Notes under the pieces: model-generated
The model's database searches: none
The model's input: the letters and a program-made list of their open reading frames with translations, nothing else
What the model was told of the DNA's origin: nothing
Assembly (NCBI RefSeq): GCF_031312595.1
Contig: NZ_CP133592.1
Span: forward strand, 1,488,001 to 1,552,000
Length of the DNA stretch: 64,000 nt
Direction of reading: 5' to 3'
Origin: Methanolobus sediminis
GTDB taxonomy: Archaea; Halobacteriota; Methanosarcinia; Methanosarcinales; Methanosarcinaceae
Made by a program: the position numbers and the translations under genes
Part shown: positions 1-64,000 of the stretch, in pieces
Layout of the letters: each line of letters opens with the position of its first letter
Position numbering within the stretch: the first letter of the stretch is position 1

Positions 1-817
1 TCATTGCAGCCGCCACCTCTACTACATCCTTTGTTTCAGCAACATCGTGAGTCCTTACGATATGTGCACCCTTGTGGATAACAATTGCAGTTGCAGCAAG
101 GCTTCCATACAACCTTTCTTTTGCCGGTTTGTGTAACACAGCATCGATGCAGGATTTTCGTGATACGGCTGCAAGCAGTGGCCTGCCAAAAACCCTGAGA
201 CTCTCGAACTGGTCTATAGTCTCAAAATCAAAAATCGGGTCTTTTTCAGGTATCCATTTACCGACTGCCGGGTCAAGAATAAGCTTGTTGGTATCGATGT
301 CTTTTGCATCTGCTCTGCTGATTATGTCAGCAAGTGATTGCATGATAGCATCCATGCCAATTGGGTCACCGGGAACCTTTTCCGATGCCATAACAACAGC
401 AGGACAATCGTACTCAGCAACAACATCCATCATTTCGGGATTTGTTGTAAAGCCTGATACATCATTGATAATATCTGCACCATGTTTCAGGGATTCTTTT
501 GCAACGCTTGCATAAACAGTGTCTACGGAAATGAGTGCATCCACATTTTCATTAAGTAAATCCAGTGCAGGAATCATGCGATTGAGTTCTTCTTCCTCGC
601 TGATCACAGGATTTGCAAGTGGCCATGTGGAACGGGCACCAATATCAAGTATGGTTGCACCGTCATTGATCATCTTTTGTGCAACATCAAGAAGAGAATC
701 GTTACTAACAACCGAACCCTTATAAAAGGATTCTTTGCTGAGGTTGATGATACCCATAAGTCTTACAGGATGCTCGTCACCAACTTTCAAGCCGCATATG
801 TCTACATCAACAACCAT
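1..817 (-). CDS. Dihydropteroate synthase-like protein (3' end cut by window edge)
   Basis: Read by hand from the reverse strand; it opens with ATG at 817 and stays open to the window edge, about 272 codons, so only a few C-terminal codons are missing. The TIM-barrel signatures of the DHPS family are visible: MGIINLS near the N-terminus, the pterin-site stretch GATILDIGARST around residue 55, and NDVSGF near residue 115. The family joins a pterin pyrophosphate to pABA (folate) or to an arylamine (methanopterin). The neighbours folD, glyA and purN all use or interconvert tetrahydrofolate C1 units, which favours folate over methanopterin synthesis. That substrate choice is inference; family assignment is secure. 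Confidence 0.85.
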   Translation of the reverse strand, partial: MVVDVDICGLKVGDEHPVRLMGIINLSKESFYKGSVVSNDSLLDVAQKMINDGATILDIGARSTWPLANPVISEEEELNRMIPALDLLNENVDALISVDTVYASVAKESLKHGADIINDVSGFTTNPEMMDVVAEYDCPAVVMASEKVPGDPIGMDAIMQSLADIISRADAKDIDTNKLILDPAVGKWIPEKDPIFDFETIDQFESLRVFGRPLLAAVSRKSCIDAVLHKPAKERLYGSLAATAIVIHKGAHIVRTHDVAETKDVVEVAAAM

Positions 818-905
818 TATTCAACCTGGTAGTTTTAATCAAAGGTAAATGAGCAAAACAGTTTTGCCAAAATAGTATTCAATTAATAAAATATAAGTGT
901 GCTTA

Positions 906-1766
906 TCAGCTGTTTGAAGCTGCCATAAGCACGTGCTCCATGAGAATTGCAATGGTCATAGGACCAACACCTCCCGGAACAGGGGTTATCAGTGAAGCTT
1001 TCTTCACGACATTATCAAAATCAACATCACCGTAAACCTTGCCTTCTTTCTCGGTGATCCCAACGTCAAAGATCACTGCACCTTCCTTCACCATATCGGC
1101 TTTAATAAGGTGCATTACACCGGTTCCGACTACAAGGATATCTGCATCTAGGGTGAATTTCTTCAGGTCATCGGTGAAAACGTGGCAAACAGAAACGGTT
1201 GCATTCCTGTTGATAAGCATTGCAGCCATGGGTTTTCCAACAACGTTGCTGTGTCCAACGATTACTGCATGTTTACCCTGGATAGTGACATCATACTCTT
1301 CCAGTGCTCTGATAACACCTTTCGGAGTACATGGTACAAGTCCTTCATCCCCAATGAGAAGTTTACCCATATTGTATGGGTGAAATCCGTCCGCATCCTT
1401 TGCAGGATCTATTGCAAGCATTGCTGATTTATCATCAAGGTGTTTTGGAAGAGGTAACTGGAGGAGAATTCCGTGGATATCCTTCCTGTCATTCAATTCC
1501 TGGATACGCTGCATGAGTTCTTCCTGTGTGGTGGACTCAGGCATATTCTGGTCCTCTGCGTGTATGCCAACTCTTTCACATGCTTTGTGTTTGAGACGGA
1601 CATACATCTTGGATGCAGGGTCCTCGCCAACAAGTATGGTTGCAAGTCCAGGTGTGATACCTTTCTCTGCCTTGAGCTTGTCAACTCCCTGCTTTACCTG
1701 CTCTTCCACTTTCTTTGACAGGCCTCTGCCGTCTATCTTCCTGGAATCGTAGTTCTCTTCTGCCAT
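906..1766 (-). CDS. folD: Bifunctional methylene-H4F dehydrogenase / methenyl-H4F cyclohydrolase FolD
   Basis: A protein of 286 residues, the usual FolD length. It interconverts methylene-, methenyl- and formyl-tetrahydrofolate with NAD(P). Seen in sequence: the catalytic Tyr/Lys segment [10 protein letters not shown] near residue 56, the substrate loop QLPLPKH near 100, the Rossmann motif [13 protein letters not shown] near 167, and the C-terminal [11 protein letters not shown] signature. It lies 45 nt downstream of glyA on the same strand and upstream of the DHPS gene, so these probably form one transcription unit. Methanogens normally carry C1 units on methanopterin; a folate-specific FolD/GlyA set is known from Methanosarcina barkeri. 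Confidence 0.96.
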
Positions 1767-1811
1767 TATGAAAACACCTGATGTAGTTTCTATACAGCCT
1801 GCGTTTTTAAT

Positions 1812-3047
1812 TTACTTGTAAACCGGGAATCTGCTGCAAAGCTGCTCAACATCGGAGTTGACACCGTGAAGGACTGAATCATTATCGAGGTTGTTAACTA
1901 CATCTGCAATGTATCCTGCGATTTCCTTCATCTGGTCTTCTTTCATTCCTCTTGTTGTTGCTGCAGGTGTACCGATCCTTATTCCACTTGTGATGAATGG
2001 GCTTCTGGTCTCGAATGGAATGGTGTTCTTGTTAAGGACAATTCCTGCCTTGCTCATTCCTGCTTCTGCATCCTTTCCTGTGATGTCGAACTTGTTAAGG
2101 TTAAGGAGCATTACGTGGTTGTCAGTTCCACCGGATACGATATCGAAATCCCTTGCCTGGAGTTCCTTTGCAAGGACATCTGCGTTCTTTACTGTCTGGA
2201 ACTGGTCTGCCTTGAACTTCTCTCCGAGTGCTTCCTTGAATGCAACAGCCTTAGCTGCGATGATATGCATGAGTGGTCCGCCCTGAATTCCTGGGAACAC
2301 TGACCTGTTCAAATCCTTTGCGTACTCTTCCTTACACATTACCATTCCACCCCTTGGACCTCTGAGGGTCTTGTGGGTTGTGGTTGTGACAAAGTCTGCA
2401 TATGGTACTGGGCTTGGGTGAGCGCCTGCTGCTACAAGACCTGCAATGTGTGCGATATCTGCAAGGAGATATGCTCCTACTTCATCAGCAATGTCTCTGA
2501 ATGCCTTGAAGTCAAGGGTTCTCGAGTATGCTGAAGCACCGCAGACGATCATCTGTGGCTTCTTTTCCTTTGCCATTAGCATAAGTGCATCGTAGTCAAG
2601 GGCTTCTGTCTCCTTGTCAACACCGTATGGTACTATATTATAGAGCTGTCCTGCAAAGTTTACAGGGCTTCCGTGTGAAAGGTGGCCTCCGTGTGAGAGG
2701 TCCATTGACATGATTGTGTCGCCTGGCTTGATAACTGAGAAATAACATGCCATGTTTGAACCGGAACCTGAGTGTGGCTGGACATTTACATGTTCTGCAC
2801 CAAAGATCTCCTTTGCTCTCTCAATAGCAAGGTCTTCTGCAATATCTACAAATTCGCAGCCACCATAGTAGCGCTTTCCTGAGTATCCTTCTGCGTATTT
2901 GTTTGTCATGACAGAGCCCTGTGCTTCCATTACAGCACGGCTTGCATAGTTCTCTGATGCTATCAGGTTCAGCTTGTAATCCTGACGGTTTGCTTCAAGC
3001 CTTAAGGCTTCTGCAATATCCGGGTCAATTTCTGAGATGTAAGACAT
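1812..3047 (-). CDS. glyA: Serine hydroxymethyltransferase GlyA
   Basis: PLP enzyme that converts serine plus tetrahydropterin to glycine and methylene-pterin. About 411 residues from the ATG at 3047, which I prefer over an in-frame GTG three codons upstream because GGTAAC can act as its ribosome site and family members start MSYI/L-like. Visible signatures: NLIASENY near residue 30, the PHSGSGSN cofactor segment near 95, and the PLP-lysine motif [14 protein letters not shown] near 225. Located between purN and folD on the same strand; the neighbourhood indicates tetrahydrofolate as the C1 acceptor. Confidence 0.96.
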
Positions 3048-3122
3048 TGTTACCACGTTAAAGATTGTATCTGTTTTTGGAATCCTGGCTTGCCAGGACA
3101 GTATTTAGTTAATATGAGTTAT

Positions 3123-3731
3123 TTATGTGTGTACTACAATTCGACCTTCCACTTTAAGTTTACCCTCAACAAAGAGTTTCACAGCTTCCGGGAAAATCTT
3201 GTGTTCCTGTTCAAGTATGCGGGCTGCAAGATCGTCTGCAGTATCTGTGTCAAGTACAGGAACGCATTTCTGTATAATTATAGGCCCTGTGTCCATTCCT
3301 TCATCAACAAAGTGAACGGTACATCCACTGACCTTTACACCATAATCAAATGCCTGCTGCTGTGCGTGAAGTCCTTTAAAAGAAGGAAGCAGAGCAGGAT
3401 GGATATTTATTATCCTGTTACGGTATGCTGCAATCAGGTCTTTACCAACAAGGCGCATGTATCCTGCAAGGAGCACCAGTCCGACATCATTGTCCTTCAG
3501 TACTTCCATTACCTCTTTTTCATATTCCTGTTTCCCTGAATAATCTGAGGGGTCAACGAACACATCAGTAATTCCATGATTGCGTGCACGTTCAAGTGCA
3601 TACGCGTCTCCAACATCGCTGACAACAACGGATACTTTTGCATCTTTAATGTATCCGTTTTCGATATTATCTATAATGGACTGTAAATTCGATCCTCTTC
3701 CTGAAACAAGTACTGCAATGTTGGTAGTCAT
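3123..3731 (-). CDS. purN: Phosphoribosylglycinamide formyltransferase PurN
   Basis: A protein of 202 residues, normal for PurN, which transfers a formyl group from 10-formyl-H4F to GAR in purine synthesis. Seen: the N-terminal phosphate loop VLVSGRGSNLQS, the catalytic Asn-His region RIINIHPALLPSFKGLHA near residue 105, and the Asp-containing segment HFVDEGMDTGPII. It is the most upstream gene of the leftward glyA-folD-DHPS group (75 nt gap to glyA), so the cluster couples folate synthesis, C1 loading and its use for purines. Many methanogens use formate-dependent PurT instead, which makes the formyl-folate route notable here. Confidence 0.95.
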   Translation of the reverse strand: MTTNIAVLVSGRGSNLQSIIDNIENGYIKDAKVSVVVSDVGDAYALERARNHGITDVFVDPSDYSGKQEYEKEVMEVLKDNDVGLVLLAGYMRLVGKDLIAAYRNRIINIHPALLPSFKGLHAQQQAFDYGVKVSGCTVHFVDEGMDTGPIIIQKCVPVLDTDTADDLAARILEQEHKIFPEAVKLFVEGKLKVEGRIVVHT

Positions 3732-3843
3732 TGTTAGTTCTAAAAGGGATTTCTGTATATTAGGGTTTTGGAATTGCTAAAAAAGTGAAAATATACTGGG
3801 AAAGTTTTCCCTGATTTGTTAGCATTAAAGGAGGTTTTAGCAT

Positions 3844-4812
3844 TCAGATATTGATGTTGTGCTTCTTAGTCCTTTCATCAATAAGTTCAGCAAGCTCCTC
3901 AGTGCCGGAGAGTTTATCCAGTTCGCTTTTCTCTATCAGTACAGTATTCTCCACCGTCTCAGATTTGATCTGTCCGTTGATGATAAAGACTGATTTTGTC
4001 ATTGTAACACAGGAAATGCTGCTCATCAGGTCTGCACGTTTTATCATTGCGCTGCTGTAAGTGCTTACTCCCGTAAGCAGTGTGTCAGAAGTATCCTTTG
4101 ATATTGCTTTAAATGGTGCCTGGCTTGTAGACATTACCTGATATCCCAGAGCATTGAGCATACCAAGGATACCATCATCAGGTTGAGCCTCTGCGGGTTT
4201 TTCCTGTGGCTTTTCCAGACTAACACGTTTCTCAAAACACTGGAGTATGTCTATGGATTTCGCAAGAGCCACATCCAGCAACTCCTCAAGCTGAAGGACA
4301 ATATCAATTGAAGCATCCATGCCGCCTTCTTCATATTTACTTATGGTTCTTCTTGATACTCCAAGTTCGGTGGCAAGTGCACCCAATGACATTGCGGTTC
4401 TCTTACGTGCTTCTTTTAGCACATCCCCATCAATAGATACATAGAGTCCACCGGGGGCTGCGGATACAAGAGGCGGTACATCCTCAACAAAATAGTCATA
4501 AAGGGTCTGGACATTCACAGCAGGGATGTCGTAGCGCATGTATACCACGCTGTCTTCCAGCATCTGATCCCTAGTCTTGGCACCAATGAGTACTGCAGTC
4601 CCTCCAAGATAACGTGCAAGGCTTTTCATTTCCCTTGCAGTTTCCTCATTCAGGCCATCTATATTATACAATACCTTGTAAAAGATGAGTACATCCCCTT
4701 TTCGGGCTGCAAGGTCAAAGCTCCGTGGACGAATATTACATCGCTTTGAGACCATAAAGCCAGCTTGTTGTAATACATCAATGATCTGATGTATGAGGAT
4801 GTCTTTTGTCAT
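3844..4812 (-). CDS. Archaeal HTH-type transcriptional regulator with nuclease-fold-like N-terminal domain
   Basis: About 322 residues from ATG 4812. A further in-frame ATG exists at 4881, but the A+T box at 4898-4912 would place the transcription start near 4880, so the downstream start fits better. N-terminal domain (residues 1-125, FDLAARKG then strand FYKVLYN) resembles a restriction-endonuclease-like fold without an obvious acidic-Lys active site. Residues about 135-195 form an Xre/Cro-type HTH (LGVSRRTISKYEEGG). The C-terminal half has a second small domain (PFKAISKD...TYSSAMIKRA). This matches a family annotated in archaea only as putative HTH regulatory protein. It is transcribed away from the sensor kinase at 5063. 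Target genes are unknown. Confidence 0.85.
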   Translation of the reverse strand: MTKDILIHQIIDVLQQAGFMVSKRCNIRPRSFDLAARKGDVLIFYKVLYNIDGLNEETAREMKSLARYLGGTAVLIGAKTRDQMLEDSVVYMRYDIPAVNVQTLYDYFVEDVPPLVSAAPGGLYVSIDGDVLKEARKRTAMSLGALATELGVSRRTISKYEEGGMDASIDIVLQLEELLDVALAKSIDILQCFEKRVSLEKPQEKPAEAQPDDGILGMLNALGYQVMSTSQAPFKAISKDTSDTLLTGVSTYSSAMIKRADLMSSISCVTMTKSVFIINGQIKSETVENTVLIEKSELDKLSGTEELAELIDERTKKHNINI

Positions 4813-4947
4813 AGGCAAATAGCCATTGTTTGCACATCTATATAAAGATATCCCATGGGGTGCCTTTAAATACAGACTCATAATCTCTTAGAGATAATAA
4901 TTTATTATATTATATGGGCAAATTATTTATCTAATATGCAGAAATAA

Positions 4948-4963
4948 TGTTGTATATACAACA
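4948..4963. promoter_or_regulatory. 16-bp perfect palindrome over a TATA-like core, upstream of the sensor kinase
   Basis: TGTTGTATATACAACA is a perfect palindrome with a TATATA centre. If the centre serves as TATA box, transcription would start near 4980, about 80 nt before the kinase ATG at 5063. A palindrome covering the TATA box is a typical place for a repressor site; the regulator is not identified. Confidence 0.45.
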
Positions 4964-5062
4964 ACGCCTCATTTTTTATGACAGTTGGTACATTGCTTGT
5001 TGAGTGAAAAATATGGAACCAGAGATAGAAGAAATGCAAATTTCATTTGAGGGGTATTTCTG

Positions 5063-6958
5063 ATGTCTGCACTTGAGAGAGCTTTTCTCAGTACCAAACA
5101 TATTATTGTATTTTCATTCTTCTTTGGAATTCTATCCTGGATCATTGATGGGTTATTGGATACTACTTTTTTCTCGGAAAGAACATTCGTAGATAGTCTG
5201 ATTTTCGGTCTTTCAACTCATGAAATATATATGCGTATTTCAATGTTTTTCATTATTTTGATATTTGGAATGATCGTTTCACTCTTTGTTCACCGAATGC
5301 AGGAAATGAATAATGTAATTGAGAATGAAAAGATAAAATCCCATAAGATAATGGATATTCTACCTATGATCATCCTTTTTCTGGATACTGAAGGGAATGT
5401 TTCATGTGTCAACAAGAAAATCCTCGAACTTACCGGATACGAAGAAGTCCGGATATCAGGCAATAAATGGCTAGACCTTCTTTTTCCAGAGGAATACAGG
5501 TCAGAAGTACTTCCATACTGGGACAAGTTTGTATCAGGCGAGATCGATTCTGTAACAGGTCTTGAATTTCCTATTATATGTGCAGACGGTTCCAGAAAAC
5601 ATGTACTCTGGAATGCTGTTTCTTTTATTGATGATAACGGGAGATTTGCCGGTATCACAATATCCGGTGAAGATATTACTGATAGAAAAATTGCTGAAAA
5701 AGCACTTCTAATGGATGAATCCCGGCTTGAGGCCCTGATTGAGCTAAGTCAATATTCAGATTCTACAATAGAAGAAATCCTTGACTTTTCACTTGAAAAA
5801 GCAGTAAACCTTACAGAAAGCAGTGTAGGTTATGTTGGCTTTGTGAATGAAGCTGAAGAAACTTTCTCCATGTATTCATGGTCTGAAATAACTGAAGCTG
5901 GTTATGAGATAAAAACGGTAAATATGGACTGCAATATAGACGTAGATAATCTGTGGGGAATAATCGTAAAGCAGCGAAAACCCCTAATCTCAAACAATTA
6001 TCCTGATGATTCTCCTATCAAAAAAGGTTCTCCTGCAGGACATGTGAATATCCGTAATTATCTATGCATACCAATATCAGATTCCGGCAATATTGTCATG
6101 ATAGCAAGTGTAGGTAATAAGAATGGAAACTATGACAGTTCTGATATAAGGCAAATAACACTCCTCATGGAAGGTACCTGGAAGATTATACAAAGAAGGG
6201 AAAATGAGGAACAGATAAAATCATATGCAAGGGAAGTTGCGGAATACAATAAGGAACTGGAATCCCTGGATCGCATGAAAGATGAGTTCATGGCAAACAT
6301 AACACATGAATTGAAAACCCCACTGATTCCAATTAAAGGATACAGTGAACTTCTTTTCGAAGGGCATCTGGGTTCGCTGGATGAAGATCAGAAGAAAGGC
6401 ATAGGTGTGATCCTTCAAAATGCTGACAGGTTGCATAAACTGATTGATTCCCTGTTATATATGCAAAACATCCATTCCGGAAATATACAGTATCATCTTG
6501 ATTCAGTAGATATTGTCAACGTGCTGGACAATGTGATCGATAAGGTGCTAACATTTAAAGACAAGGGTCCTGAACTGAAAACAGAATATTCATCTCCTTT
6601 GCCATTTATTTGCGGTAATAGTACCTATCTGAAGCAGGTCTTTTCACACATACTTGAAAATGCCTTAAAATTTACTCCACCTGATGGCTTGATAACAGTT
6701 GTAGCTTCTCATGAGGATAAAAATATTCGAATTATTGTAAGGGATACGGGTATAGGAATATCCAAGGATGAAATGCCTCATATTTTCAAACGATTCTATC
6801 AGGTAGATGGCTCCCTGACACGTCGTTACGGTGGAAATGGTCTTGGTCTGTACCTTTGTAAAAGCGTTGTGGAGGCTCACGGAGGTTCCATATATGCAGT
6901 TAGTGAAGTAGGTAAAGGAACAGAGATACATGTTCTTTTGCCAATCATAGAAGAATGA
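5063..6958 (+). CDS. Membrane sensor histidine kinase (2 TM, PAS, GAF, HisKA, HATPase)
   Basis: A 631-residue sensor kinase. Two hydrophobic segments at about residues 13-34 and 57-77 leave no large external domain, so sensing is probably cytoplasmic through a PAS domain (about 88-205, GNVSCVNKK...GITISGEDITDRK) and a GAF domain (about 220-385). HisKA follows, with phosphorylatable His415 in ITHELKTPL, then HATPase with the N-box Asn533 (ENALKF), DTGIG, and the GGNGLGL box. No receiver domain is attached and no response regulator gene lies nearby, as is common for archaeal kinases. The start has a good ribosome site (GAGGGG, 5049-5054). The signal is unknown. Confidence 0.93.
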   Translation: MSALERAFLSTKHIIVFSFFFGILSWIIDGLLDTTFFSERTFVDSLIFGLSTHEIYMRISMFFIILIFGMIVSLFVHRMQEMNNVIENEKIKSHKIMDILPMIILFLDTEGNVSCVNKKILELTGYEEVRISGNKWLDLLFPEEYRSEVLPYWDKFVSGEIDSVTGLEFPIICADGSRKHVLWNAVSFIDDNGRFAGITISGEDITDRKIAEKALLMDESRLEALIELSQYSDSTIEEILDFSLEKAVNLTESSVGYVGFVNEAEETFSMYSWSEITEAGYEIKTVNMDCNIDVDNLWGIIVKQRKPLISNNYPDDSPIKKGSPAGHVNIRNYLCIPISDSGNIVMIASVGNKNGNYDSSDIRQITLLMEGTWKIIQRRENEEQIKSYAREVAEYNKELESLDRMKDEFMANITHELKTPLIPIKGYSELLFEGHLGSLDEDQKKGIGVILQNADRLHKLIDSLLYMQNIHSGNIQYHLDSVDIVNVLDNVIDKVLTFKDKGPELKTEYSSPLPFICGNSTYLKQVFSHILENALKFTPPDGLITVVASHEDKNIRIIVRDTGIGISKDEMPHIFKRFYQVDGSLTRRYGGNGLGLYLCKSVVEAHGGSIYAVSEVGKGTEIHVLLPIIEE

Positions 6959-7034
6959 TGTGTATAAGATTCTTGATCGTTTTCCCTCCAGAGGAATCAT
7001 TTAACACTAATCAATTATATCTGCAATTGGTCAA

Positions 7035-8339
7035 ATGAGCAGTGAAAAGACTAAAATAGTCATTGGGATCGATGATACGGATTCCAGGGAAGGGATGTGC
7101 ACCACATACCTGTGTGCTCTTTTAAGGGATGAGCTTTCTTCATTTGCAAAGATCATATCAGATCCAATACTGGTGCGCCTTAATCCTACAATACCTTACA
7201 AGACCCGTGGAAATGCATCGGTGGCCCTGTTTATTGAATGTGGTGATAAAGAGAAAGTCATCAGGCACGTTACGGAAAAAATAGCCTCAATGGCATGTCT
7301 GGACAATGAGAATACAAATCCGGGTGTTGTTTTTGTTGATGAGGGTCAGTTCGATGCTGTCAAAAGTGAACTCAGTTCATTTTTCAGGCGTGCAGTCAAA
7401 GATGTCATAATGATAGATGAAGCAAAGGAACTTGCTTCTGAACTTGATCTTGAGTTCCATGCTTTCAAGAATGGTCGCGGTCTAATTGGTGCTCTCTCTG
7501 CATGCGGAGCCATGCTTGACCCTGAATGGGATCATACTTATGAATATCTGGCTTACCGGGAAAAAGAAGTATGGGATACCAGACGCAAAGTTGATGAAAG
7601 CTCTCTCTTTGAAGCTGACAGGCAGACATATCCTGATACATGGGACACCGTGGATCTGGCAAACAACATGGTAGTATGTGTTCCACACTCTGGTGACCCG
7701 GTCCTTTACGGAATAAGAGGAAAGGATGCTTCTTCTGTGGAAAAAGCTGCTTCTTTTGTAGTTTCGGAACCTGTGGAACGTGTCTGTGTTTACCGCACCA
7801 ACCAGGGAACGGATATGCATTTGATATCAGTTTCATCAATTAGTGAAATTGAGGAGATGCATTCCTATATTCTGGAAGGCGAAGTCCTTTCAGAACCAAT
7901 AACCATCAGGGGAGGACACACTATATTCCCTCTGAAGGATGCAGCAGGTGATGTCATTGACTGTGCTGCTTTTGAGCCTACAAAGAACTTCAGGGAAATA
8001 ATTCGTAAACTGATCCCTGGTGATAAAGTGGTTGTTTATGGCAGTGTTACTGAAAACACCGTCAACGTTGAAAAGATAAAAATTACAGGGCTGGCAAAAG
8101 CCTATGATATTCGGAATCCTCCCTGTCCTTCCTGTGGAAAGAGAATGAAATCTGCTGGTTCAGGGCAGGGTTACAGATGTAAAAAATGTGGAACAAGTTC
8201 CGTGATTCCTGAGAGAACCGCAATAGAAAGAGATATTCTGCCAGGATTCTATGAAGTTCCGCCATGTGCAAGGCGTCATCTTGCAAAACAACTTCTGCGG
8301 TTTGAAAATGAGGATCTGCCAGTCTTTCCTGGCAGATAA
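7035..8339 (+). CDS. tiaS: tRNA(Ile2) 2-agmatinylcytidine synthetase TiaS
   Basis: A 434-residue archaeal enzyme that uses ATP to attach agmatine to C34 of tRNA-Ile(CAU), so that it reads AUA codons. Visible order: N-terminal kinase-like domain with IGIDDTDSREGMCTTY near residue 10, the second domain with RGLIGALSA near 150, an OB-fold around 290-360, and a C-terminal zinc ribbon with CPSCGKR and CKKCG near 370-390. Length is typical for the family. The gene ends six nucleotides from the convergent nadE, with a 9-bp hairpin (8314-8337) touching its stop codon. Confidence 0.95.
   Translation: MSSEKTKIVIGIDDTDSREGMCTTYLCALLRDELSSFAKIISDPILVRLNPTIPYKTRGNASVALFIECGDKEKVIRHVTEKIASMACLDNENTNPGVVFVDEGQFDAVKSELSSFFRRAVKDVIMIDEAKELASELDLEFHAFKNGRGLIGALSACGAMLDPEWDHTYEYLAYREKEVWDTRRKVDESSLFEADRQTYPDTWDTVDLANNMVVCVPHSGDPVLYGIRGKDASSVEKAASFVVSEPVERVCVYRTNQGTDMHLISVSSISEIEEMHSYILEGEVLSEPITIRGGHTIFPLKDAAGDVIDCAAFEPTKNFREIIRKLIPGDKVVVYGSVTENTVNVEKIKITGLAKAYDIRNPPCPSCGKRMKSAGSGQGYRCKKCGTSSVIPERTAIERDILPGFYEVPPCARRHLAKQLLRFENEDLPVFPGR
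8314..8337. terminator. Hairpin at the tiaS stop codon
   Basis: Arms ATCTGCCAG (8314-8322) and CTGGCAGAT (8329-8337) are perfectly complementary around a six-base loop. The last base of the stem is the first base of the TAA stop. No strong T-run follows, so it could be an mRNA end or stability structure between convergent genes. Confidence 0.5.
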
Positions 8340-8344
8340 TTAAC

Positions 8345-9124
8345 TTATCTTAGTGATTTTAGTTCTGGTATTGGGGCTGCTTTCTGTTTATGCAGGTTAG
8401 CATTGATCCTTTTCAGGACTGAATCTCTTTGTGTGACGCTCATCCCAAGAGTATTCTGGGCTACCTGGGGTGTTTCGCCTTCAAGTAAAAGCGCAAGGAA
8501 CCTGTCTACAAGTTCATATGTAATTCCAAGCTCGTCCTCATCTGTCTGGTTAGCCCAGAGTCTTGCAGATGGAGCTTTGGTAATGACATCTTCCGGAACT
8601 CCCATGAGTTTTGACATTTCCCTTACTTCTGTTTTGTAAAGGTCGCCTATGGGTTCAAGGTCAACTCCACCGTCCCCATATTTTGTGAAGTATCCTAGAA
8701 GGATCTCTGTCTTGTTGCCGGTTCCCATGACCATTCTGGACATGATATTAGCATAATAATAAAGAACTGACATTCTGATCCTGGCTTTGAGATTACCATT
8801 GGCCTGGGAATTTGATTCGGAACCTTCAGGAATTGAGTTCAGATATCCTGCAAGTATTTCTGAGATGTCAACGGTCTTGAATTCAATTCCAAGTCTCTCT
8901 GCAACTTCAGTGGCATCCAGTACATCCTCGGCAGGTGTCAGAGTGAGTTCAGGCATGTGTATGCCAAGAACATTTTCCTTTCCAAGGGCTTCAACTGTCA
9001 GGTATGCAGTAAGTGCTGAATCAATTCCTCCGCTAAGACCTACAACCGCACCTTTTACACCTGCTTCTGTTGTTTTTTCCCTTATGAACTCAACTATAAT
9101 GTCTTTAGCTTTTGAAATATCCAT
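8345..9124 (-). CDS. nadE: NH3-dependent NAD+ synthetase NadE
   Basis: A 259-residue protein that amidates deamido-NAD with ammonia and ATP. The PP-loop signature VVGLSGGIDSALTAYL is near residue 28; the second signature region MGTGNKTEILLGYFTKYGDGG is near 135. There is no glutaminase domain, so free ammonia is the nitrogen donor. It is convergent with tiaS. A stop-to-start gap of 47 nt separates it from the RAD55-like gene upstream on the same strand, so the two may share a transcript. Confidence 0.95.
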   Translation of the reverse strand: MDISKAKDIIVEFIREKTTEAGVKGAVVGLSGGIDSALTAYLTVEALGKENVLGIHMPELTLTPAEDVLDATEVAERLGIEFKTVDISEILAGYLNSIPEGSESNSQANGNLKARIRMSVLYYYANIMSRMVMGTGNKTEILLGYFTKYGDGGVDLEPIGDLYKTEVREMSKLMGVPEDVITKAPSARLWANQTDEDELGITYELVDRFLALLLEGETPQVAQNTLGMSVTQRDSVLKRINANLHKQKAAPIPELKSLR

Positions 9125-9171
9125 TTATATCAGCCCTGGCAGTCTTTGATTGAGAATGTTCTCTATCATAT

Positions 9172-9879
9172 TTATTTATTGGTTTTTGGAGGTGACAGCT
9201 TGATTCCTTCTTCGGTAATATCATATCCAATAAGTTCCATGGAGAGCTTTGTTCCTCTCATTTTTGGTATGTACATGAACCTTTCCATTTTCCCTGTATA
9301 TGGATTTTCTTTGACCATCAACCGGATAGTGCCATAGGTAGAGTACTCAGCTATTTTGTGTGTGAGTTCGTGTGCTGTTGCATCTATAGTGATGATGGAT
9401 GTTCTCTTTTGCTTTGAAAGCAAATATGCAAGCATATCCACTTTATCCCTGAATTCTTTTAGGTCCACACCAATTGAAAAAGTCCCCAGATTGTCAAGCA
9501 CTATAACATCAATATCATCCTGCATCATATGAATCAGGTTACTGATGTCATCAATTTGCATGTAATTACTGTTATATTCTTCATCGACATCGTATGCTCT
9601 CATTTCCAGAAAACGTATCATTGATAGTTGATTGTTTTCCACAAAAGGTTCAAGGTCAAATCCCAGTGCTTTTGCATGTATCATTATTTTTTCCGGGGTT
9701 TCCTCAGTTGCTATTAGTGCGCATTTTTTACCTTCCTTACATGCATTGTAAAGAAACTGCATTCCCATAATAGTTTTACCTGTTCCAGGTTCTCCTGCAA
9801 TAAGGATGCATTCTCCTTCTGGAATCCCTCCCTGTAATTTTTTGTTAAGTTCCATTATTCCGGTTGATAATCTGGCCAT
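9172..9879 (-). CDS. RAD55/KaiC-like single-domain ATPase
   Basis: A 235-residue RecA-superfamily ATPase with an intact Walker A (GEPGTGKTIMGMQF, residues about 28-41) and Walker B (IDVIVLDNLGTF near 135). It begins with the ITGIxxLNxxLxGGIPxG pattern typical of the KaiC/RAD55 family, which in methanogens is abundant and mostly uncharacterised, often suspected of signalling roles. It lacks the second KaiC repeat. Compare the gene at 26856, a relative without the P-loop lysine. Its role cannot be deduced from its neighbours. Confidence 0.85.
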   Translation of the reverse strand: MARLSTGIMELNKKLQGGIPEGECILIAGEPGTGKTIMGMQFLYNACKEGKKCALIATEETPEKIMIHAKALGFDLEPFVENNQLSMIRFLEMRAYDVDEEYNSNYMQIDDISNLIHMMQDDIDVIVLDNLGTFSIGVDLKEFRDKVDMLAYLLSKQKRTSIITIDATAHELTHKIAEYSTYGTIRLMVKENPYTGKMERFMYIPKMRGTKLSMELIGYDITEEGIKLSPPKTNK

Positions 9880-10009
9880 AGTTTATCTTCTCATTTTATG
9901 ATATATCAATTAATTATACGCATGTTATTATATATTAATGTCGAATATATATCCCTTGCACTTTTACTGACAAAGAATTAATCTATATTCAGAAAGTATC
10001 TGGCATTAT

Positions 10010-10489
10010 ATGGATTACTACATCGCAGATTCTGCGGTCTTCATCATGGGCAGCGGAATAGAGCCTCATCGTATCATAACCATACCTTCGGTTGTAAACG
10101 AATTGAAAAGTAACGAAGCAGCAATGCGTTTTGATCTTGCCAGGGAAAGTGGTGCCAGGGTTGAAATGCCGGAGGATGATCTCCGCGAGAAAGTCTTACA
10201 GACTGCCAACAAGACAAAAGACTGTGAGGAATTGTCGTCAACAGATATTGATATTCTGGCCAAGGCTCTTGAATATAAAGGGAATTCAGTGCTCCTGACC
10301 GATGACTATGCAGTCCAGAATGTCGCAAAGGTTCTGGGGCTTGAAGTAAAGCCTGTGGCCCAGAAAAAGATAAAGGATGTTCTGGTGTGGCAAAAGCAGT
10401 GTACAGGATGCCGGAGAAAATTTGATAGTGGTGATGTATGTCCTGTTTGTGGTTCTCCCTTGAAGAAAAGGCGCAAAAGAAAAATATAA
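10010..10489 (+). CDS. nob1: Nob1-type rRNA endonuclease (PIN domain plus zinc ribbon)
   Basis: A 159-residue protein with a PIN nuclease domain (residues 1-120) whose acidic residues are visible in YIADSAVF, ELSSTDIDILA and LLTDDYAVQN, followed by a zinc ribbon with CTGCRRKF and CPVCGSPL (about 127-148) and a basic tail. This is the archaeal form of Nob1, which cleaves the 3' end of 16S rRNA in the late small-subunit precursor. It sits 52 nt upstream of the PRTase-type regulator on the same strand. Length and architecture match archaeal Nob1 closely. Confidence 0.92.
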   Translation: MDYYIADSAVFIMGSGIEPHRIITIPSVVNELKSNEAAMRFDLARESGARVEMPEDDLREKVLQTANKTKDCEELSSTDIDILAKALEYKGNSVLLTDDYAVQNVAKVLGLEVKPVAQKKIKDVLVWQKQCTGCRRKFDSGDVCPVCGSPLKKRRKRKI

Positions 10490-10541
10490 CATCTCTGTTG
10501 ATATATTACATATAAGTTAAAGATGAAGATACGGGATACAT

Positions 10542-11153
10542 ATGAAGAATATTGATAAACTAATCCAAAAAGCCCTTGAGTTACAGGCAAATGGTCTTGT
10601 TACAAGGCAAATAGCAGATGAGCTTAACGTTTCCCGGGAAACCGTCACATGGCTCCTGACCCGCGCAAAGAAGGAAGAAGTTTCACCTGCGCCAAAAGAC
10701 ATTTCTGTCAACTGGAGCAGCATAGGAAAGAGCGCATTCAGGATGCGTCATGTAGGAATTGCCATGTGTGACATGGTCCTTGATACAGTAGAGGCAACAG
10801 GTAATGAAATTGATCTGGTGGTAGGAATTGGCCTTAGTGGAGTACCTCTTGCAAGCCTTATTGCAGAAGAGCTCAACACAGAACTTTCAGTTTACCATGC
10901 TTACAATGAGCAGGGCGATGATTCCAAGCTTAATGGTGCCTTCAGCAGGAACTTTGCCGGTATCAAAGGAAAGAAATGCATCATAGTGGACGATGTAATT
11001 ACAACCGGTAACACAATGGCTGATGTTGTAACACATCTGCGTAGTTCTGGTGCCAAACCTCTGGCAATTGCCGTACTTGTGGACAAGAGCGGCTCAGAGA
11101 CCCTCTCCGAAGTACCTGTGCACTCTCTTGTACGCATCACACGTGTAGACTGA
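10542..11153 (+). CDS. HTH-phosphoribosyltransferase regulator (PyrE-like, GfcR type)
   Basis: A 203-residue protein with an N-terminal HTH (about 8-40, [19 protein letters not shown]) joined to a type I phosphoribosyltransferase domain. The PRPP loop [14 protein letters not shown] is near residue 150. The family is annotated orotate phosphoribosyltransferase-like; its haloarchaeal member GfcR is a transcription activator of sugar catabolism. That suggests a regulator using a PRTase fold as ligand sensor rather than a biosynthetic enzyme. The ligand and targets in a methanogen are unknown. Confidence 0.88.
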
Positions 11154-11182
11154 TCAAAAAAGAAATTATTTTTTGTTTTTCA

Positions 11183-11204
11183 GTAGGAGTTATTCAACTC
11201 CTAC
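11183..11204. terminator. Perfect 9-bp hairpin over the stop codon of the DHH nuclease gene
   Basis: GTAGGAGTT and AACTCCTAC surround the four-base loop ATTC. The reverse-strand stop codon (11190-11192) lies in the stem and loop. It separates two convergent genes; A-rich runs flank it on the reverse strand. Confidence 0.55.
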
Positions 11205-13313
11205 GGAACCTATTTTCTCTACAAGTTTGGAAAGCACTTCCGTGCGCATGCCCTGCACGAATTTGATACTTCCGACTACCAGGTGTCCTCCGCCGTTGAC
11301 ACCGCCACCTTGCACTTCCTCATAGAGTTCCCTTACCATCTGTGGTATATTCATAAGGACTCCCTTTGAGCGGATTACTGCAAAATCCGGTCCGTATCCT
11401 ATGGTTACGATTGGTTTGCCTTCATATTTCTTACACAATTTGTCGTGAACTTCACCTGATGTTTTTCCTGGTGGTGGGAATGTGAATGTGTGGGCATGGT
11501 TCTCCACGTCCAGTACATTGAGGATCGCACCATTTGGAAGGTCCTGGGATTTCACATGGGCCATACAGACATCCATCTGTTCGGCTATCATCTCGTTTGC
11601 CTGTTCGCAAAGCACGGTGACAAGATTCTTGTGTATAGTGTGGTCACCGAAGTCCAGAATATCGTCCACGATACCTTTTCCGGTGTTGAACTTAAGCCAG
11701 TATGCTGCAAAATCAAGGGCAAGCGCCATGTCTCTCAGGTTCTGTTCGGTATACTTGTCAGATACCAGTTCGATGTATCTTCTTGCCTCTTCAGCTTCAG
11801 AGCGGTCACCAAGAGCAGCTACTGCAGGAAGGTGTTTTATCTCGTTTTCAACGTTGACATTTATCATGCGTGCTACTTCGGTACAGAGCATACCTGCTGT
11901 CATACCGAAGTCTCCTCCAACATGTGCCGGGTTAACATGCGTAAGTAGGTATTCATCGACAACATCGTCAGGATGGTGGTGATCCATGACTATCATCTGG
12001 ATGCCGTATACTTTTGCCTGCTTCATTGCAGCCACGTTCTCGTTGGAGGATCCGTTGTCAACACTTATAATAAGTGGCATCTTCTGTCCATGTCTTGCCA
12101 CATCTTCAAGTGCAAAACCAATGTCACGGACAACATCAGTCATCTCGTAGAATGGTGCCTTTGAAGGCGCACGTTTATAGAAGTAATATTCCCCGTCTGC
12201 TCCATTCACTTCTTTTATGAGGGGAATGATGGCCTTTTCAATTGACATTGCAGCAGTCATTCCGTCAGCATCTGCATGGTGGCGCAACAGGATAGGTGTG
12301 GATTTTATGATTGCCTTCCTTATTTCTTTTGCAGCCTTTTTCATGATCGGTCTGAGATTTTCAAGAACCTCACTCTCTACCATGAATTCAATCTCATAAG
12401 GCTCTGCTCTTTTGTCAATAGCAGCTTCGATACGCTGGAGAATCTCAGATTCCTGCGGTCCGCTCAGCTTTTTAAGGCTCTGGATCTCAAGCTGGAAACT
12501 GTCACCACGGGCTGTTATCTCCCCGGTGGCTGCAACGATCATATCAGCTTCTATTTCAGGATAAGCTCTCTCTCCCGCGCTCTCAAAGGCAGCACCGGAA
12601 ACCTGTCCTGTTTCATCTGCAATTGTGAATATAGTAGGTCCTGCTGTCTGTTTGACCTGGATGACCTCTCCCTGCACCTTAACCTTCTTACCTACCATCT
12701 GTGGCATTTCGCTGGCAAGTATAACCGGGAGCTTCTTTTCAAGTTCTATGGTCTGGTATTCTTTCAGCTTGCGTGGAACCAGATCCATTTTCCCTCTTGG
12801 TTTTATTTCCTTTAAGCTGACAATAACAGCCTCACCAACTTCCAGGCTTCCATTCATGTTACTGGAATGAATAAGGCCTCTAAGATTGGAATTAAGGTCA
12901 ACGAAAACACCGAAATCGGCAATGTTCCTCACTGTCGCATGGTACATTTTTCCGACTTCAAGCTCATCAAGGGTGCATGAGTTGTCAAGTTTGTAGACGA
13001 TCTGCTTCTTTGCGCATGACTGACATACCTCATCTCCATCATAAAGACGGTCCATTTCTGTTCCACAGACCTTGCACTTGTAAAATATACCTTTACCGGA
13101 GCATGCCACGCATTTGTCCCTCTCTTCAATTTCTCCAGTTCCGCCACAGTTGCTACAGGATGAACCATTTTTCAAGAAATTCGCCATATCCTTCTCAGAA
13201 AGCTTCATAAAGTCTACAGACTTTGATTTTCCCGTACCTTTGCACTCGGGGCATTTGGCAGTGCCTGTAACACTATAGCCTTTCCCGTTGCATTCTACAC
13301 ATTTCTCGCTCAT
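11190..13313 (-). CDS. DHH-family phosphoesterase/RecJ-like nuclease with zinc-finger, S1 and OB domains
   Basis: About 707 residues from ATG 13313; an upstream in-frame extension to 13376 lacks family character. Order: four CxxCxGxG-like DnaJ-type zinc motifs (residues 1-100), an S1 RNA-binding domain (about 115-185, NIADFGVFVDL), an OB-fold (about 205-285), then the DHH catalytic core with HHADADGMTAA, VDNGSSNE and the DHH-box MDHHHPDD, and DHHA1 with a GGGVNGGGH glycine motif near the end. This looks like an archaeal RecJ/GAN-class nuclease. The extra zinc and S1 modules suggest an RNA or RNA-DNA substrate (inference). Convergent with the gene at 10542. Confidence 0.88.
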   Translation of the reverse strand: MSEKCVECNGKGYSVTGTAKCPECKGTGKSKSVDFMKLSEKDMANFLKNGSSCSNCGGTGEIEERDKCVACSGKGIFYKCKVCGTEMDRLYDGDEVCQSCAKKQIVYKLDNSCTLDELEVGKMYHATVRNIADFGVFVDLNSNLRGLIHSSNMNGSLEVGEAVIVSLKEIKPRGKMDLVPRKLKEYQTIELEKKLPVILASEMPQMVGKKVKVQGEVIQVKQTAGPTIFTIADETGQVSGAAFESAGERAYPEIEADMIVAATGEITARGDSFQLEIQSLKKLSGPQESEILQRIEAAIDKRAEPYEIEFMVESEVLENLRPIMKKAAKEIRKAIIKSTPILLRHHADADGMTAAMSIEKAIIPLIKEVNGADGEYYFYKRAPSKAPFYEMTDVVRDIGFALEDVARHGQKMPLIISVDNGSSNENVAAMKQAKVYGIQMIVMDHHHPDDVVDEYLLTHVNPAHVGGDFGMTAGMLCTEVARMINVNVENEIKHLPAVAALGDRSEAEEARRYIELVSDKYTEQNLRDMALALDFAAYWLKFNTGKGIVDDILDFGDHTIHKNLVTVLCEQANEMIAEQMDVCMAHVKSQDLPNGAILNVLDVENHAHTFTFPPPGKTSGEVHDKLCKKYEGKPIVTIGYGPDFAVIRSKGVLMNIPQMVRELYEEVQGGGVNGGGHLVVGSIKFVQGMRTEVLSKLVEKIGSVGVE

Positions 13314-13376
13314 TGTATCTAGTCTTAGATAGTATATATTGGATTTATGTGTTTGCTTGTTGTCCAGGGTGATCAA

Positions 13377-13723
13377 AAAAGCGAAATATTTATAATGTCT
13401 ATTTATATAATCGTCGCAGCATGGCGTTTTTTAAGGCATTGTTTGAAATTATTAACGTCAAAATCAATCACATTAATAAACAATAAACGAGTTCTATTAT
13501 TTGTTGGGTCTGAAATGTTATTTCAATAATAACAATGCTTTCATGCTTTCGTGTACATCCCCTCAAACAAGTATTCAGACCCAGCCTTCTATATCTTTTT
13601 TATTGATTTTATCTCCTGAAAAGGTGAGCTTTTATTATTTCTCCACCGGCATATTTTTAAGAAGTAAGCTATTTATATCTATTTAATAAGTTCTCTGTTT
13701 CTTCTTCAGGAGAGTGGCAAAAT
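13377..13723. other. Intergenic stretch of 347 nt holding a candidate structured RNA
   Basis: No credible gene. The left end holds TATA-like boxes for the leftward nuclease gene (around 13386-13412). The right end has a TATA box CTATTTATATC (13669-13679) for the SPFH gene. The middle carries the structured element described separately. Confidence 0.6.
13503..13606 (+). ncRNA. Candidate structured small RNA (three-way junction)
   Basis: A 9-bp closing helix pairs GGGTCTGAA (13506-13514) with TTCAGACCC (13574-13582). Inside it lie a 7-bp hairpin (TGTTATT, loop TCAAT, AATAACA; 13517-13535) and a small 4-bp hairpin (CATG/CGTG near 13542-13553). A weak A+T box (13471-13481) is about 30 nt upstream and a T-run follows at 13599-13606. 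The strand is chosen from the T-run. No known family recognised. Confidence 0.4.
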
Positions 13724-14488
13724 ATGGCTTTAATCGACATTATTTTTCCGTTAGCTATAGTGGCAGTTATCATATTGTCCAAGGCTATCAAGATCGTTAA
13801 TGAATATGAACGTGTAGTTATCTTCCGTCTGGGAAGGTTAAGTGGAGTTAAAGGCCCTGGTCTGTTTCTTATTATCCCGATAATTGATACGGTTGTAAAG
13901 ATAGACCTGCGTGTAATAGCAATTGATGTACCAAAACAGGCTGTGATCACCAGGGATAATGTAACAGTGGCAGTTGATGCTGTTGTGTATTATCAGGTCA
14001 TTGATCCTACAAAGGCTGTCAACGAGGTCGAGAACTTCAGGTATGCAACCGCAATGCTCTCACAGACAACTCTGAGAGACGTTATCGGTCAGCTTGAACT
14101 TGATGATGTCCTTTCCAACAGGGAAGACGTCAACAGGAACATTCAGGAACAGCTTGACATTTCCACTGATCCGTGGGGTATCAAGGTTACCGGTGTAACC
14201 CTGAGGGATGTAAGTATCGATGAAACAATGCTCCGTGCAATTGCAAAGCAGGCAGAGGCAGAGCGTGAGAAGCGTTCACGTATCATCCTTTCAGAGGGTG
14301 AATATATGGCTGCCGAAAAGATGAAGCAGGCTGCAATGTTGTATCAGGAAGTCCCGGCAAGTCTGAAGCTCAGGGAGTTGCAGACACTTGCAGAGATCTC
14401 AAGGGAAAAGAACATGATCGTGGTTTCCAATACAACAGATCTCGGAGAGATTGCCGCTCTTTCAAAGGCATTTGCCAAGAAAGAGTGA
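13724..14488 (+). CDS. SPFH/stomatin-like membrane protein (slipin)
   Basis: A 254-residue stomatin/prohibitin-family protein with one N-terminal membrane segment (residues 5-22), then the SPFH domain (NEYERVVIFRLGRL, GVKGPGLF) and a charged coiled-coil C-terminus (KQAEAEREKRSRI). Such proteins form membrane microdomain scaffolds and are commonly encoded beside an NfeD-type protease, exactly as here: the stop codon at 14488 is 10 nt before the nfeD start. The pair in Pyrococcus was shown to interact, the protease cleaving the stomatin C-terminus. Promoter box at 13669-13679. Confidence 0.93.
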   Translation: MALIDIIFPLAIVAVIILSKAIKIVNEYERVVIFRLGRLSGVKGPGLFLIIPIIDTVVKIDLRVIAIDVPKQAVITRDNVTVAVDAVVYYQVIDPTKAVNEVENFRYATAMLSQTTLRDVIGQLELDDVLSNREDVNRNIQEQLDISTDPWGIKVTGVTLRDVSIDETMLRAIAKQAEAEREKRSRIILSEGEYMAAEKMKQAAMLYQEVPASLKLRELQTLAEISREKNMIVVSNTTDLGEIAALSKAFAKKE

Positions 14489-14498
14489 TGGAGGAATC

Positions 14499-15851
14499 AT
14501 GCTACATAAGTGCCGGTCATACCTGAGCACTTTTCTTTTTTTAACATTGCTCTTATCCCTGTTCTCAGGTAATGCATGTGCTGCAGGACAGCAGAAGGTT
14601 CTGGTTGTTGATATCTCGGATTCGATTACTCCTGTAACGGATGATATTGTAGCGGATGCTATTGCGTTTGCAGAAAATGGTGACTATGAAGCTCTTGTTA
14701 TTACTCTCAATACGCCAGGTGGTAACCTCGATGAAACCCTGAACATAATCGAGCAGATTGCTGCAACTGATGTACCGGTAATAGGATATGTCTATCCCGA
14801 AGGGACTAAAGCATGGTCTGCCGGTACTTTGATACTCATCAGCACTGACGTTGCTGCAATGGCACCTTATACTATTATAGGTTCTGCGCAGCCGGTTACA
14901 GTTACTGCAACCGGTAGTGAACCTATAGAAGAAGATAAGATCATCAATGCCATTGTCAAGAGGGCTACAGAGAATGCAAAAATGCATGGTCGTAACGAGA
15001 CGGCGGCAGAGGAGTTCATAACAAAGAACCTGAACCTTGATGCTGAAACAGCTCTTGATTACGGGGTCACTGAATATGTTGCATCGGATATTCCGGATCT
15101 CCTATCACAGGTTAGTGGAATAGAAGTAAAAGGCAAGGTCCTTGACACGGATGGTGCGTCTATCACTTATTATGAACCATCTCTGAGACTGGCTTTCATG
15201 GGAATAATCTCCAATCCACTTGTTTCCTCGATGCTTCTGCTTCTTGGTGTTTATGCGATTATACTTGGAATTTCACACCCCGGTTTTGGTGCTGAATTAT
15301 TCGGTTTGGTTGCTATTGCTCTGGGACTTATCGGAACCGGATTTGATGTGAATGTAGGTGCACTGTTCCTTGTTGTCGCCGGTGTTATCCTGTTGGTACT
15401 TGAATTCCAGGCTCCAGGATTCGGTGTTTTCGGAATTGCGGGTCTTGTATGTATAATAGCAGGCAGCATTTTGCTGGTTCCGACTGATTTTCCAAATAAC
15501 TATACTCCGGCAGAATTCCAGCGTTCGCTGATAGTATCCGTAGCAACGCCGACAATAGTAATCGGACTTTTCTTTGTGTTCATCATTTACAAGGTATTTG
15601 AGGTACGGAGGAAGAAACCGCTGTTTGGTGAACTTATCGGTGACATGGCTCTAGCACTTGAACCAATTGGAAACGGTCAGACCGGGTATGTTCTTCACAG
15701 GGGACAACACTGGAAAGCACGGTCATCTGATATTATTGAAAAAGACGACAAGGTAACAATACTTGAAAAAGACGGTGTTGTGCTTGTGGTTGAGAAAATG
15801 AAAGATAAATCAAAGCCTGAAGATCAGATTGATGATGAGCACGATCGATAA
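14499..15851 (+). CDS. nfeD: NfeD-type membrane serine protease (ClpP-class)
   Basis: About 450 residues from ATG 14499, chosen for the GGAGG ribosome site at 14490-14494 that abuts the stop of the SPFH gene. A signal peptide (about residues 5-30, ending NACAAG) precedes a ClpP-class protease domain with the nucleophile Ser in AWSAGTLI. Four hydrophobic helices follow (about 195-310, containing SHPGFGAE and FQAPGFGVFG), then another membrane helix and a C-terminal OB-like NfeD domain (GQTGYVLHRGQHWKA). The family cleaves hydrophobic regions of stomatins. It is translationally close to its likely substrate gene. Confidence 0.93.
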   Translation: MLHKCRSYLSTFLFLTLLLSLFSGNACAAGQQKVLVVDISDSITPVTDDIVADAIAFAENGDYEALVITLNTPGGNLDETLNIIEQIAATDVPVIGYVYPEGTKAWSAGTLILISTDVAAMAPYTIIGSAQPVTVTATGSEPIEEDKIINAIVKRATENAKMHGRNETAAEEFITKNLNLDAETALDYGVTEYVASDIPDLLSQVSGIEVKGKVLDTDGASITYYEPSLRLAFMGIISNPLVSSMLLLLGVYAIILGISHPGFGAELFGLVAIALGLIGTGFDVNVGALFLVVAGVILLVLEFQAPGFGVFGIAGLVCIIAGSILLVPTDFPNNYTPAEFQRSLIVSVATPTIVIGLFFVFIIYKVFEVRRKKPLFGELIGDMALALEPIGNGQTGYVLHRGQHWKARSSDIIEKDDKVTILEKDGVVLVVEKMKDKSKPEDQIDDEHDR

Positions 15852-15876
15852 TAGAATGTGGAGTTTCAAGTTTTAG

Positions 15877-15898
15877 GTAGAAAGGAAAACCTTTCTAC
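15877..15898. terminator. Perfect 9-bp hairpin between convergent genes, over a stop codon
   Basis: GTAGAAAGG, loop AAAA, CCTTTCTAC. The reverse-strand TAG stop (15895-15897) is in the right arm. It lies between nfeD and the convergent AIR-synthase-like gene and could serve both. Confidence 0.55.
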
Positions 15899-17214
15899 TT
15901 TCTCTTTACCATTTCCACAACACGGCGTTTCTTCTCAATAGCATTGAGAGCTGCTTTGTCAATGGCTTTTTTCATTTCTTCAAAATCACGAGGATTTTCG
16001 TCGCCTATCATCTTCTTGATAGGTGTGTATGCGGATTCCCTGAAACGTGGTGTGAAATCCCTTGCTTCCCCGTCAATAATGACTTCAGAACCGGTTCCTT
16101 CCACCACTTTTCCTATTATTGAAATATCCACGTCTGCACTTCTGATGGTCTTCATGATGTCTTCTGCGTATTCTTCCGGTGCGATGATAAGCAGAGCATC
16201 AAGGGAAACTCCAAGGTAATCAATTTCCAGTGATTCAAGCATCTCAAGAACTCTTGGGTTGACAAGTTTTCTCATATCCTTTTCTTCAAAAATGAGCTTG
16301 ACACCTGCTGTTCTGGATATCTCCTTTGCGTCTCCGCGAATGCCACCGTTTGTGACATCGGTCATTGCATGGATGTGCTTAACAAGACCTGAATCCAGAA
16401 GTTTCTCGCATGCTTCCAGGAATTTGATGTTGATAGTCTCATCAACGATGTCATGCATCTCATAATAGAGTGCAGTTGTGGATATTGTTCCACCACCTGC
16501 TCCTTCAGTCATGAGGATGACATCTCCTACCTGTGTCTGTTCACGTGATGTGAGGTCGGTTGATACACCAACAGCACCGACTCCTCCGGTCATACGCTCG
16601 CCTATTACCATGTCACCACCTATCCTGAGAGTGCTTCCGGTAATGAGCGGGATACCTGAAAGATCGGAAACTGCTGTGATTCCTGCAATGTGGTCAAAGA
16701 CCTTACCGACATCTCCGTCATCAGCAACATGGATATCTGAAAGCATTGCCATGGGTCTTGCTCCCATAACGTAAATATCACGAAGAGCTGCCCTTGCAAC
16801 GTGGAAACCTGCAAGGAATGAATAATCGCTAAGTCTGGAGTGCATACCGTCAACTGTGAGGATGATGTATTCGCCACCTTCTGATTTTACTACTCCTGAA
16901 TCATCAAGGTGTGTGGTGTCCACGACTGCTTTTGTCTTCCCGATGACCTCTGCAATCTTCTCGTGGGTGTAGAAATCCCCAAGACCTCTTGAGCCTACAC
17001 CGAATTCTCCCATTGTCACGCCGGATACGGTGGGTTCGAGTACATCACCTTTCAGTACAAGAGTTGCTTTTGCTTCGGTGATGGTTGCCTGTGCAAGTTT
17101 GCGTGCATGTTCAGGATTTGTTTTCTTAACTTCCAGAATTCTGGCAGTCAGTTTATCTTCAAGGTCAGACTCGTTATTATTGAGCCCTCGTTTTGCGTAG
17201 CCTTCAATATCCAT
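15895..17214 (-). CDS. AIR synthase-related protein (HypE/SelD/PurM-like fold)
   Basis: A 439-residue protein of the ATP-binding AIR-synthase superfamily. Seen: GEFGVGSRGLGDF near residue 70, the metal/ATP segment ILTVDGMHSRL near 118, GARPMAMLSDIHV near 155 and TEGAGGGTIS near 240. The N-terminal extension of about 60 residues and the overall length separate it from PurM (about 340) and methanogenesis marker 2. Archaeal homologues are named hydrogenase maturation factor-like, without proof. It begins 13 nt after hisH on the same strand, so the two are likely co-transcribed, yet no histidine-pathway role is known for it. Confidence 0.8.
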   Translation of the reverse strand: MDIEGYAKRGLNNNESDLEDKLTARILEVKKTNPEHARKLAQATITEAKATLVLKGDVLEPTVSGVTMGEFGVGSRGLGDFYTHEKIAEVIGKTKAVVDTTHLDDSGVVKSEGGEYIILTVDGMHSRLSDYSFLAGFHVARAALRDIYVMGARPMAMLSDIHVADDGDVGKVFDHIAGITAVSDLSGIPLITGSTLRIGGDMVIGERMTGGVGAVGVSTDLTSREQTQVGDVILMTEGAGGGTISTTALYYEMHDIVDETINIKFLEACEKLLDSGLVKHIHAMTDVTNGGIRGDAKEISRTAGVKLIFEEKDMRKLVNPRVLEMLESLEIDYLGVSLDALLIIAPEEYAEDIMKTIRSADVDISIIGKVVEGTGSEVIIDGEARDFTPRFRESAYTPIKKMIGDENPRDFEEMKKAIDKAALNAIEKKRRVVEMVKRK

Positions 17215-17226
17215 ATTTTCATCTCT

Positions 17227-17835
17227 TTAGCACATAGCAACGAAGTTCTTCAGTATTTTAAGGCCTGTATCACCGCTTTTCTCAGGGTGGAACTGAGTCC
17301 CTATTACATTACCTGCATCATTGACAATGGCGGCTGCAAATTCGGTTCCGTATTCACATGAAACAAGCGTGTTCTTATCTGTAGTGTCCACGTAGTATGA
17401 GTGGACGAAATAGACGAAGGAACCGTCAGGTATTCCATCAAAAATAGGGTGTTTCTGTGTAATTTTGATCGAGTTCCATCCCATGTGGGGAACTTTAAGC
17501 TCGGAGTGTGGGAATCTGAGTACCTGCCCTTTTACAAGGTCAAGTCCTTCTGTTAATCCTCCTTCCTCTGATGTGCTCAGCATCATCTGCTGGCCAAGGC
17601 AGATCCCAAGCATTGGTTTTCCTGATGCTACATATTCCTCGATGGTGCTTCTGAGAACTTCCACGTTCTTCATTGCATCCCTGAAAGCACCGACACCCGG
17701 AAGGATAACGCCATCTGCACTTTTTATCTCTTCAGGGTCACTTGAAATGATTACGTCCGCACCTGCGTGTTCCAGCCCCTTGCGAACACTTCTGAGGTTG
17801 CCAAGTCCGTAATCGATGATAACGATCTTCTTCAT
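17227..17835 (-). CDS. hisH: Imidazole glycerol phosphate synthase, glutaminase subunit HisH
   Basis: A 202-residue class I glutamine amidotransferase that feeds ammonia to HisF in histidine synthesis. The catalytic Cys is in MLGICLGQQMM (near residue 80) and the His/Glu pair in GTQFHPEKS (near 183). The gene is 13 nt upstream of the AIR-synthase-like gene. Other his genes in the window (hisI, hisB, hisA, hisG) are 9 and 38 kb away, so the pathway is dispersed; hisF is not in the window. Confidence 0.95.
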   Translation of the reverse strand: MKKIVIIDYGLGNLRSVRKGLEHAGADVIISSDPEEIKSADGVILPGVGAFRDAMKNVEVLRSTIEEYVASGKPMLGICLGQQMMLSTSEEGGLTEGLDLVKGQVLRFPHSELKVPHMGWNSIKITQKHPIFDGIPDGSFVYFVHSYYVDTTDKNTLVSCEYGTEFAAAIVNDAGNVIGTQFHPEKSGDTGLKILKNFVAMC

Positions 17836-17975
17836 GTGAGAATTAAAGAATGGTTTTGGTACATGAATGTAACGATGTGGGATTTTGGCTCAGAACAATT
17901 GAAGATTATTCCTGAACATTAAAGGTACAGGGAATGTCCCTGATAACCTTTTGAAAAAAAGTAGATAAAATCTGT

Positions 17976-19271
17976 TTACCAGCAGATGCCTTCGTAATCG
18001 ATCTCGGTGCTGAGCTTTTTCGGATTGATAAGATTTCTGCCGTCAATGACAACTCTGTTTGCCATGGCAGCAAACTCCTGATCCAGGTTCCTGAACTCGT
18101 TCCATTCTGTCATGATGAGGCAGCCGTCAGCTTCTGTGAGCGCTTCGGATGCACTCTTGCAGTATGCAACATCAGGGAACAGTTTCTTCATGCCTTCTTC
18201 AGCCATCGGGTCGTATGCGGCGATGTCAGCTTCAAGTTGCAGCAGTTTCTCGATAACAGGAATGGATCTCGATTCCCTTATATCATCGGTGTCGTTCTTG
18301 AAAGCCAGACCAAGTACGGCTATCCTCTTGTTCCTGAGGTCACCGATCTTTTCCTGAAGGAGCTCGATCATCTTCAGGGGCTGCCTGTTATTTACATCAA
18401 CAATGGACTGGAGAAGTTCCGGTACGTATCCTATCTGGTTTGCTTTGCCGATAAGAGCTTTCACGTCCTTTGGGAAGCATGAGCCACCAAATCCAGCACC
18501 GCAGTTGAGGAACTGACGCTCTATCCTGAAGTCTGTTCCCACGGCATCCATGACCTCGTATGTGTTGATGCCAAGCTGCTTGCAGATGTTCCCTACCTCG
18601 TTGGCAAAGGATATCTTGGTTGCCAGGAAGGAATTGTTGACGTATTTGATCATCTCTGCTGTCCTTGGATTGGTGCGGGTGATCTCGCAGTCCAGCCTGC
18701 GATAGAGTTCTGATACGATAAAAGAAGACCTCTCATCTATTGCACCAACCACTATCTTGTCAGGGTGCATGAAATCGTAGACAGCCTTGCCTTCCCTGAG
18801 GAACTCGGGGTTCATTGCAATACCAAAGTCCTTTCCTGCCTTTTTGCCGGAGTATTCTTCTACTATCGGAAGTACGACCTTCTCGGTTGTTTCAGGCACT
18901 ACTGTGCTCTTTACAACTACCACATGATAGTGATCTTTCTTTGCAATGGCTTTCCCAAGGCTGGCACTTGCAGCTTTGACTATTGAGAGGTCAATGCTCC
19001 CATCCTCTCCAGATGGTGTTCCCACACATATGAATGAAGCATCGGTGTTCTCAACTGCATAATCATAATCCGATGTGGCAATGAGTGTCTTCTGGCTGTA
19101 CTTTGCCAGCAGTTCATCCAGTCCCTCTTCCCAGATAGGTGCTGTTCCCGCATTGATCTGTTTTACCTTTTCTTCATCAATGTCAATGCAGATAACTTCA
19201 TGCCCGAGTTCCGCAAAACAAGCCGCTGAAACGGACCCTACATAGCCTGAACCAATAATGGATACTTTCAT
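17976..19271 (-). CDS. UDP-glucose/UDP-sugar 6-dehydrogenase
   Basis: About 431 residues from ATG 19271, which is preceded by AGGAG; the longer frame to 19355 has no family similarity. It has the NAD-binding VSIIGSGYVGSVSA at the start, the catalytic Cys in GAGFGGSCFPKD (near residue 255) and the C-terminal domain with LGLAFKNDTDDIRESRS. It oxidises UDP-hexose to UDP-hexuronate with two NAD, a precursor for S-layer or polysaccharide glycans. The exact sugar cannot be told from sequence. A weak hairpin (17970-17987) brackets its stop codon and is followed on the reverse strand by a T-rich run. Confidence 0.92.
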   Translation of the reverse strand: MKVSIIGSGYVGSVSAACFAELGHEVICIDIDEEKVKQINAGTAPIWEEGLDELLAKYSQKTLIATSDYDYAVENTDASFICVGTPSGEDGSIDLSIVKAASASLGKAIAKKDHYHVVVVKSTVVPETTEKVVLPIVEEYSGKKAGKDFGIAMNPEFLREGKAVYDFMHPDKIVVGAIDERSSFIVSELYRRLDCEITRTNPRTAEMIKYVNNSFLATKISFANEVGNICKQLGINTYEVMDAVGTDFRIERQFLNCGAGFGGSCFPKDVKALIGKANQIGYVPELLQSIVDVNNRQPLKMIELLQEKIGDLRNKRIAVLGLAFKNDTDDIRESRSIPVIEKLLQLEADIAAYDPMAEEGMKKLFPDVAYCKSASEALTEADGCLIMTEWNEFRNLDQEFAAMANRVVIDGRNLINPKKLSTEIDYEGICW

Positions 19272-19415
19272 GATAAGATTCTCCTGAGGTGTAAATTGTT
19301 TGGGAGTGTATATTAGTATTTGGGATGTTTTTATAAAATACTCTTTCAAAAGCATTTTATTAATATATTCTTAATATCATTCTCTTAACAAATATTGATT
19401 GTGAATGTGGATGCT

Positions 19416-22400
19416 ATGAAATCAGGACTGTATGAACATATTGTAAATGAATTTCTTTCAGAAAACTTGTTCGACATTGATGAGAAGCATAAGCATTTAT
19501 CCCGACTAAATGATGCTGATAGCAACGATTATTTAGCACAATATCTGTATCGAGTTCTTTCTCATGGGTTATCAGAGATTAAAGGTGATAAGAATGGAAA
19601 AACAAAGATCGATAAACAGATAGAACTCTGCAATGAAATTGTAGATATTTTAAATCGCTATGGTATCGAAACCCAAGGTTTAGATATCTCTGAAACTGCT
19701 GAAAAACTCATGGCAGTATTAGATGAGAATCTAAGTGTTGATTTTTCACGTCCAGATACCCCACTTTCTTTAGGTGCACTGCTCACAGGTACAAGACAGG
19801 ACCCTTCGCTAGTTTCTCAACTTAAAAAAGAGATTTTATCATCTGATAGGGTGGATATTCTTTGTTCATTCATAAAATGGAGTGGCATAAGGATACTCCA
19901 AGAAGAACTAAAAGAGTTCACTTCAAGAAAAGGAACTGAATTAAGAGTTATAACAACCAGCTACATGGGTGCAACAGATTCAAAGGCAATTGAATTTCTA
20001 GAAAGTTTACCAAATACCACTTTGAAGGTGAGTTATGATACTAGAAGAACAAGATTGCACGCAAAAGCCTATCTCTTTGAAAGGCAAACTGGTTTTTCTT
20101 CTGCATATATTGGTTCTTCTAATATCTCTAATGCAGCATTGACTGATGGATTAGAATGGAACATAAAAATTAGTCAGTATGAGCAGTCGTTTCAATGGGC
20201 TAAAATAAAAGCTACTTTTGATACTTATTGGAATGATAGGGAATTTGAGACTTATAAGAAAGATGACAAGTCTAGATTGATAAAGGCATTACAAGCAGAA
20301 AAATACGATAAAAATACTGAATTTATGATGCCAAATTTTGATTTAACTCCATATCCATTCCAAAAAGAAATTCTCGAATCAATATGGGCAGAACGCCAAC
20401 TGAATAGAAACAAACACTTAATTGTAGCTGCGACAGGCACCGGCAAAACGATGATTGCAGCTTTTGATTTTAAGAAATTCAGGCCGGAATTTTTTGAATC
20501 CCATAAAAGAGAACCACGTTTATTGTTCATAGCACACAGAGAAGAGATTTTAAAACAATCGATGTACACATTTAGAATGGTTCTAAGAGATCACAATTTT
20601 GGAGATATGATGGTTGGTGGAAACATTCCATCAAGTACGGAACAAATATTTGCATCAATTCAAACATACAACTCAAAAGAAATTCATGATCTTTTAGATT
20701 CTGAATATTTCGATTATATTATAGTAGATGAGTTCCATCACGCAGCAGCACCTAGTTATAAATCACTTTTAGATCATGTAAACCCAAGCTGTCTGTTAGG
20801 TTTAACTGCAACTCCAGAACGTGCTGACAATTTGGATGTTAAAAAGTTCTTTGATAATCACATAACTGCAGAAATTCGTTTGCCAGATGCAATAGACAGA
20901 AAGTTGCTATGTCCCTTCCAATATTTTGGTATTACTGATAGTGTTGATTATTCCAAGTTGAAATGGCAACGTGGTGGTTATGTTCAAAGTGAACTCAGCG
21001 AACTTTACATTGCAAATAACCATCGAGCAGAAATGATTTGTGAAAAAACAGTACAGACTGTTTTGGATATCAGAAATGTTAAAGGTCTAGGTTTCTGTGT
21101 TTCAAAAGCACATACAGAATATATGTCTGGAATATTCAATAAATATGGAATTCCAAGCGAGTATTTAACTTCAGATTCTAGCAAAGATGTAAGAAGATCT
21201 GTTCAGAAAAGATTGCTAAATAAAGAGATTAACTTCATTTTTGTTGTGGATTTGTACAATGAAGGAGTTGACATTCCAGAAATAGACACAGTCCTGTTTT
21301 TACGTCCAACTGAAAGTTTAACAATATTTTTGCAACAATTAGGACGTGGACTTAGATTAAGCGATGATAAAGACTGCTTAACGGTATTGGATTTTGTAGG
21401 ACAAGCAAACACAAACTATAGATTTGACTTGAAGTTCAAAGCATTGATTGAAAATATAGGTCAAGATATTGCTTTAGAAATAGAGCAAGGATTCCCACAT
21501 TTGCCTGCTGGTTGTAGTATAGAATTAGAAAGGAAATCTAAGGAATACATATTAGATAACATTAGTCAGTCTCTCAATCTAAGACGACAAACAATTGTAA
21601 ATAGAATTTCTAGCTTTGTTGCTGACACGGGAATTGAATTATCTTTTGACAATTTCATAAATTACTACAATTTAGACCTTGATGATATCTACAAAAAGAT
21701 GTGTTGGTCTAGAGCACGTGTAGAAGCTGAAATCATTGATAATTTCAATGAACCTGATGAGGATAAATTAACAAGTGGTCTTAGAAGGATTCAACATATA
21801 GATGATAGAAGTTATATTGATTGCGTTCTCAGGCACCTAGCTGGCAGAAATATCGATGAAGATACTCTATCTGAAAAAGAAAGATACTATTTGACAATGT
21901 TCATTCTAACTATCTGGAATAAGGAAAAGTTTGCTTCATTAAAAGATGCATTTTCTAAGTTGCTAGATAATCCTGTAATCTATGATGAAATAATTATGCT
22001 TCTAGAATACAAGAAGAACATCATTAGAACGATTTCTCCTGAAATAAGCTTGCCATATGTTTCATCTCTAAGTTTGCATTCTAAATACACGCAAGCAGAA
22101 GCGCTTGCTGGACTTGGATATTTTGATTTGCAAAATAATCATACAGTGCAAGCTGGTGTGCTACCCATCAAGGATAAAAAGACAGATGTGTTTTTCATTA
22201 CATTGAACAAGAATGAAAAGGACTATTCTCCAACTACGATGTACAATGACTATGCAATTAATGAAAATCTATTTCATTGGCAAAGTCAGGCATCAACTAG
22301 GGTTGCTTCAAAAACTGGACAAAGATATATCAACCACAAAAATAGGGGTCAAACAATACTTCTTTTTGTGAGAGTAAACAAAAGCATCAATTCTTTAGCT

Positions 22401-22535
22401 CAACCTTACTATTTCTTGGGACCGGTGGAATACTTAAGTCACGAAGATGAAAAACCTATCAACTTCGTATGGAAACTAAAGTACCCAATGCCTGCTCACT
22501 TATTAAGAGAAACTGCACGGCTTATAGTTGGGTGA
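19416..22535 (+). CDS. PLD nuclease-SF2 helicase-DUF3427 protein (candidate type IV restriction enzyme)
   Basis: About 1039 residues from ATG 19416; an in-frame TTG at 19395 is possible. Counting from 19395: a phospholipase-D nuclease domain (about 120-290) with H222 and K224 in HAKAYLF and the downstream GSSNIS; an SF2 helicase with Walker A ATGTGKT (K351), DEFH box near 446 and QQLGRGLR near 650; and a C-terminal DUF3427 domain (about 895-1040) with SPTTMYNDYAI, FHWQSQ and ILLFVR. This is the SauUSI-like architecture; SauUSI cuts modified-cytosine DNA. The gene is visibly richer in A+T and in AAA/AGA/ATA codons than its neighbours and stands alone, so recent transfer is likely. Confidence 0.85.
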   Translation: MKSGLYEHIVNEFLSENLFDIDEKHKHLSRLNDADSNDYLAQYLYRVLSHGLSEIKGDKNGKTKIDKQIELCNEIVDILNRYGIETQGLDISETAEKLMAVLDENLSVDFSRPDTPLSLGALLTGTRQDPSLVSQLKKEILSSDRVDILCSFIKWSGIRILQEELKEFTSRKGTELRVITTSYMGATDSKAIEFLESLPNTTLKVSYDTRRTRLHAKAYLFERQTGFSSAYIGSSNISNAALTDGLEWNIKISQYEQSFQWAKIKATFDTYWNDREFETYKKDDKSRLIKALQAEKYDKNTEFMMPNFDLTPYPFQKEILESIWAERQLNRNKHLIVAATGTGKTMIAAFDFKKFRPEFFESHKREPRLLFIAHREEILKQSMYTFRMVLRDHNFGDMMVGGNIPSSTEQIFASIQTYNSKEIHDLLDSEYFDYIIVDEFHHAAAPSYKSLLDHVNPSCLLGLTATPERADNLDVKKFFDNHITAEIRLPDAIDRKLLCPFQYFGITDSVDYSKLKWQRGGYVQSELSELYIANNHRAEMICEKTVQTVLDIRNVKGLGFCVSKAHTEYMSGIFNKYGIPSEYLTSDSSKDVRRSVQKRLLNKEINFIFVVDLYNEGVDIPEIDTVLFLRPTESLTIFLQQLGRGLRLSDDKDCLTVLDFVGQANTNYRFDLKFKALIENIGQDIALEIEQGFPHLPAGCSIELERKSKEYILDNISQSLNLRRQTIVNRISSFVADTGIELSFDNFINYYNLDLDDIYKKMCWSRARVEAEIIDNFNEPDEDKLTSGLRRIQHIDDRSYIDCVLRHLAGRNIDEDTLSEKERYYLTMFILTIWNKEKFASLKDAFSKLLDNPVIYDEIIMLLEYKKNIIRTISPEISLPYVSSLSLHSKYTQAEALAGLGYFDLQNNHTVQAGVLPIKDKKTDVFFITLNKNEKDYSPTTMYNDYAINENLFHWQSQASTRVASKTGQRYINHKNRGQTILLFVRVNKSINSLAQPYYFLGPVEYLSHEDEKPINFVWKLKYPMPAHLLRETARLIVG

Positions 22536-22572
22536 CCACAAAGCCTACACAAGTTTGTAGTCACTCTTCCCG

Positions 22573-22719
22573 TCACTCCATCCCCTTCTGATACTGCTCG
22601 ACCAGAAACTCCAGTGTATCCTCAAGCTTATTCTCACTCGAAATAGCTGCAAATGCTGGGTTTGTTGTTGTGGACAGGCCGAAGATTTTTCCTAATAAGG
22701 TTGTGTTGTTGGGGAAGAA
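22573..22719 (-). pseudogene. C-terminal remnant of an unidentified gene
   Basis: On the reverse strand a frame of about 48 codons runs from just after a TAA (22720-22722) to a TGA (22573-22575), without a start codon. Its translation contains GKIFGLSTTTNP and ends with the protein-like LEDTLEFLVEQYQKGME. Codon use resembles the host rather than the adjacent A+T-rich helicase gene. It may be what remains of a gene displaced when the helicase gene arrived. I do not recognise the family. Confidence 0.35.
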
Positions 22720-22753
22720 TTAGAGCCGTATGAGTTAATGCTTCACCTTAATT

Positions 22754-24313
22754 CTAGTTAATTTCCGCATCCTGAGCTGTTCCGATCTCATACGGCTGGT
22801 CGAATGCTATTCCTGTGATCATCCAGTCTGCTTCGCTTTTTTGCAACTGGAAATATACCGGAATGACCTTGGGTTCATTCTCATTACCCATGATATTAAA
22901 GGTGACTGCAGTACAATTGCTTTCAATTACCGCAATGTCATTTTCAACATCTGCTGATACGATGTTGAACTCTTTGATGCCACACGCTTCTATTCCATTG
23001 TTGTTAACCAACATCTGGATACTTGTAGGTACAAGGAAGTCCTGTCCCTCGCATAGTTTGAAAGCAGTGGTGAAATCACTTTCATTCACTGCATTAAAGA
23101 AAATTATAATCACATTCTCGGCAGAGGCGGATGAAGAAGCATATTCTCCCCCTATTTTCTCCCTTATTAAGGGACTTTGTATCAGGTAGAGGGCACTTAT
23201 CATGAGAATAACAATGATCAGTGTCTGTTGCATCAATTTTTTCTTTGATTTTTCTGGCTTACTAATAGTTTCTCTCTCTCTTCTGACAGAAGCAGTGCTT
23301 CTAAGTGATCTTATCTCTCTTTCCGAAGTAAAAAGCTCCTGAGGATATGATGTAGTTGAATCTATATTTTCAGTTATTTCTATTTTCGGCTTACTTTTAA
23401 CCTCTTTCAAATAAGATTCATACATTCTTGCAACATCAGCATCTTCCGGCTTTTGAATATTATGTTCCTCTTCTTTTAGAGTGTCTAAGCTGTCTTTTTG
23501 CATTCCCCTGTTCGGGGCATTGATCGAAGAACCTCTATTGTCGGTTGCGAATTTATTTCTTGAAACCACAGTATCGATTATACTGGTTACCAGTTCATTT
23601 TTGATGAAGCCGATATCCTTTGCAGAATTGACCGTACTAACAAGGTGCTTTAGCTCTGATACGATTTCGTTTAGAAAACCATCTAATCCGGTCTTTTTAT
23701 CAGAAGCTGCTCTGAACATCACCTGTGTAAGTCCTTCATTCTCTTTTATCAGGGCTGTGAGCAGGTAATGAGTATTCCCATCAGATTCACCCGAGAAATG
23801 CAGCACATTAGCTCCTGAAATTGTGTATCCATCTGCAACATAGAGGTTTCTTGCGCAGGTCCGCATCAGGAATGAGATTAGTTGCTCTGCGCTGATGCCT
23901 TCATAATTTATACCTGTATCAACTGAATGCCATGAACCTGATAACTGAAGAAACTCGTTTTTTGTAGTCTGTTTTGGGTGCAGGAATGGACAGATGCAAT
24001 GAACCTCCTTTGCCTGCATGGCAGACATGTGCTTTTCCTGATTCGTGTCACGATAAATGATACTCGCTTCGATCTTCTCGTTGTGAATACATGTCTCGGG
24101 TTTAAGTGTGAATTTTGCAGTTCGGGCGATGGTAGGGTGGATGTCTCCAAGTTTAAGGACCCCGTCTCCCTGCAACTCGAAAATCGATTCATTGTAATCA
24201 AGGACGATTTGCACGTCAGAAATAACGATGTCTGTATTATTGGTGATCCTTATCCCGAATATGATGCTGTTGTCCGGAAGAACCTCATATCCACGTTTTA
24301 TATCGATATCCAT
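22754..24313 (-). CDS. Membrane-anchored hypothetical protein with C-terminal NTF2-like (DUF4878-like) domain
   Basis: A 519-residue protein not recognised as a named family. N-terminal about 110 residues look like a beta-sandwich (RITNNTDIVISDVQIVLDY, KLGDIHP). Residues about 130-235 form a separate domain. A low-complexity polar linker (about 235-335) follows, then one membrane helix (about 345-365, QTLIIVILMISALYL). The last 140 residues resemble NTF2-like/DUF4878 folds (IIIFFNAVNESDFTTAF). The topology suggests a cytoplasmic N-terminus and an external C-terminal domain. It is monocistronic. Function unknown. Confidence 0.75.
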   Translation of the reverse strand: MDIDIKRGYEVLPDNSIIFGIRITNNTDIVISDVQIVLDYNESIFELQGDGVLKLGDIHPTIARTAKFTLKPETCIHNEKIEASIIYRDTNQEKHMSAMQAKEVHCICPFLHPKQTTKNEFLQLSGSWHSVDTGINYEGISAEQLISFLMRTCARNLYVADGYTISGANVLHFSGESDGNTHYLLTALIKENEGLTQVMFRAASDKKTGLDGFLNEIVSELKHLVSTVNSAKDIGFIKNELVTSIIDTVVSRNKFATDNRGSSINAPNRGMQKDSLDTLKEEEHNIQKPEDADVARMYESYLKEVKSKPKIEITENIDSTTSYPQELFTSEREIRSLRSTASVRRERETISKPEKSKKKLMQQTLIIVILMISALYLIQSPLIREKIGGEYASSSASAENVIIIFFNAVNESDFTTAFKLCEGQDFLVPTSIQMLVNNNGIEACGIKEFNIVSADVENDIAVIESNCTAVTFNIMGNENEPKVIPVYFQLQKSEADWMITGIAFDQPYEIGTAQDAEIN

Positions 24314-24424
24314 TCTAATTAAAAATTAATTATTTTTGCATATAAATAGGTTTTGAGCTCAACAATTGCATTCATAGGATTAGTTAATGGAGAATGAAAA
24401 TCAATAAAAAAAGAAAAAGATTCG

Positions 24425-24441
24425 TGATGACAGCATCATCA
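24425..24441 (-). terminator. Hairpin plus T-run at the PIN-ATPase stop codon
   Basis: TGATGA (24425-24430) pairs with TCATCA (24436-24441) around a five-base loop. On the reverse strand it is followed within a few bases by a strong T-rich run (complement of the A-run at 24402-24420). The TGA stop is part of the stem. Good intrinsic-terminator candidate. Confidence 0.65.
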
Positions 24442-26280
24442 TATCTCTTTTACCCAGATGACTTCTCCTTCCTGCAAGGCATACATAATATCATGTGCGA
24501 CCTCCGAATCAGACCGGACCTTGATATCTCCATGCCTGCCAACAGTTGCTGAGAACAGGAATCCTTCGCCTGCGTAGACTTCAACATCTCTTGTTGCAGC
24601 TTCAGGTACATTTAGGATCACATGCTTTCTGCTGCGCTCGATTATTGGATGATGTTCCTTCTTCTCACGAGGTCTGCGTTCCTCTCCGTCTTCGAACTTA
24701 CGCACATCAATATGGATTCCCAGTGACCTTTCAATTTCATCTATGGTCTTTCCACCTTTACCGATAACTCTTGGCAGATCCTTGTCCCTTACACGTACAA
24801 AAGCACGGTTGTCTGAGACCATTTCCACCTCAACCGGACCGTTGACGTAATTGCTGATGTAATCCTGGACTTCCCCTTCAGCCAGTTTCCAGGAGGGACT
24901 TCTTTGCTTCTCGCTACCTAACGGCATAACTACGACCTGCTCGCCGTAGGTGTATATCTCAAACTCGCTCTTTCCCGTCTCAAGGTCAGAAACAAGAATG
25001 ACAGGTCTTGCAAGGTCCTGTTCCATCATTCCGGCAGGAACTTTCACAGTGAACTCAAGCACCTGTACCTTTGCGATCTCACCCTTGTCGATGAAAATAA
25101 CCGTATCTACAACCTGTGGAATAACACCAAGTTCCACCCTGCCGATAAGTCTCTGGATAGCGTCTACTGCGCGGTTTGCATGGACAACTCCCAGCATACC
25201 CACACCGGCAAGTCTCATGTCAGCAAAGGTCTCGAAGTCCTTGGTCTTGCGCACCTCATCATATATTGTATAATCCGGACGCACAAGCAGAAGCACATCT
25301 GCGGTGTTCTCAAGACTTCCGTCAAGAGGTGCGTATTGGGTGATCTCATCAGGAACCTGCAGGTCGCGTGGAGATTCCATGGTCTTGACCACAAATCCCT
25401 TGTCTTTCAGGTAGATTGCAACTCCTGCTGCAAAAGTGGACTTACCTGCACCAGGTGGTCCTGCTATGAGAATTCCTCTCTGGCTTCTGATTCTTTCTTT
25501 GAGCACATCACTTAAGCGGTACTCTTCCAATGAAACCGAGGCGATAGGTCTTACGATTGTAATCTCCACATCATCTGAGAATGGAGGTGTGGAAATAGCA
25601 ATCCTCATGTTCCTTATCTGCAGTACCGTTGCACCGCTGAATGACATTTCAGTGAATGATTCCTGATCGGAGCGTGCCCTGTCAAGCAACTCCCTGGATA
25701 TCATTTTCAGTTCATGATATGTGCATGGCTCATCCCTTATCTTCACATACTGCACATTTCCAATGGAACCTCTCTTTGCCATTGGGGATACTTTGTGTTT
25801 CAGGTGCACTGACATTGTGTTAGGTGTGAAAAAATCATCAACGAGAAGTGGTCCGAATTCCTCAATTGGCGGCTTGACAAAATCCACATCAAGTCCTTTT
25901 GCTTTTGCAACAAGTGACTGGACCCTGTCACCTGTGACAAATTTAGCTTTAAGTTCAACTGCTGTCTCTCTGATAAGGGCATCTATCTCTCCACCCTTTG
26001 CAAGTTTTACCTGGTCAGAATTAGGTCTGACACCCGTGAAAAATAATCTGATATCGCCGCTTTCAGCGAATTTCTGGAGTTCCTGTACCTCTTCAAGGCC
26101 TTTGTATCCGATCTCAAGCCCACGGTTTGCCTGGGCTTCCAGCTCAGCCATGACTGCTTCAGGCACATAAATATCTACATCCCTGAGTCCCTCATCACGT
26201 ATCCTTCCGGAAAGGATGCCGTCTATGACCGCACTGGTATCAGGAACTATTATTTGTCTGTTCTGTGAACTCTCTTCCAT
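24439..26280 (-). CDS. PIN domain-secretion-type ATPase-KH domain protein
   Basis: A 613-residue archaeal protein with a PIN nuclease-like domain (residues 1-150, IVPDTSAVIDGIL, IDALIRETA, FVTGDR), a VirB11/PilT-class ATPase core (Walker A GPPGAGKSTFA near 280, RKTKDFETFADMRLAG, GVVHANRAVDAIQRLI) and a KH RNA-binding domain (VIGKGGKTIDEIE near 505) plus a charged tail. The conserved trio of domains points to RNA processing rather than secretion. The family is widespread in archaea; its function is unproven. Divergent from nothing; hisI lies downstream on the window but upstream in transcription. Confidence 0.9.
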   Translation of the reverse strand: MEESSQNRQIIVPDTSAVIDGILSGRIRDEGLRDVDIYVPEAVMAELEAQANRGLEIGYKGLEEVQELQKFAESGDIRLFFTGVRPNSDQVKLAKGGEIDALIRETAVELKAKFVTGDRVQSLVAKAKGLDVDFVKPPIEEFGPLLVDDFFTPNTMSVHLKHKVSPMAKRGSIGNVQYVKIRDEPCTYHELKMISRELLDRARSDQESFTEMSFSGATVLQIRNMRIAISTPPFSDDVEITIVRPIASVSLEEYRLSDVLKERIRSQRGILIAGPPGAGKSTFAAGVAIYLKDKGFVVKTMESPRDLQVPDEITQYAPLDGSLENTADVLLLVRPDYTIYDEVRKTKDFETFADMRLAGVGMLGVVHANRAVDAIQRLIGRVELGVIPQVVDTVIFIDKGEIAKVQVLEFTVKVPAGMMEQDLARPVILVSDLETGKSEFEIYTYGEQVVVMPLGSEKQRSPSWKLAEGEVQDYISNYVNGPVEVEMVSDNRAFVRVRDKDLPRVIGKGGKTIDEIERSLGIHIDVRKFEDGEERRPREKKEHHPIIERSRKHVILNVPEAATRDVEVYAGEGFLFSATVGRHGDIKVRSDSEVAHDIMYALQEGEVIWVKEI

Positions 26281-26388
26281 AATTACGAATAAGCTGTTGC
26301 TTCTATAAATTATATTGCCACTCTACTTCAGGTAGCATAAAAAAAGAGTGACTGCTGTTTATATTAGCAATCAATTACACATGTAATT

Positions 26389-26751
26389 TCAGTAAACATC
26401 TTCCGGATCGAAAACTTTCTCTCCGACTTCCTTTCCATCTATTGTCCTGAAGAAGCATGATCTGAAACCGGTGTGGCATGCTCCTCCTGCCTGCTCGACC
26501 AGCATAAGTATGGCATCCATGTCGCAATCGATGCGGATCTCGACTATTTTTTGTGTATGGCCTGAACTTTCTCCCTTCTTCCAGAGACTCTGCCTGCTGC
26601 GGCTCCAGTAATGAGCGATACCTGTCTCTATTGTTTTTTCAAGGGCTTCCCTGTTCATGAAGGCACACATAAGCACTTCTTTAGTAATACTATCCTGTGC
26701 GATGGCCTGGATGAGACCATTGTCATATTTCAGATCATCGAGATTTATCAT
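26389..26751 (-). CDS. hisI: Phosphoribosyl-AMP cyclohydrolase HisI
   Basis: About 120 residues from ATG 26751, which has GGTGG just upstream; in-frame GTG codons at 26757-26760 are alternatives. It opens the purine ring of phosphoribosyl-AMP in histidine synthesis. Zinc and active-site residues are visible in [13 protein letters not shown] (near residue 57), IDCDMDAIL (near 80) and [12 protein letters not shown] (near 100). It is the stand-alone archaeal form without HisE. A 6-bp hairpin (AATTAC/GTAATT, 26370-26385) follows its stop. Confidence 0.95.
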
Positions 26752-26855
26752 GTCCACCACTAATTGCTATATACTATAAAATACTATTATCTATCAGTAT
26801 TAATATAATTCATTATGAATTAATCATAAATATTTTTATTATCAGGGGTATAACT

Positions 26856-27620
26856 ATGGATTACAGTTTTGATGGTACAGGTGGATTCAGAATCCCTACA
26901 GGTATAGCCGGACTTGATGTACAGCTTGGAGGAGGAGTTCCTCCGGGATCAACTATTCTCCTTCTTGCAGAACCGGGAGCAAATTCTGAGATGTTTGCTC
27001 AGCAGTTTGTTTATGGCGGCCTTCTGAACAATGAAGATGTTTTCTATTTTACTTCTGAACATCCGGCTCAGGAGATAGTCCATGAGATGGAGGACATGAA
27101 ATGGGACGTAGAAAAATATATGGATGATGGCCATCTTCAATTTGTCGATGCATATCTTCCAAGATTCTACAGTGTCCTTCCCAAAGAGTTAACTAGCGAC
27201 CTGTCAGCAAAGGATTTCCTTAAAAAGGGAATAGATTCCATGGGTCTTCTTAAAGCAACCGTGAGGCAACCAAGAGACCAGAAGTATCGGGGCGTTGTGG
27301 ATTCCATATCATATTTCCTGCGTGCTTACAACCTGAACAGTGTGGTGGAAGCTATTGAAATGATATCTTCTATTGGAAAAGCCACAGGATCCATTCAGCT
27401 TATATTGATGACAAGCGGCATGCATGACTCTATTACAGAGAACACGTTGCGTCATATCTGTGACGGGGTCATAGAATTCAGGATAAAAGAACGTGGAAGT
27501 GAGATTGAAAGGACCATTATGATACGAAAGATGCGTGGAATGCTGGTTCCTAACAGGACGATTTCCTACATGGTAACCCATAAAGGAATTGAACTTGAAA
27601 CGACCACCCGTGTCCTCTGA
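26856..27620 (+). CDS. RAD55-like protein with a degenerate Walker A motif
   Basis: A 254-residue RecA-superfamily protein (IPTGIAGLDVQLGGGVPPG at the start). Where the P-loop should be, residues 38-46 read AEPGANSEM, lacking the GK[S/T] that binds phosphate, while the rest of the fold is kept (YFTSEHPAQEIVHEM, RIKERGSEIERTIMIRKMRGM). ATP hydrolysis is therefore doubtful; a regulatory or scaffold role is more likely. GGGGT before the ATG is its ribosome site. The downstream gene follows after 80 nt. Related to the intact ATPase at 9172. Confidence 0.82.
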   Translation: MDYSFDGTGGFRIPTGIAGLDVQLGGGVPPGSTILLLAEPGANSEMFAQQFVYGGLLNNEDVFYFTSEHPAQEIVHEMEDMKWDVEKYMDDGHLQFVDAYLPRFYSVLPKELTSDLSAKDFLKKGIDSMGLLKATVRQPRDQKYRGVVDSISYFLRAYNLNSVVEAIEMISSIGKATGSIQLILMTSGMHDSITENTLRHICDGVIEFRIKERGSEIERTIMIRKMRGMLVPNRTISYMVTHKGIELETTTRVL

Positions 27621-27708
27621 TACTGGCTCTTTTCAGGGTCTTTTTACCTTTACTTTTTTATTCACAGAAAGCTATTTTAGTTAACCGGTAAAATGGATAA
27701 TGATCATA

Positions 27709-28944
27709 ATGAAACAGGAACTAGTGCGAATATTGAGGGATATTTTCATATCAGCGGGCTATGATATGTCCGAATCATTCAGGTTTGACCTTATAGCCGA
27801 AAAGGACGGCTCAAAGACGTTCATTAAACTTTCATATAATCCTGACCTTGAAGATATAAGGGACTTTAAAGGACAGGTGACAGAAGGCCAGGCTCTCTAC
27901 ATACTGGCAGGAGAGGTTACTAACTCATTCTTACTCAATGCACGCGACATCGGTCTGACCGTGTGGACACGTGACGATATGGCTGTAAGGATCGGCAGGG
28001 CGATACTTGCGGATATGGAAGGAACGACTAAGGATCTTCAACTGCTTGATGGGCTATGTACAAAGAAACCTGCTTCCAGCAGTGTTGACGAGGTTGCAAA
28101 AGAGGCTATTAATGCGATATTTGGTACAGGTTCGTCACCCCATGTAGAAGAAAAAGCTCTTGAAGAATCTCTTGCATCACGTCCGCCAAGATCCCCTTTT
28201 ATTCCGGACGAAAAACCTATGGAAGTTCAGTATTATCGCCCTCGTGCAGCTCCTCCATCTGTGGAAATGACTCCAGAAGGCTCTTATGTATCTGAAGCAT
28301 TTGATGAACCTGAAGTAAAAACTGAAGAAGAATTTATTCAGGAACCTCTTCCGGTTCTGGAAAAACCAGCTACTCAGGAGCCAGTAGTTATGAGCCTTCA
28401 CTCTCCGCCGGTGAATATATCTGTTGATAAGGCCTACTCCTTAGCTGCTCCGCATATCCGTGGTGCAAACGCAGCAATACTGAAATTCGTACCTTTCTGG
28501 ATGTACAGTTACTCCCTTAATGTGGAACACCGTTACCGTTCCAAGATCATAGATATTTCCGGAGATGGTTCAGGTTATCTCAATGCTCTGAATGGTAATC
28601 AGGAGGAAATGCGTCTTCAGAATATCCAGAAGACCGTTGCTGTGCCAAATGTGGAATATGATGTCAAGATGCCTGCAATCACTGAGGAAGAAACGACTAA
28701 AAAATTGCTTGAAGATGTCATTGAGGAATATACACGCGACCTGCGTTTTGATAATACACAGGGTGATGCGATCATCTCCGAACACAAAAGGTTTAAGCCA
28801 GCAGCATCAGATATTAATCTTAGTGTAGAACTTGTCTATGTGCCTGTATGGGAAGTTAAAGGTCAGAGAAATTCAGTCGAGATCAACGCTTCAAGTGGTG
28901 AAGTTCTGCGTAATCCAGTTGATGATGATGTGGAATTTGTATAA
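27709..28944 (+). CDS. Hypothetical protein with inactive nuclease-like N-terminal domain
   Basis: About 411 residues from ATG 27709 (ATG 27700 is also in frame). Residues 1-105 (FDLIAEKDGSKTFIKLSYN, then GLTVWTRDDM) resemble the N-terminal domain of the HTH regulator at 3844, a restriction-endonuclease-like fold that seems to lack the acidic catalytic residue. A long acidic, proline-rich linker follows (about 125-235). The C-terminal 175 residues contain two similar beta-rich repeats (FVPFWMYSYSLNVEH and VYVPVWEVKGQRNSVEI), each ending in a DISGDG/NASSGE turn. Not recognised as a named family. It follows the RAD55-like gene and may be co-transcribed. Confidence 0.72.
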   Translation: MKQELVRILRDIFISAGYDMSESFRFDLIAEKDGSKTFIKLSYNPDLEDIRDFKGQVTEGQALYILAGEVTNSFLLNARDIGLTVWTRDDMAVRIGRAILADMEGTTKDLQLLDGLCTKKPASSSVDEVAKEAINAIFGTGSSPHVEEKALEESLASRPPRSPFIPDEKPMEVQYYRPRAAPPSVEMTPEGSYVSEAFDEPEVKTEEEFIQEPLPVLEKPATQEPVVMSLHSPPVNISVDKAYSLAAPHIRGANAAILKFVPFWMYSYSLNVEHRYRSKIIDISGDGSGYLNALNGNQEEMRLQNIQKTVAVPNVEYDVKMPAITEEETTKKLLEDVIEEYTRDLRFDNTQGDAIISEHKRFKPAASDINLSVELVYVPVWEVKGQRNSVEINASSGEVLRNPVDDDVEFV

Positions 28945-29074
28945 CCTTTATATCTTTGACAGGTGCCCAGAAAGTTCGTACTCATGCGAATAAACTTATA
29001 TATCAAAAACACATATAAGGGATTACCCGGTAGTCACCTTGTATCAATTTCAAACAAATAATGAGGAATCAACA

Positions 29075-29404
29075 ATGGTAGAAATAACTGACAATGCAGC
29101 AGTCGAATTAAAATCACTGCTTAAGGAACAGGGTAAAGAAGGTCTTGCTCTCAGAGTATTCGTTGCAGGCATGAGCTGCTGCGGTGTGCAGTATGGAATG
29201 TCACTTGAGGACGAGATCAGCGAAGAACATGACCTTGTAGTTGAGGACAAAGGACTTAAGGTCGTCATGAACAAGGACGATGCAGATAATCTTTTAGAAG
29301 CAAAGATCGATTACGTGGATGGTCCATCCGGTAAGGGCTTCATCATCGATAACAATAACGGCGGTGGCTGCAACAGCTCATCCTGTGGTGGCGGTTGCTG
29401 CTAA
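29075..29404 (+). CDS. HesB/IscA-like A-type Fe-S carrier with unusual Cys-rich tail
   Basis: About 109 residues from ATG 29075, with GAGG at 29063-29066. The HesB/IscA fold is clear (ITDNAAVELKSLL, LRVFVAGMSCCGVQYGM, YVDGPSGKGFII). The first Cys ligand region has two adjacent cysteines, and instead of the classical CGCG end the tail reads GGGCNSSSCGGGCC, four cysteines in a Gly/Ser stretch. Likely assembles or carries iron-sulfur clusters. A TATA box (about 28989-28997) would start transcription near 29020. A 6-bp hairpin (29394-29409) contains the stop codon in its loop. NAC follows after 46 nt. Confidence 0.88.
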   Translation: MVEITDNAAVELKSLLKEQGKEGLALRVFVAGMSCCGVQYGMSLEDEISEEHDLVVEDKGLKVVMNKDDADNLLEAKIDYVDGPSGKGFIIDNNNGGGCNSSSCGGGCC

Positions 29405-29450
29405 GCAACAATTATCTGGCTTATTAAACAATTTCATATAAGGTGATTAC

Positions 29451-29801
29451 ATGTTTCCGGGAATAGGTGGCAGGGGAATGAACCCTGCAAAAGTCAAACA
29501 GATGATGAAACAGATGGGTATAAACATCACTGAGATCGATGACGTTGAACAGGTTATTATCAGAACACCTGCAAGGGATATCGTTTTTAACGATGCCAAT
29601 GTCTCAATTATGAATGCTCAGGGTGTGGATACTTATCAGATAGTCGGTACTCCGGAAGAGGTCGCCAGGGAAGTCCAGATACCTGATGATGATGTGAGGC
29701 TCGTTGCAGAGCAGACAGGAGTTTCCGAGGATCAGGCACGTGAAGCATTGAAAAATGCCAACGGTGATCTGGCAGAAGCAATTCTGGCACTCTCATCATA
29801 A
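29451..29801 (+). CDS. nac: Nascent polypeptide-associated complex protein (archaeal NAC)
   Basis: A 116-residue archaeal NAC, a homodimeric ribosome-bound factor that contacts nascent chains. It opens with the glycine-rich FPGIGGRGMNPAKVKQMMKQMG, has the NAC beta-barrel (about 20-70, VIIRTPARDIVFND) and a C-terminal UBA domain (about 78-116, EQTGVSEDQAREALKNANGDL). Length and both domains are standard. It may share a transcript with the Fe-S carrier gene upstream. Confidence 0.95.
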   Translation: MFPGIGGRGMNPAKVKQMMKQMGINITEIDDVEQVIIRTPARDIVFNDANVSIMNAQGVDTYQIVGTPEEVAREVQIPDDDVRLVAEQTGVSEDQAREALKNANGDLAEAILALSS

Positions 29802-29974
29802 ATTCTTTTTCTCTTTTTTAGTTATTTTATCTCGTCTTGAGTTTATTCTTTTATATTCGGTTTTCAGGTTTGGCTGTTGTTTTAACCGTGACAGTTGCTA
29901 ACATATATCTCATATTTATTCATACAAAAAGATCCACTTTTATGGTGTTTTATCGTTCTAGAGACCAAAATAGG

Positions 29975-29982
29975 TATATAAT
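29975..29982 (+). promoter_or_regulatory. TATA box of acs
   Basis: TATATAAT preceded by the purine-rich CCAAAATAGG (candidate BRE). It predicts transcription start near 30004-30010, leaving a leader of about 190 nt before the acs ATG. Confidence 0.6.
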
Positions 29983-30004
29983 ATCGTCATGATTATACAT
30001 GATA

Positions 30005-30195
30005 ATTGAGGAGTAGCTAGCTTTAGACTGCTCTTTCAATGCGGTCCCTTTCATGTCCCGGGGTTCCACCTGGAACCTTTGTTTGTTCTTCAAAATGACA
30101 TGAGACGGTTGCTCTGCAGGTATTGGTTCAAGACCTTGAGATAACTCGAGGTCATGAAATAAACATAATGATTATTGATTATGAATGGAGTAAAC
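30005..30195 (+). ncRNA. Structured 5' leader of acetyl-CoA synthetase mRNA
   Basis: Four helices can be drawn: GACTGC/GCGGTC (30026-30031 with 30041-30046, one G-U); TCATGTC/GACATGA (30051-30057 with 30097-30103) enclosing a perfect GGTTCC/GGAACC hairpin (30062-30067 with 30072-30077); and GACCTTGAG/CTCGAGGTC (30132-30140 with 30145-30153) with loop ATAA. The last one ends about 40 nt before the ATG. No known riboswitch consensus recognised; it could be a new leader regulator or an RNA stability element. Confidence 0.5.
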
Positions 30196-32085
30196 ATGTC
30201 TGAAAATTTTGATGTCAAATTGGATGGGAAAAGCTATCTTCCTGATCCTTCCGTCAAAGAAAATTCATGGATAGGCGATTATGAAACTGCTTACAATGAA
30301 TTCTTAAAAGATCCTGAAAAACACTGGGAAAACGTCGCTGAAGAACTTGAGTGGTTCGAAAAATGGGATAAGGTCAGAGAATGGGACCATCCACATGTAA
30401 AGTGGTTTACCAATGCTAAAATGAATATCACTTACAACTGTCTTGACAGGCACGTGATGAACGGTAAGAGAAACAAGGTAGCTATCATCTGGGTAGGAGA
30501 TGATGGCGAGGAAGTTGTTCTCACATATCGTCAGCTTTACCGTGAGGTTATGAGATTTGCCAATGGTCTCAAATCCCTTGGTGTAGAGAAAGGTGATCGT
30601 GTCTGTATCTACATGCCATTTGTCCCTGAGCAGATCATAGCAATGCTTGCATGTGCACGTATCGGTGCTGTACACAGCGTTGTTTTTGGTGGGTTTGGTG
30701 CTAATGCACTTCACTCAAGGATCAAGGATGCACAGGCAAAGATAGTCATTACTGCTGATGCAAGTCTGAGACGTGGTAAAAGGATTGACCTCAAGACTCT
30801 TGTGGACGAGGCTGTTGTTAATGCTTCCAGCGTTGAGAAGATCGTAGTTCTCAGAAGGATGACTCCGCAGATGGAGCTTTTCTCTGAGATTGAGGTTGAT
30901 TTCTACGAGATCATGGAAGATGTAGAAAAGGAATGTGAGCCAGAAGTAATGGATTCCGAAGATCCGCTTTTTATCCTTTATACCAGTGGTACGACAGGTC
31001 CGGCAAAGGGAATTGTGCATGCATGTGGTGGTTACATGGTCGGTACATATTATACAACAAAGAATATGTTCGACCTCAAAGAAAGCGATGTCATGTGGTG
31101 TACGGCAGACCCTGGATGGATTACCGGTCACAGCTACATAGTATATGGTCCGCTTGCCATGGGAGCGACTATCCTGATATCCGAGACTACTCCTGATTAT
31201 CCGGACCCTGGAATCTGGTGGAGCATGATAGAGGAGTTCGATGTTACTATCTTCTACACGGCACCTACGGCTATCAGAATGTTTATGAGAATGGGTGAAG
31301 AGTGGCCTGAAAAGTACAACCTCAGCTCGCTGAGGATACTGGGCTCGGTAGGTGAACCTCTCAACCCTGAGGCGTTTGAATGGTACTATCGTGTAATTGG
31401 TAAGGAAAAGTGTCCGATCCTCGATACATGGTGGCAGACAGAGACCGGAATGCACATGCTCACAACAGCTGTCGGTGAACCAATGAAGCCAGGTTTTGCA
31501 GGTCGTCCTGTTCCGGGCATCATTGCAGATGTCGTTGATGAGAATGGCGAACCGGTTCCTGCAGGAACAGGTGGTTTCCTTGTTATTAAGGAACCATGGC
31601 CTTCCATGATGAGGACGGTTTACAACAACGATGAGAGATATCGCCAGTACTGGAGTACCGTCGGGAACTACTACGCAGCAGGCGACCTTGCTGTAAAGGA
31701 TGAGGACGGCTACATCATGATCCTCGGACGTTCCGACGATGTCCTGATCGTTGCCGGTCACAACATTGGCAGTGCAGAAGTTGAAAGTGCCCTCGTTTCC
31801 CACGAAGCTGTTGCAGAAGCAGCAGTAATAGGAAAACCTGACCCACTCAAGGGAGATTCCATCAAGGCTTTCATCATTCTGCGTATGGGCTACACAGCCA
31901 GCGATAAACTCAAACTGGAACTTGTCTACCACGTAAGAATGAACCTCGGTCCGATAGCAATTCCATCAGAGATCGAGTTCGTGGAATCCCTGCCAAAGAC
32001 CCGAAGCGGAAAAATAATGAGACGTCTCCTCAAGGCACAGGAACTTGGCCAGGACCCTGGAGACATTTCCACACTGGAGGACTGA
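30196..32085 (+). CDS. acs: Acetyl-CoA synthetase, AMP-forming
   Basis: About 629 residues from ATG 30196 with GGAG at 30187-30190; an in-frame TTG at 30175 is less likely. It activates acetate with ATP and CoA via acetyl-AMP. Signatures: [11 protein letters not shown] (adenylation P-loop, near residue 262), WWQTETGMH (near 415), and the C-terminal lysine motif [11 protein letters not shown] (near 605). Length is typical. Acetate-activating enzymes serve assimilation or, in some lineages, acetoclastic growth; no carbon-monoxide dehydrogenase is near. A hairpin with the stop codon in its loop (32076-32092) precedes a T-rich run. Confidence 0.95.
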
Positions 32086-32120
32086 TTCCTCCTTTCTTAT
32101 TTTTCTTTCTTATTTCTTTT
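32076..32120 (+). terminator. acs terminator hairpin enclosing the stop codon
   Basis: GGAGGA (32076-32081), loop CTGAT holding the TGA stop, TCCTCC (32087-32092), then a T-rich tract to about 32120. Good intrinsic-terminator geometry. Confidence 0.7.
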
Positions 32121-32173
32121 AAAATAGCAATAGTTATGAATCATACGTTACTATTACTCATGCAGGTGACAAA

Positions 32174-32965
32174 ATGATAGACTTTTTTGACCTTTACCTT
32201 GCAGAGGATTGCCCATACGGAGATGAGACCACCGAACTTCTTGAGATTCAAGGCAGCGGCAGGCTTCGTATCAAATCAAGAGAACATGGTGTTGCGGCCT
32301 GTATGGATGACCTTGCAGTTTTCTACAGGAAAAATGGTCTCGAAGTCGTAAGCATGGTTGCAGATGGGGCCGAGTTCAACCCTAATGATGTTATATTTGA
32401 AGCTCAGGGTGACCTGCCAACTATTTTCAAACTCTGGAGGATATCACAGACATTCCTTTCAATGGTCTGTTCCATTGCATCAAAAACACGCTTTGCTGTC
32501 GAACTTGCAAGAAAATCAAACCCTGACATAATGGTGGCAACAAGCCGCAAGACACATCCGGGATTCAGGAAATATGAGCTTAAGGCTGTAAAGATAGGTG
32601 GAGGTGACCATCACCGTAACTCTCTCAGTGATTCAATTCTTATCACGCAGAACCACCTCGATATCATGGAAAAGCGTGTAAAGCTCAGGTCCATGCGCAA
32701 GATAGAGATCGAGCCAAGGACAAGAGAGGAGGCTTTCGAGTCAGCTCCGGTTGCAGATGTGCTCCTGCTTGACCATTACAGTCCGCAGGAGCTGGAAACC
32801 CTTGTTCCGGAGTTACGTGCCCTGAATCCAAAGCTTGAGGTTGGAGCAGGTGGAATTGATCTTGGAATGATCTCTGACTATGCAAAGCATGTAGACTTTA
32901 TTGTGACCACTGCTCCGTATTATGCCAAACCGCTGGATCTCACTTCCAAGATAAGAAGGATTTGA
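32174..32965 (+). CDS. ModD/NadC-family phosphoribosyltransferase-like protein
   Basis: A 263-residue protein of the quinolinate/nicotinate phosphoribosyltransferase fold. N-terminal LAEDCPYGDETTELL is the ModD-like version of the NadC opening; TSRKTHPGFRKYELKAVKIGGGDHHR (residue about 122-147) is the family's phosphate-binding region; VGAGGIDLGMI is near the end. ModD proteins are NadC paralogues often linked to molybdate transport, with unproven function. No molybdate genes are nearby, so a role in pyridine-nucleotide metabolism is equally possible. Confidence 0.82.
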   Translation: MIDFFDLYLAEDCPYGDETTELLEIQGSGRLRIKSREHGVAACMDDLAVFYRKNGLEVVSMVADGAEFNPNDVIFEAQGDLPTIFKLWRISQTFLSMVCSIASKTRFAVELARKSNPDIMVATSRKTHPGFRKYELKAVKIGGGDHHRNSLSDSILITQNHLDIMEKRVKLRSMRKIEIEPRTREEAFESAPVADVLLLDHYSPQELETLVPELRALNPKLEVGAGGIDLGMISDYAKHVDFIVTTAPYYAKPLDLTSKIRRI

Positions 32966-33019
32966 GTATAAAAACAACGCGAAACTTTTAAATACTATTA
33001 TCAACATGGTTGTGTATGT

Positions 33020-33042
33020 TCCTTGCATTACCGGTGCAAGGA
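33020..33042 (+). other. 8-bp hairpin in the thioredoxin leader
   Basis: TCCTTGCA (33020-33027) pairs perfectly with TGCAAGGA (33035-33042). A TATA-like TTTTAAATA (32987-32995) puts the transcription start near 33015-33020, so the hairpin would be the very 5' end of a leader of about 145 nt. It may protect the mRNA or regulate translation. Confidence 0.45.
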
Positions 33043-33165
33043 GACTTGTGTGTTTTGAATTTATCTAACAACAAGAAGTCGCTTTCCGCTTAATGGTGAT
33101 GGATGCAAATAAATATCATTGTTCCTTCATATTAAGCAATATTACAAATTATTAGAGGTATTCAT

Positions 33166-33435
33166 ATGAGCAAAGTAGAACTTTTGGATTTCAGTGCAAC
33201 ATGGTGTGGACCTTGTAAGATGCAGAAACCTCATCTTGAAAAAGTTGAAGCCGAACTTGCAGGCCAGATCGAAGTAAAGGTCGTTGATGTAGACCAGAAC
33301 CAGAGTCTTGCAGCACAATATGGTATTCAGGCAGTACCTACACTTATCATCCTTAAAGACGGGGAAATTGTAAAGCGCTTCACAGGCCTTACTACCTCAG
33401 GAATCCTCCTTGAGGAGCTTAAAAAGGTGCTTTAA
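33166..33435 (+). CDS. trx: Thioredoxin
   Basis: An 89-residue small thioredoxin with the redox motif WCGPCKMQ (residues 13-20) and the cis-proline strand VPTLIIL. Without the usual N-terminal strand it is shorter than bacterial TrxA (about 105) but of the compact length common in methanogens. It reduces protein disulfides in the cytoplasm. It is transcribed alone: a leader with a hairpin upstream and a strong terminator over the stop codon downstream. Confidence 0.93.
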   Translation: MSKVELLDFSATWCGPCKMQKPHLEKVEAELAGQIEVKVVDVDQNQSLAAQYGIQAVPTLIILKDGEIVKRFTGLTTSGILLEELKKVL

Positions 33436-33457
33436 GCACCTGCTTTTCGTTTTTGAT
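33425..33457 (+). terminator. Thioredoxin terminator hairpin overlapping the stop codon
   Basis: AGGTGCT (33425-33431) and AGCACCT (33435-33441) pair around TTA; the TAA stop is 33433-33435. A T-rich tract (GCTTTTCGTTTTTG) follows. Confidence 0.7.
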
Positions 33458-33553
33458 ATCTGTTTTCAGGTCATCTAAGACCAGCTTATTTTTATCTTTT
33501 CTTGAAAAAGCGTAAATAGCTTAAGATCATTCCAGTCTCGAGGGATACAGGAA

Positions 33554-34567
33554 TTGAAAGAACTGGTTGATCTTGGTGTAATGGTTTTCAGGGAAAAGAA
33601 TTCCCGCGGTACATTCAAACCTCATCTTTCTATAAAATTCAGATCAATCGAAGGAGAACTTGTAACTTTTTCTATCGACACAACCCGTACACCTGCAAAA
33701 TACCAGCAACCGGATGCTTATCTTATCACTCATGCGCATTCTGATCATCACGGCAAATCCGCAATGCTTTCTGACCGTGCAGTCTGTTCTGAAAAGACCG
33801 CTATTGCACTTGAGATCCGTCATGACCGCAAGTATGCCGGCAGGACATTCAAAGTTGGAGAAACCATCGAGGTAAGCGGCGTAAAAGTTCACACATTCCC
33901 GAATTTCCATACGGTTGGCTCAGTGGCATTCATGTGGGAGAACGAAGTCGGAACCCGCATACTTGTCACAGGTGATGTGAAAGACGCTTCCATGCTTCCT
34001 GAATGTGATCTTCTTATAACCGAAGCCAATTACGGCGATCCCGGTGACACAACATGTTATTTTGATGACGACCTGGAAGGTTTTGAGAACGCTTTCAGGG
34101 ACAATTCCTCAATTGCCTTTGGAGCTTATGCATTCGGCAAAGCTCAAAGAGCTGTGGAACTGCTAAGAGGTTTTGGCTATGACGGTGTCATTGAGATGGA
34201 GGACCAGTCTCTCTCCCTTACACGTACTCTTCTTGAGGATGCCGGGGAACTTGAATATCTTGGCAACTGCTGCGGTGACAGTATAAGTATAGTACCGCCC
34301 TGGGATCTGGACAAACTGCCATCCCATATTTCTAAATTCGTAATGACAGGGCGCAGTGATTATCGTTATCCTGCAATCCAGATAAGTGATCATCTTGACG
34401 CGCGTGGGCTTGTAGATATGGTGAAAAACATCGATCCTGAGTTCACTGTTGTCTATCATCCGAACGGTCATCGTCCAGGAAGATTTGCAAAACATCTCGA
34501 TTCCATCGGTTTTAATGCACTTTCAATTGATAAGATCGAGAATGTCCTGAGCAATGAATTTGTATGA
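33554..34567 (+). CDS. Metallo-beta-lactamase fold protein, exonuclease-like
   Basis: A 337-residue MBL-fold hydrolase with the metal motif THAHSDHHG (near residue 62), GDVKDASM (near 140) and a late HPNGHRPGRF (near 300). The pattern and length resemble archaeal RNA-processing exonuclease-like proteins (COG1236-type) but it lacks the long beta-CASP insert with KH domains. The start is a TTG at 33554 (GAGGG upstream); ATG 33581 is an alternative. It is preceded by the trx terminator and is followed by a membrane protein gene. Substrate unknown. Confidence 0.78.
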   Translation: MKELVDLGVMVFREKNSRGTFKPHLSIKFRSIEGELVTFSIDTTRTPAKYQQPDAYLITHAHSDHHGKSAMLSDRAVCSEKTAIALEIRHDRKYAGRTFKVGETIEVSGVKVHTFPNFHTVGSVAFMWENEVGTRILVTGDVKDASMLPECDLLITEANYGDPGDTTCYFDDDLEGFENAFRDNSSIAFGAYAFGKAQRAVELLRGFGYDGVIEMEDQSLSLTRTLLEDAGELEYLGNCCGDSISIVPPWDLDKLPSHISKFVMTGRSDYRYPAIQISDHLDARGLVDMVKNIDPEFTVVYHPNGHRPGRFAKHLDSIGFNALSIDKIENVLSNEFV

Positions 34568-34655
34568 AGTTCACTCTGGCAGGATAAACATTTATATAAG
34601 TACTTGATTTTATAGTACCCACACTATCCAAGTTGTACCAGGAGATCAGATCACT

Positions 34656-35072
34656 TTGTCAAAACCATCCAACAAAAAGCAGTCAGTGGACAATACTGAA
34701 GTAAAACCCGCTGATGATGCGCAACCAGCTCCTACTCCATCCCACGGAAGATCACAGTTCAAGGTGAGAACACCGGAGGAAAAGAAGCAGGCTCATAAGG
34801 AGGGAATCATCAAAACGGCAGTTGCTGCTATTATAGGCATAGTGGCAGGTATTATTGCCTATACGCAGCTTGGTGAAGGCATTCCCACTGAAACTGGTTA
34901 TGAGTGGTATGTTATACTGATGTTCATAGTCGGTATTTCCTTCTATGTCATGAAATTCTCATTCCCTATATTCAAGATAAAGCCAAAAGAGTTTGGTTTT
35001 AAGGACTGGTTCTACGTTGAGTTCATAGTTATCGACTTCTGTCTTCTAACATGGACATTGCTTCTGAATTGA
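34656..35072 (+). CDS. Small three-helix membrane protein upstream of ABCE1 (possible EMC6-like)
   Basis: A 138-residue protein with a polar, lysine- and proline-rich N-terminus (1-50) and three hydrophobic segments (about 53-72, 81-104 and 117-137). The start is a TTG at 34656 with GGAG about 11 nt upstream. Size and topology recall the archaeal relatives of EMC6, a subunit of the eukaryotic ER membrane complex, but I cannot show homology from sequence alone. It ends 50 nt before the ribosome-recycling ATPase gene, which hints at a co-translational role. Confidence 0.65.
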   Translation: MSKPSNKKQSVDNTEVKPADDAQPAPTPSHGRSQFKVRTPEEKKQAHKEGIIKTAVAAIIGIVAGIIAYTQLGEGIPTETGYEWYVILMFIVGISFYVMKFSFPIFKIKPKEFGFKDWFYVEFIVIDFCLLTWTLLLN

Positions 35073-35122
35073 TCTTCTATTTTTATCTTTTATTCATTTT
35101 ATTTTATTGACAGGGATCTTAC

Positions 35123-36895
35123 ATGCGAATTGCTATATTGAACAAAGACAGGTGTCAGCCAAGACGCTGCAGTCATGAATGTGAAAAATACTGTCCCCGT
35201 GTGAGAACGGGTGACGAGACCATTATCTTTGGGGATGACGGAAAACCAATAATCTCCGAAGAGATGTGCGTAGGTTGTGGTATATGTGTCCACAAGTGTC
35301 CTTTTGAAGCTATAATGATCATTGGTCTTCCTGAGGCACTAACTGAACCAACCCACAGGTATGGTCCGAATGGCTTTGCACTGTACGGCCTGCCGGTGCC
35401 ACAGGTAGGGAAAGTAACAGGTATCCTTGGTCCCAACGGTATCGGTAAAAGTACCGCAGTCCAGATTCTGTCAGGAACTCTTGTCCCTAACTTCTCAGAG
35501 GATAACAGCAACTGGGAAAGGGTACTTCATCACTATGCAGGTACAGCCCTTTACGATTATTTCAGTGATGTAGTTGATGGTGACATAAAAGTTTCACAGA
35601 AGCCTCAGTATGTGGACATGATCCCAAAGGCTTTCAAGGGCAAGACAAGTGAGCTCCTTGACAAGACCGACGAAAGAGGCAAGCTCCCTGAACTTGTTGA
35701 ACGCCTGAACCTTTCACATGTAATGGACCGCAAGATCACAGAGCTCAGTGGTGGTGAACTCCAGAGGGTTGCCATTGCAGCCTGTGCAGCCAAAGATGCA
35801 GATTTCTACTTCTTTGATGAAATAAGTCCTTATCTTGATATCTACCAGCGTATCAACTCCGCACAGCTCATTCAGGAGATTGCCGAGGACAAGGCGGTTC
35901 TTGTTGTAGAACACGACCTTGCCATACTTGACATGCTTGCGGATGCAGTACATGTGGCATACGGTGAGCCAGGTGGATACGGTGTGATCACTCATCCAAA
36001 GGGTGTGCGTATTGCCATTAACCAGTATCTCAAAGGCTTCCTGCCTGAAGAGAACGTGCGTGTAAGACCTGAAGCAATTAAGTTCGAGGTCCACCCTCCA
36101 AGGGTTGAAACCGATATCAACACACTTCTTGATTATGATGCTTTCTCCAAGAAATACGGTGAAGGCTTCTCACTTTCAACCGATGGCGGTTCACTGAAAG
36201 AGGGCGAGGTTCTGGGAATTGTCGGTCCGAACGGTATTGGTAAGTCTACATTTGTGAAGATACTTGCAGGTGAGATAGAACCTGATGAAGGAAAGCTTGA
36301 CCACAACATCAAGATAGCATACAAACCACAGTACATCAAAGCTGACAGTCCTATGCAGGTTCGCTATTTCCTGGGAGGTCTTTCAAATAAATTCAATAGC
36401 AGTTACTTCCAGACCGAGGTTGCAAAACCTCTGAACATTGAGAGGCTCTATGACCGCATGCTCACAGAGCTCAGTGGTGGAGAACTCCAGAGAGTAGCGA
36501 TTGCTGCATGTCTCTGTCAGGAAGCAGACATGTACATTCTTGACGAGCCAAGTGCTCACCTTGACGTAGAACAGCGTTCTATGGCAACAAAGGTCATCAA
36601 GAGATTCGCCGAGAACAACGGTAAGACCGCAATGGTAGTTGACCACGACATTTACATGATAGACATGCTCAGTGAGCGTCTCATTGTGTTTGAAGGTGAA
36701 CCGGCAGTTTACGGAAAGGCACACCAGCCTTTAAGCATGCAGGATGGTATGAACAAGTTCCTTGCAAATCTGGATATCACATTCAGGCGTGATGAAGATA
36801 CTTCCCGTCCAAGGGTCAACAAAAAGGACTCAAGGCTTGACAGGGAACAGAAAGCCAAGGGTGAATATTACTATCATGACGTTGCTGATGAATAA
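35123..36895 (+). CDS. Ribosome recycling ATPase ABCE1 (RNase L inhibitor homologue)
   Basis: A 590-residue ABCE1, which splits ribosomes after termination. N-terminal Fe-S domain with cysteines in RCQPRRCSHEC, KYCPRV and GCGICVHKCPF (residues 10-65), then two ABC domains: Walker A GPNGIGKSTAV (near 108) and GPNGIGKSTFV (near 370), two LSGGELQRVAIAA signatures, and a hinge. The two ATPase halves and the charged C-terminus are complete. The stop codon is inside a perfect 22-bp palindrome followed by a T-run. Confidence 0.97.
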   Translation: MRIAILNKDRCQPRRCSHECEKYCPRVRTGDETIIFGDDGKPIISEEMCVGCGICVHKCPFEAIMIIGLPEALTEPTHRYGPNGFALYGLPVPQVGKVTGILGPNGIGKSTAVQILSGTLVPNFSEDNSNWERVLHHYAGTALYDYFSDVVDGDIKVSQKPQYVDMIPKAFKGKTSELLDKTDERGKLPELVERLNLSHVMDRKITELSGGELQRVAIAACAAKDADFYFFDEISPYLDIYQRINSAQLIQEIAEDKAVLVVEHDLAILDMLADAVHVAYGEPGGYGVITHPKGVRIAINQYLKGFLPEENVRVRPEAIKFEVHPPRVETDINTLLDYDAFSKKYGEGFSLSTDGGSLKEGEVLGIVGPNGIGKSTFVKILAGEIEPDEGKLDHNIKIAYKPQYIKADSPMQVRYFLGGLSNKFNSSYFQTEVAKPLNIERLYDRMLTELSGGELQRVAIAACLCQEADMYILDEPSAHLDVEQRSMATKVIKRFAENNGKTAMVVDHDIYMIDMLSERLIVFEGEPAVYGKAHQPLSMQDGMNKFLANLDITFRRDEDTSRPRVNKKDSRLDREQKAKGEYYYHDVADE

Positions 36896-36918
36896 TTATT
36901 CATCAGATTTTTTTCTTT
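36885..36918 (+). terminator. ABCE1 terminator: 22-bp palindrome over the stop codon
   Basis: The 22 bases from 36885 to 36906 form a perfect palindrome (11-bp arms beginning CTGATGAATAA); TAA 36893-36895 is inside. TTTTTTTCTTTT follows directly. It lies between convergent genes. Confidence 0.7.
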
Positions 36919-36926
36919 TATTTGCT

Positions 36927-37724
36927 TCAGCTTTCAAGCTCTTTTTCAAGGACCTGATAGAACTCTCTGGATGCATGTCTTTCCAGCCACGGATAATGAC
37001 CACAGTTCTCAAGCAGGATGAACCTGAAGTTTTCCAGTATACGTGAGAGAGGTTCCTTTACACCTTCATATGGATGCGGGTCATAATCTCCATGAATGGC
37101 AACTACCGGACAATGGATGTCTTTTCCCATATTCAGGAGTTTTTTTGTTCTTCTCAGGTAATCAGCTTCTTCCCACACTCTTTTATTGAGATTATAACAG
37201 TCATGACAAAATGTCTGATTGATTTCCAACATTGATTCCAGGTCAAAGGAATCAGCATCTGACATGAGTTTTCCGAATCTTGCAAAGGCAACGTTCTTAT
37301 TGCTCACCGCAGGATTGTTCATACTTGTACTCAGGTGCAGGTATTCCTGCCTTCCGCTTTCACCAAGCCTTTCAAGTCTGGTAGACATTATAGATCTGGC
37401 ATAGTGTTCCTCAAATGGTCCGCTGGCCACAAGAATTAGCTTACTGACATAAGTAGGGTAACGTGCGGTGAACATAAAAGCCAGCCATGCTCCCCATGAA
37501 TGTCCTATCAATGTTACTGGCAATTTTGCATGCTTTTTGAGCATTACTCTGAGTTCACTAATCTGCCCGTCAACACTCATGGCAGTCTGTAAAGGTTCCA
37601 GTACACTATGTCTGTCTGAAAGGTGTTCGGCCATATCAGTTACAGTTCCGGGAGCTCCGGGTCCTCCATGTATGACTGCAATTTTGTAAGGTTTTGGACC
37701 GTGCTTTATTGGGTTAGAGTACAT
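36927..37724 (-). CDS. Alpha/beta-hydrolase
   Basis: A 265-residue alpha/beta-hydrolase with the oxyanion segment HGGPGAPG (near residue 20), the nucleophile elbow GHSWGAW (Ser near 75), Asp in HGDYDPHP (near 212) and the catalytic His in ENCGHYPWLER (near 243). The HGGPG motif is shared with proline iminopeptidases and related hydrolases; substrate unknown. Divergent from the AIM24 gene across a 105-nt region with two TATA-like boxes (37740-37775). Downstream it converges with ABCE1. Confidence 0.88.
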   Translation of the reverse strand: MYSNPIKHGPKPYKIAVIHGGPGAPGTVTDMAEHLSDRHSVLEPLQTAMSVDGQISELRVMLKKHAKLPVTLIGHSWGAWLAFMFTARYPTYVSKLILVASGPFEEHYARSIMSTRLERLGESGRQEYLHLSTSMNNPAVSNKNVAFARFGKLMSDADSFDLESMLEINQTFCHDCYNLNKRVWEEADYLRRTKKLLNMGKDIHCPVVAIHGDYDPHPYEGVKEPLSRILENFRFILLENCGHYPWLERHASREFYQVLEKELES

Positions 37725-37829
37725 TTCATATTCACAGTTGAGATATATTTATATGTGACATATTTATATATTATTCGTCTACAAAAGCAAGATTAATTTA
37801 CCGAATGTGATTTTTCACCTGGATGTGGT

Positions 37830-38666
37830 ATTATAGCTGAAAGTAAATTCTATAACAACATTAACGTTCTTGATAGTGTCGATAAAGGAGATTTCAAAGC
37901 AGAGATCATAGAATATAAATCTCTCACAGGAAGCAAGGATCCTTCACTTGCAAGGCACCTGTACTATATACAGCAGGCAGGCATGACCCTTAAGCAGATA
38001 AAGGTCACATTGAACAACAGCGGCGTGATCGTAGAACCCGGAGCTCTTTACTTCCAGAAAGGTAACATCACATGTGATGCAAACATAGGTGGTGTTGGTG
38101 GTCTTGCAAAGAAAATGATCAAGAACAAGCTCACAAACGAATCCACTTTCAATCCGCTTTACAAGGGTTCCGGTGAGATATTCCTTGAACCAAGTTTCAG
38201 TCATTTCATCATTGTAAGTCTTGATAATGGTTCAATAATTGTGGACAAAGGTATTTTCTATTGTGCAGAATCAAGTCTTGAAGTAGGCGTTGCAAGTCAG
38301 AAGAACATCACAGCAGGTCTTTTCGGTGGCGAAGGATGGTTCCAGACCAAAATTAGCGGAACAGGTACATGCATACTTGAAAGCCCTGTACCAATGTCTG
38401 AAATTCTTAAATATAACCTTGACAACGAGCGCCTTCAGGTTGACGGAAACTTTGCTCTCCTCAGGTCTGATTCAGTAAAATTCAGTGTCGAAAGATCAGG
38501 CAAAGGAATTGCCGGAAAGCTTACATCAGGAGAAGGTCTTCTTCAGACATTCGAGGGAACAGGTGCCGTATGGCTTGCACCAACACAGCCAGTCTACAGT
38601 TCAATTGCATCAAGTGGTGTTTCATCACTGGCAGCAGCACCATATAACAAAAATAATCCGGCATAA
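37830..38666 (+). CDS. AIM24-family protein; conserved N-terminus lacks a canonical start codon
   Basis: The AIM24/TIGR00266-like beta-sandwich is clear (QAGMTLKQIKVTL, GALYFQKGNIT, GEIFLEPSFSHFI, GGEGWFQTKISG, GEGLLQTFEGTGAVWL). The first ATG in frame is at 37983, inside the conserved domain. Upstream, the same frame stays open to a TAA at 37794-37796 and encodes family-like residues (FKAEIIEYKSLTGSKDPS, then ARHLYYIQ), but contains no ATG, GTG or TTG. An ATT (37830) or ATA (37833) start behind GGATGTGG, or a frameshift, would explain it. TATA-like boxes at 37755-37772 place the transcript start near 37795. Function of the family in archaea is unknown. Confidence 0.75.
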   Translation: MIAESKFYNNINVLDSVDKGDFKAEIIEYKSLTGSKDPSLARHLYYIQQAGMTLKQIKVTLNNSGVIVEPGALYFQKGNITCDANIGGVGGLAKKMIKNKLTNESTFNPLYKGSGEIFLEPSFSHFIIVSLDNGSIIVDKGIFYCAESSLEVGVASQKNITAGLFGGEGWFQTKISGTGTCILESPVPMSEILKYNLDNERLQVDGNFALLRSDSVKFSVERSGKGIAGKLTSGEGLLQTFEGTGAVWLAPTQPVYSSIASSGVSSLAAAPYNKNNPA

Positions 38667-38733
38667 GAGGAGTAATTTGCTCCTTCTTTTTATGCACTTA
38701 TTTTAATTATATCATATTTCAGTTTTTATAGTT

Positions 38734-39042
38734 CTAATCATCTTTGTTGATACCTTTTCTGAAACTTCTGGCGTAGCTGTAAGCCTGGTATATGTTGTAG
38801 ATCCAGAATGCAATTAAAATGAATAGTGGTAATATAAGGTGAGATGTGACTATCAGTATGAAAGCCAGGACAAAATAAAAAGAGCCTCTGCCAAAGTCTC
38901 CGTTGTACATCTGTCCCAGTCCGGGGAATACTGCGGAATACAGTCCGGCTCTCCAGGCTCTTGGTTTGAACTCCTCGTTGACAGTCACCACATCATCATT
39001 GCTTTCCATTAGTTCTTCGGCGTTCAGGCATACCCTCCTCAT
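38734..39042 (-). CDS. Small TM2-like membrane protein
   Basis: A 102-residue protein (ATG 39042; ATG 39009 is an alternative) with a polar N-terminus and three hydrophobic stretches: LYSAVFPGLGQMYNGDFGRG followed by two helices (about 52-85). The FPGLGQMYNG turn is typical of TM2/DUF5683-type proteins. Ends in a charged tail. It is the last gene of the leftward membrane cluster; it starts about 50 nt after the preceding gene, so co-transcription is likely. Function unknown. Confidence 0.7.
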   Translation of the reverse strand: MRRVCLNAEELMESNDDVVTVNEEFKPRAWRAGLYSAVFPGLGQMYNGDFGRGSFYFVLAFILIVTSHLILPLFILIAFWIYNIYQAYSYARSFRKGINKDD

Positions 39043-39091
39043 AAGTCTATGTTAAAAAAGATGTGTTATTTGCATAACACTTTTGTGCCCC

Positions 39092-39505
39092 TTATTTTTT
39101 GTTGCTAAGGATATTTTTGACGTTTCCAATAGCATCGTACACGCTTTTATCCAGTTTAGCAGAAACGCCGTTTTTCATAGAACCATCGGCATTTTTCTTC
39201 AGCCTCATACCCTTTCCCAGATACCATGTGAGGAATTCCGTATACAGAATAACTCCAATGAGAGTGGACCAGATCATAAGCAATATGTGGAAGTTATTCA
39301 CCGGTACAAGTCCGTTAACCAGCGACATCTGCTGGATGGAAAGAAAAGCAATTGATATGTCAGGTACCACAAAAATAAATACAAGAGGGATTGCCAGTAA
39401 AATGATAAGTGCAAGCCTGGATGACATATTGATCAGGACAAAGAGCACTACAATTACAAACAAGACAAAAAGCATTGAAGATCCTATAAACGCTGCAATA
39501 TTCAT
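39092..39505 (-). CDS. Hypothetical four-helix membrane protein
   Basis: About 137 residues from ATG 39505 (AGGA upstream); a longer frame to 39586 overlaps the previous gene and is rejected. Hydrophobic segments at about 3-25, 29-50, 72-92 (with a short loop) suggest three or four helices, followed by a basic C-terminal tail (GKGMRLKKNADGSMKNG). No family recognised. It follows the S-layer-like protein gene after 28 nt and belongs to the export cluster. Confidence 0.62.
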   Translation of the reverse strand: MNIAAFIGSSMLFVLFVIVVLFVLINMSSRLALIILLAIPLVFIFVVPDISIAFLSIQQMSLVNGLVPVNNFHILLMIWSTLIGVILYTEFLTWYLGKGMRLKKNADGSMKNGVSAKLDKSVYDAIGNVKNILSNKK

Positions 39506-39533
39506 ACTCAATTCCTGATTTATATTTTTTTCA

Positions 39534-41357
39534 TTACTTATATACTCTGGATATAAATAAATATGCGAATGTCGGCACGATTGCAATTATAGCTAAAAGG
39601 CTTGCAAAAGATGAAACAAGGAATTTCATGACATCTACACTTGTAATATCCGGGTCTGCAACAGATGTATCACCGGGGTACGAAGCCGATGCATCCAGCT
39701 GATTGTAGGTTTGTTCATAGTATTGATTATCTGCATCAACAGGTACGTCATCAATGAAAAGGAAAAGTTCATCTGAAACGACATTATCCTTCTTATCATT
39801 CTCATCCGTAAGACTCAGTTCGGTTTCAGGCAGGTAGTATTCTCCAGATCTTTCAGCCTTTACAATATATGTGAACTCATTTGTTGTTCCTGCTTCAAGT
39901 GTCCCTTGCCATTCACTTTCACCGTTCACATAACTGAGTTCATCCGGGATGTCTTCCCTGAAAGAGATATCGATATCTTTGTCTCCTTGATTTGTAACTT
40001 TGAGGGTAACATCAATTGTTTCTCCCACAACCATGTAGCTGGAACTTATTTCTTTCTGGAGTATTACCCTGGAACCGCTTACATGGAATGTTCCGTCGAT
40101 CACGTTGGATTGCATCGTGTAAGTTTCACCGCTATCTTTCCAGACAACAGTTGCAGGCTCAAAAGTAAAATCTCCCGGCTCGGTTGAAGATGTAAAATAC
40201 CCGATGCTTTTTGTTTCTCCTGCAGAAAGAGCCATTGACCACTCAGTGCTTTCAATATCATTTGGTATAAATTCAGGAGGCAGGATATCAGTAACTGTGA
40301 CAGCTGTCTGGAAATTTGCTTTGTTAGCAACTGTAATATTGATCTGGAAATACTGTTCAGTTCCAAATTCAGGATCTTCGGATGCTTTCTCTTTAGAGAT
40401 CACTTCTTTTTCAATGGAAATATAGGAATTGACCGTTGCTTCCGTTTTTATCTGGTCCTTGTATTTATTTCCCCTGTAGTCATATCCTTCTACACTGGTA
40501 GTGATCGTGATATTTCTGGTAACAGGCTCAATATAAGGCTTTATACGTATCTGGAACTTTTTCTTTTTCTGCGGGTCCAGTATGGAATGTTGTTGTGTTA
40601 CAAGTTCTACTTCACCATCATCACATTCAGTGGTGAGTATGATTCCATGCAAAGGTATTGTTCCGTTATTCGTGACCACAAGTTCGTATTCCACATAACC
40701 ATCCGGTTCATAGCTTTCCTGAAGATTTCCAACATCGATCTGGATCTGAGGTGCACCAGGCTTGAGCGTTTCGATGAAAACTTCCTGAGTGTCCTTGTTG
40801 ATGTACACAATATTAATCATGAAATCCTCTGAGAACTTTTCATAAGCACCGCTGGTGTATGTCCTCTCATACTCTTCCCCATCCAGTTTGACAACAACAT
40901 CTGCCGTACTTCCGTTTATTCCTTCAAGCGTAATGCGATAATTATTTCCTGAAAGTGAGTCTCCTGCTTTAAATGCTGTCTTTGGGATATCTGTGACCCA
41001 CACAAGTTCGGATTTATGCTTGTATATCTCTAGAGAAATCTTGTTATTCTCTATAGAGACAACATTGATCTTCAACTCACCATCATAGATGTGTTCATTG
41101 TTAACTCCTGCATCCACGTCAAAAGACTCCATGAAAATAGAGTTGCTGTATATTAGCAGAGTTGCTGTGAGTAAATTTACCTCGTTGATCTCGTTTACTT
41201 TGACTGTAAATCCTTCAAGATATGCTCTTTCTCCAACTCCAAGTTCATACGAACCTTGGAAGATCCATATATCTTCCTCTTTAACTGCAGTGGAATTAAC
41301 AGGATTTATGAATGTCATCAGGATAATGGTCAATAAAAGCAGCCGGGTCAGTCGCAT
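39534..41357 (-). CDS. Secreted, C-terminally anchored S-layer-like protein (DUF11/COG1361 type)
   Basis: About 607 residues from ATG 41357. A signal peptide (residues 1-22, LLLLTIILMTFINPVNS) precedes beta-rich domains: two N-terminal ones, then three NEW3/DUF11-like modules recognisable by VVTNNGTIPLHGIIL, ITVANKANFQTAVTVTDILP and LKVTNQGDKDIDISF. A membrane helix near the C-terminus (about 580-602) with a short basic tail anchors it outside the cell. It follows the two ABC-2 permease genes with 19-nt spacing, so it probably works with or is exported by that transporter. Confidence 0.8.
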   Translation of the reverse strand: MRLTRLLLLTIILMTFINPVNSTAVKEEDIWIFQGSYELGVGERAYLEGFTVKVNEINEVNLLTATLLIYSNSIFMESFDVDAGVNNEHIYDGELKINVVSIENNKISLEIYKHKSELVWVTDIPKTAFKAGDSLSGNNYRITLEGINGSTADVVVKLDGEEYERTYTSGAYEKFSEDFMINIVYINKDTQEVFIETLKPGAPQIQIDVGNLQESYEPDGYVEYELVVTNNGTIPLHGIILTTECDDGEVELVTQQHSILDPQKKKKFQIRIKPYIEPVTRNITITTSVEGYDYRGNKYKDQIKTEATVNSYISIEKEVISKEKASEDPEFGTEQYFQINITVANKANFQTAVTVTDILPPEFIPNDIESTEWSMALSAGETKSIGYFTSSTEPGDFTFEPATVVWKDSGETYTMQSNVIDGTFHVSGSRVILQKEISSSYMVVGETIDVTLKVTNQGDKDIDISFREDIPDELSYVNGESEWQGTLEAGTTNEFTYIVKAERSGEYYLPETELSLTDENDKKDNVVSDELFLFIDDVPVDADNQYYEQTYNQLDASASYPGDTSVADPDITSVDVMKFLVSSFASLLAIIAIVPTFAYLFISRVYK

Positions 41358-41376
41358 TATTATCATCCGTGTATTT

Positions 41377-42447
41377 TTAAATGTTATGTGGGTCTTTTTT
41401 GATAACCAGCATTGTTGCCAGGTATAGGAACAGTGCCAGTAACAGGTAAATACCGGTCCATGTCCAGCTTTCTATTGCAGTGATACTATCAATGGAAAGC
41501 CGTGTTACAAGGTTAAGTGGGGAATTTGTGAAGAGGTACGATGACATGAACAGGAATATCAATACAAGTGAGTACAGTAGCTGTGCTACACCCCTGTCTT
41601 TGAAGAACACTGCAATTATGGTACTTGAGAATACAAGCACGGATGCTATCAGTGTGACTATCAGCAAAATCTGAAGTGAATGGCTTATAGATATCCGGTT
41701 CATGGACAGGAGCAGAATCCACACAAATGATTGCAGCGGTACGACAAGGATCGCAAGTATGGCTTTACCGCTTATGATCTCAAGCAAAGATGCGGGAGAT
41801 GCAAGAAGCAAGTCCATTGTTTTGCGTTCATACTCTTCAGTTATGAAATCAATTATAAGGCCGCCGGAAATGAAGGCAGGTGTGAATACCAGTAGTGGCA
41901 GCAGTGCCACATAAACGAATTCAAAGAATGTTGATGAAGCATGCACTCCTCTTTTAATGATATTGAATTCTATGGGTGAATATCCCGGAAGTCTCTGTGC
42001 CCTGACATCCCTGGCACTCTGTTCGTATTCTTCCAGTGATTCCTTCAGCTGTAGAGATATGACCGTTGCTTTGATTTCTGATTTTGGCAGGTAGATGTCA
42101 ACGTTGAGCAGGTCCGTGCCTTCGGCTGTTCCAAGGGGAGTTACTATGATAGCATCAATTTTCCGGTCAAAGAAGTCTCCGTAGGCCGGAATAAAGTCAT
42201 CGTACAGGTAAGTCTGCACATTGTTTTCTATCAGTATGTTGTAGAGTTCATCATCCTGAGTTCCAACAACTCCGATGTTAACTCCATCAAAGTCGACATT
42301 TCCAAGCGCTGTTGGGTCATAGAAAGATGTCAGGCCAATGACAAGGAAGGTTGAGAATGATGCTATGAAAAGCTGGATTATAATTGCAAGTATGAAAGTT
42401 TTCTCTGTAAGGAGGTCTTTGAATTCTTTCTTCGCCACAGTTTTCAT
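41377..42447 (-). CDS. ABC-2 type transporter permease
   Basis: A 356-residue permease: an N-terminal helix (about 17-38), a large external loop (about 40-180) and five or six C-terminal helices with the ABC-2 signature FITEEYERKTMDLLLASP (near 205). Similar to NatB-type exporters. It lies 26 nt after the larger permease gene and 19 nt before the S-layer-like gene on the same strand. The only ATPase in the area is encoded on the other strand at 45323 and may serve both permeases (inference). Confidence 0.88.
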   Translation of the reverse strand: MKTVAKKEFKDLLTEKTFILAIIIQLFIASFSTFLVIGLTSFYDPTALGNVDFDGVNIGVVGTQDDELYNILIENNVQTYLYDDFIPAYGDFFDRKIDAIIVTPLGTAEGTDLLNVDIYLPKSEIKATVISLQLKESLEEYEQSARDVRAQRLPGYSPIEFNIIKRGVHASSTFFEFVYVALLPLLVFTPAFISGGLIIDFITEEYERKTMDLLLASPASLLEIISGKAILAILVVPLQSFVWILLLSMNRISISHSLQILLIVTLIASVLVFSSTIIAVFFKDRGVAQLLYSLVLIFLFMSSYLFTNSPLNLVTRLSIDSITAIESWTWTGIYLLLALFLYLATMLVIKKDPHNI

Positions 42448-42473
42448 TTTCCTGCACGAGTTTCCCGTCTTTC

Positions 42474-44282
42474 TCAGAATAGCAGCCCCCTGAGAATTGT
42501 CATGTTATATATGGTGTGGAAAATTGTTGCAGCCACTACTGCATATTTATAGGCACCAGGTCCCTTCCAGTACATTACCAGTGAACTGATTATTATGGTT
42601 GTTATATGCAGAAGCAGCGGTATAAGCAGTAATGCACCCATTGTCATCACTGTCCCGAAAGCTGAACTTGCAATAGGTGCAAGTGTAAGTACAGCAACGG
42701 CTTTTTCTCCAACAAAGAATCCTGCACCGGACAATATTGACAGGCGTATGGCATTTTTGAATGTAATCTCGCTTATCTTTCTCTTGAAAAGTGTATAGAT
42801 TCCTATGGATTTGACTATCTCTTCAGCCAGTGCTGACAATATGATCATTGCAATAATCGAATAAGGAACCGGCAGGTTGAAAAGCATGACAATGAGCATG
42901 AGCTGTGTCATATAAACTACAGGGATGAAGATGATACTGAGGAAAAAGACAGACCCGTAGCGGTATGAAAGGAACATTTCAAAGCAGTCTATTATCTTTG
43001 AACCTATTGATTTCTGAGTGAACAGGTCCTCTTCCCTGAAGATGGAGGTTCCGAATGCATAAACTGCTCCTGCTACAAGATAGAATGGTAATGTGGAGAA
43101 CAGGTATGTGTTCATGGGCACTGATTCTCCTTCAATGAGCCTCACTATCAGGGTGATCGGGGAAATGGAACTTATTGCATGGATGTTTGCAAACATTGCC
43201 GGGAAGAACAGGTATCCTGATATCACGACTGAAAGGAAAACGCTTGCAAATGTAAGTTCCTTGAAACTCCTTGAGAGGATTGCGCTGTAAAACGAAAGTG
43301 CAAAGAAGAGTAGTATTACCGGCATTATTGCAGCCAGTATCAGGACAATTCTCTCCACATCAGCAAGTGTAGATGGTATCTTGAGTATGTACAGGGTTAT
43401 GGCTGCCTGGATTGCCATTGTTATTACAAGGTATGGTACAGTCTTGCCAATAACAATGTCCCTGCTTTTAAGCGGTGCTATTAACACAAGCTCTCCTTTG
43501 CGGTTGGTACGCTCATCCATCAGGCTGGTGGAGTAGAATTGTGATACGAAATATATCGGGAATATGAACAGGAATGCGTAAAGTATTGCTGTAAAAGGAA
43601 CAGGTGGGTTGAAGTTCGATGGTGTTGCAATGGTCTGCCTCTCAAAGAATGTCTTTCCTTGCATGGCATCAAGTGCCTCGATGTCTTCGGGAGAAATTGT
43701 TGATGAACCGGTCCTCACACTGCCATCACCACTTGCAGCTTCACTTCCTCCTGGAACGCTCTCCAGTACGGCTGTCCTGTTGTAACCTCTGCTGAGTTCA
43801 TCCAGTGTATCCGTGGCTCCTGCAAGCTGGAAGTCCTGGGGTCTTTCCAGGTCATGGACGGTAACCCACACCGGGTGAGTATTGTTAATGTCATTATATG
43901 AGCTGAGTACGATCTCTCTGTACTCTTTGAATGTATTTTCAAGTGCGTCACCTGCAGAGGCCGCTTTTCTGGTGTCGGCCAGGTAGACATTGTTGCCGAT
44001 AATGGCCATGTCAGCTCCGTATTCATAGTATACGGTGGCCTCATACCTATCCACAAGCATGTAGTCAAATCGCTGGTCCGTTTCAATAATTGGTTGCACG
44101 TCTGGCTGGGAAAAAGCTACAAGGTATATCTTCTGGTTCATGCTCATCCCGGTTTGTGATGCAGCGTAGGATGATGCTACCACAAGTATGAGTGCCATCA
44201 TGAGCATGATTATTGAGCGTGCATCAAATTTGAGTTTTGATCGCATTAGCTCCCATTTTGCGATAGTTAACCAGCCTGGCAT
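42474..44282 (-). CDS. ABC-2 permease fused to a PrsW/CPBP-like membrane protease domain
   Basis: A 602-residue fusion. N-terminal half (1-400): ABC-2 exporter permease with one helix, an external domain (about 45-205), and six helices including STSLMDERTNRKGELVLIAPL (the ABC-2 signature). C-terminal half (about 415-602): a second set of helices with SALAEEIVKS, GAGFFVGEKAV, LLLHITT and FHTIYN, the paired Glu/His pattern of PrsW/CPBP intramembrane metalloproteases. It is the first gene of the leftward export cluster. Divergent promoter region 44283-44427 contains several TATA-like boxes. Confidence 0.82.
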   Translation of the reverse strand: MPGWLTIAKWELMRSKLKFDARSIIMLMMALILVVASSYAASQTGMSMNQKIYLVAFSQPDVQPIIETDQRFDYMLVDRYEATVYYEYGADMAIIGNNVYLADTRKAASAGDALENTFKEYREIVLSSYNDINNTHPVWVTVHDLERPQDFQLAGATDTLDELSRGYNRTAVLESVPGGSEAASGDGSVRTGSSTISPEDIEALDAMQGKTFFERQTIATPSNFNPPVPFTAILYAFLFIFPIYFVSQFYSTSLMDERTNRKGELVLIAPLKSRDIVIGKTVPYLVITMAIQAAITLYILKIPSTLADVERIVLILAAIMPVILLFFALSFYSAILSRSFKELTFASVFLSVVISGYLFFPAMFANIHAISSISPITLIVRLIEGESVPMNTYLFSTLPFYLVAGAVYAFGTSIFREEDLFTQKSIGSKIIDCFEMFLSYRYGSVFFLSIIFIPVVYMTQLMLIVMLFNLPVPYSIIAMIILSALAEEIVKSIGIYTLFKRKISEITFKNAIRLSILSGAGFFVGEKAVAVLTLAPIASSAFGTVMTMGALLLIPLLLHITTIIISSLVMYWKGPGAYKYAVVAATIFHTIYNMTILRGLLF

Positions 44283-44427
44283 AGTTATTTTATTAGTAAT
44301 CTATTATATTAATATTTGTTTCATAAATATACTGTGTATATAAATTAAAAAGAGTTATATGTACTGAAACCCCCACTATTTAATGATATATTTCAACAAG
44401 TCTTAATTATTTAATGGAGTTTTATAG

Positions 44428-45237
44428 ATGGCAGATATTTTATCTCAGGCGATTCCTTACACAGATATCACTGTGGCAAATATTTTATTTGCTTTAGTGG
44501 TTCTTGTTGCCGGAATTATTATTGCGGGAATACTTTCCGGTATGTTCCGCAACGGATTGAAAAAGACAAAACTTCCTGCGTTGGTTATTGAATTCCTTGT
44601 GCGTTTCCTGCGTGCTCTATTATATGTGGGCGTGCTTCTGGCAGTTGTCAGTGCACTTGGAGTTGACATAAGTTCAGTTGTAGTCGGACTTTCTGCAGTG
44701 ATAGGTCTGGTCCTCGGATTCGGTTTGCAGGATTCTCTGAACAACCTGGCTGCAGGTGTGTGGATAGCATCCCTCAGGCCACTTGACAAAGGAGAATTTG
44801 TAACCGTCAATGGAATGTCAGGTAATGTGCATGCAGTGGGTATCATGGCAACAGAACTTCTCACACCTGATAACCAGTTCATCACAATTCCAAATAAACT
44901 TGTGTGGGGCAGTCCGATAATCAATGTGACACGTATGCCAACCAGAAGAGTGGCTGTTGATGTTGGTGTAAGTTACTCTACTGATATTCCAAGAGCTGTT
45001 AAGGTCGCACTGGATGTTATCAAAAGGGATTCCCGCGTACTGTCAGATCCGGCACCTGCAGTTATAACCACCGAACTGGCAGATTCCTCTGTGAATCTAC
45101 AGCTTCGTGCATGGGTTAACACTTCAGACTTCTGGGGCGTAAAGAACGACCTTACAATAGCAATTCATGCAGAATTCGGTGCACAGGATATCGAGATCCC
45201 ATTCCCGCAGGTGGATGTGCACATGTACAAGATCTAA
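44428..45237 (+). CDS. mscS: Small-conductance mechanosensitive channel MscS
   Basis: A 269-residue MscS. Three N-terminal helices (about 18-40, 55-75, 80-110), the third being the pore helix with glycine/alanine pattern GLSAVIGLVLGFGLQDSLNNLAAG, followed by the beta domain (FVTVNGMSGNVHAVGIMATEL) and the alpha/beta C-terminal domain. Opens under membrane tension to release solutes on osmotic down-shock. It ends in a textbook terminator. Confidence 0.95.
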   Translation: MADILSQAIPYTDITVANILFALVVLVAGIIIAGILSGMFRNGLKKTKLPALVIEFLVRFLRALLYVGVLLAVVSALGVDISSVVVGLSAVIGLVLGFGLQDSLNNLAAGVWIASLRPLDKGEFVTVNGMSGNVHAVGIMATELLTPDNQFITIPNKLVWGSPIINVTRMPTRRVAVDVGVSYSTDIPRAVKVALDVIKRDSRVLSDPAPAVITTELADSSVNLQLRAWVNTSDFWGVKNDLTIAIHAEFGAQDIEIPFPQVDVHMYKI

Positions 45238-45247
45238 GGTCTTACTG

Positions 45248-45280
45248 GCATAGTTGTAATTCAACTATGCTCTTTTTTAT
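45248..45280 (+). terminator. mscS intrinsic terminator
   Basis: GCATAGTTG (45248-45256) pairs with CAACTATGC (45262-45270) around TAATT, followed by TCTTTTTTATTTT. Confidence 0.8.
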
Positions 45281-45322
45281 TTTATAATTTAATTTATATA
45301 TAGTAAGGTTCATAGTCTATGT

Positions 45323-46240
45323 GTGGAACCTGGCATAATTGAAGTAAAAGGACTTCGCAAGGAATATGGCGATTTTGTAGCCGTTGATAATCTTTCATTC
45401 TCAGTGGAAAAAGGTCAGATCTTCGGAATTGTGGGGCCAAACGGTGCAGGTAAGACCACTACTCTGAAAATGCTCAGCAGTCTGATCAGGCCAACAGCCG
45501 GTTCTATCCACATGAAAGGTCTGGATATAGCCACCAATGCTGTTGAAATAAAGTCATTCCTCGGTTTTCTTCCAGAAGAATCTCCTCTTTATGAGGGCAT
45601 GGAAGTGGATGATTATCTGATGTACTTTGCTGAGTTATATTGTGTTCCTAAAGACCAGGCAAAGAAAAGGATACGTGAGCTTCTTTTTGATCTTGCGCTC
45701 AATCCTGACGGCAAGAAGATAGGTGATCTTTCTAAAGGTATGAAGCGTAAAGTCGCTATTGCACGCTCACTGATTAATGATCCTGATGTTCTTATTTATG
45801 ATGAACCTGCCTCGGGTCTTGATCCAATGACCTCCAGGTATATTACTGATTATGTTCGTTCTCTGAAGCAATCCGGCAAGACTATCATCTTCACTGCCCA
45901 TAACCTGTATCAGGTGGAAAGTCTCTGTGACAGGATACTGATCTTAAAAGGCGGAAGGCTTGTAACACTTGGCACAGCCGAGGAGATCAGGAAAGAGTAT
46001 GGTAAGATCCAGTATCGGCTTGAGTTTAAGGTTGACGACATTACGGACTACAATATCTCTGAAGTGATCAAAGAAGTTGATGAAAGCTATGTTGTTATCA
46101 CAAACGACATTGATGTAGTTAACCAGACTACAAAATGGGTTGCTTCCAAAGGCGGGGACATTGTTGAAATGCGTACTATAGTCCCGTCACTGGAAGAGAT
46201 TTTCCTCGAGCTTATGGGCGTTGAACTTTTTGTTGATTGA
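45323..46240 (+). CDS. ABC transporter ATP-binding protein (ABC-2 class)
   Basis: A 305-residue ATPase: Walker A GPNGAGKTTTLKML (near residue 38), signature LSKGMKRKVAIARSL (near 140), Walker B VLIYDEPASGLDP and switch His in TAHNLYQVE. The C-terminal about 90 residues form the accessory domain usual in NatA/exporter ATPases. The start is GTG at 45323; a TATA box at 45290-45300 would give an almost leaderless mRNA. Probable partner of the two ABC-2 permeases encoded divergently at 41377-44282, with mscS in between. Confidence 0.9.
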   Translation: MEPGIIEVKGLRKEYGDFVAVDNLSFSVEKGQIFGIVGPNGAGKTTTLKMLSSLIRPTAGSIHMKGLDIATNAVEIKSFLGFLPEESPLYEGMEVDDYLMYFAELYCVPKDQAKKRIRELLFDLALNPDGKKIGDLSKGMKRKVAIARSLINDPDVLIYDEPASGLDPMTSRYITDYVRSLKQSGKTIIFTAHNLYQVESLCDRILILKGGRLVTLGTAEEIRKEYGKIQYRLEFKVDDITDYNISEVIKEVDESYVVITNDIDVVNQTTKWVASKGGDIVEMRTIVPSLEEIFLELMGVELFVD

Positions 46241-46283
46241 TCTTTCTTCCTTTTTTCATATAGCATACGCTTTTATAGGGTAG

Positions 46284-46320
46284 TTGCATATGCAACAATT
46301 GCATGTGCAATAATTGCAAT
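46284..46320. promoter_or_regulatory. Operator array upstream of the MarR-MATE operon
   Basis: Three related palindromes in 37 bp: TTGCATATGCAA (46284-46295, perfect), TTGCATGTGCAA (46299-46310, near perfect, centre 15 bp away) and ATTGCAAT (46313-46320). A TATA box TTTTATAGG (46271-46279) lies just upstream, so the array covers the transcription start. Expected binding site of the MarR protein itself. Confidence 0.7.
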
Positions 46321-46341
46321 TACAACATTATGGTGACCTTA

Positions 46342-46845
46342 ATGAATCCTGATCCTAAATCCGCTGTTCTTGATGACAATTCCTGCAAATGTATAGGGAA
46401 AAACGAATGCATCGGCCGTGACATCTCGCACCTTTTCAGGTCTATCAATATCTATCTTTCAAATGAACTGGATGCATACGGTCTGGGAAGCGGTCAGTTC
46501 CCGTTTTTCATGCGCTTGCTTCACCATGACGGTGTCAGTCAGGAATCTCTTGCAAATATGTTGAGATACGACAGGGCAACGATCACCCGTTCGCTGAACA
46601 AGCTTGAGGATCAGGGTTATGTGATCCGGAAACGCGACCCCAAAGACAAGCGTGCCTATTGTGTCTATCTTACAGGGGAAGGTCAGAAAATGGCTCCTAT
46701 ACTGATGGAAATAGGTGCTAATCTCAATGATGTACTGCTTCGGGGTTTCAACGATGAGGAAAAGGCTATGTTCATCTCACTTGTGGAAAAGGCGGCAATG
46801 AACATTGCTTCGGAAAACGAAATGAGGAAGGCTTCAAATGACTGA
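46342..46845 (+). CDS. MarR-family transcriptional regulator
   Basis: About 167 residues from ATG 46342 with GGTGA at 46332-46336. A winged-helix MarR fold: GLGSGQFPFFMRLL, SQESLANMLRYDRATITRSLNKLEDQGYV (recognition helix near 75) and wing KRDPKDKRAYCVYLT. The N-terminus has three cysteines (CKCIGKNEC at about 16-24), possibly a redox or metal site. Overlaps the MATE gene by 8 nt, so the pair is one operon, and a palindromic array precedes it: the classic self-regulated drug-export arrangement. Confidence 0.92.
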   Translation: MNPDPKSAVLDDNSCKCIGKNECIGRDISHLFRSINIYLSNELDAYGLGSGQFPFFMRLLHHDGVSQESLANMLRYDRATITRSLNKLEDQGYVIRKRDPKDKRAYCVYLTGEGQKMAPILMEIGANLNDVLLRGFNDEEKAMFISLVEKAAMNIASENEMRKASND

Positions 46846-48292
46846 TAATAATTTTGACGATAATTCTGAGCCAAAAGCAGGGCTTGGAAAAACTACATCC
46901 GGCATGAAGGCCATACTGGGCGACCCTAAAAAAGCAATGTTCAAACTGGCATTGCCAATGATGCTTGGAATGTCTGTTCAGACACTTTACAACCTGGTGG
47001 ATACATTCTGGGTTTCAGGGCTTGGAGCTAATGCCCTTGCAGCTGTAGGTTTCGTATTCCCGTTCTTCTTTATGATTATTGCATTGTCCACTGGTCTTGG
47101 TGTGGGTGCAGGTTCTGCTATATCCCGCAGGCTTGGCTCAAGGGATAAAACAGGGGCTGATAACGTTGCAGTTCATACAATGATACTAATGCTGATACTT
47201 TCAGCTCTGTTCACGATACCTCTGTATACTTTTGCTGAACCAATATTCGTTCTTATAGGTGCAGGGGAAACAACTGCAATGGCAAGTGTCTATGGTAAGA
47301 TCATCTTCGGTGGAAGTATTCTTCTCTTTTTCACTAACGTTGCAAATGCTATACTGCGTAGTGAGGGTGACACCAAAAGAGCTATGAACGCCATGATATT
47401 CGGTTCTGTGTTGAATATAGTCCTTGACCCGATATTCATCTATAAGCTGAACTTAGGTGTTTCCGGTGCAGCCTGGGCAACAGTTCTCTCAATGGCAGTT
47501 ACTGCAGTTATGATGGTGAACTGGCTGTTCTTCAGAAAAGACACATATATCACATTTGATTTCAAAGATTTCCATTTTGAAAAAGGAATTCTCAGGGATA
47601 TTTTCCGTGTTGGTATACCGGCATCAGTGCAGCAGACATCAATGGCTTTTATGATGCTTATAATGAATGTCATCATAATTGCTGTGAGCAATACTGATGG
47701 TGTTGCAGTTTATACTGTAGGGTGGCGTGTTGTTACTATTGCCATCGCTCCGCTAATAGGAATTGCCACGGCAGTTGTAACGCTTGCAGGTTTCTCATAT
47801 GGTGAAGGTTCCTATGACAAGGTGTCTTTCACACACATATACGCCATGAAAGTAGGTTTTATAGTGGAAACAGTGATAGCTTTCTTCACTTTTGTCCTGG
47901 CACCTCAGATCGCATGGGTATTCACTCTGTCAGAAAGTGCATCACATATCACAAATGACCTTACCGTATTCCTGAGGATTATTTGCATATTCTATCCTAC
48001 TGTCTCTCTTGGTTTGCTTTCTTCCTCTCTCTTCCAGGGTGTTGGTAAGGGAATGAATGCGCTCTTTGCTTCCATACTGCGTGCTCTGATATTCGTTCCA
48101 CTGTTTGCTGTGATCTTTGCCTTTAACCTGAATCTGGGACTTGTCGGAGTATGGTGGGGAATGGTAACAGGAAATATATTGGGTTCATTGTTCATCTTTG
48201 GATGGGCAAGGTTGTATGTTTCAAGGCTTCTGAAGTCTGGATCCGGTAGCAGGACAACTGCTTCGCATGAGAACGAGGAAGTTGGGGCATGA
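46838..48292 (+). CDS. MATE-family efflux transporter
   Basis: A 484-residue, twelve-helix MATE exporter (about residues 35-470) that uses a Na+ or H+ gradient to expel organic cations or similar compounds. Signatures: LALPMMLGMSVQTLYNLVDTFWVSGLG in the first helix pair and GVPASVQQ-like GIPASVQQTSMAF in the second repeat. The polar N-terminus (1-30) is longer than usual. Translationally coupled to the MarR gene. A 10-bp hairpin (48284-48305) overlaps the stop codon. Confidence 0.93.
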   Translation: MTDNNFDDNSEPKAGLGKTTSGMKAILGDPKKAMFKLALPMMLGMSVQTLYNLVDTFWVSGLGANALAAVGFVFPFFFMIIALSTGLGVGAGSAISRRLGSRDKTGADNVAVHTMILMLILSALFTIPLYTFAEPIFVLIGAGETTAMASVYGKIIFGGSILLFFTNVANAILRSEGDTKRAMNAMIFGSVLNIVLDPIFIYKLNLGVSGAAWATVLSMAVTAVMMVNWLFFRKDTYITFDFKDFHFEKGILRDIFRVGIPASVQQTSMAFMMLIMNVIIIAVSNTDGVAVYTVGWRVVTIAIAPLIGIATAVVTLAGFSYGEGSYDKVSFTHIYAMKVGFIVETVIAFFTFVLAPQIAWVFTLSESASHITNDLTVFLRIICIFYPTVSLGLLSSSLFQGVGKGMNALFASILRALIFVPLFAVIFAFNLNLGLVGVWWGMVTGNILGSLFIFGWARLYVSRLLKSGSGSRTTASHENEEVGA

Positions 48293-48305
48293 ATTTTCAT
48301 GCTCC
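48284..48305 (+). terminator. Hairpin over the MATE stop codon
   Basis: GGGGCATGAA (48284-48293) and TTCATGCTCC (48296-48305) pair with one G-T; TGA 48290-48292 lies in the left arm. Only a weak T-rich sequence follows. Confidence 0.5.
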
Positions 48306-48349
48306 ATTGTATTTGAAAAGATATTTAAAACACTCAGTGATATATTCAT

Positions 48350-48507
48350 TAATGTCCTGTGCAACCAGATCCTCCGTGTAACCGGATTTAGTCGCAGGGC
48401 AGATCATATGTATTCACATATGCTGGTAGCAGCGCTCTCAATCTTGATCTGCTGCGTATCATAGGTTTCATTTATTGTTAATTCTACAATATCCTGGAGA
48501 ATATTCC
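48350..48507 (+). ncRNA. Structured 5' leader of cbiZ mRNA
   Basis: A TATA-like ATATTTAAAA (48321-48330) predicts a start near 48350. The leader folds into: TGTCCTG/CAGGGCA (48353-48359 with 48395-48401) enclosing AGATCC/GGATTT (48367-48372 with 48384-48389); a perfect 7-bp hairpin CATATGT/ACATATG with loop ATTC (48405-48422); and GCAGC/GCTGC (48429-48433 with 48451-48455) around TCAATCTTGA. No B12-box (GCCACTG) is present, so it is not a classical cobalamin riboswitch. Confidence 0.45.
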
Positions 48508-49707
48508 ATGACTTCCAGAACCACAAACGGGGCAGATATGGATGCCGATCCTTCAAAGGCTGAAAGCGGTACAGAAAGGGAAAGTGTCCTTCTTTTTGAG
48601 ACCACGGGCAAGGAGAAAGTTTACCGATTCAGCGATTCTATTCTTGTTAGCTTGCCACAAGGACACAAAACACTTACAACCTCCTGGCTAAACGGAGGAT
48701 ATCGTGAAGATGTCAGGGCAGTTTTTAATCACATGATCCCAAAAGGCAAACATGCACCAAAGGAACTGGAAGGTGGTAGTGTTCCTGCTTATCTTCGTAT
48801 TATTGCGGAAAGACTTGGAGTCGATCCGGATACTTCTTCAGGGCTTCTGACAGCTGCCAACATGGACAACGTTGCTATTGTAACAAAGTCTTTCCGCGGG
48901 GTCGAAGTGACTGCTGTCATGACTGCCGGCATTGAAGTAAATGGGGGACGTGTCGGTGACCCCGCATCGTATTATCAGGAGGACGGTTCTCACCAGTTCA
49001 TCCAGGGTACTATAAATATGATCCTTATCATTGGAGCTGATCTTCCGGAATATGCCATGGCAAGAGCAATTATAACCGCAAGTGAGGCAAAAGCTGCTGC
49101 TTTACAGCAACTTATGGCTCCAAGCCGCTATTCGAAAGGAATTGCTACTGGTTCAGGAACTGATATGGTCGCAGTTGTCTGTGATGGGGCAAGTTCTTTA
49201 AAATTGACTGATGCGGGGCAGCATTCCAAACTGGGAGAACTTATCGGTAAAGCCGTTATTGAGTGCACTCACAAGGCACTTGAGCTGCAATCTGATCTTA
49301 CTGTTCTTTCACAGCGGGATATGCTTGTGAGGCTTGAGCGTTTTGAAATATCCGAAGCAGATTACTGGAAGGTTGCCTCAGGACTGAATGGTGCAAACCG
49401 AAAAGCAGCTTTCCTGAAAGTTCTAAGAGAGATGTCCAAGAACCCCGTATTGGTAGGGGCAACCGGGACGATATTACATATTGTTGATGAGATCTCATGG
49501 GGACTTATTCCTGAAACAGCCGGAAGGAGAGTTGCTGTTTCTCTGATGAAGACTCTTCCAGGAATTCTTGGAATAGATGATTCCGTACCATTTGATGAAC
49601 TTGCGGATGAAAAAGACTGTATCATAGACAACTGGGTACGCGTTACCGCCTGGATGGCAAAAAACTGCGAATCTAAAGGGTTGTGTTCTCAGGTGCCGCA
49701 GGAGTAG
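48508..49707 (+). CDS. cbiZ: Adenosylcobinamide amidohydrolase CbiZ
   Basis: About 399 residues from ATG 48508, with GGAGA upstream. CbiZ removes the aminopropanol arm from (adenosyl)cobinamide to give cobyric acid, the archaeal way to salvage corrinoids. The CbiZ core is visible in LSTSWLNGG-like LTTSWLNGGYREDV (near residue 62), TAANMDNVAI (near 122), MTAGIEVNGGRVGDP (near 150) and ATGSGTDMVAVVC (near 222). A further 100 residues after the core (about 290-399) resemble the extra alpha-helical domain found in archaeal CbiZ fusions. The next gene starts 11 nt later. Methylotrophic methanogens depend on corrinoid methyltransferases, so salvage is valuable. Confidence 0.92.
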   Translation: MTSRTTNGADMDADPSKAESGTERESVLLFETTGKEKVYRFSDSILVSLPQGHKTLTTSWLNGGYREDVRAVFNHMIPKGKHAPKELEGGSVPAYLRIIAERLGVDPDTSSGLLTAANMDNVAIVTKSFRGVEVTAVMTAGIEVNGGRVGDPASYYQEDGSHQFIQGTINMILIIGADLPEYAMARAIITASEAKAAALQQLMAPSRYSKGIATGSGTDMVAVVCDGASSLKLTDAGQHSKLGELIGKAVIECTHKALELQSDLTVLSQRDMLVRLERFEISEADYWKVASGLNGANRKAAFLKVLREMSKNPVLVGATGTILHIVDEISWGLIPETAGRRVAVSLMKTLPGILGIDDSVPFDELADEKDCIIDNWVRVTAWMAKNCESKGLCSQVPQE

Positions 49708-49718
49708 GTGGTTGAGTT

Positions 49719-50702
49719 ATGAAAGAGACGGTAAACTTCTCATTGTATGAGCCGGATATGAAACTGTTTGATTCGGACTGGGGAAAGATTCGAAATTTCC
49801 TTGTACGACATGATCTTGATGGTCTGGAACTTTTTGTTGACTCTTCTCCTCTACCTGATGATGTACCAAAGGATCTGGTTGTAGGGGTTCATCTGCCTTA
49901 CTGGATGGGAAGGCACAGGGCATGGGTCGATCCGTCTGTATTCACACAGGATATGGAGGAATTTGAAAGGATATATGTTTTCGGCGGTGGAAGCCGGGGT
50001 GAGGTTATCGGGACTTTCAGTAAGGCTCTTGAGAACGCTCATACTCTGGAGGCAGAGTATGCGGTTTTTCATGTATCCTATGCAGAAATGGAACAGGTAT
50101 ATACACGCTGCTTTGATTGTACGGACTACGATGTACTTGAAACAACAGCAGATTTTTTGAATGAAGCTGTTTCTGTTTATCCGAATGGTGAGCCTCCGGT
50201 GCGTCTGTTCTTTGAGAATCTCTGGTGGCCGGGACTTACATTCCTTGATCCTATGAATGTTGAATACTTTGCTTCACTACTTGATTTTGATAACTGGGCT
50301 TTTGTTCTTGATACGGGTCACCTGATGAATGCCACTATGAAGTGTGAGGATGAGAACTGCTCTATCAATGTGGTACTTGATGTGCTTTCCAGGCATCCGG
50401 AAGACTTCATTAAAAGAATTGAAGGCATGCATTTCCATTGCAGCCTGTCAGGAGAGTTCATGCGAAACTCGATGGACCTGGAAATTCCGGAAGGTTTTGG
50501 AGATTTGTCTTTTCATGAGCGTCTGATGTCCGTAATGGGAATACTGGACCAGATGGATCAACATATGCCTTTTTCAAGCGAAAATTGTTCACAGATAGTT
50601 GATATGGTGTCACCTGATTACTTGACGCATGAGTTTGTTGCAACTGACTTGCGCTCTCTGGATGAGAAACTGTATATACAGAGAGGAGCATTACGCAAAT
50701 AA
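49719..50702 (+). CDS. TIM-barrel protein of the sugar-isomerase/AP-endonuclease-2 type, linked to cbiZ
   Basis: A 327-residue protein with features of xylose-isomerase-like TIM barrels: HDLDGLELFVD near residue 30, VVGVHLPYWMG near 55, YAVFHVSYAEME near 117, RLFFENLWWP near 165, FVLDTGHLMNA near 203 and IEGMHFHCSLSGEF near 235. His, Glu and Asp residues at strand ends are consistent with metal binding. It lies 11 nt after cbiZ, surely the same operon, which suggests a part in corrinoid salvage or lower-ligand chemistry (inference). No exact function recognised. Confidence 0.8.
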   Translation: MKETVNFSLYEPDMKLFDSDWGKIRNFLVRHDLDGLELFVDSSPLPDDVPKDLVVGVHLPYWMGRHRAWVDPSVFTQDMEEFERIYVFGGGSRGEVIGTFSKALENAHTLEAEYAVFHVSYAEMEQVYTRCFDCTDYDVLETTADFLNEAVSVYPNGEPPVRLFFENLWWPGLTFLDPMNVEYFASLLDFDNWAFVLDTGHLMNATMKCEDENCSINVVLDVLSRHPEDFIKRIEGMHFHCSLSGEFMRNSMDLEIPEGFGDLSFHERLMSVMGILDQMDQHMPFSSENCSQIVDMVSPDYLTHEFVATDLRSLDEKLYIQRGALRK

Positions 50703-50836
50703 GTTATATTTTTTATTACGTTTCTTTTTATTATTGATATTTTTAGTTTAGTCTTTTTATTTTTTCAAAATATGGACTGTTTTATGAGCTGTTTTTGTAG
50801 AAAACTATATATGGCACTCACGAATTACTTCTAATT

Positions 50837-51391
50837 ATGAGCACTATCGATAACAATGACTCCGAGAATCCAGAGCACACTGACCGTCTGAAACTGTTTA
50901 GCGCTCTTGGAAGTGAAACCCGGCTCAGGATGCTTCAAAGGCTGACTGAGGGTGAAATGCACATATCAGAACTTGCAAGGGAACTCAGTATCTCTGTGCC
51001 GGTTGCTGCAAAACACGCAAACATACTGGAGGACGCTGAGCTTATACAGCGTAAGGTTTATGGAAAGACCCATGTCCTGCAGCTTAACAATAAGAATATT
51101 TTCCATGCACTTGACATCTTCGCACCTTCCAGAACAGTTGAAGTTAAAAAAGGTGCCACATTGCTGGAAGCACTTAAGAAGGCAGCAGTTGTCGAAGTGA
51201 AAGATGTTCACGGACAGGATAATATTGTTTCCACCAATGGCGAGGAAGGTTTCTTTGTCTATGAAGTGGATGGTGTTTTCTCCGATAAGAATGTCAATGA
51301 ATTCGTATTTGACAAGAATTCCACTGTTATGTGGAAGAAACTGGAACCTATCAGCATTTTGAAAGTTAAAGTAAATGTTCAGGATGAATAG
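50837..51391 (+). CDS. ArsR-type HTH regulator with a transcobalamin-like (DUF4430) C-terminal domain
   Basis: A 184-residue protein. Residues about 15-90 are an ArsR winged helix (LFSALGSETRLRMLQRLTEGEMHISELARELS; recognition helix VPVAAKHANILEDAEL). Residues about 105-184 match the DUF4430 pattern: KGATLLEALKKA, GFFVYEVDGV, VNEFVFDKNSTVMWK. DUF4430 corresponds to the C-terminal beta-domain of transcobalamin/intrinsic factor, which contacts cobalamin. Adjacent to the cbiZ operon, it could be a corrinoid-sensing repressor (inference). TATA-like ACTATATATGG (50803-50813) makes it nearly leaderless. Two hairpins end the gene. Confidence 0.82.
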   Translation: MSTIDNNDSENPEHTDRLKLFSALGSETRLRMLQRLTEGEMHISELARELSISVPVAAKHANILEDAELIQRKVYGKTHVLQLNNKNIFHALDIFAPSRTVEVKKGATLLEALKKAAVVEVKDVHGQDNIVSTNGEEGFFVYEVDGVFSDKNVNEFVFDKNSTVMWKKLEPISILKVKVNVQDE

Positions 51392-51437
51392 TCATCCATG
51401 AAGAACGTTAGATCGTTCTTCTCTCTCGTCTTTTTTC
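51382..51437 (+). terminator. Double hairpin terminator of the ArsR-DUF4430 gene
   Basis: First hairpin GGATGA/TCATCC (51382-51387 with 51392-51397) holds the TAG stop in its loop. Second hairpin GAAGAACG/CGTTCTTC (51400-51407 with 51414-51421) is followed by TCTCTCGTCTTTTTTCTC. Confidence 0.75.
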
Positions 51438-51512
51438 TCATTTTCTTGTTTCTAGAATACTTTCACTCCGCTTACAGGTTGCTTATATTCATAGCTGTCA
51501 TATCTTTCACTG

Positions 51513-52655
51513 ATGACCCGCAGAAGTCCTGCTAATGAGCACCATATGACGCTTATGGAAAGGATGAGAGTATTATCCGAAGGCACGAAGTATGATAGTT
51601 GCAACCAGAGCGCTGTCTGTCATGCTTTCGGACCCGATGGTCGCTGCATACAGCTCTACAAAACGCTGATGACTAATACCTGCTCCGGTGAGTGCACGTA
51701 TTGTCCGAACAGGTGCGGCAGGGATTCTGTGAAGGCATCGTTAAGTCCGGAAGAGATCACAAAGATCACGTGGTCATTCTATCGCAGAAATGCAATTGAA
51801 GGTTTGTTCCTGTCATCCGGGGTAATGGGTGATGCTGAAAGGACCGCTGAGAAGCAACTGGAGGTAGCAAGGCTTCTGAGAGGACAGGGATTTACAGGCT
51901 ATATACACATTCGTGTGATGCCAGGAACACCTAAGTATTTGCTGGAGGAGATAGCTGAATGTGCAAATAAGTTCGGAGTAAATGCAGAGACCACAAGTAC
52001 GATAAATTACTCGGAGATCTGCCCTAATTTTGATTACAAGAACGATGTGCTTCAGCGGTTGCAATGGACCCGTGATCTCATTAACAAAAAAAGAAAAGAA
52101 GAAGGTTTTAGAGGACGCATTATCGGTGCCAACGACACTCAATTCGTGGTGGGTGCAGTTCAGGAGTCAGACAGGGAAATTATCGGGACCGTTGAGAACT
52201 TTATGAACAGGTATGAGTTAAGAAGACCATATTTCATGAGCTTTGATCCGGTTCCCTTCACTCCTCTTGAAAATAATGATCCTTCTCCAATGTGGAGAGA
52301 GATAAGGCTATACCAGACATCTTATCTGCTGAAGGATTATGGCATGACTGCATATGACCTGGATTCTGTTCTTGATGACAATGGTTTCCTTCTTGATATG
52401 GATCCAAAGATGCTTCTTGCATCCTGTAACCCTGATACGTTCCCTATAAATGTGAATACTGCAAGCAGGGAAGACCTGCTCAAAGTGCCGGGAATCGGGC
52501 CGGTGGGTGCAAACAGGATCATTCAGTCAAGGCCAATAAGTTCTGAAAAGGAACTTTCACGTATGGGTGTGGTTATGAGCCGCGCAAGGCCTTTTATTGA
52601 GCTCAATGGAAAAAGACAGACGAACCTTTTCTCTTTTACAGGTGTGGGAGCATGA
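51513..52655 (+). CDS. Radical SAM-HhH protein, putative DNA modification/repair (TIGR03916-like)
   Basis: A 380-residue protein. The radical SAM cluster motif is CSGECTYCPNRC (near residue 60, CX3CX2C), preceded by the family opening MERMRVLSEGTKYDSC and an extra Cys/His group (CNQSAVCHAF). The C-terminal 75 residues contain a helix-hairpin-helix DNA-binding module (INVNTASREDLLKVPGIGPVGANRII). The family is annotated as a putative DNA repair radical SAM protein that in bacteria occurs beside a UDG-linked DUF4130 protein, the neighbour here. ATG 51513 would be leaderless after a TATA box at 51482-51490; ATG 51546 is an alternative. Its stop overlaps the next start (ATGA). Confidence 0.88.
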   Translation: MTRRSPANEHHMTLMERMRVLSEGTKYDSCNQSAVCHAFGPDGRCIQLYKTLMTNTCSGECTYCPNRCGRDSVKASLSPEEITKITWSFYRRNAIEGLFLSSGVMGDAERTAEKQLEVARLLRGQGFTGYIHIRVMPGTPKYLLEEIAECANKFGVNAETTSTINYSEICPNFDYKNDVLQRLQWTRDLINKKRKEEGFRGRIIGANDTQFVVGAVQESDREIIGTVENFMNRYELRRPYFMSFDPVPFTPLENNDPSPMWREIRLYQTSYLLKDYGMTAYDLDSVLDDNGFLLDMDPKMLLASCNPDTFPINVNTASREDLLKVPGIGPVGANRIIQSRPISSEKELSRMGVVMSRARPFIELNGKRQTNLFSFTGVGA

Positions 52656-53497
52656 TAGTAGCATTCAGGGAAAATGTGGAAGGTGTTCTGCTTGCATGTG
52701 CAGAACTTATGGAAAATAAAGATTGTGAACTCATCAGTGCGAAGGACAGGGAATCACTGAAACAGAAAATGGAGTTTGCAGGTATAACTGATGTAAAAAT
52801 GCTGGGATTCAGGGCTACAGTTGATACTTCAAAGTTGGTACGCCACATTTTCGGCTCACAAAGACCAAGGATGTTCCAGCGTGATCCTGATGTTGAAGGT
52901 TACATATCGCTGGTTCTGAGGCATCATAGTTCAAGTCCAATTGAGCTGGTTCAGTTTCTGGATTCATGTGAAGGAAATGCCGAATTGCTATATTCCGGCA
53001 AGACAAGAACCGGAAAGAAATATTATAATTACATGCGGGACGTGAGCCGTTCATATCATCGTCTGTGCATGTTTGCACGACCATATTCTGTAAATGGTGT
53101 GCTTTCTGTAAAAGTGGATTCTCCTCATCATATAGGGGATATGTTCTGTCGCTGGCTTGCCAGAAAGAATCCTGATCTTCCGGTTTCAGTTATACAGGAA
53201 GATGTTGCATGGATAGGAAATGGGAGCCATGTGGGATTAGAACATTATATCTGTGTTCCTTCTTCTCTTGCCGGAAGTCTGGAATTCTCATCAGCAACAG
53301 ATGAGATAGATGACCTGTGGGATATGTATTATGATTCACAGGCAATCCCCAAGAGGAGAAACAAGGCTCATGCAAAACAATTACAACCAAAAGCATCAGC
53401 TTCAATGAGCAAAATGTCTGAAAGGGACAGGTATAAAGTTGAAAGGGGAATCGCAAATTGTACTCTTGACAATTTTGCATCCGGGTCGGAGGTATGA
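52652..53497 (+). CDS. DUF4130-type probable DNA metabolism protein (TIGR03915-like)
   Basis: A 281-residue protein of the family that accompanies the radical SAM repair protein in many genomes. Recognisable segments: SKLVRHIFGSQRPRMFQRDPD (residue about 67-80), KKYYNYMRDVSRSYHRLCMFAR (near 130), HHIGDMFCRWLARKNPDLPV (near 155) and DLWDMYYDSQAIPKRRNKAHAKQLQP (near 230). In bacteria the same family is often fused to uracil-DNA glycosylase; here the glycosylase is absent. Overlaps by 4 nt with the genes on both sides, so translation of all three is coupled. Activity unknown. Confidence 0.87.
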   Translation: MIVAFRENVEGVLLACAELMENKDCELISAKDRESLKQKMEFAGITDVKMLGFRATVDTSKLVRHIFGSQRPRMFQRDPDVEGYISLVLRHHSSSPIELVQFLDSCEGNAELLYSGKTRTGKKYYNYMRDVSRSYHRLCMFARPYSVNGVLSVKVDSPHHIGDMFCRWLARKNPDLPVSVIQEDVAWIGNGSHVGLEHYICVPSSLAGSLEFSSATDEIDDLWDMYYDSQAIPKRRNKAHAKQLQPKASASMSKMSERDRYKVERGIANCTLDNFASGSEV

Positions 53498-55617
53498 TTC
53501 TAATGCTGGCAGAAGTAAGGACATTACAGGACATTCCCGGTATAGGGGATAAGATGTCAAAACGTTTCGTGGAACATTTTGGTAGCGAGGTTCAGGCACT
53601 CGATGCGATACTGGCTGGAGATATTGCCAGCATTTCGGAAGTTGAAGGAATAGGACAACGTTATGCCATATCATTGATACAGGATGTCGCATCCAGGGTA
53701 GAAGGTGTAACAGTAGATGATTTTCTTAGGACAAGGGAGGCAATGGATGTCTATGAGAAATTGCTTGACCTTGTACGTGAATTTGCTCATACACGTTATT
53801 CCAGGGAAAAGTTACATGTGTTCTTCCCTTACCCTTCCGCAAAATCAGAAAAGATCATGCAGGTGAGGGACTCTGTTTCATATTATATGCATACAGCCAG
53901 CCTGCTGGAAGGCGATGATAACGTTGCAGATCTTCTGTCAACTGTCTCCCAGCTTAACTTCAGGCACCAATGTCCCAAAATACGGGATCGTGTGATCATC
54001 ACATCAGACCAGGAATGTTATGAGTCTGCAAGAAAGCGTTTTTCAGGTATAGTTGACGTTCATTTTGCAAAGTCTCTTTCAGAGTTAATAGATATTTCCA
54101 GAGGTTTTTCCCAGGTGATCGCAGTAGGTGATAAATTCCTCGCGTTTGATTTTCCCGAGGATATAGAACCTGAATTTGTATCTGATCTCGATGACTTGGA
54201 TGATTATAAGATCATACCGGAAAAAGAGATATTCCTTTTTTCCCGTAATCTCAGGTCCCTCGAGTCCTCTGTTAATTTAGCGAGGTTGCTGCGGTCAAAA
54301 GGAGTGAGTTTTTTTGAGAAAATGGATGATGATGCTATTGAAATGTTGTCATCAACTCTTGCTCTCATAGATGAGGATGGTGACATTGTTCATGGAATGG
54401 ATGCTGAACTTGACAGGATATCCGATGCAATTTCCAGTCTCAACTCAGTTGTTACTGAAACAGTCAGCTCTGTAAATAAGGAACTGAACTCATCCCTTGA
54501 GAATAGTCAGATGACATTGAGTGGTCAGGATATGCTCAAGGTCATGAACGGTTCCATGGAACTGAAAGAGATACTGGGCAAGAAGCTGCATAAGAATTAT
54601 AGTTCAGTTGTAAAGAATGCTGTTGAAAGGATATGCAATGAACTTCACCTGGAGAAAAAAGAACGATTACTTGTGGATTCTCTTTTCCCGGAGGAAATAA
54701 TGCATCCAATAGAGGCTGATGTTGAAAGCCTTAATAACCTCAGACAGCACCTTGACAAAAAGGCACAGAAAAGGAAGTTCAACCATAAACGCGAAGTTTC
54801 CCGTGTATTGTCTGCTTACAGGGAACTTTCCAGGGAAATGGTAAAGTCAGTCCTTGATTTCGATGTAGGTTTTGCTATTGGACTCTTTTCAAGAACATAC
54901 GGTCTTTCAATGCCCGCTATAATAGATGGTGCAGGTATCGGGTTTAAGGGTGGAAGGAATCTTTTCCTTCTTTCAAGGCATGGAGATGTAATTCCGGTGG
55001 ATTATTCTATAGGTGGAAATTCCTTTGCACCGGTAAATGATGATAGCCGTGTTGTACTTTTAAGCGGAGTAAATTCAGGAGGAAAGACCTCCCTGCTGGA
55101 ATTGCTTGCACAAAGCATAATTCTTTCACATATGGGTTTCCCGGTTCCTGCAGAAAAGATGGAAATCTCTCTTACAGAGTCTATGTACTACTTTGCCAAA
55201 TCAAAAGGTACACTGGATGCAGGTGCTTTTGAAACAACACTTACTGAGTTCTCAGTGGTGGCAGATGAATCTGCTAAGTTTGTTCTGGCTGATGAACTTG
55301 AGTCGATCACCGAACCCGGTGCATCAGCAAAAATAATGGCTGGGATACTTGAGGTTCTAATGGAAAATGACAGTACAATGTCGATATTCGTATCACATCT
55401 GTCCGAGCAGATAATGGAAAATACCGTATGCAACATCCGGGTTGATGGAATTGAAGCCAGTGGTCTGGATTCAGAATTGAATCTTGTAGTTGACAGGACT
55501 CCACGGTATAATTATGTTGCAAAAAGCACTCCTGAATTGATAGTAGAGAGACTTTCAAAGAAAACCGGTGGTAAAGAACAGGAGTTTTACGAAAAATTGA
55601 GGACTAAATTCCAATAA
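53494..55617 (+). CDS. HhH-MutS-type ATPase (archaeal MutS-like, no mismatch-recognition domain)
   Basis: A 707-residue protein. It begins with tandem helix-hairpin-helix motifs (LQDIPGIGDKMSKRF, SEVEGIGQRYAI; residues 8-60). A central helical/clamp region (about 80-480, with a coiled-coil stretch at 290-440) leads to the MutS ATPase: Walker A LLSGVNSGGKTSLL (near 525), Walker B FVLADELESITEPGA (near 590), FVSHLSEQI (near 635). The N-terminal mismatch-binding domain with its Phe-X-Glu is lacking, as is the Smr domain of MutS2. Last of the coupled trio with the radical SAM and DUF4130 genes. An inverted repeat (55607-55626) holds its stop codon. Confidence 0.87.
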   Translation: MILMLAEVRTLQDIPGIGDKMSKRFVEHFGSEVQALDAILAGDIASISEVEGIGQRYAISLIQDVASRVEGVTVDDFLRTREAMDVYEKLLDLVREFAHTRYSREKLHVFFPYPSAKSEKIMQVRDSVSYYMHTASLLEGDDNVADLLSTVSQLNFRHQCPKIRDRVIITSDQECYESARKRFSGIVDVHFAKSLSELIDISRGFSQVIAVGDKFLAFDFPEDIEPEFVSDLDDLDDYKIIPEKEIFLFSRNLRSLESSVNLARLLRSKGVSFFEKMDDDAIEMLSSTLALIDEDGDIVHGMDAELDRISDAISSLNSVVTETVSSVNKELNSSLENSQMTLSGQDMLKVMNGSMELKEILGKKLHKNYSSVVKNAVERICNELHLEKKERLLVDSLFPEEIMHPIEADVESLNNLRQHLDKKAQKRKFNHKREVSRVLSAYRELSREMVKSVLDFDVGFAIGLFSRTYGLSMPAIIDGAGIGFKGGRNLFLLSRHGDVIPVDYSIGGNSFAPVNDDSRVVLLSGVNSGGKTSLLELLAQSIILSHMGFPVPAEKMEISLTESMYYFAKSKGTLDAGAFETTLTEFSVVADESAKFVLADELESITEPGASAKIMAGILEVLMENDSTMSIFVSHLSEQIMENTVCNIRVDGIEASGLDSELNLVVDRTPRYNYVAKSTPELIVERLSKKTGGKEQEFYEKLRTKFQ

Positions 55618-55672
55618 TATGGAATTATGGAATTGTAAAATCAATTATTTTTATTAAAATCTAAGTAATGGA

Positions 55673-56248
55673 TCAAAGCACTCCTTTGGTGCTTTTGATC
55701 TCGTTTCCTTCTACAATCACTGCTCTTCTGAGAGCATAAGCGAAGGCTTTGAAGAGTGCTTCTATTTTGTGGTGATCGTTGTCACCATAAACATGAGCAT
55801 GCATATTCATTTTTGCATTCTGGGCAACAGCTTCGAAGAAGTGGTCTACCATCTGGGTGCTGAACTCACCAACTTTAGGAGCTTTGAACTCTGCATCTAC
55901 TACAAGATAGCTGCGTCCTCCAAGGTCCAGTGCAACGGTTGCAAGTGCTTCATCCATAGGAATGCGTGCTTCTCCAAATCTTGCAATACCTGCCTTGTTT
56001 CCAAGTGCCTCCGCCAGCACCTGCCCAAGAACTATGCCTGTATCTTCAATCAGGTGATGGTCATCTACAATGAGGTCTCCGGTAGCTTTTACCGTGAGGT
56101 CGAAGTTCCCATGTTTTGTGAAAGCAGTCAGCATATGGTCAAAAAACCCTACTTCTGTACTTATATCTGCAACACCTTTTCCGTCAAGGTTAAGCTCAAT
56201 GAAGATGTCAGTTTCGCTGGTTTTGCGTGAAATCTCTGCTTTTCTCAT
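55673..56248 (-). CDS. hisB: Imidazoleglycerol-phosphate dehydratase HisB
   Basis: A 191-residue monofunctional HisB. Metal-binding repeats are visible: [16 protein letters not shown] (near residue 38), [16 protein letters not shown] (near 65), [18 protein letters not shown] and [19 protein letters not shown] (near 160). Catalyses the sixth step of histidine synthesis. Third gene of the leftward hisG-hisA-hisB group, 39 nt after hisA. A hairpin (55671-55700) with an 11-bp bulged stem covers its TGA stop. Confidence 0.96.
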
Positions 56249-56287
56249 GGGTGCACCTGTTGAATTTGCTCTCTATAGTTAGCTGCT

Positions 56288-57028
56288 TTATAAATCTTCA
56301 CTGATAATATTTATCGCTTCTGGAAGTGTGAATTTACCAGTGTATAATGCACTTCCGACAACAACTGCTTTTGCTCCGGTATTTTTCAGTGCAATGAGAT
56401 CTTCCAGTTTGGTTACGCCACCAGATGCAATCACCGGGATGTTAACTGATCTGACCAGTTCTTCGGTAGGAGCAGTGTTGACTCCCTGAAGTAGTCCTTC
56501 AGTATCTATATTAGTAAATAGGATACTTCCTGCGCCAAGCTCCTCAAATTTGATTCCCATTTCTACGGCTGTGAATTCGGATTCTTTTTTCCAGCCTTCA
56601 ATAGATACTTTACCATTCTTGGAATCCAGAGCCACGTTTATGTGTTCACTTCCAAACTCATCAGCAAGCTCTTTTACAAGCTGTGGGTTGTTGATGGCAG
56701 CAGTACTGAGTATTACTCTGTCAACACCGATGTTCAGAAGTTCGGCAGCATTTTCAAAAGAACGGATTCCGCCGCCGACCTGGATCTTCATTCCAAGAGG
56801 CTTGCATTCCTTGACTATGTTCTCTATAATTGGTGCATTCCTGCGTTTCCCATCAATGGCACCGTCAAGGTCTATGAGATGCAGGGTCTTTGCACCCTGG
56901 GATACCCAGTCTTTTGCCACAGCAACCGGGTCGTCAATGGAAACCATTTCGCTTCCGGGAACACCCTGTACCAGTTGTACGCATTTGCCGTTTCTCATAT
57001 CAACGGCAGGTATCACTTCGAATGACAT
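56288..57028 (-). CDS. hisA: ProFAR isomerase HisA
   Basis: A 246-residue TIM barrel that isomerises ProFAR to PRFAR in histidine synthesis. Starts EVIPAVDMRNGKCVQLVQG; GGGIRSFENAAELL near residue 80 and NIPVIASGGVTKLEDL near 200 are the two phosphate-binding loops. It starts 10 nt after hisG and precedes hisB, one operon. Confidence 0.96.
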   Translation of the reverse strand: MSFEVIPAVDMRNGKCVQLVQGVPGSEMVSIDDPVAVAKDWVSQGAKTLHLIDLDGAIDGKRRNAPIIENIVKECKPLGMKIQVGGGIRSFENAAELLNIGVDRVILSTAAINNPQLVKELADEFGSEHINVALDSKNGKVSIEGWKKESEFTAVEMGIKFEELGAGSILFTNIDTEGLLQGVNTAPTEELVRSVNIPVIASGGVTKLEDLIALKNTGAKAVVVGSALYTGKFTLPEAINIISEDL

Positions 57029-57038
57029 ATATCCTCAG

Positions 57039-57893
57039 TTAGGGCATCATTCTTTCAATTGGTACTACTAGGATATCTTTTGCACCTGCTTTTTTGAGCT
57101 CGCCAACGGTTGCAAAAATACCAGACGCATCGACAACGGCATGTACAGCAAGTATGGAATCATCAGATTCTACTTTCATTACTGTAGGACCTGCCATTCC
57201 GGGAAGTACTTTCTTAACTGTTTCAAGCTCGCTTTCCGGAACGTTCATCATAAGATAACGTTTGCCCTTTGCCCTGAGCACACTTTCAACAGCTGTCTGG
57301 ATCTGTTCGATCTTCTCATTGTCAGCTTTTGTCTTTTTGTTTGCTATGAGGTAAACTGATGAAGTGAATACCTTTTCTATCATTTTGAGATGATTGGTTA
57401 CAAGAGTTGTCCCTGAGCTTGAAATGTCCACTATTGCATCGGCAATTCCTACGTGTGGTGTCATTTCACATGCACCGCTGACCTTTATGACCTCTATATC
57501 AACACCAAGGTTCTTGAAGTATTTTGCAGTGATGTTTGGGAATTCAGTTGCAACACGCATTCCCTGAAGCTCGGCGGCAGAACTGATTGTAGATTCTTCA
57601 GGCACTGCAAGTACCAGATTTGCACCACCGAATTTAAGATCAAGCATGACCTCTACATCGGATTCGGTCTCATCAATGAGGTCAAGACCTGTGATACCTA
57701 CATCTGCGGCACCGTCCTGCACATATTCCGGGATATCTGCGGCTCTTGCAAAAAGATATGTGATCTCAGGGTCTGTTGTTTTAGCAAAAAGTTTCCTTGT
57801 TCCCCCTTCAAGTACAGGCAGGCCTGCCTCTTTAAGGAGGTTTACGGTAGGGTCATGTAAGCGCCCTTTGTTAGGTATTGCAATACGTATCAT
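57039..57893 (-). CDS. hisG: ATP phosphoribosyltransferase HisG (long form)
   Basis: A 284-residue HisG, the first and regulated enzyme of histidine synthesis. IAIPNKGRLHDPTVNLL at the start, GAADVGITGLDLI near residue 62 and the PRPP site ISSSGTTLVTNHLKMI near 165 are visible. The C-terminal about 75 residues form the ACT-like regulatory domain (MMNVPESELETVKKVLPG), so this is the long form sensitive to histidine without HisZ. First gene of the hisG-hisA-hisB operon; reverse-strand TATA-like TATAAAAG lies at about 57949-57956. Confidence 0.96.
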   Translation of the reverse strand: MIRIAIPNKGRLHDPTVNLLKEAGLPVLEGGTRKLFAKTTDPEITYLFARAADIPEYVQDGAADVGITGLDLIDETESDVEVMLDLKFGGANLVLAVPEESTISSAAELQGMRVATEFPNITAKYFKNLGVDIEVIKVSGACEMTPHVGIADAIVDISSSGTTLVTNHLKMIEKVFTSSVYLIANKKTKADNEKIEQIQTAVESVLRAKGKRYLMMNVPESELETVKKVLPGMAGPTVMKVESDDSILAVHAVVDASGIFATVGELKKAGAKDILVVPIERMMP

Positions 57894-58042
57894 GGGGATC
57901 CTTCTGTGAAATTATAATCAGTATCAATTGAACGTTCTTTCAAAGACTTTTATAGCATATAGAGTTCACGCTGAGCTTAGATTTACCATAATTAATTTAC
58001 TTCGTGCAATGTTATTACCGCTGGTTATTTTTTGGATGGTAA

Positions 58043-58052
58043 ATATTATATA
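58043..58052 (+). promoter_or_regulatory. TATA box of the S-adenosylmethionine synthetase gene
   Basis: ATATTATATA, predicting a transcription start near 58075 and a leader of about 65 nt; an AGAGGA ribosome site lies just before the ATG at 58140. Confidence 0.55.
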
Positions 58053-58139
58053 TGGATTAGGTTCTTGATATAGCGAAGAATAGATAATCAATTTGATTTA
58101 TTTCTTTTATTTGTTTTAATTGATTTCTAGAGGATTAAC

Positions 58140-59333
58140 ATGCGAAACATCAAAGTTGAACACCTGATTGAAACACCGGTGGAAAAACAGCAGATCGAAC
58201 TTGTAGAGAGGAAGGGAGTAGGTCACCCTGACAGTATCTCAGACGGTCTGGCAGAGGCAATGAGCCGTGCACTGTGTAAGGAATATATCGAAAAATGTGG
58301 TGTGGTCCTTCACCACAATACCGATGAGACTCAGATCGTGGCAGGAAGGTCAAACCCTCAGTTTGGAGGCGGAGAGGTCATCCAGCCAATTTATACTCTG
58401 CTTGTAGGAAGGGCAACCAAAGAATTCAACGGTGTAGAGATTCCAGCAGAGGCTGTTGCCCTGAGGGCAGCCAAGGAGTATCTCAGAAATACTATTGTTG
58501 ACATTGACCTTGAAGGAGACATAATTCTTGACTGTAAGCTTGGTACAGGTTCATCTGACCTGAGAGATGTTTTCCAGAGAGACAGGGTTCCTGTTGCAAA
58601 CGATACTTCCTTTGGTGTAGGGCATGCTCCCTTCTCAGAACTTGAGCAGATCGTTTACGATTCAGAGAGAATGCTGATAACAGATCTTAAGAAGAAGATT
58701 CCTGGAATTGGTACAGATATCAAGGTCATGGGTCTGAGGGACAACAATGATATTCAGCTTACTATCTGCTGTGGAATGGTAGGCAAGTACGTCGATGATA
58801 TGGACCACTACCTGAACATCAAGGAAGAGATGGTGGATTACGTTACTGACCTTGCTCTTAAGCGCACAGACCGCACAGTAAAGGCATTTGTCAATGCAGC
58901 AGATAATGTAAAGTGTAATTCAGTGTTCCTTACAGTTACCGGTACTTCTGCAGAAATGGGTGATGACGGTTCAGTAGGACGTGGAAACCGCTGTAACGGA
59001 CTTATCACTCCTAACAGGCCAATGAGTATGGAAGCAACCAGTGGTAAGAACCCAATTAACCACATTGGTAAGATATACAACCTGCTGTCAACCCAGATGG
59101 CAAAGGATATCGTAAAGGCAGTTCCTGATGTTGATGATGTTTACATTAAGCTGCTTTCCCAGATTGGCCAGCCAATAGACCAGCCATTTGTAGCAAGCGC
59201 ACAGATCATCCCTGCCGACGGTGCAAACTTCAACTCTATTAAGTCAGAAGTTGAGGTCATTATGGATGAGTGGCTCGCTGATGTCACCAAGATCACAAAG
59301 ATGGTCATCAACGGAGAACTTGACACTTTCTAA
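58140..59333 (+). CDS. mat: S-adenosylmethionine synthetase, archaeal type
   Basis: A 397-residue archaeal MAT, unlike bacterial MetK in sequence but of the same reaction: methionine plus ATP to AdoMet. Visible: [23 protein letters not shown] near residue 25, [12 protein letters not shown] near 58, and [23 protein letters not shown] near 275 with the active-site glycines. High expression is likely, given radical SAM and methyltransferase demand. A G+C-rich hairpin with T-run ends the gene. Confidence 0.96.
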
Positions 59334-59342
59334 TCCTGAAGA

Positions 59343-59397
59343 GCCCCTGTCCTGCGGTGACGGGGCAACTTCATTTTTGTTCTTTTAGGTTTTTTCT
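59343..59397 (+). terminator. Terminator after the AdoMet synthetase gene
   Basis: GCCCC and GTC (59343-59351, one bulged T) pair with GAC and GGGGC (59359-59366); a long T-rich tract follows to 59397. Confidence 0.75.
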
Positions 59398-59447
59398 ATT
59401 TGATTCTGTTTTTCAAATTTTTACTATGGCTGGCTTAGATGTTTCTC

Positions 59448-59456
59448 TTTATATAC
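59448..59456 (+). promoter_or_regulatory. TATA box of the tRNA-Tyr transcript
   Basis: TTTATATAC; predicted start near 59478, leaving a 5' leader of about 80 nt that contains a hairpin CGCACG/CGTGCG (59524-59529 with 59537-59542). Confidence 0.5.
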
Positions 59457-59560
59457 TCTTTAGGTGCAAACGTGTTTTACGGCGAAAGAGCTAAGTATGA
59501 TTATGCGTATTGGAGTGTTGCATCGCACGGCACTGTCGTGCGGAAGCATGATTTGTAAGA

Positions 59561-59668
59561 CCCGCTTTAACTCAGTTGGTAGAGTGCGCGGCTGTAGTTT
59601 GATTCATGTGCATGGTCACATTACGCGCAGGCACCGCGATGTCCCCGGTTCGAGTCTGGGAGGCGGGA
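59561..59668 (+). tRNA. tRNA-Tyr(GTA) with an intron of about 35 nt
   Basis: Acceptor CCCGCTT pairs with AGGCGGG (59661-59667), discriminator A; the C1-G72 pair is the archaeal tRNA-Tyr identity element. D-stem ACTC/GAGT, anticodon stem CGCGG (59587-59591) with CCGCG (59634-59638), anticodon GTA 59594-59596, T-arm CCCGG-TTCGAGT-CTGGG. An intron of about 35 nt (59598-59632) interrupts after position 37. CCA is not encoded. Confidence 0.9.
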
Positions 59669-59753
59669 CTTTCAAAATCATGAATAAAGCACAAAAAGCT
59701 TTATATACAAGAGCAGCCTTTTAGGGGTGCTCACAAGCGAAATCAACGTGAAT

Positions 59754-59826
59754 GTCCGAATAGTGTAGAGGCCTATCATGGAGCCCTGTCGAGGCTCCGA
59801 CCCGGGTTCGAATCCCGGTTCGGGCG
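59754..59826 (+). tRNA. tRNA-Asp(GTC)
   Basis: Acceptor GTCCGAA pairs with TTCGGGC (one T-G), discriminator G; anticodon stem GAGCC/GGCTC around CTGTCGA, anticodon GTC at 59788-59790; T-arm CCGGG-TTCGAAT-CCCGG. No intron, CCA not encoded. A TATA-like TTTATATAC (59700-59708) lies upstream, so it is transcribed separately from tRNA-Tyr. Confidence 0.95.
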
Positions 59827-59989
59827 TTAAATTCTAAATCCCGGAATTTCCGGGTAAATTCTCTCTTTTTGTTTTGGTTTATTACTAAATTCTATCTTTA
59901 TTAAATCAACTTTATTTAACATTTTTAATAATTTTTGAATTTTAACTACGTATAAATAGCATGTATATGTTACCTAAATTGTGGTACAT

Positions 59990-60097
59990 ATGAACGATTT
60001 TAACAATTTGATTGCTGCTAAAGCGCTGATACTTGCGATCCTGTACATTGCTCTCCTTTTTGGAATAGTGATCTTTGCAGGCGTAACGAATATTTGA
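59990..60097 (+). CDS. 35-residue single-helix membrane protein, copy 1
   Basis: ATG to TGA encodes 35 residues: a polar start (MNDFNNLIAAK) and a single hydrophobic helix (about 12-32, LILAILYIALLFGIVIFAG). A TATA box GTATAAATAG (59950-59959) predicts a start near 59980, and GTGG precedes the ATG. The same size and pattern recur in the small gene at 60491, which makes chance unlikely. Function unknown; such proteins often modify membrane complexes. Confidence 0.6.
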   Translation: MNDFNNLIAAKALILAILYIALLFGIVIFAGVTNI

Positions 60098-60490
60098 TTT
60101 TATTCTCTTTTGAAATACTCTTTTTGCATATTATTTTGAATACGGATGGACATTTTGTTTCTACTATAGCTGGTGTCCGGGATTGTTAGTAATAATTATG
60201 ATAATATATGTAAAACGCATACAAAATGTTACAAATCTATGTATTCGTAACATTGATATATCATCGATTCTATCTAGGGGTCAGACAGGTCGGATGGTCG
60301 CCTTCGATTATTCTAGTGTTCTCCAAATGCTACTTCAAAAACGACTTCCTGTAATTATAAGTGTTCATGGCGCCTCTGCCCTGTCAAGTTTTCTTTTGAT
60401 TACCATGCATTCTTTACATGTTCATTAAAGGCATGATTTTTGCACAGTTAGAAATGTATTTATAATACAACCGTCTTTTTGTAGACTGTT
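60098..60490. other. Intergenic stretch of 393 nt with a candidate small RNA
   Basis: A+T-rich, with no convincing gene; an 81-codon frame here has poor composition and no family. The 60278-60398 part has a promoter-like box, a long-range helix and a T-rich end, described separately. The right end holds the TATA box TATTTATAATA (60458-60468) of the second small membrane protein. Confidence 0.55.
60278..60398 (+). ncRNA. Candidate small RNA closed by a long-range helix
   Basis: GACAGG (60284-60289) pairs with CCTGTC (60380-60385); after a 6/5-nt internal loop GG(T)CGCC (60296-60302) pairs with GGCGCC (60369-60374), one bulged T. TGATATATC (60254-60262) is a TATA-like box about 25 nt before the first helix, and GTTTTCTTTTG (60388-60398) follows the last. 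These G+C-rich paired blocks stand out in an A+T-rich region. Confidence 0.45.
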
Positions 60491-60598
60491 ATGTTTGATA
60501 AAACCGGCAAATCCACGGTAGTAAGGTTAATTTTACTTGTATCTCTTTATGCCCTTTTGATGTTGTCTATGGGTGTTTTCTCGGCCTTGATACAATAG
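60491..60598 (+). CDS. 35-residue single-helix membrane protein, copy 2
   Basis: ATG to TAG encodes 35 residues: a short basic start (MFDKTGKSTVVR) and one helix (about 13-33, LILLVSLYALLMLSMGVF). TATA-like TATTTATAATA (60458-60468) puts the transcript start at or next to the ATG, so the mRNA is probably leaderless. The core LIL...LY.ALL....F matches the gene at 59990 in register, suggesting a duplicated family. Function unknown. Confidence 0.6.
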   Translation: MFDKTGKSTVVRLILLVSLYALLMLSMGVFSALIQ

Positions 60599-60751
60599 TT
60601 TCGACACAGTTCCAACTACTATTTGTTTTGATGTTGTATCTTTTAATGGTACTATCCGGGGTCTGCTAGCTGGGATTATGTCAACATAACAGCATGACAA
60701 AAGAGTTCAATTACAGAATAGTAATAAAAATGGTGGATTTTCCGTTTAGTA

Positions 60752-60814
60752 TCGTTCTTAGAACGTTTTTCCGTTTTTCCGTTTTGCGTCGTTTTTAGAA
60801 CGTTTTTCCGTTTT
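60752..60814. repeat. Two direct repeats of 26 bp
   Basis: The units 60752-60777 and 60789-60814 differ at a single base (TCGTTCTTAG in the first, TCGTTTTTAG in the second) and share AACGTTTTTCCGTTTT. The first contains the palindrome GTTCT-T-AGAAC. They lie just beyond the stop of the leftward gene at 60820; read on the plus strand they are T-rich. Confidence 0.65.
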
Positions 60815-60819
60815 AATCA

Positions 60820-61209
60820 TCATAATGCTACAGTGTGGAGTATCTGTACAAGGCTGCATTCCATGAATATGACCATCAGGTTGTTCACCACCAGGAACAG
60901 ACCTACGAATGCAATAGCCGTCCTTGACAATCTCCACAAAAGATCTGTCCACTTTGAATCTACATCCTTCAGGATTGTATAATTCCAGTACACGATTCCA
61001 ATGAACAGGATTTTAAGTATAAGGAGAGAGCCCACACCATAGTTCTGCATAACTGCCGCCAGGAAACCATTCTCTTCGAATCCATAGTTAAGCGCATGAG
61101 CTGTTGTCAGGAAATCACCGAGTACGTAAAACAGTATTATATACTTGATATCCCTGAGGAAATCAGAGACATTTGAAAACTGTGAAACGTACTGATTTGG
61201 GTTGTGCAT
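60820..61209 (-). CDS. DUF5658-like four-helix membrane protein
   Basis: A 129-residue membrane protein with hydrophobic segments at about 20-42, 53-72, 88-100 and 95-118. FYVLGDFLTTAHALNYGFEENGF is the signature seen in archaeal/bacterial DUF5658-type proteins (GD-TT, glycine, E-N). No enzyme motif. It stands alone on the minus strand between the small-protein region and the M24 peptidase genes. Function unknown. Confidence 0.72.
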   Translation of the reverse strand: MHNPNQYVSQFSNVSDFLRDIKYIILFYVLGDFLTTAHALNYGFEENGFLAAVMQNYGVGSLLILKILFIGIVYWNYTILKDVDSKWTDLLWRLSRTAIAFVGLFLVVNNLMVIFMECSLVQILHTVAL

Positions 61210-61420
61210 AATAGTTGCTTTTCATGGAGCTGTATATAACCGGAATGTGAATATATCCACATTCTATGTTCATAGAACTCCTAATTATGTATGACTAAAT
61301 GCCAAATTATGCACTAGAAATATGGTCAAAAAAGAACAAATCCTGTAAGGATATGTGTTATCAGCTTCCAGTCAGACATTTGATAACAATTTTGTACTAG
61401 TAGCTACTAGATACTATATC

Positions 61421-62596
61421 ATGACCTCATCAACAGTTCCCATTAATATTTCCAAAACGCTGGAAAGCCACAAGTCAGATGCATATCTGATGGTAGGGAA
61501 TTCGAACAATGCCGATATTTATTACGCAACCCGTTTTTCCGCTTCTGACGAGTTCACATACATTCAGATAAAGGACGGTAGCGAAATACTCTTTATTTCC
61601 GACATGGAAAAAGGAAGGGCTGAGATCGAATCCAGGGTGTCTGACATTCGTACCTTACAGGGCTGTGATTACAGGTCAAAAGTGAAGGAAAGACAGGATC
61701 CTGCCCTTGCCTATTGCGACTGCATCGCTAAGATCCTTCAAAAGGAAGGTGCAAGACATATTGCTGTGCCCAGGGATTTCCCATATCATATTGCACAGAC
61801 TCTTAAGGAAGAAGGATTTAGCATACAGGCAGTCAAAAGCCCATTTGCCCAGCTGCGCGCAAAAAAAGATGAATCTGAGATAAAGATTGTCAGAAAAGTA
61901 CAGGATGCCTGCAACACCGCAATGAAAGCAGCAGCGGAAATGATCCGCAAATCCGAAAATGTGGAAGGCATACTCAATTACCGTGGTTTTGCCCTGACAT
62001 CAGAAATGATCCGCAAAGAAATCGATATAACTCTTCTTGAACATGGGTGTGAGGCAGACAGCACCATCGTTGCAGGTGGCACGGGTTCAGCCAATCCTCA
62101 CTGGGAAGGTGAGGGTCCGCTAAAGGCAGATGAACCTGTGGTCATAGATATCTTCCCACGCAGTAAGAGGGAAAAATACTATGCAGACATGACCCGCACA
62201 GTTCTTCATGGAACTCCTTCTGATAAGTTAAAGGACATGTATGATGCAGTTCTTGAAGCTCAGAAAGCTGGGATTGAGATGGTAAAACCAGGTGTCAAAT
62301 GCAGCGACATACACAACAAGGTATGTGATGTTTTTAAGGAAAGAGGCTATGACACAATAAGAGAAGGTTCAACTGTTGGTTTTATTCATTCAACAGGGCA
62401 CGGCGTAGGTCTTGAGATCCATGAGCTTCCATATGTTGGCAACAGTGACGTGGAACTGGAAGAAGGCAATATCATCACCATTGAGCCGGGATTATACTAT
62501 CCGGATGTAGGCGGCATTCGTCTTGAAGACCTGATCCTTGTGACAGCAGACGGGCATGAGAACCTGACCGAGATGGAAAAGAAATTTGTATATTAG
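61421..62596 (+). CDS. Xaa-Pro aminopeptidase-like M24B peptidase
   Basis: About 391 residues from ATG 61421; an upstream in-frame extension to 61355 is not conserved in character. N-terminal creatinase-like domain (about 10-140), then the pita-bread catalytic domain with metal ligands in VVIDIFPRSKREKYYADMTRT (two Asp), HSTGHGVGLEIHE (His), ITIEPGLYY (Glu) and GIRLEDLI (Glu). It removes N-terminal residues next to proline. The methionine aminopeptidase gene follows after 31 nt; both belong to clan MG and may be co-transcribed. Confidence 0.9.
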   Translation: MTSSTVPINISKTLESHKSDAYLMVGNSNNADIYYATRFSASDEFTYIQIKDGSEILFISDMEKGRAEIESRVSDIRTLQGCDYRSKVKERQDPALAYCDCIAKILQKEGARHIAVPRDFPYHIAQTLKEEGFSIQAVKSPFAQLRAKKDESEIKIVRKVQDACNTAMKAAAEMIRKSENVEGILNYRGFALTSEMIRKEIDITLLEHGCEADSTIVAGGTGSANPHWEGEGPLKADEPVVIDIFPRSKREKYYADMTRTVLHGTPSDKLKDMYDAVLEAQKAGIEMVKPGVKCSDIHNKVCDVFKERGYDTIREGSTVGFIHSTGHGVGLEIHELPYVGNSDVELEEGNIITIEPGLYYPDVGGIRLEDLILVTADGHENLTEMEKKFVY

Positions 62597-62627
62597 TGCC
62601 AACTAAATTGCTATAAGGAGATTTTAC

Positions 62628-63524
62628 ATGGCTGACAAAGTTAAGGAGATCGAAGAGATAGTTGAAAAATATCTCAAAGCAGGAAAGATACTCTCACAGG
62701 TAAGAAGTGAGGCAAAGGACAGGATCAAGGTAGGTGTCAGTTTGCTGGAGATCGCTGAGTTTGTGGAGAACCGCGCAGTAGAACTCGGTGCGGATGGATC
62801 AGCTTTTCCATGTAACATTTCCCGTAACGATGAGGCAGCACACGCCACACCATTTGCAGGTGAGGAAACTGTCTTTGGTGAAGATGTCATAAAACTTGAC
62901 CTCGGTGTCCATGTTGACGGTTACATTGCAGACTCTGCAATCACAATTGACCTTTCTGGAAAGTATACCGAACTTGTAAACGCTTCTAAAGACGCACTTG
63001 ATGCTGCAATAGATACTGTTAAAAATGGTGTGAGCACAGCAGATATCGCTGCAGCTATTGAGGATGCAATTCTTGCACATGACCTGAAACCTGTAGGTAA
63101 CCTTACAGGGCACGGGCTTGCGCAGTATCTCCCACATGCTCCTCCTAGTGTACCCAACAAAAGAGTTACCAGTGGAGTTGTGCTTCGTACAGGTGACATA
63201 ATTGCCATAGAGCCTTTCGCAACAGATGGTGCAGGGAAGGTAGTGGACGGATCACTAACTGAGATCTTCCAGGTAGTGAATAAAAAACCAGTACGTTTAC
63301 CAGCCGCAAGAGCTCTTCTTAAGGAACTCGCTCCATACAGGACCCTTCCATTTGCAAAAAGATGGTTGAAGACCCCGCAACTTGACTTTGCTCTCATACA
63401 GCTTGAAAGATCAGGAATCGTTCATTCATATCCTGTACTTAAAGAAGTTGCAGGTGGAATGGTTTCACAGGCAGAGCATACAGTTATAGTAACAGAAGAC
63501 GGATGTCAGGTTACAACTAAATAA
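62628..63524 (+). CDS. map: Methionine aminopeptidase, type II
   Basis: A 298-residue archaeal MetAP2 that removes initiator methionine from nascent proteins. Metal ligands are visible in IKLDLGVHVDGYIADSAIT (two Asp), NLTGHGLAQYLPH (His), IAIEPFAT (Glu) and the last Glu in SQAEHTVIV. The 60-residue type II insertion (about 205-265, VNKKPVRLPAARALLKELAPY) is present. Good AAGGAG ribosome site before the ATG. Standard length. Confidence 0.96.
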   Translation: MADKVKEIEEIVEKYLKAGKILSQVRSEAKDRIKVGVSLLEIAEFVENRAVELGADGSAFPCNISRNDEAAHATPFAGEETVFGEDVIKLDLGVHVDGYIADSAITIDLSGKYTELVNASKDALDAAIDTVKNGVSTADIAAAIEDAILAHDLKPVGNLTGHGLAQYLPHAPPSVPNKRVTSGVVLRTGDIIAIEPFATDGAGKVVDGSLTEIFQVVNKKPVRLPAARALLKELAPYRTLPFAKRWLKTPQLDFALIQLERSGIVHSYPVLKEVAGGMVSQAEHTVIVTEDGCQVTTK

Positions 63525-63544
63525 CGTATCAGGAAGAGATCTGA

Positions 63545-64000
63545 TTGAGAATCGGGAGTTTCTTATCTTTAATCTTTCTTTTTTTTTCATTGTTAGTCAT
63601 CCCTGCAAGTGCAACCTACGAATGGGATAACAGCATAAATATACAGAAAGACAGTATGACCTGGGGGTACACGGAGAAATACTCAGGTGACAGGTCTATT
63701 ATTTTCAAAAAATACGTTGACATGGAATTCGGGGACGATGACGGTTTTGTAAGTGCATGGGAACTGCTGAAAGCTGATGTGGCCATGAGCAAATCCTTTA
63801 AGCAGGCCATTGAGAAAAATATGGACGTGAAAATTGACAATTCTTCAAAGAATGTCATTTTACTTGACGTTGAAACAGACATATCACCAGAACTTCTTGG
63901 CCTTACAGGCGAGGAGCGTGATATTGTCAACAAATATGAGGTCTATTATGATTTCAGGGTTCCACTCGATGAGTCTGGTTCTGTGCTCTGGTTCCAGGGT
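63545..64000 (+). CDS. Secreted hypothetical protein (3' end beyond the window)
   Basis: Read by hand; TTG at 63545, preceded by GGAAGAGAT, opens a frame that runs 152 codons to the window edge. A signal peptide (about residues 5-24, LSLIFLFFSLLVIPASA) is followed by an acidic extracellular domain (TYEWDNSINIQKDSMTWGYTE...). Starting 20 nt after map, it could be the next gene of that operon. No family recognised. The rest cannot be judged. Confidence 0.7.
   Translation, partial: MRIGSFLSLIFLFFSLLVIPASATYEWDNSINIQKDSMTWGYTEKYSGDRSIIFKKYVDMEFGDDDGFVSAWELLKADVAMSKSFKQAIEKNMDVKIDNSSKNVILLDVETDISPELLGLTGEERDIVNKYEVYYDFRVPLDESGSVLWFQG

Follow-up and report, generated by a model that had tools for sequence, protein, structure and literature searches.

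We found that a radical SAM gene and an overlapping DUF4130 gene of the methane-producing archaeon Methanolobus sediminis (NZ_CP133592.1), which lie in a stretch of 64,000 nucleotides analysed here as a whole (the window), probably encode a PCNA-tethered pair for radical SAM DNA repair or modification, as judged from their sequences. The conserved architecture of the pair, its family assignments, and the enrichment of sliding-clamp motifs of the type proper to each domain of life are all observed, and the explanation that we favour, with reasonable confidence, is an archaeal version of a two-protein DNA repair/modification system docked on PCNA, with the MutS5 gene that follows being mainly separate. 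The preliminary description had proposed one DNA repair/modification machine made of all three proteins; that proposal is retained and strengthened by predicted clamp-binding tails for the pair, and is not supported for MutS5 as a component.

The locus and the protein families of the pair

The features of the locus are as follows.

51513 to 52655, + strand: radical SAM-HhH protein of TIGR03916 type, 380 aa (Radical_SAM, HHH and TIGR03916 matches)
51600 to 51704, + strand: cysteines C30, C36, C45 and radical SAM motif C57-x3-C61-x2-C64, invariant in 23 aligned relatives
52449 to 52526, + strand: residues 313-338 of the radical SAM protein, forming its HhH motif (PF00633, E 3.5e-7)
52617 to 52637, + strand: PIP box QTNLFSF at residues 369-375, through which the radical SAM tail is predicted to bind PCNA (motif conservation)
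C-terminal tail peptide of the radical SAM protein in the window: GKRQTNLFSFTGVGA
52652 to 52655, + strand: 4-nt ATGA overlap of the radical SAM and DUF4130 genes (ORF coordinates)
52652 to 53497, + strand: 281-aa DUF4130 protein, the radical SAM partner (PF13566; matched by profile to a TIGR03915 protein from bacteria)
52982 to 53392, + strand: DUF4130 core, residues 111-247, with R143, W223, R235, N237 and P246 conserved in bacteria and archaea
53465 to 53476, + strand: half-PIP LDNF at the DUF4130 C-terminus, residues 272-275 ([LI]xx[FY] conservation in archaeal members)
53494 to 53497, + strand: 4-nt ATGA overlap of the DUF4130 and MutS5 genes (ORF coordinates; spacing variable among relatives)
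53494 to 55617, + strand: MutS5-type ATPase, 707 aa, co-directional neighbour (HHH_5 and MutS_V, without mismatch domain)
53518 to 53682, + strand: tandem HhH of MutS5, residues 9-63 (PF14520, HHH_5)
55066 to 55089, + strand: Walker A of MutS5, GVNSGGKT, residues 525-532 (sequence)

The three ORFs and their ATGA junctions have the coordinates first given for them, and Pfam and NCBIfam profile matches agree with the family labels originally assigned (radical SAM-HhH, DUF4130, HhH-MutS ATPase). Upstream of the trio lies an ArsR-type regulator (50837-51391), directly preceded by a cobamide-remodelling pair of a CbiZ-like adenosylcobinamide amidohydrolase and a CbiR-like TIM-barrel protein (48475-50702). 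Between the ArsR gene and the trio, a hairpin followed by a T-run was recognised by eye at 51400-51436, which the terminator scanner did not list, and the scan for sigma-70 promoters and terminators returned hits no commoner than in shuffles. Downstream we recognised hisB, hisA and hisG by eye, and, a few genes 3' of MutS5, an archaeal S-adenosylmethionine synthetase (58140-59333; Pfam) that is syntenic with MutS5 across Methanosarcinaceae. This synthetase makes the radical SAM cosubstrate, yet the intervening his genes favour plain synteny.

The radical SAM protein matches TIGR03916 at 289 bits (E 5.9e-86), with no other NCBIfam family close, over profile positions 31-382, HhH included. Since the curated cut-off is 343.5 bits, the protein is a relative of TIGR03916 and not an equivalog by the NCBI rule; the CxxxCxxC motif, the C-terminal HhH and a DUF4130 gene directly 3' are all present, and in the tree the archaeal proteins are the sister group of the bacterial TIGR03916 proteins. 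Cysteines C30, C36 and C45 may form a second cluster site. The HhH domain, first taken for a peculiarity of this radical SAM protein, belongs to the TIGR03916 family, and the bacterial Paracoccus protein also has one. The closest solved folds for the structure model are HydE, biotin synthase and PFL-activase, which fix the enzyme class and not the substrate.

The DUF4130 protein scores 35.1 bits against PF13566, above the gathering cut-off of 27, whereas its TIGR03915 match (25.5 bits) covers the C-terminal part only and falls short of the equivalog cut-off of 112.25 bits. In two libraries, the best folds for its model are mostly DHH-type phosphoesterases (RecJ, NrnA, PggH, viral DHH proteins), at TM scores of about 0.2-0.4. 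No conserved DHH metal-site pattern was seen in the DUF4130 alignments, which makes a scaffold or DNA-holding subunit seem more likely than a phosphoesterase. In Proteobacteria, the DUF4130 domain is found beside the same radical SAM gene but joined in one protein to a domain of the UDG superfamily; these fusions are annotated UdgX. UdgX itself excises uracil and then attaches covalently to the abasic site that results (PMC10359453). The window DUF4130 protein carries no UDG domain, and a UDG linked to the trio was rejected, as the only one in the genome sits about 0.6 Mb away. The absent glycosylase had been regarded as distinctive of this locus; many bacterial partners, too, have no linked glycosylase, as in Pusillibacter, Spirosoma and one Acinetobacter record. 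Two archaeal DUF4130 genes look damaged by sequencing error or gene decay, being apparently split into two frames in Methanohalophilus profundi (L150 5995-6854) and shortened in genome G002 (L106 8503-9024).

In many archaea the radical SAM protein occurs by itself, and a combined profile found no hidden DUF4130 near these standalone genes at E<10; DUF4130 is thus not universally required. In four Methanocella-like genomes, the radical SAM gene is no more than about 0.6-3.5 kb from the gene for PolB, a protein that itself ends in a textbook PIP box; in one other archaeal lineage, a radical SAM gene lacking DUF4130 has a divergent PolB gene as its neighbour (loci L118, L119, L121, L123 and L099 for the five cases). 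These neighbourhoods support the mechanism proposed below. A mobile or defence origin was rejected: PADLOC gave no match for radical SAM or DUF4130 and only generic ATPase hits for MutS5, and plasmid copies are mostly on non-mobilizable replicons. No bacterial radical SAM relative was confirmed in viral contigs. One record labelled Acinetobacter phage (L163, CAKLQH020000003.1) has glyS, glyQ and aidB-like genes flanking the pair and looks like bacterial chromosome.

MutS5 and its linkage to the pair

The third protein combines HhH with a MutS ATPase domain (MutS_V at residues 522-640; NCBIfam matches MutS2-like), and Pfam and NCBIfam profiles found neither a MutS mismatch nor a connector domain, which is the composition of MutS5. 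Its closest solved relatives are the MutS2 and MutS ATPase domains. It resembles the archaeal MutS5 proteins of Haloferax (MutS5a/b) and Pyrococcus in this composition, but differs from them in standing next to a radical SAM-DUF4130 pair, an adjacency seen only in Methanosarcinaceae. Its C-terminus was rejected as a PIP box, the pattern being absent from the window protein; two distant relatives fit it, which we take as chance. Nothing was found of MutS5 in viral contigs.

Across 197 genomes of the phylum, DUF4130 is present in 24, while TIGR03916-like and MutS5-like hits were obtained in 98 and 136, the latter two counts taking in weak partial matches. By coordinates, radical SAM, DUF4130 and MutS5 genes are adjacent in this order in all sampled Methanosarcinaceae genomes with DUF4130 (19/19, five genera), the named relatives including Methanolobus, Methanococcoides, Methanomethylovorans, Methanohalophilus and Methanosalsum, so that the adjacency is not confined to this genome, a concern raised at the outset. 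Outside the family, all five sampled genomes with the pair lack an adjacent MutS5, which lies about 12 kb off in one and far off or on another contig in the rest. Conversely, seven Methanosarcinaceae genomes, like many other archaea, possess MutS5 but not the pair, and genome G022 keeps ArsR, MutS5, hisB, hisA and hisG in order with exactly the pair absent. As a synteny control, the ArsR gene on the 5' side and hisB, hisA, hisG and SAM synthetase on the 3' side proved about as syntenic as the trio itself. In one genome of genus g8 (L110 around 4358-5461), hisB is kept by MutS5 while hisA and hisG are absent, a local block break.

It is unlikely that all three proteins form one machine in which the radical SAM enzyme works on branched or damaged DNA that MutS5 recognises or clamps. 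The constant adjacency within Methanosarcinaceae and the 4-nt overlaps in the window speak for such a machine, as does the Holliday-junction binding reported for archaeal (Pyrococcus) MutS5 (Ohshita 2017, as cited in PMC11276520), but each part occurs without the other, G022 lacks precisely the pair, and the linkage of MutS5 is no better than that of the unrelated his genes. Spacing also counts against the machine: the radical SAM/DUF4130 overlap of 1-13 nt is kept in nearly every relative checked, whereas the DUF4130-to-MutS5 distance ranges from -23 to +44 nt and is not conserved. Together with the equally syntenic flanks, this identifies the radical SAM-DUF4130 pair as the unit, and the adjacency of MutS5 reads as shared transcription plus block synteny. 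MutS5 is probably a separable neighbour, co-transcribed with the pair in Methanosarcinaceae and working mainly alone.

Sliding-clamp motifs on the C-terminal tails

The alignment of the archaeal radical SAM proteins revealed, at the extreme C-terminus, a Q and an L that hardly vary, with an aromatic residue after them. The archaeal PIP-box consensus is QxxLxxFx (PMC7776575), and the bacterial clamp motif is QL[S/D]LF or QxxLF (PMC12309361). In the window protein, QTNLFSF fits QxxLxxF and lies in a tail predicted to be accessible, the last ten residues of the AF2 model having a pLDDT of about 47 after a well-predicted HhH domain. The genome contains a PCNA gene, and the tails of its PolB (QSSLFDF) and Fen1 homologue (QSTLDKWF) are alike, so QTNLFSF is a form that the organism uses.

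We judged these short motifs by their conservation, collecting 71 archaeal and 73 bacterial radical SAM tails, the latter from Bacillota, Pseudomonadota, Bacteroidota, Fusobacteriota and Gemmatimonadota. We scored Q-x-x-[LIM]-x-x-[FWY], the PIP pattern, in the last 25 residues and the beta-clamp pattern in the last 60, with expected counts taken from shuffled tails and figures also given after clustering at 70%. We found the PIP pattern in 57/71 archaeal tails against 1.1 expected (17/25 clusters against 0.5). Of the bacterial tails, 66/73 carry a beta-clamp motif of QL[SD]LF type, against 3.2 expected (44/50 clusters against 2.2). The reverse combinations were rare, with the beta-clamp motif in 0/71 archaeal and the PIP pattern in 2/73 bacterial tails, and most unmatched bacterial tails still read QLSFI, QLSLI, QLSWDF, QLSFDF or EPMSLF. 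The full PIP motif is absent from 14/71 archaeal tails; in several archaeal subclades (L085-L087, L092, L230-L232, L236, L237) the protein stops right after QxxL, for example IQTKLFP or VQKRLF, and the aromatic end of the PIP box is lost. Other ORFs of the same loci carry the motifs at the few-percent level, with the beta pattern in 1/107 bacterial ORFs and the PIP pattern in 16/591 archaeal ones, a count that includes several DNA polymerase B and duplicate radical SAM entries; DNA polymerase B is a true PIP protein.

In a tree for which most of the tails had been trimmed off, a single branch separates bacteria from archaea. Several independent switches of the clamp motif were therefore rejected, and the difference in motif type amounts to one event, kept over a deep divergence. 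Among open-licence papers, we found no account of clamp binding by radical SAM, TIGR03916, DUF4130, TIGR03915 or UdgX proteins.

The DUF4130 tail, disordered in the structure model, ends in a comparable motif. All archaeal DUF4130 tails carry a terminal [LI]xx[FY] (43/43, or 20/20 clusters, against 8.0 and 4.4 expected), whereas in bacterial standalone DUF4130 tails it occurs at chance (9/56 against 9.1 expected). Being half a PIP box without the Gln, this tail is weaker evidence than that of the radical SAM protein. The end peptides of both proteins, which are predicted to hook onto the clamp, suggest a repair process coupled to replication.

That the clamp-tethered radical SAM enzyme acts on protein or RNA, for example by modifying a replisome component, is very unlikely in our estimate: tethering to a clamp does not by itself dictate the substrate, the enzyme occurs without DUF4130 in many archaea, and none of its closest solved folds is a DNA enzyme, but the HhH motif and the UDG fusion of its partner point to DNA. 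Least likely of all is an ordinary enzyme pair with no replication link, whose C-terminal motifs either close the HhH domain structurally or arose by chance, a reading that would suit the archaeal subclades without a full PIP box but is opposed by a motif type that differs between the domains as the two clamps require, by the longer bacterial tails with a variable motif position (hence no fixed structural end), by the variable residues between Q, L and F, and by motif frequencies that neither shuffles nor other ORFs reproduce.

Proposed mechanism and relation to known systems

In the PCNA-docked two-protein system that we favour, the radical SAM protein would dock on PCNA via its C-terminal PIP box, and its HhH motif would contact DNA. 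The 5'-deoxyadenosyl radical might then alter a base or sugar in the DNA, either close to the replication fork or where PCNA marks a site of repair, and DUF4130 would most likely serve as the DNA- or lesion-holding subunit, touching PCNA through its LxxF tail. Spore photoproduct lyase SplB is an established radical SAM enzyme that acts on DNA, and action on DNA is assumed for the window protein; the analogy is functional only. The window protein has no Pfam or NCBIfam match to SplB, which is also absent among the fold matches listed, and differs from it in having an HhH domain and a clamp tail.

The nearest known system is the bacterial TIGR03916/TIGR03915 (DUF4130) pair, annotated as a 'putative DNA modification/repair radical SAM protein' and its partner, in which a DUF4130 gene likewise overlaps or adjoins the radical SAM-HhH gene on its 3' side and the radical SAM protein likewise ends in a C-terminal clamp motif. 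In comparison, the archaeal radical SAM protein scores below the TIGR03916 cut-off and has a PIP box in place of the beta-clamp motif, while its DUF4130 partner is divergent, bears the LxxF tail and has no UDG fusion, with MutS5 3' of the pair in Methanosarcinaceae. An annotation of TIGR03916/DUF4130 type is also among the entries of a table that lists ancestral DNA-repair genes inferred by reconstruction (PMC8307549).

Proteins of the TIGR03916 and DUF4130 families carry the 'putative DNA modification/repair' annotation in many bacteria, and the clamp tail, opposite in motif type between bacteria and archaea, is a concrete clue to where the enzyme works. Overall, it is quite possible, although we hold this more tentatively than the reading of the pair itself, that the TIGR03916-type enzyme is a dedicated client of the replicative clamp in both bacteria and archaea, with a tail matched to the local clamp, and that it would represent an ancient, undescribed pathway of replication-coupled radical repair.
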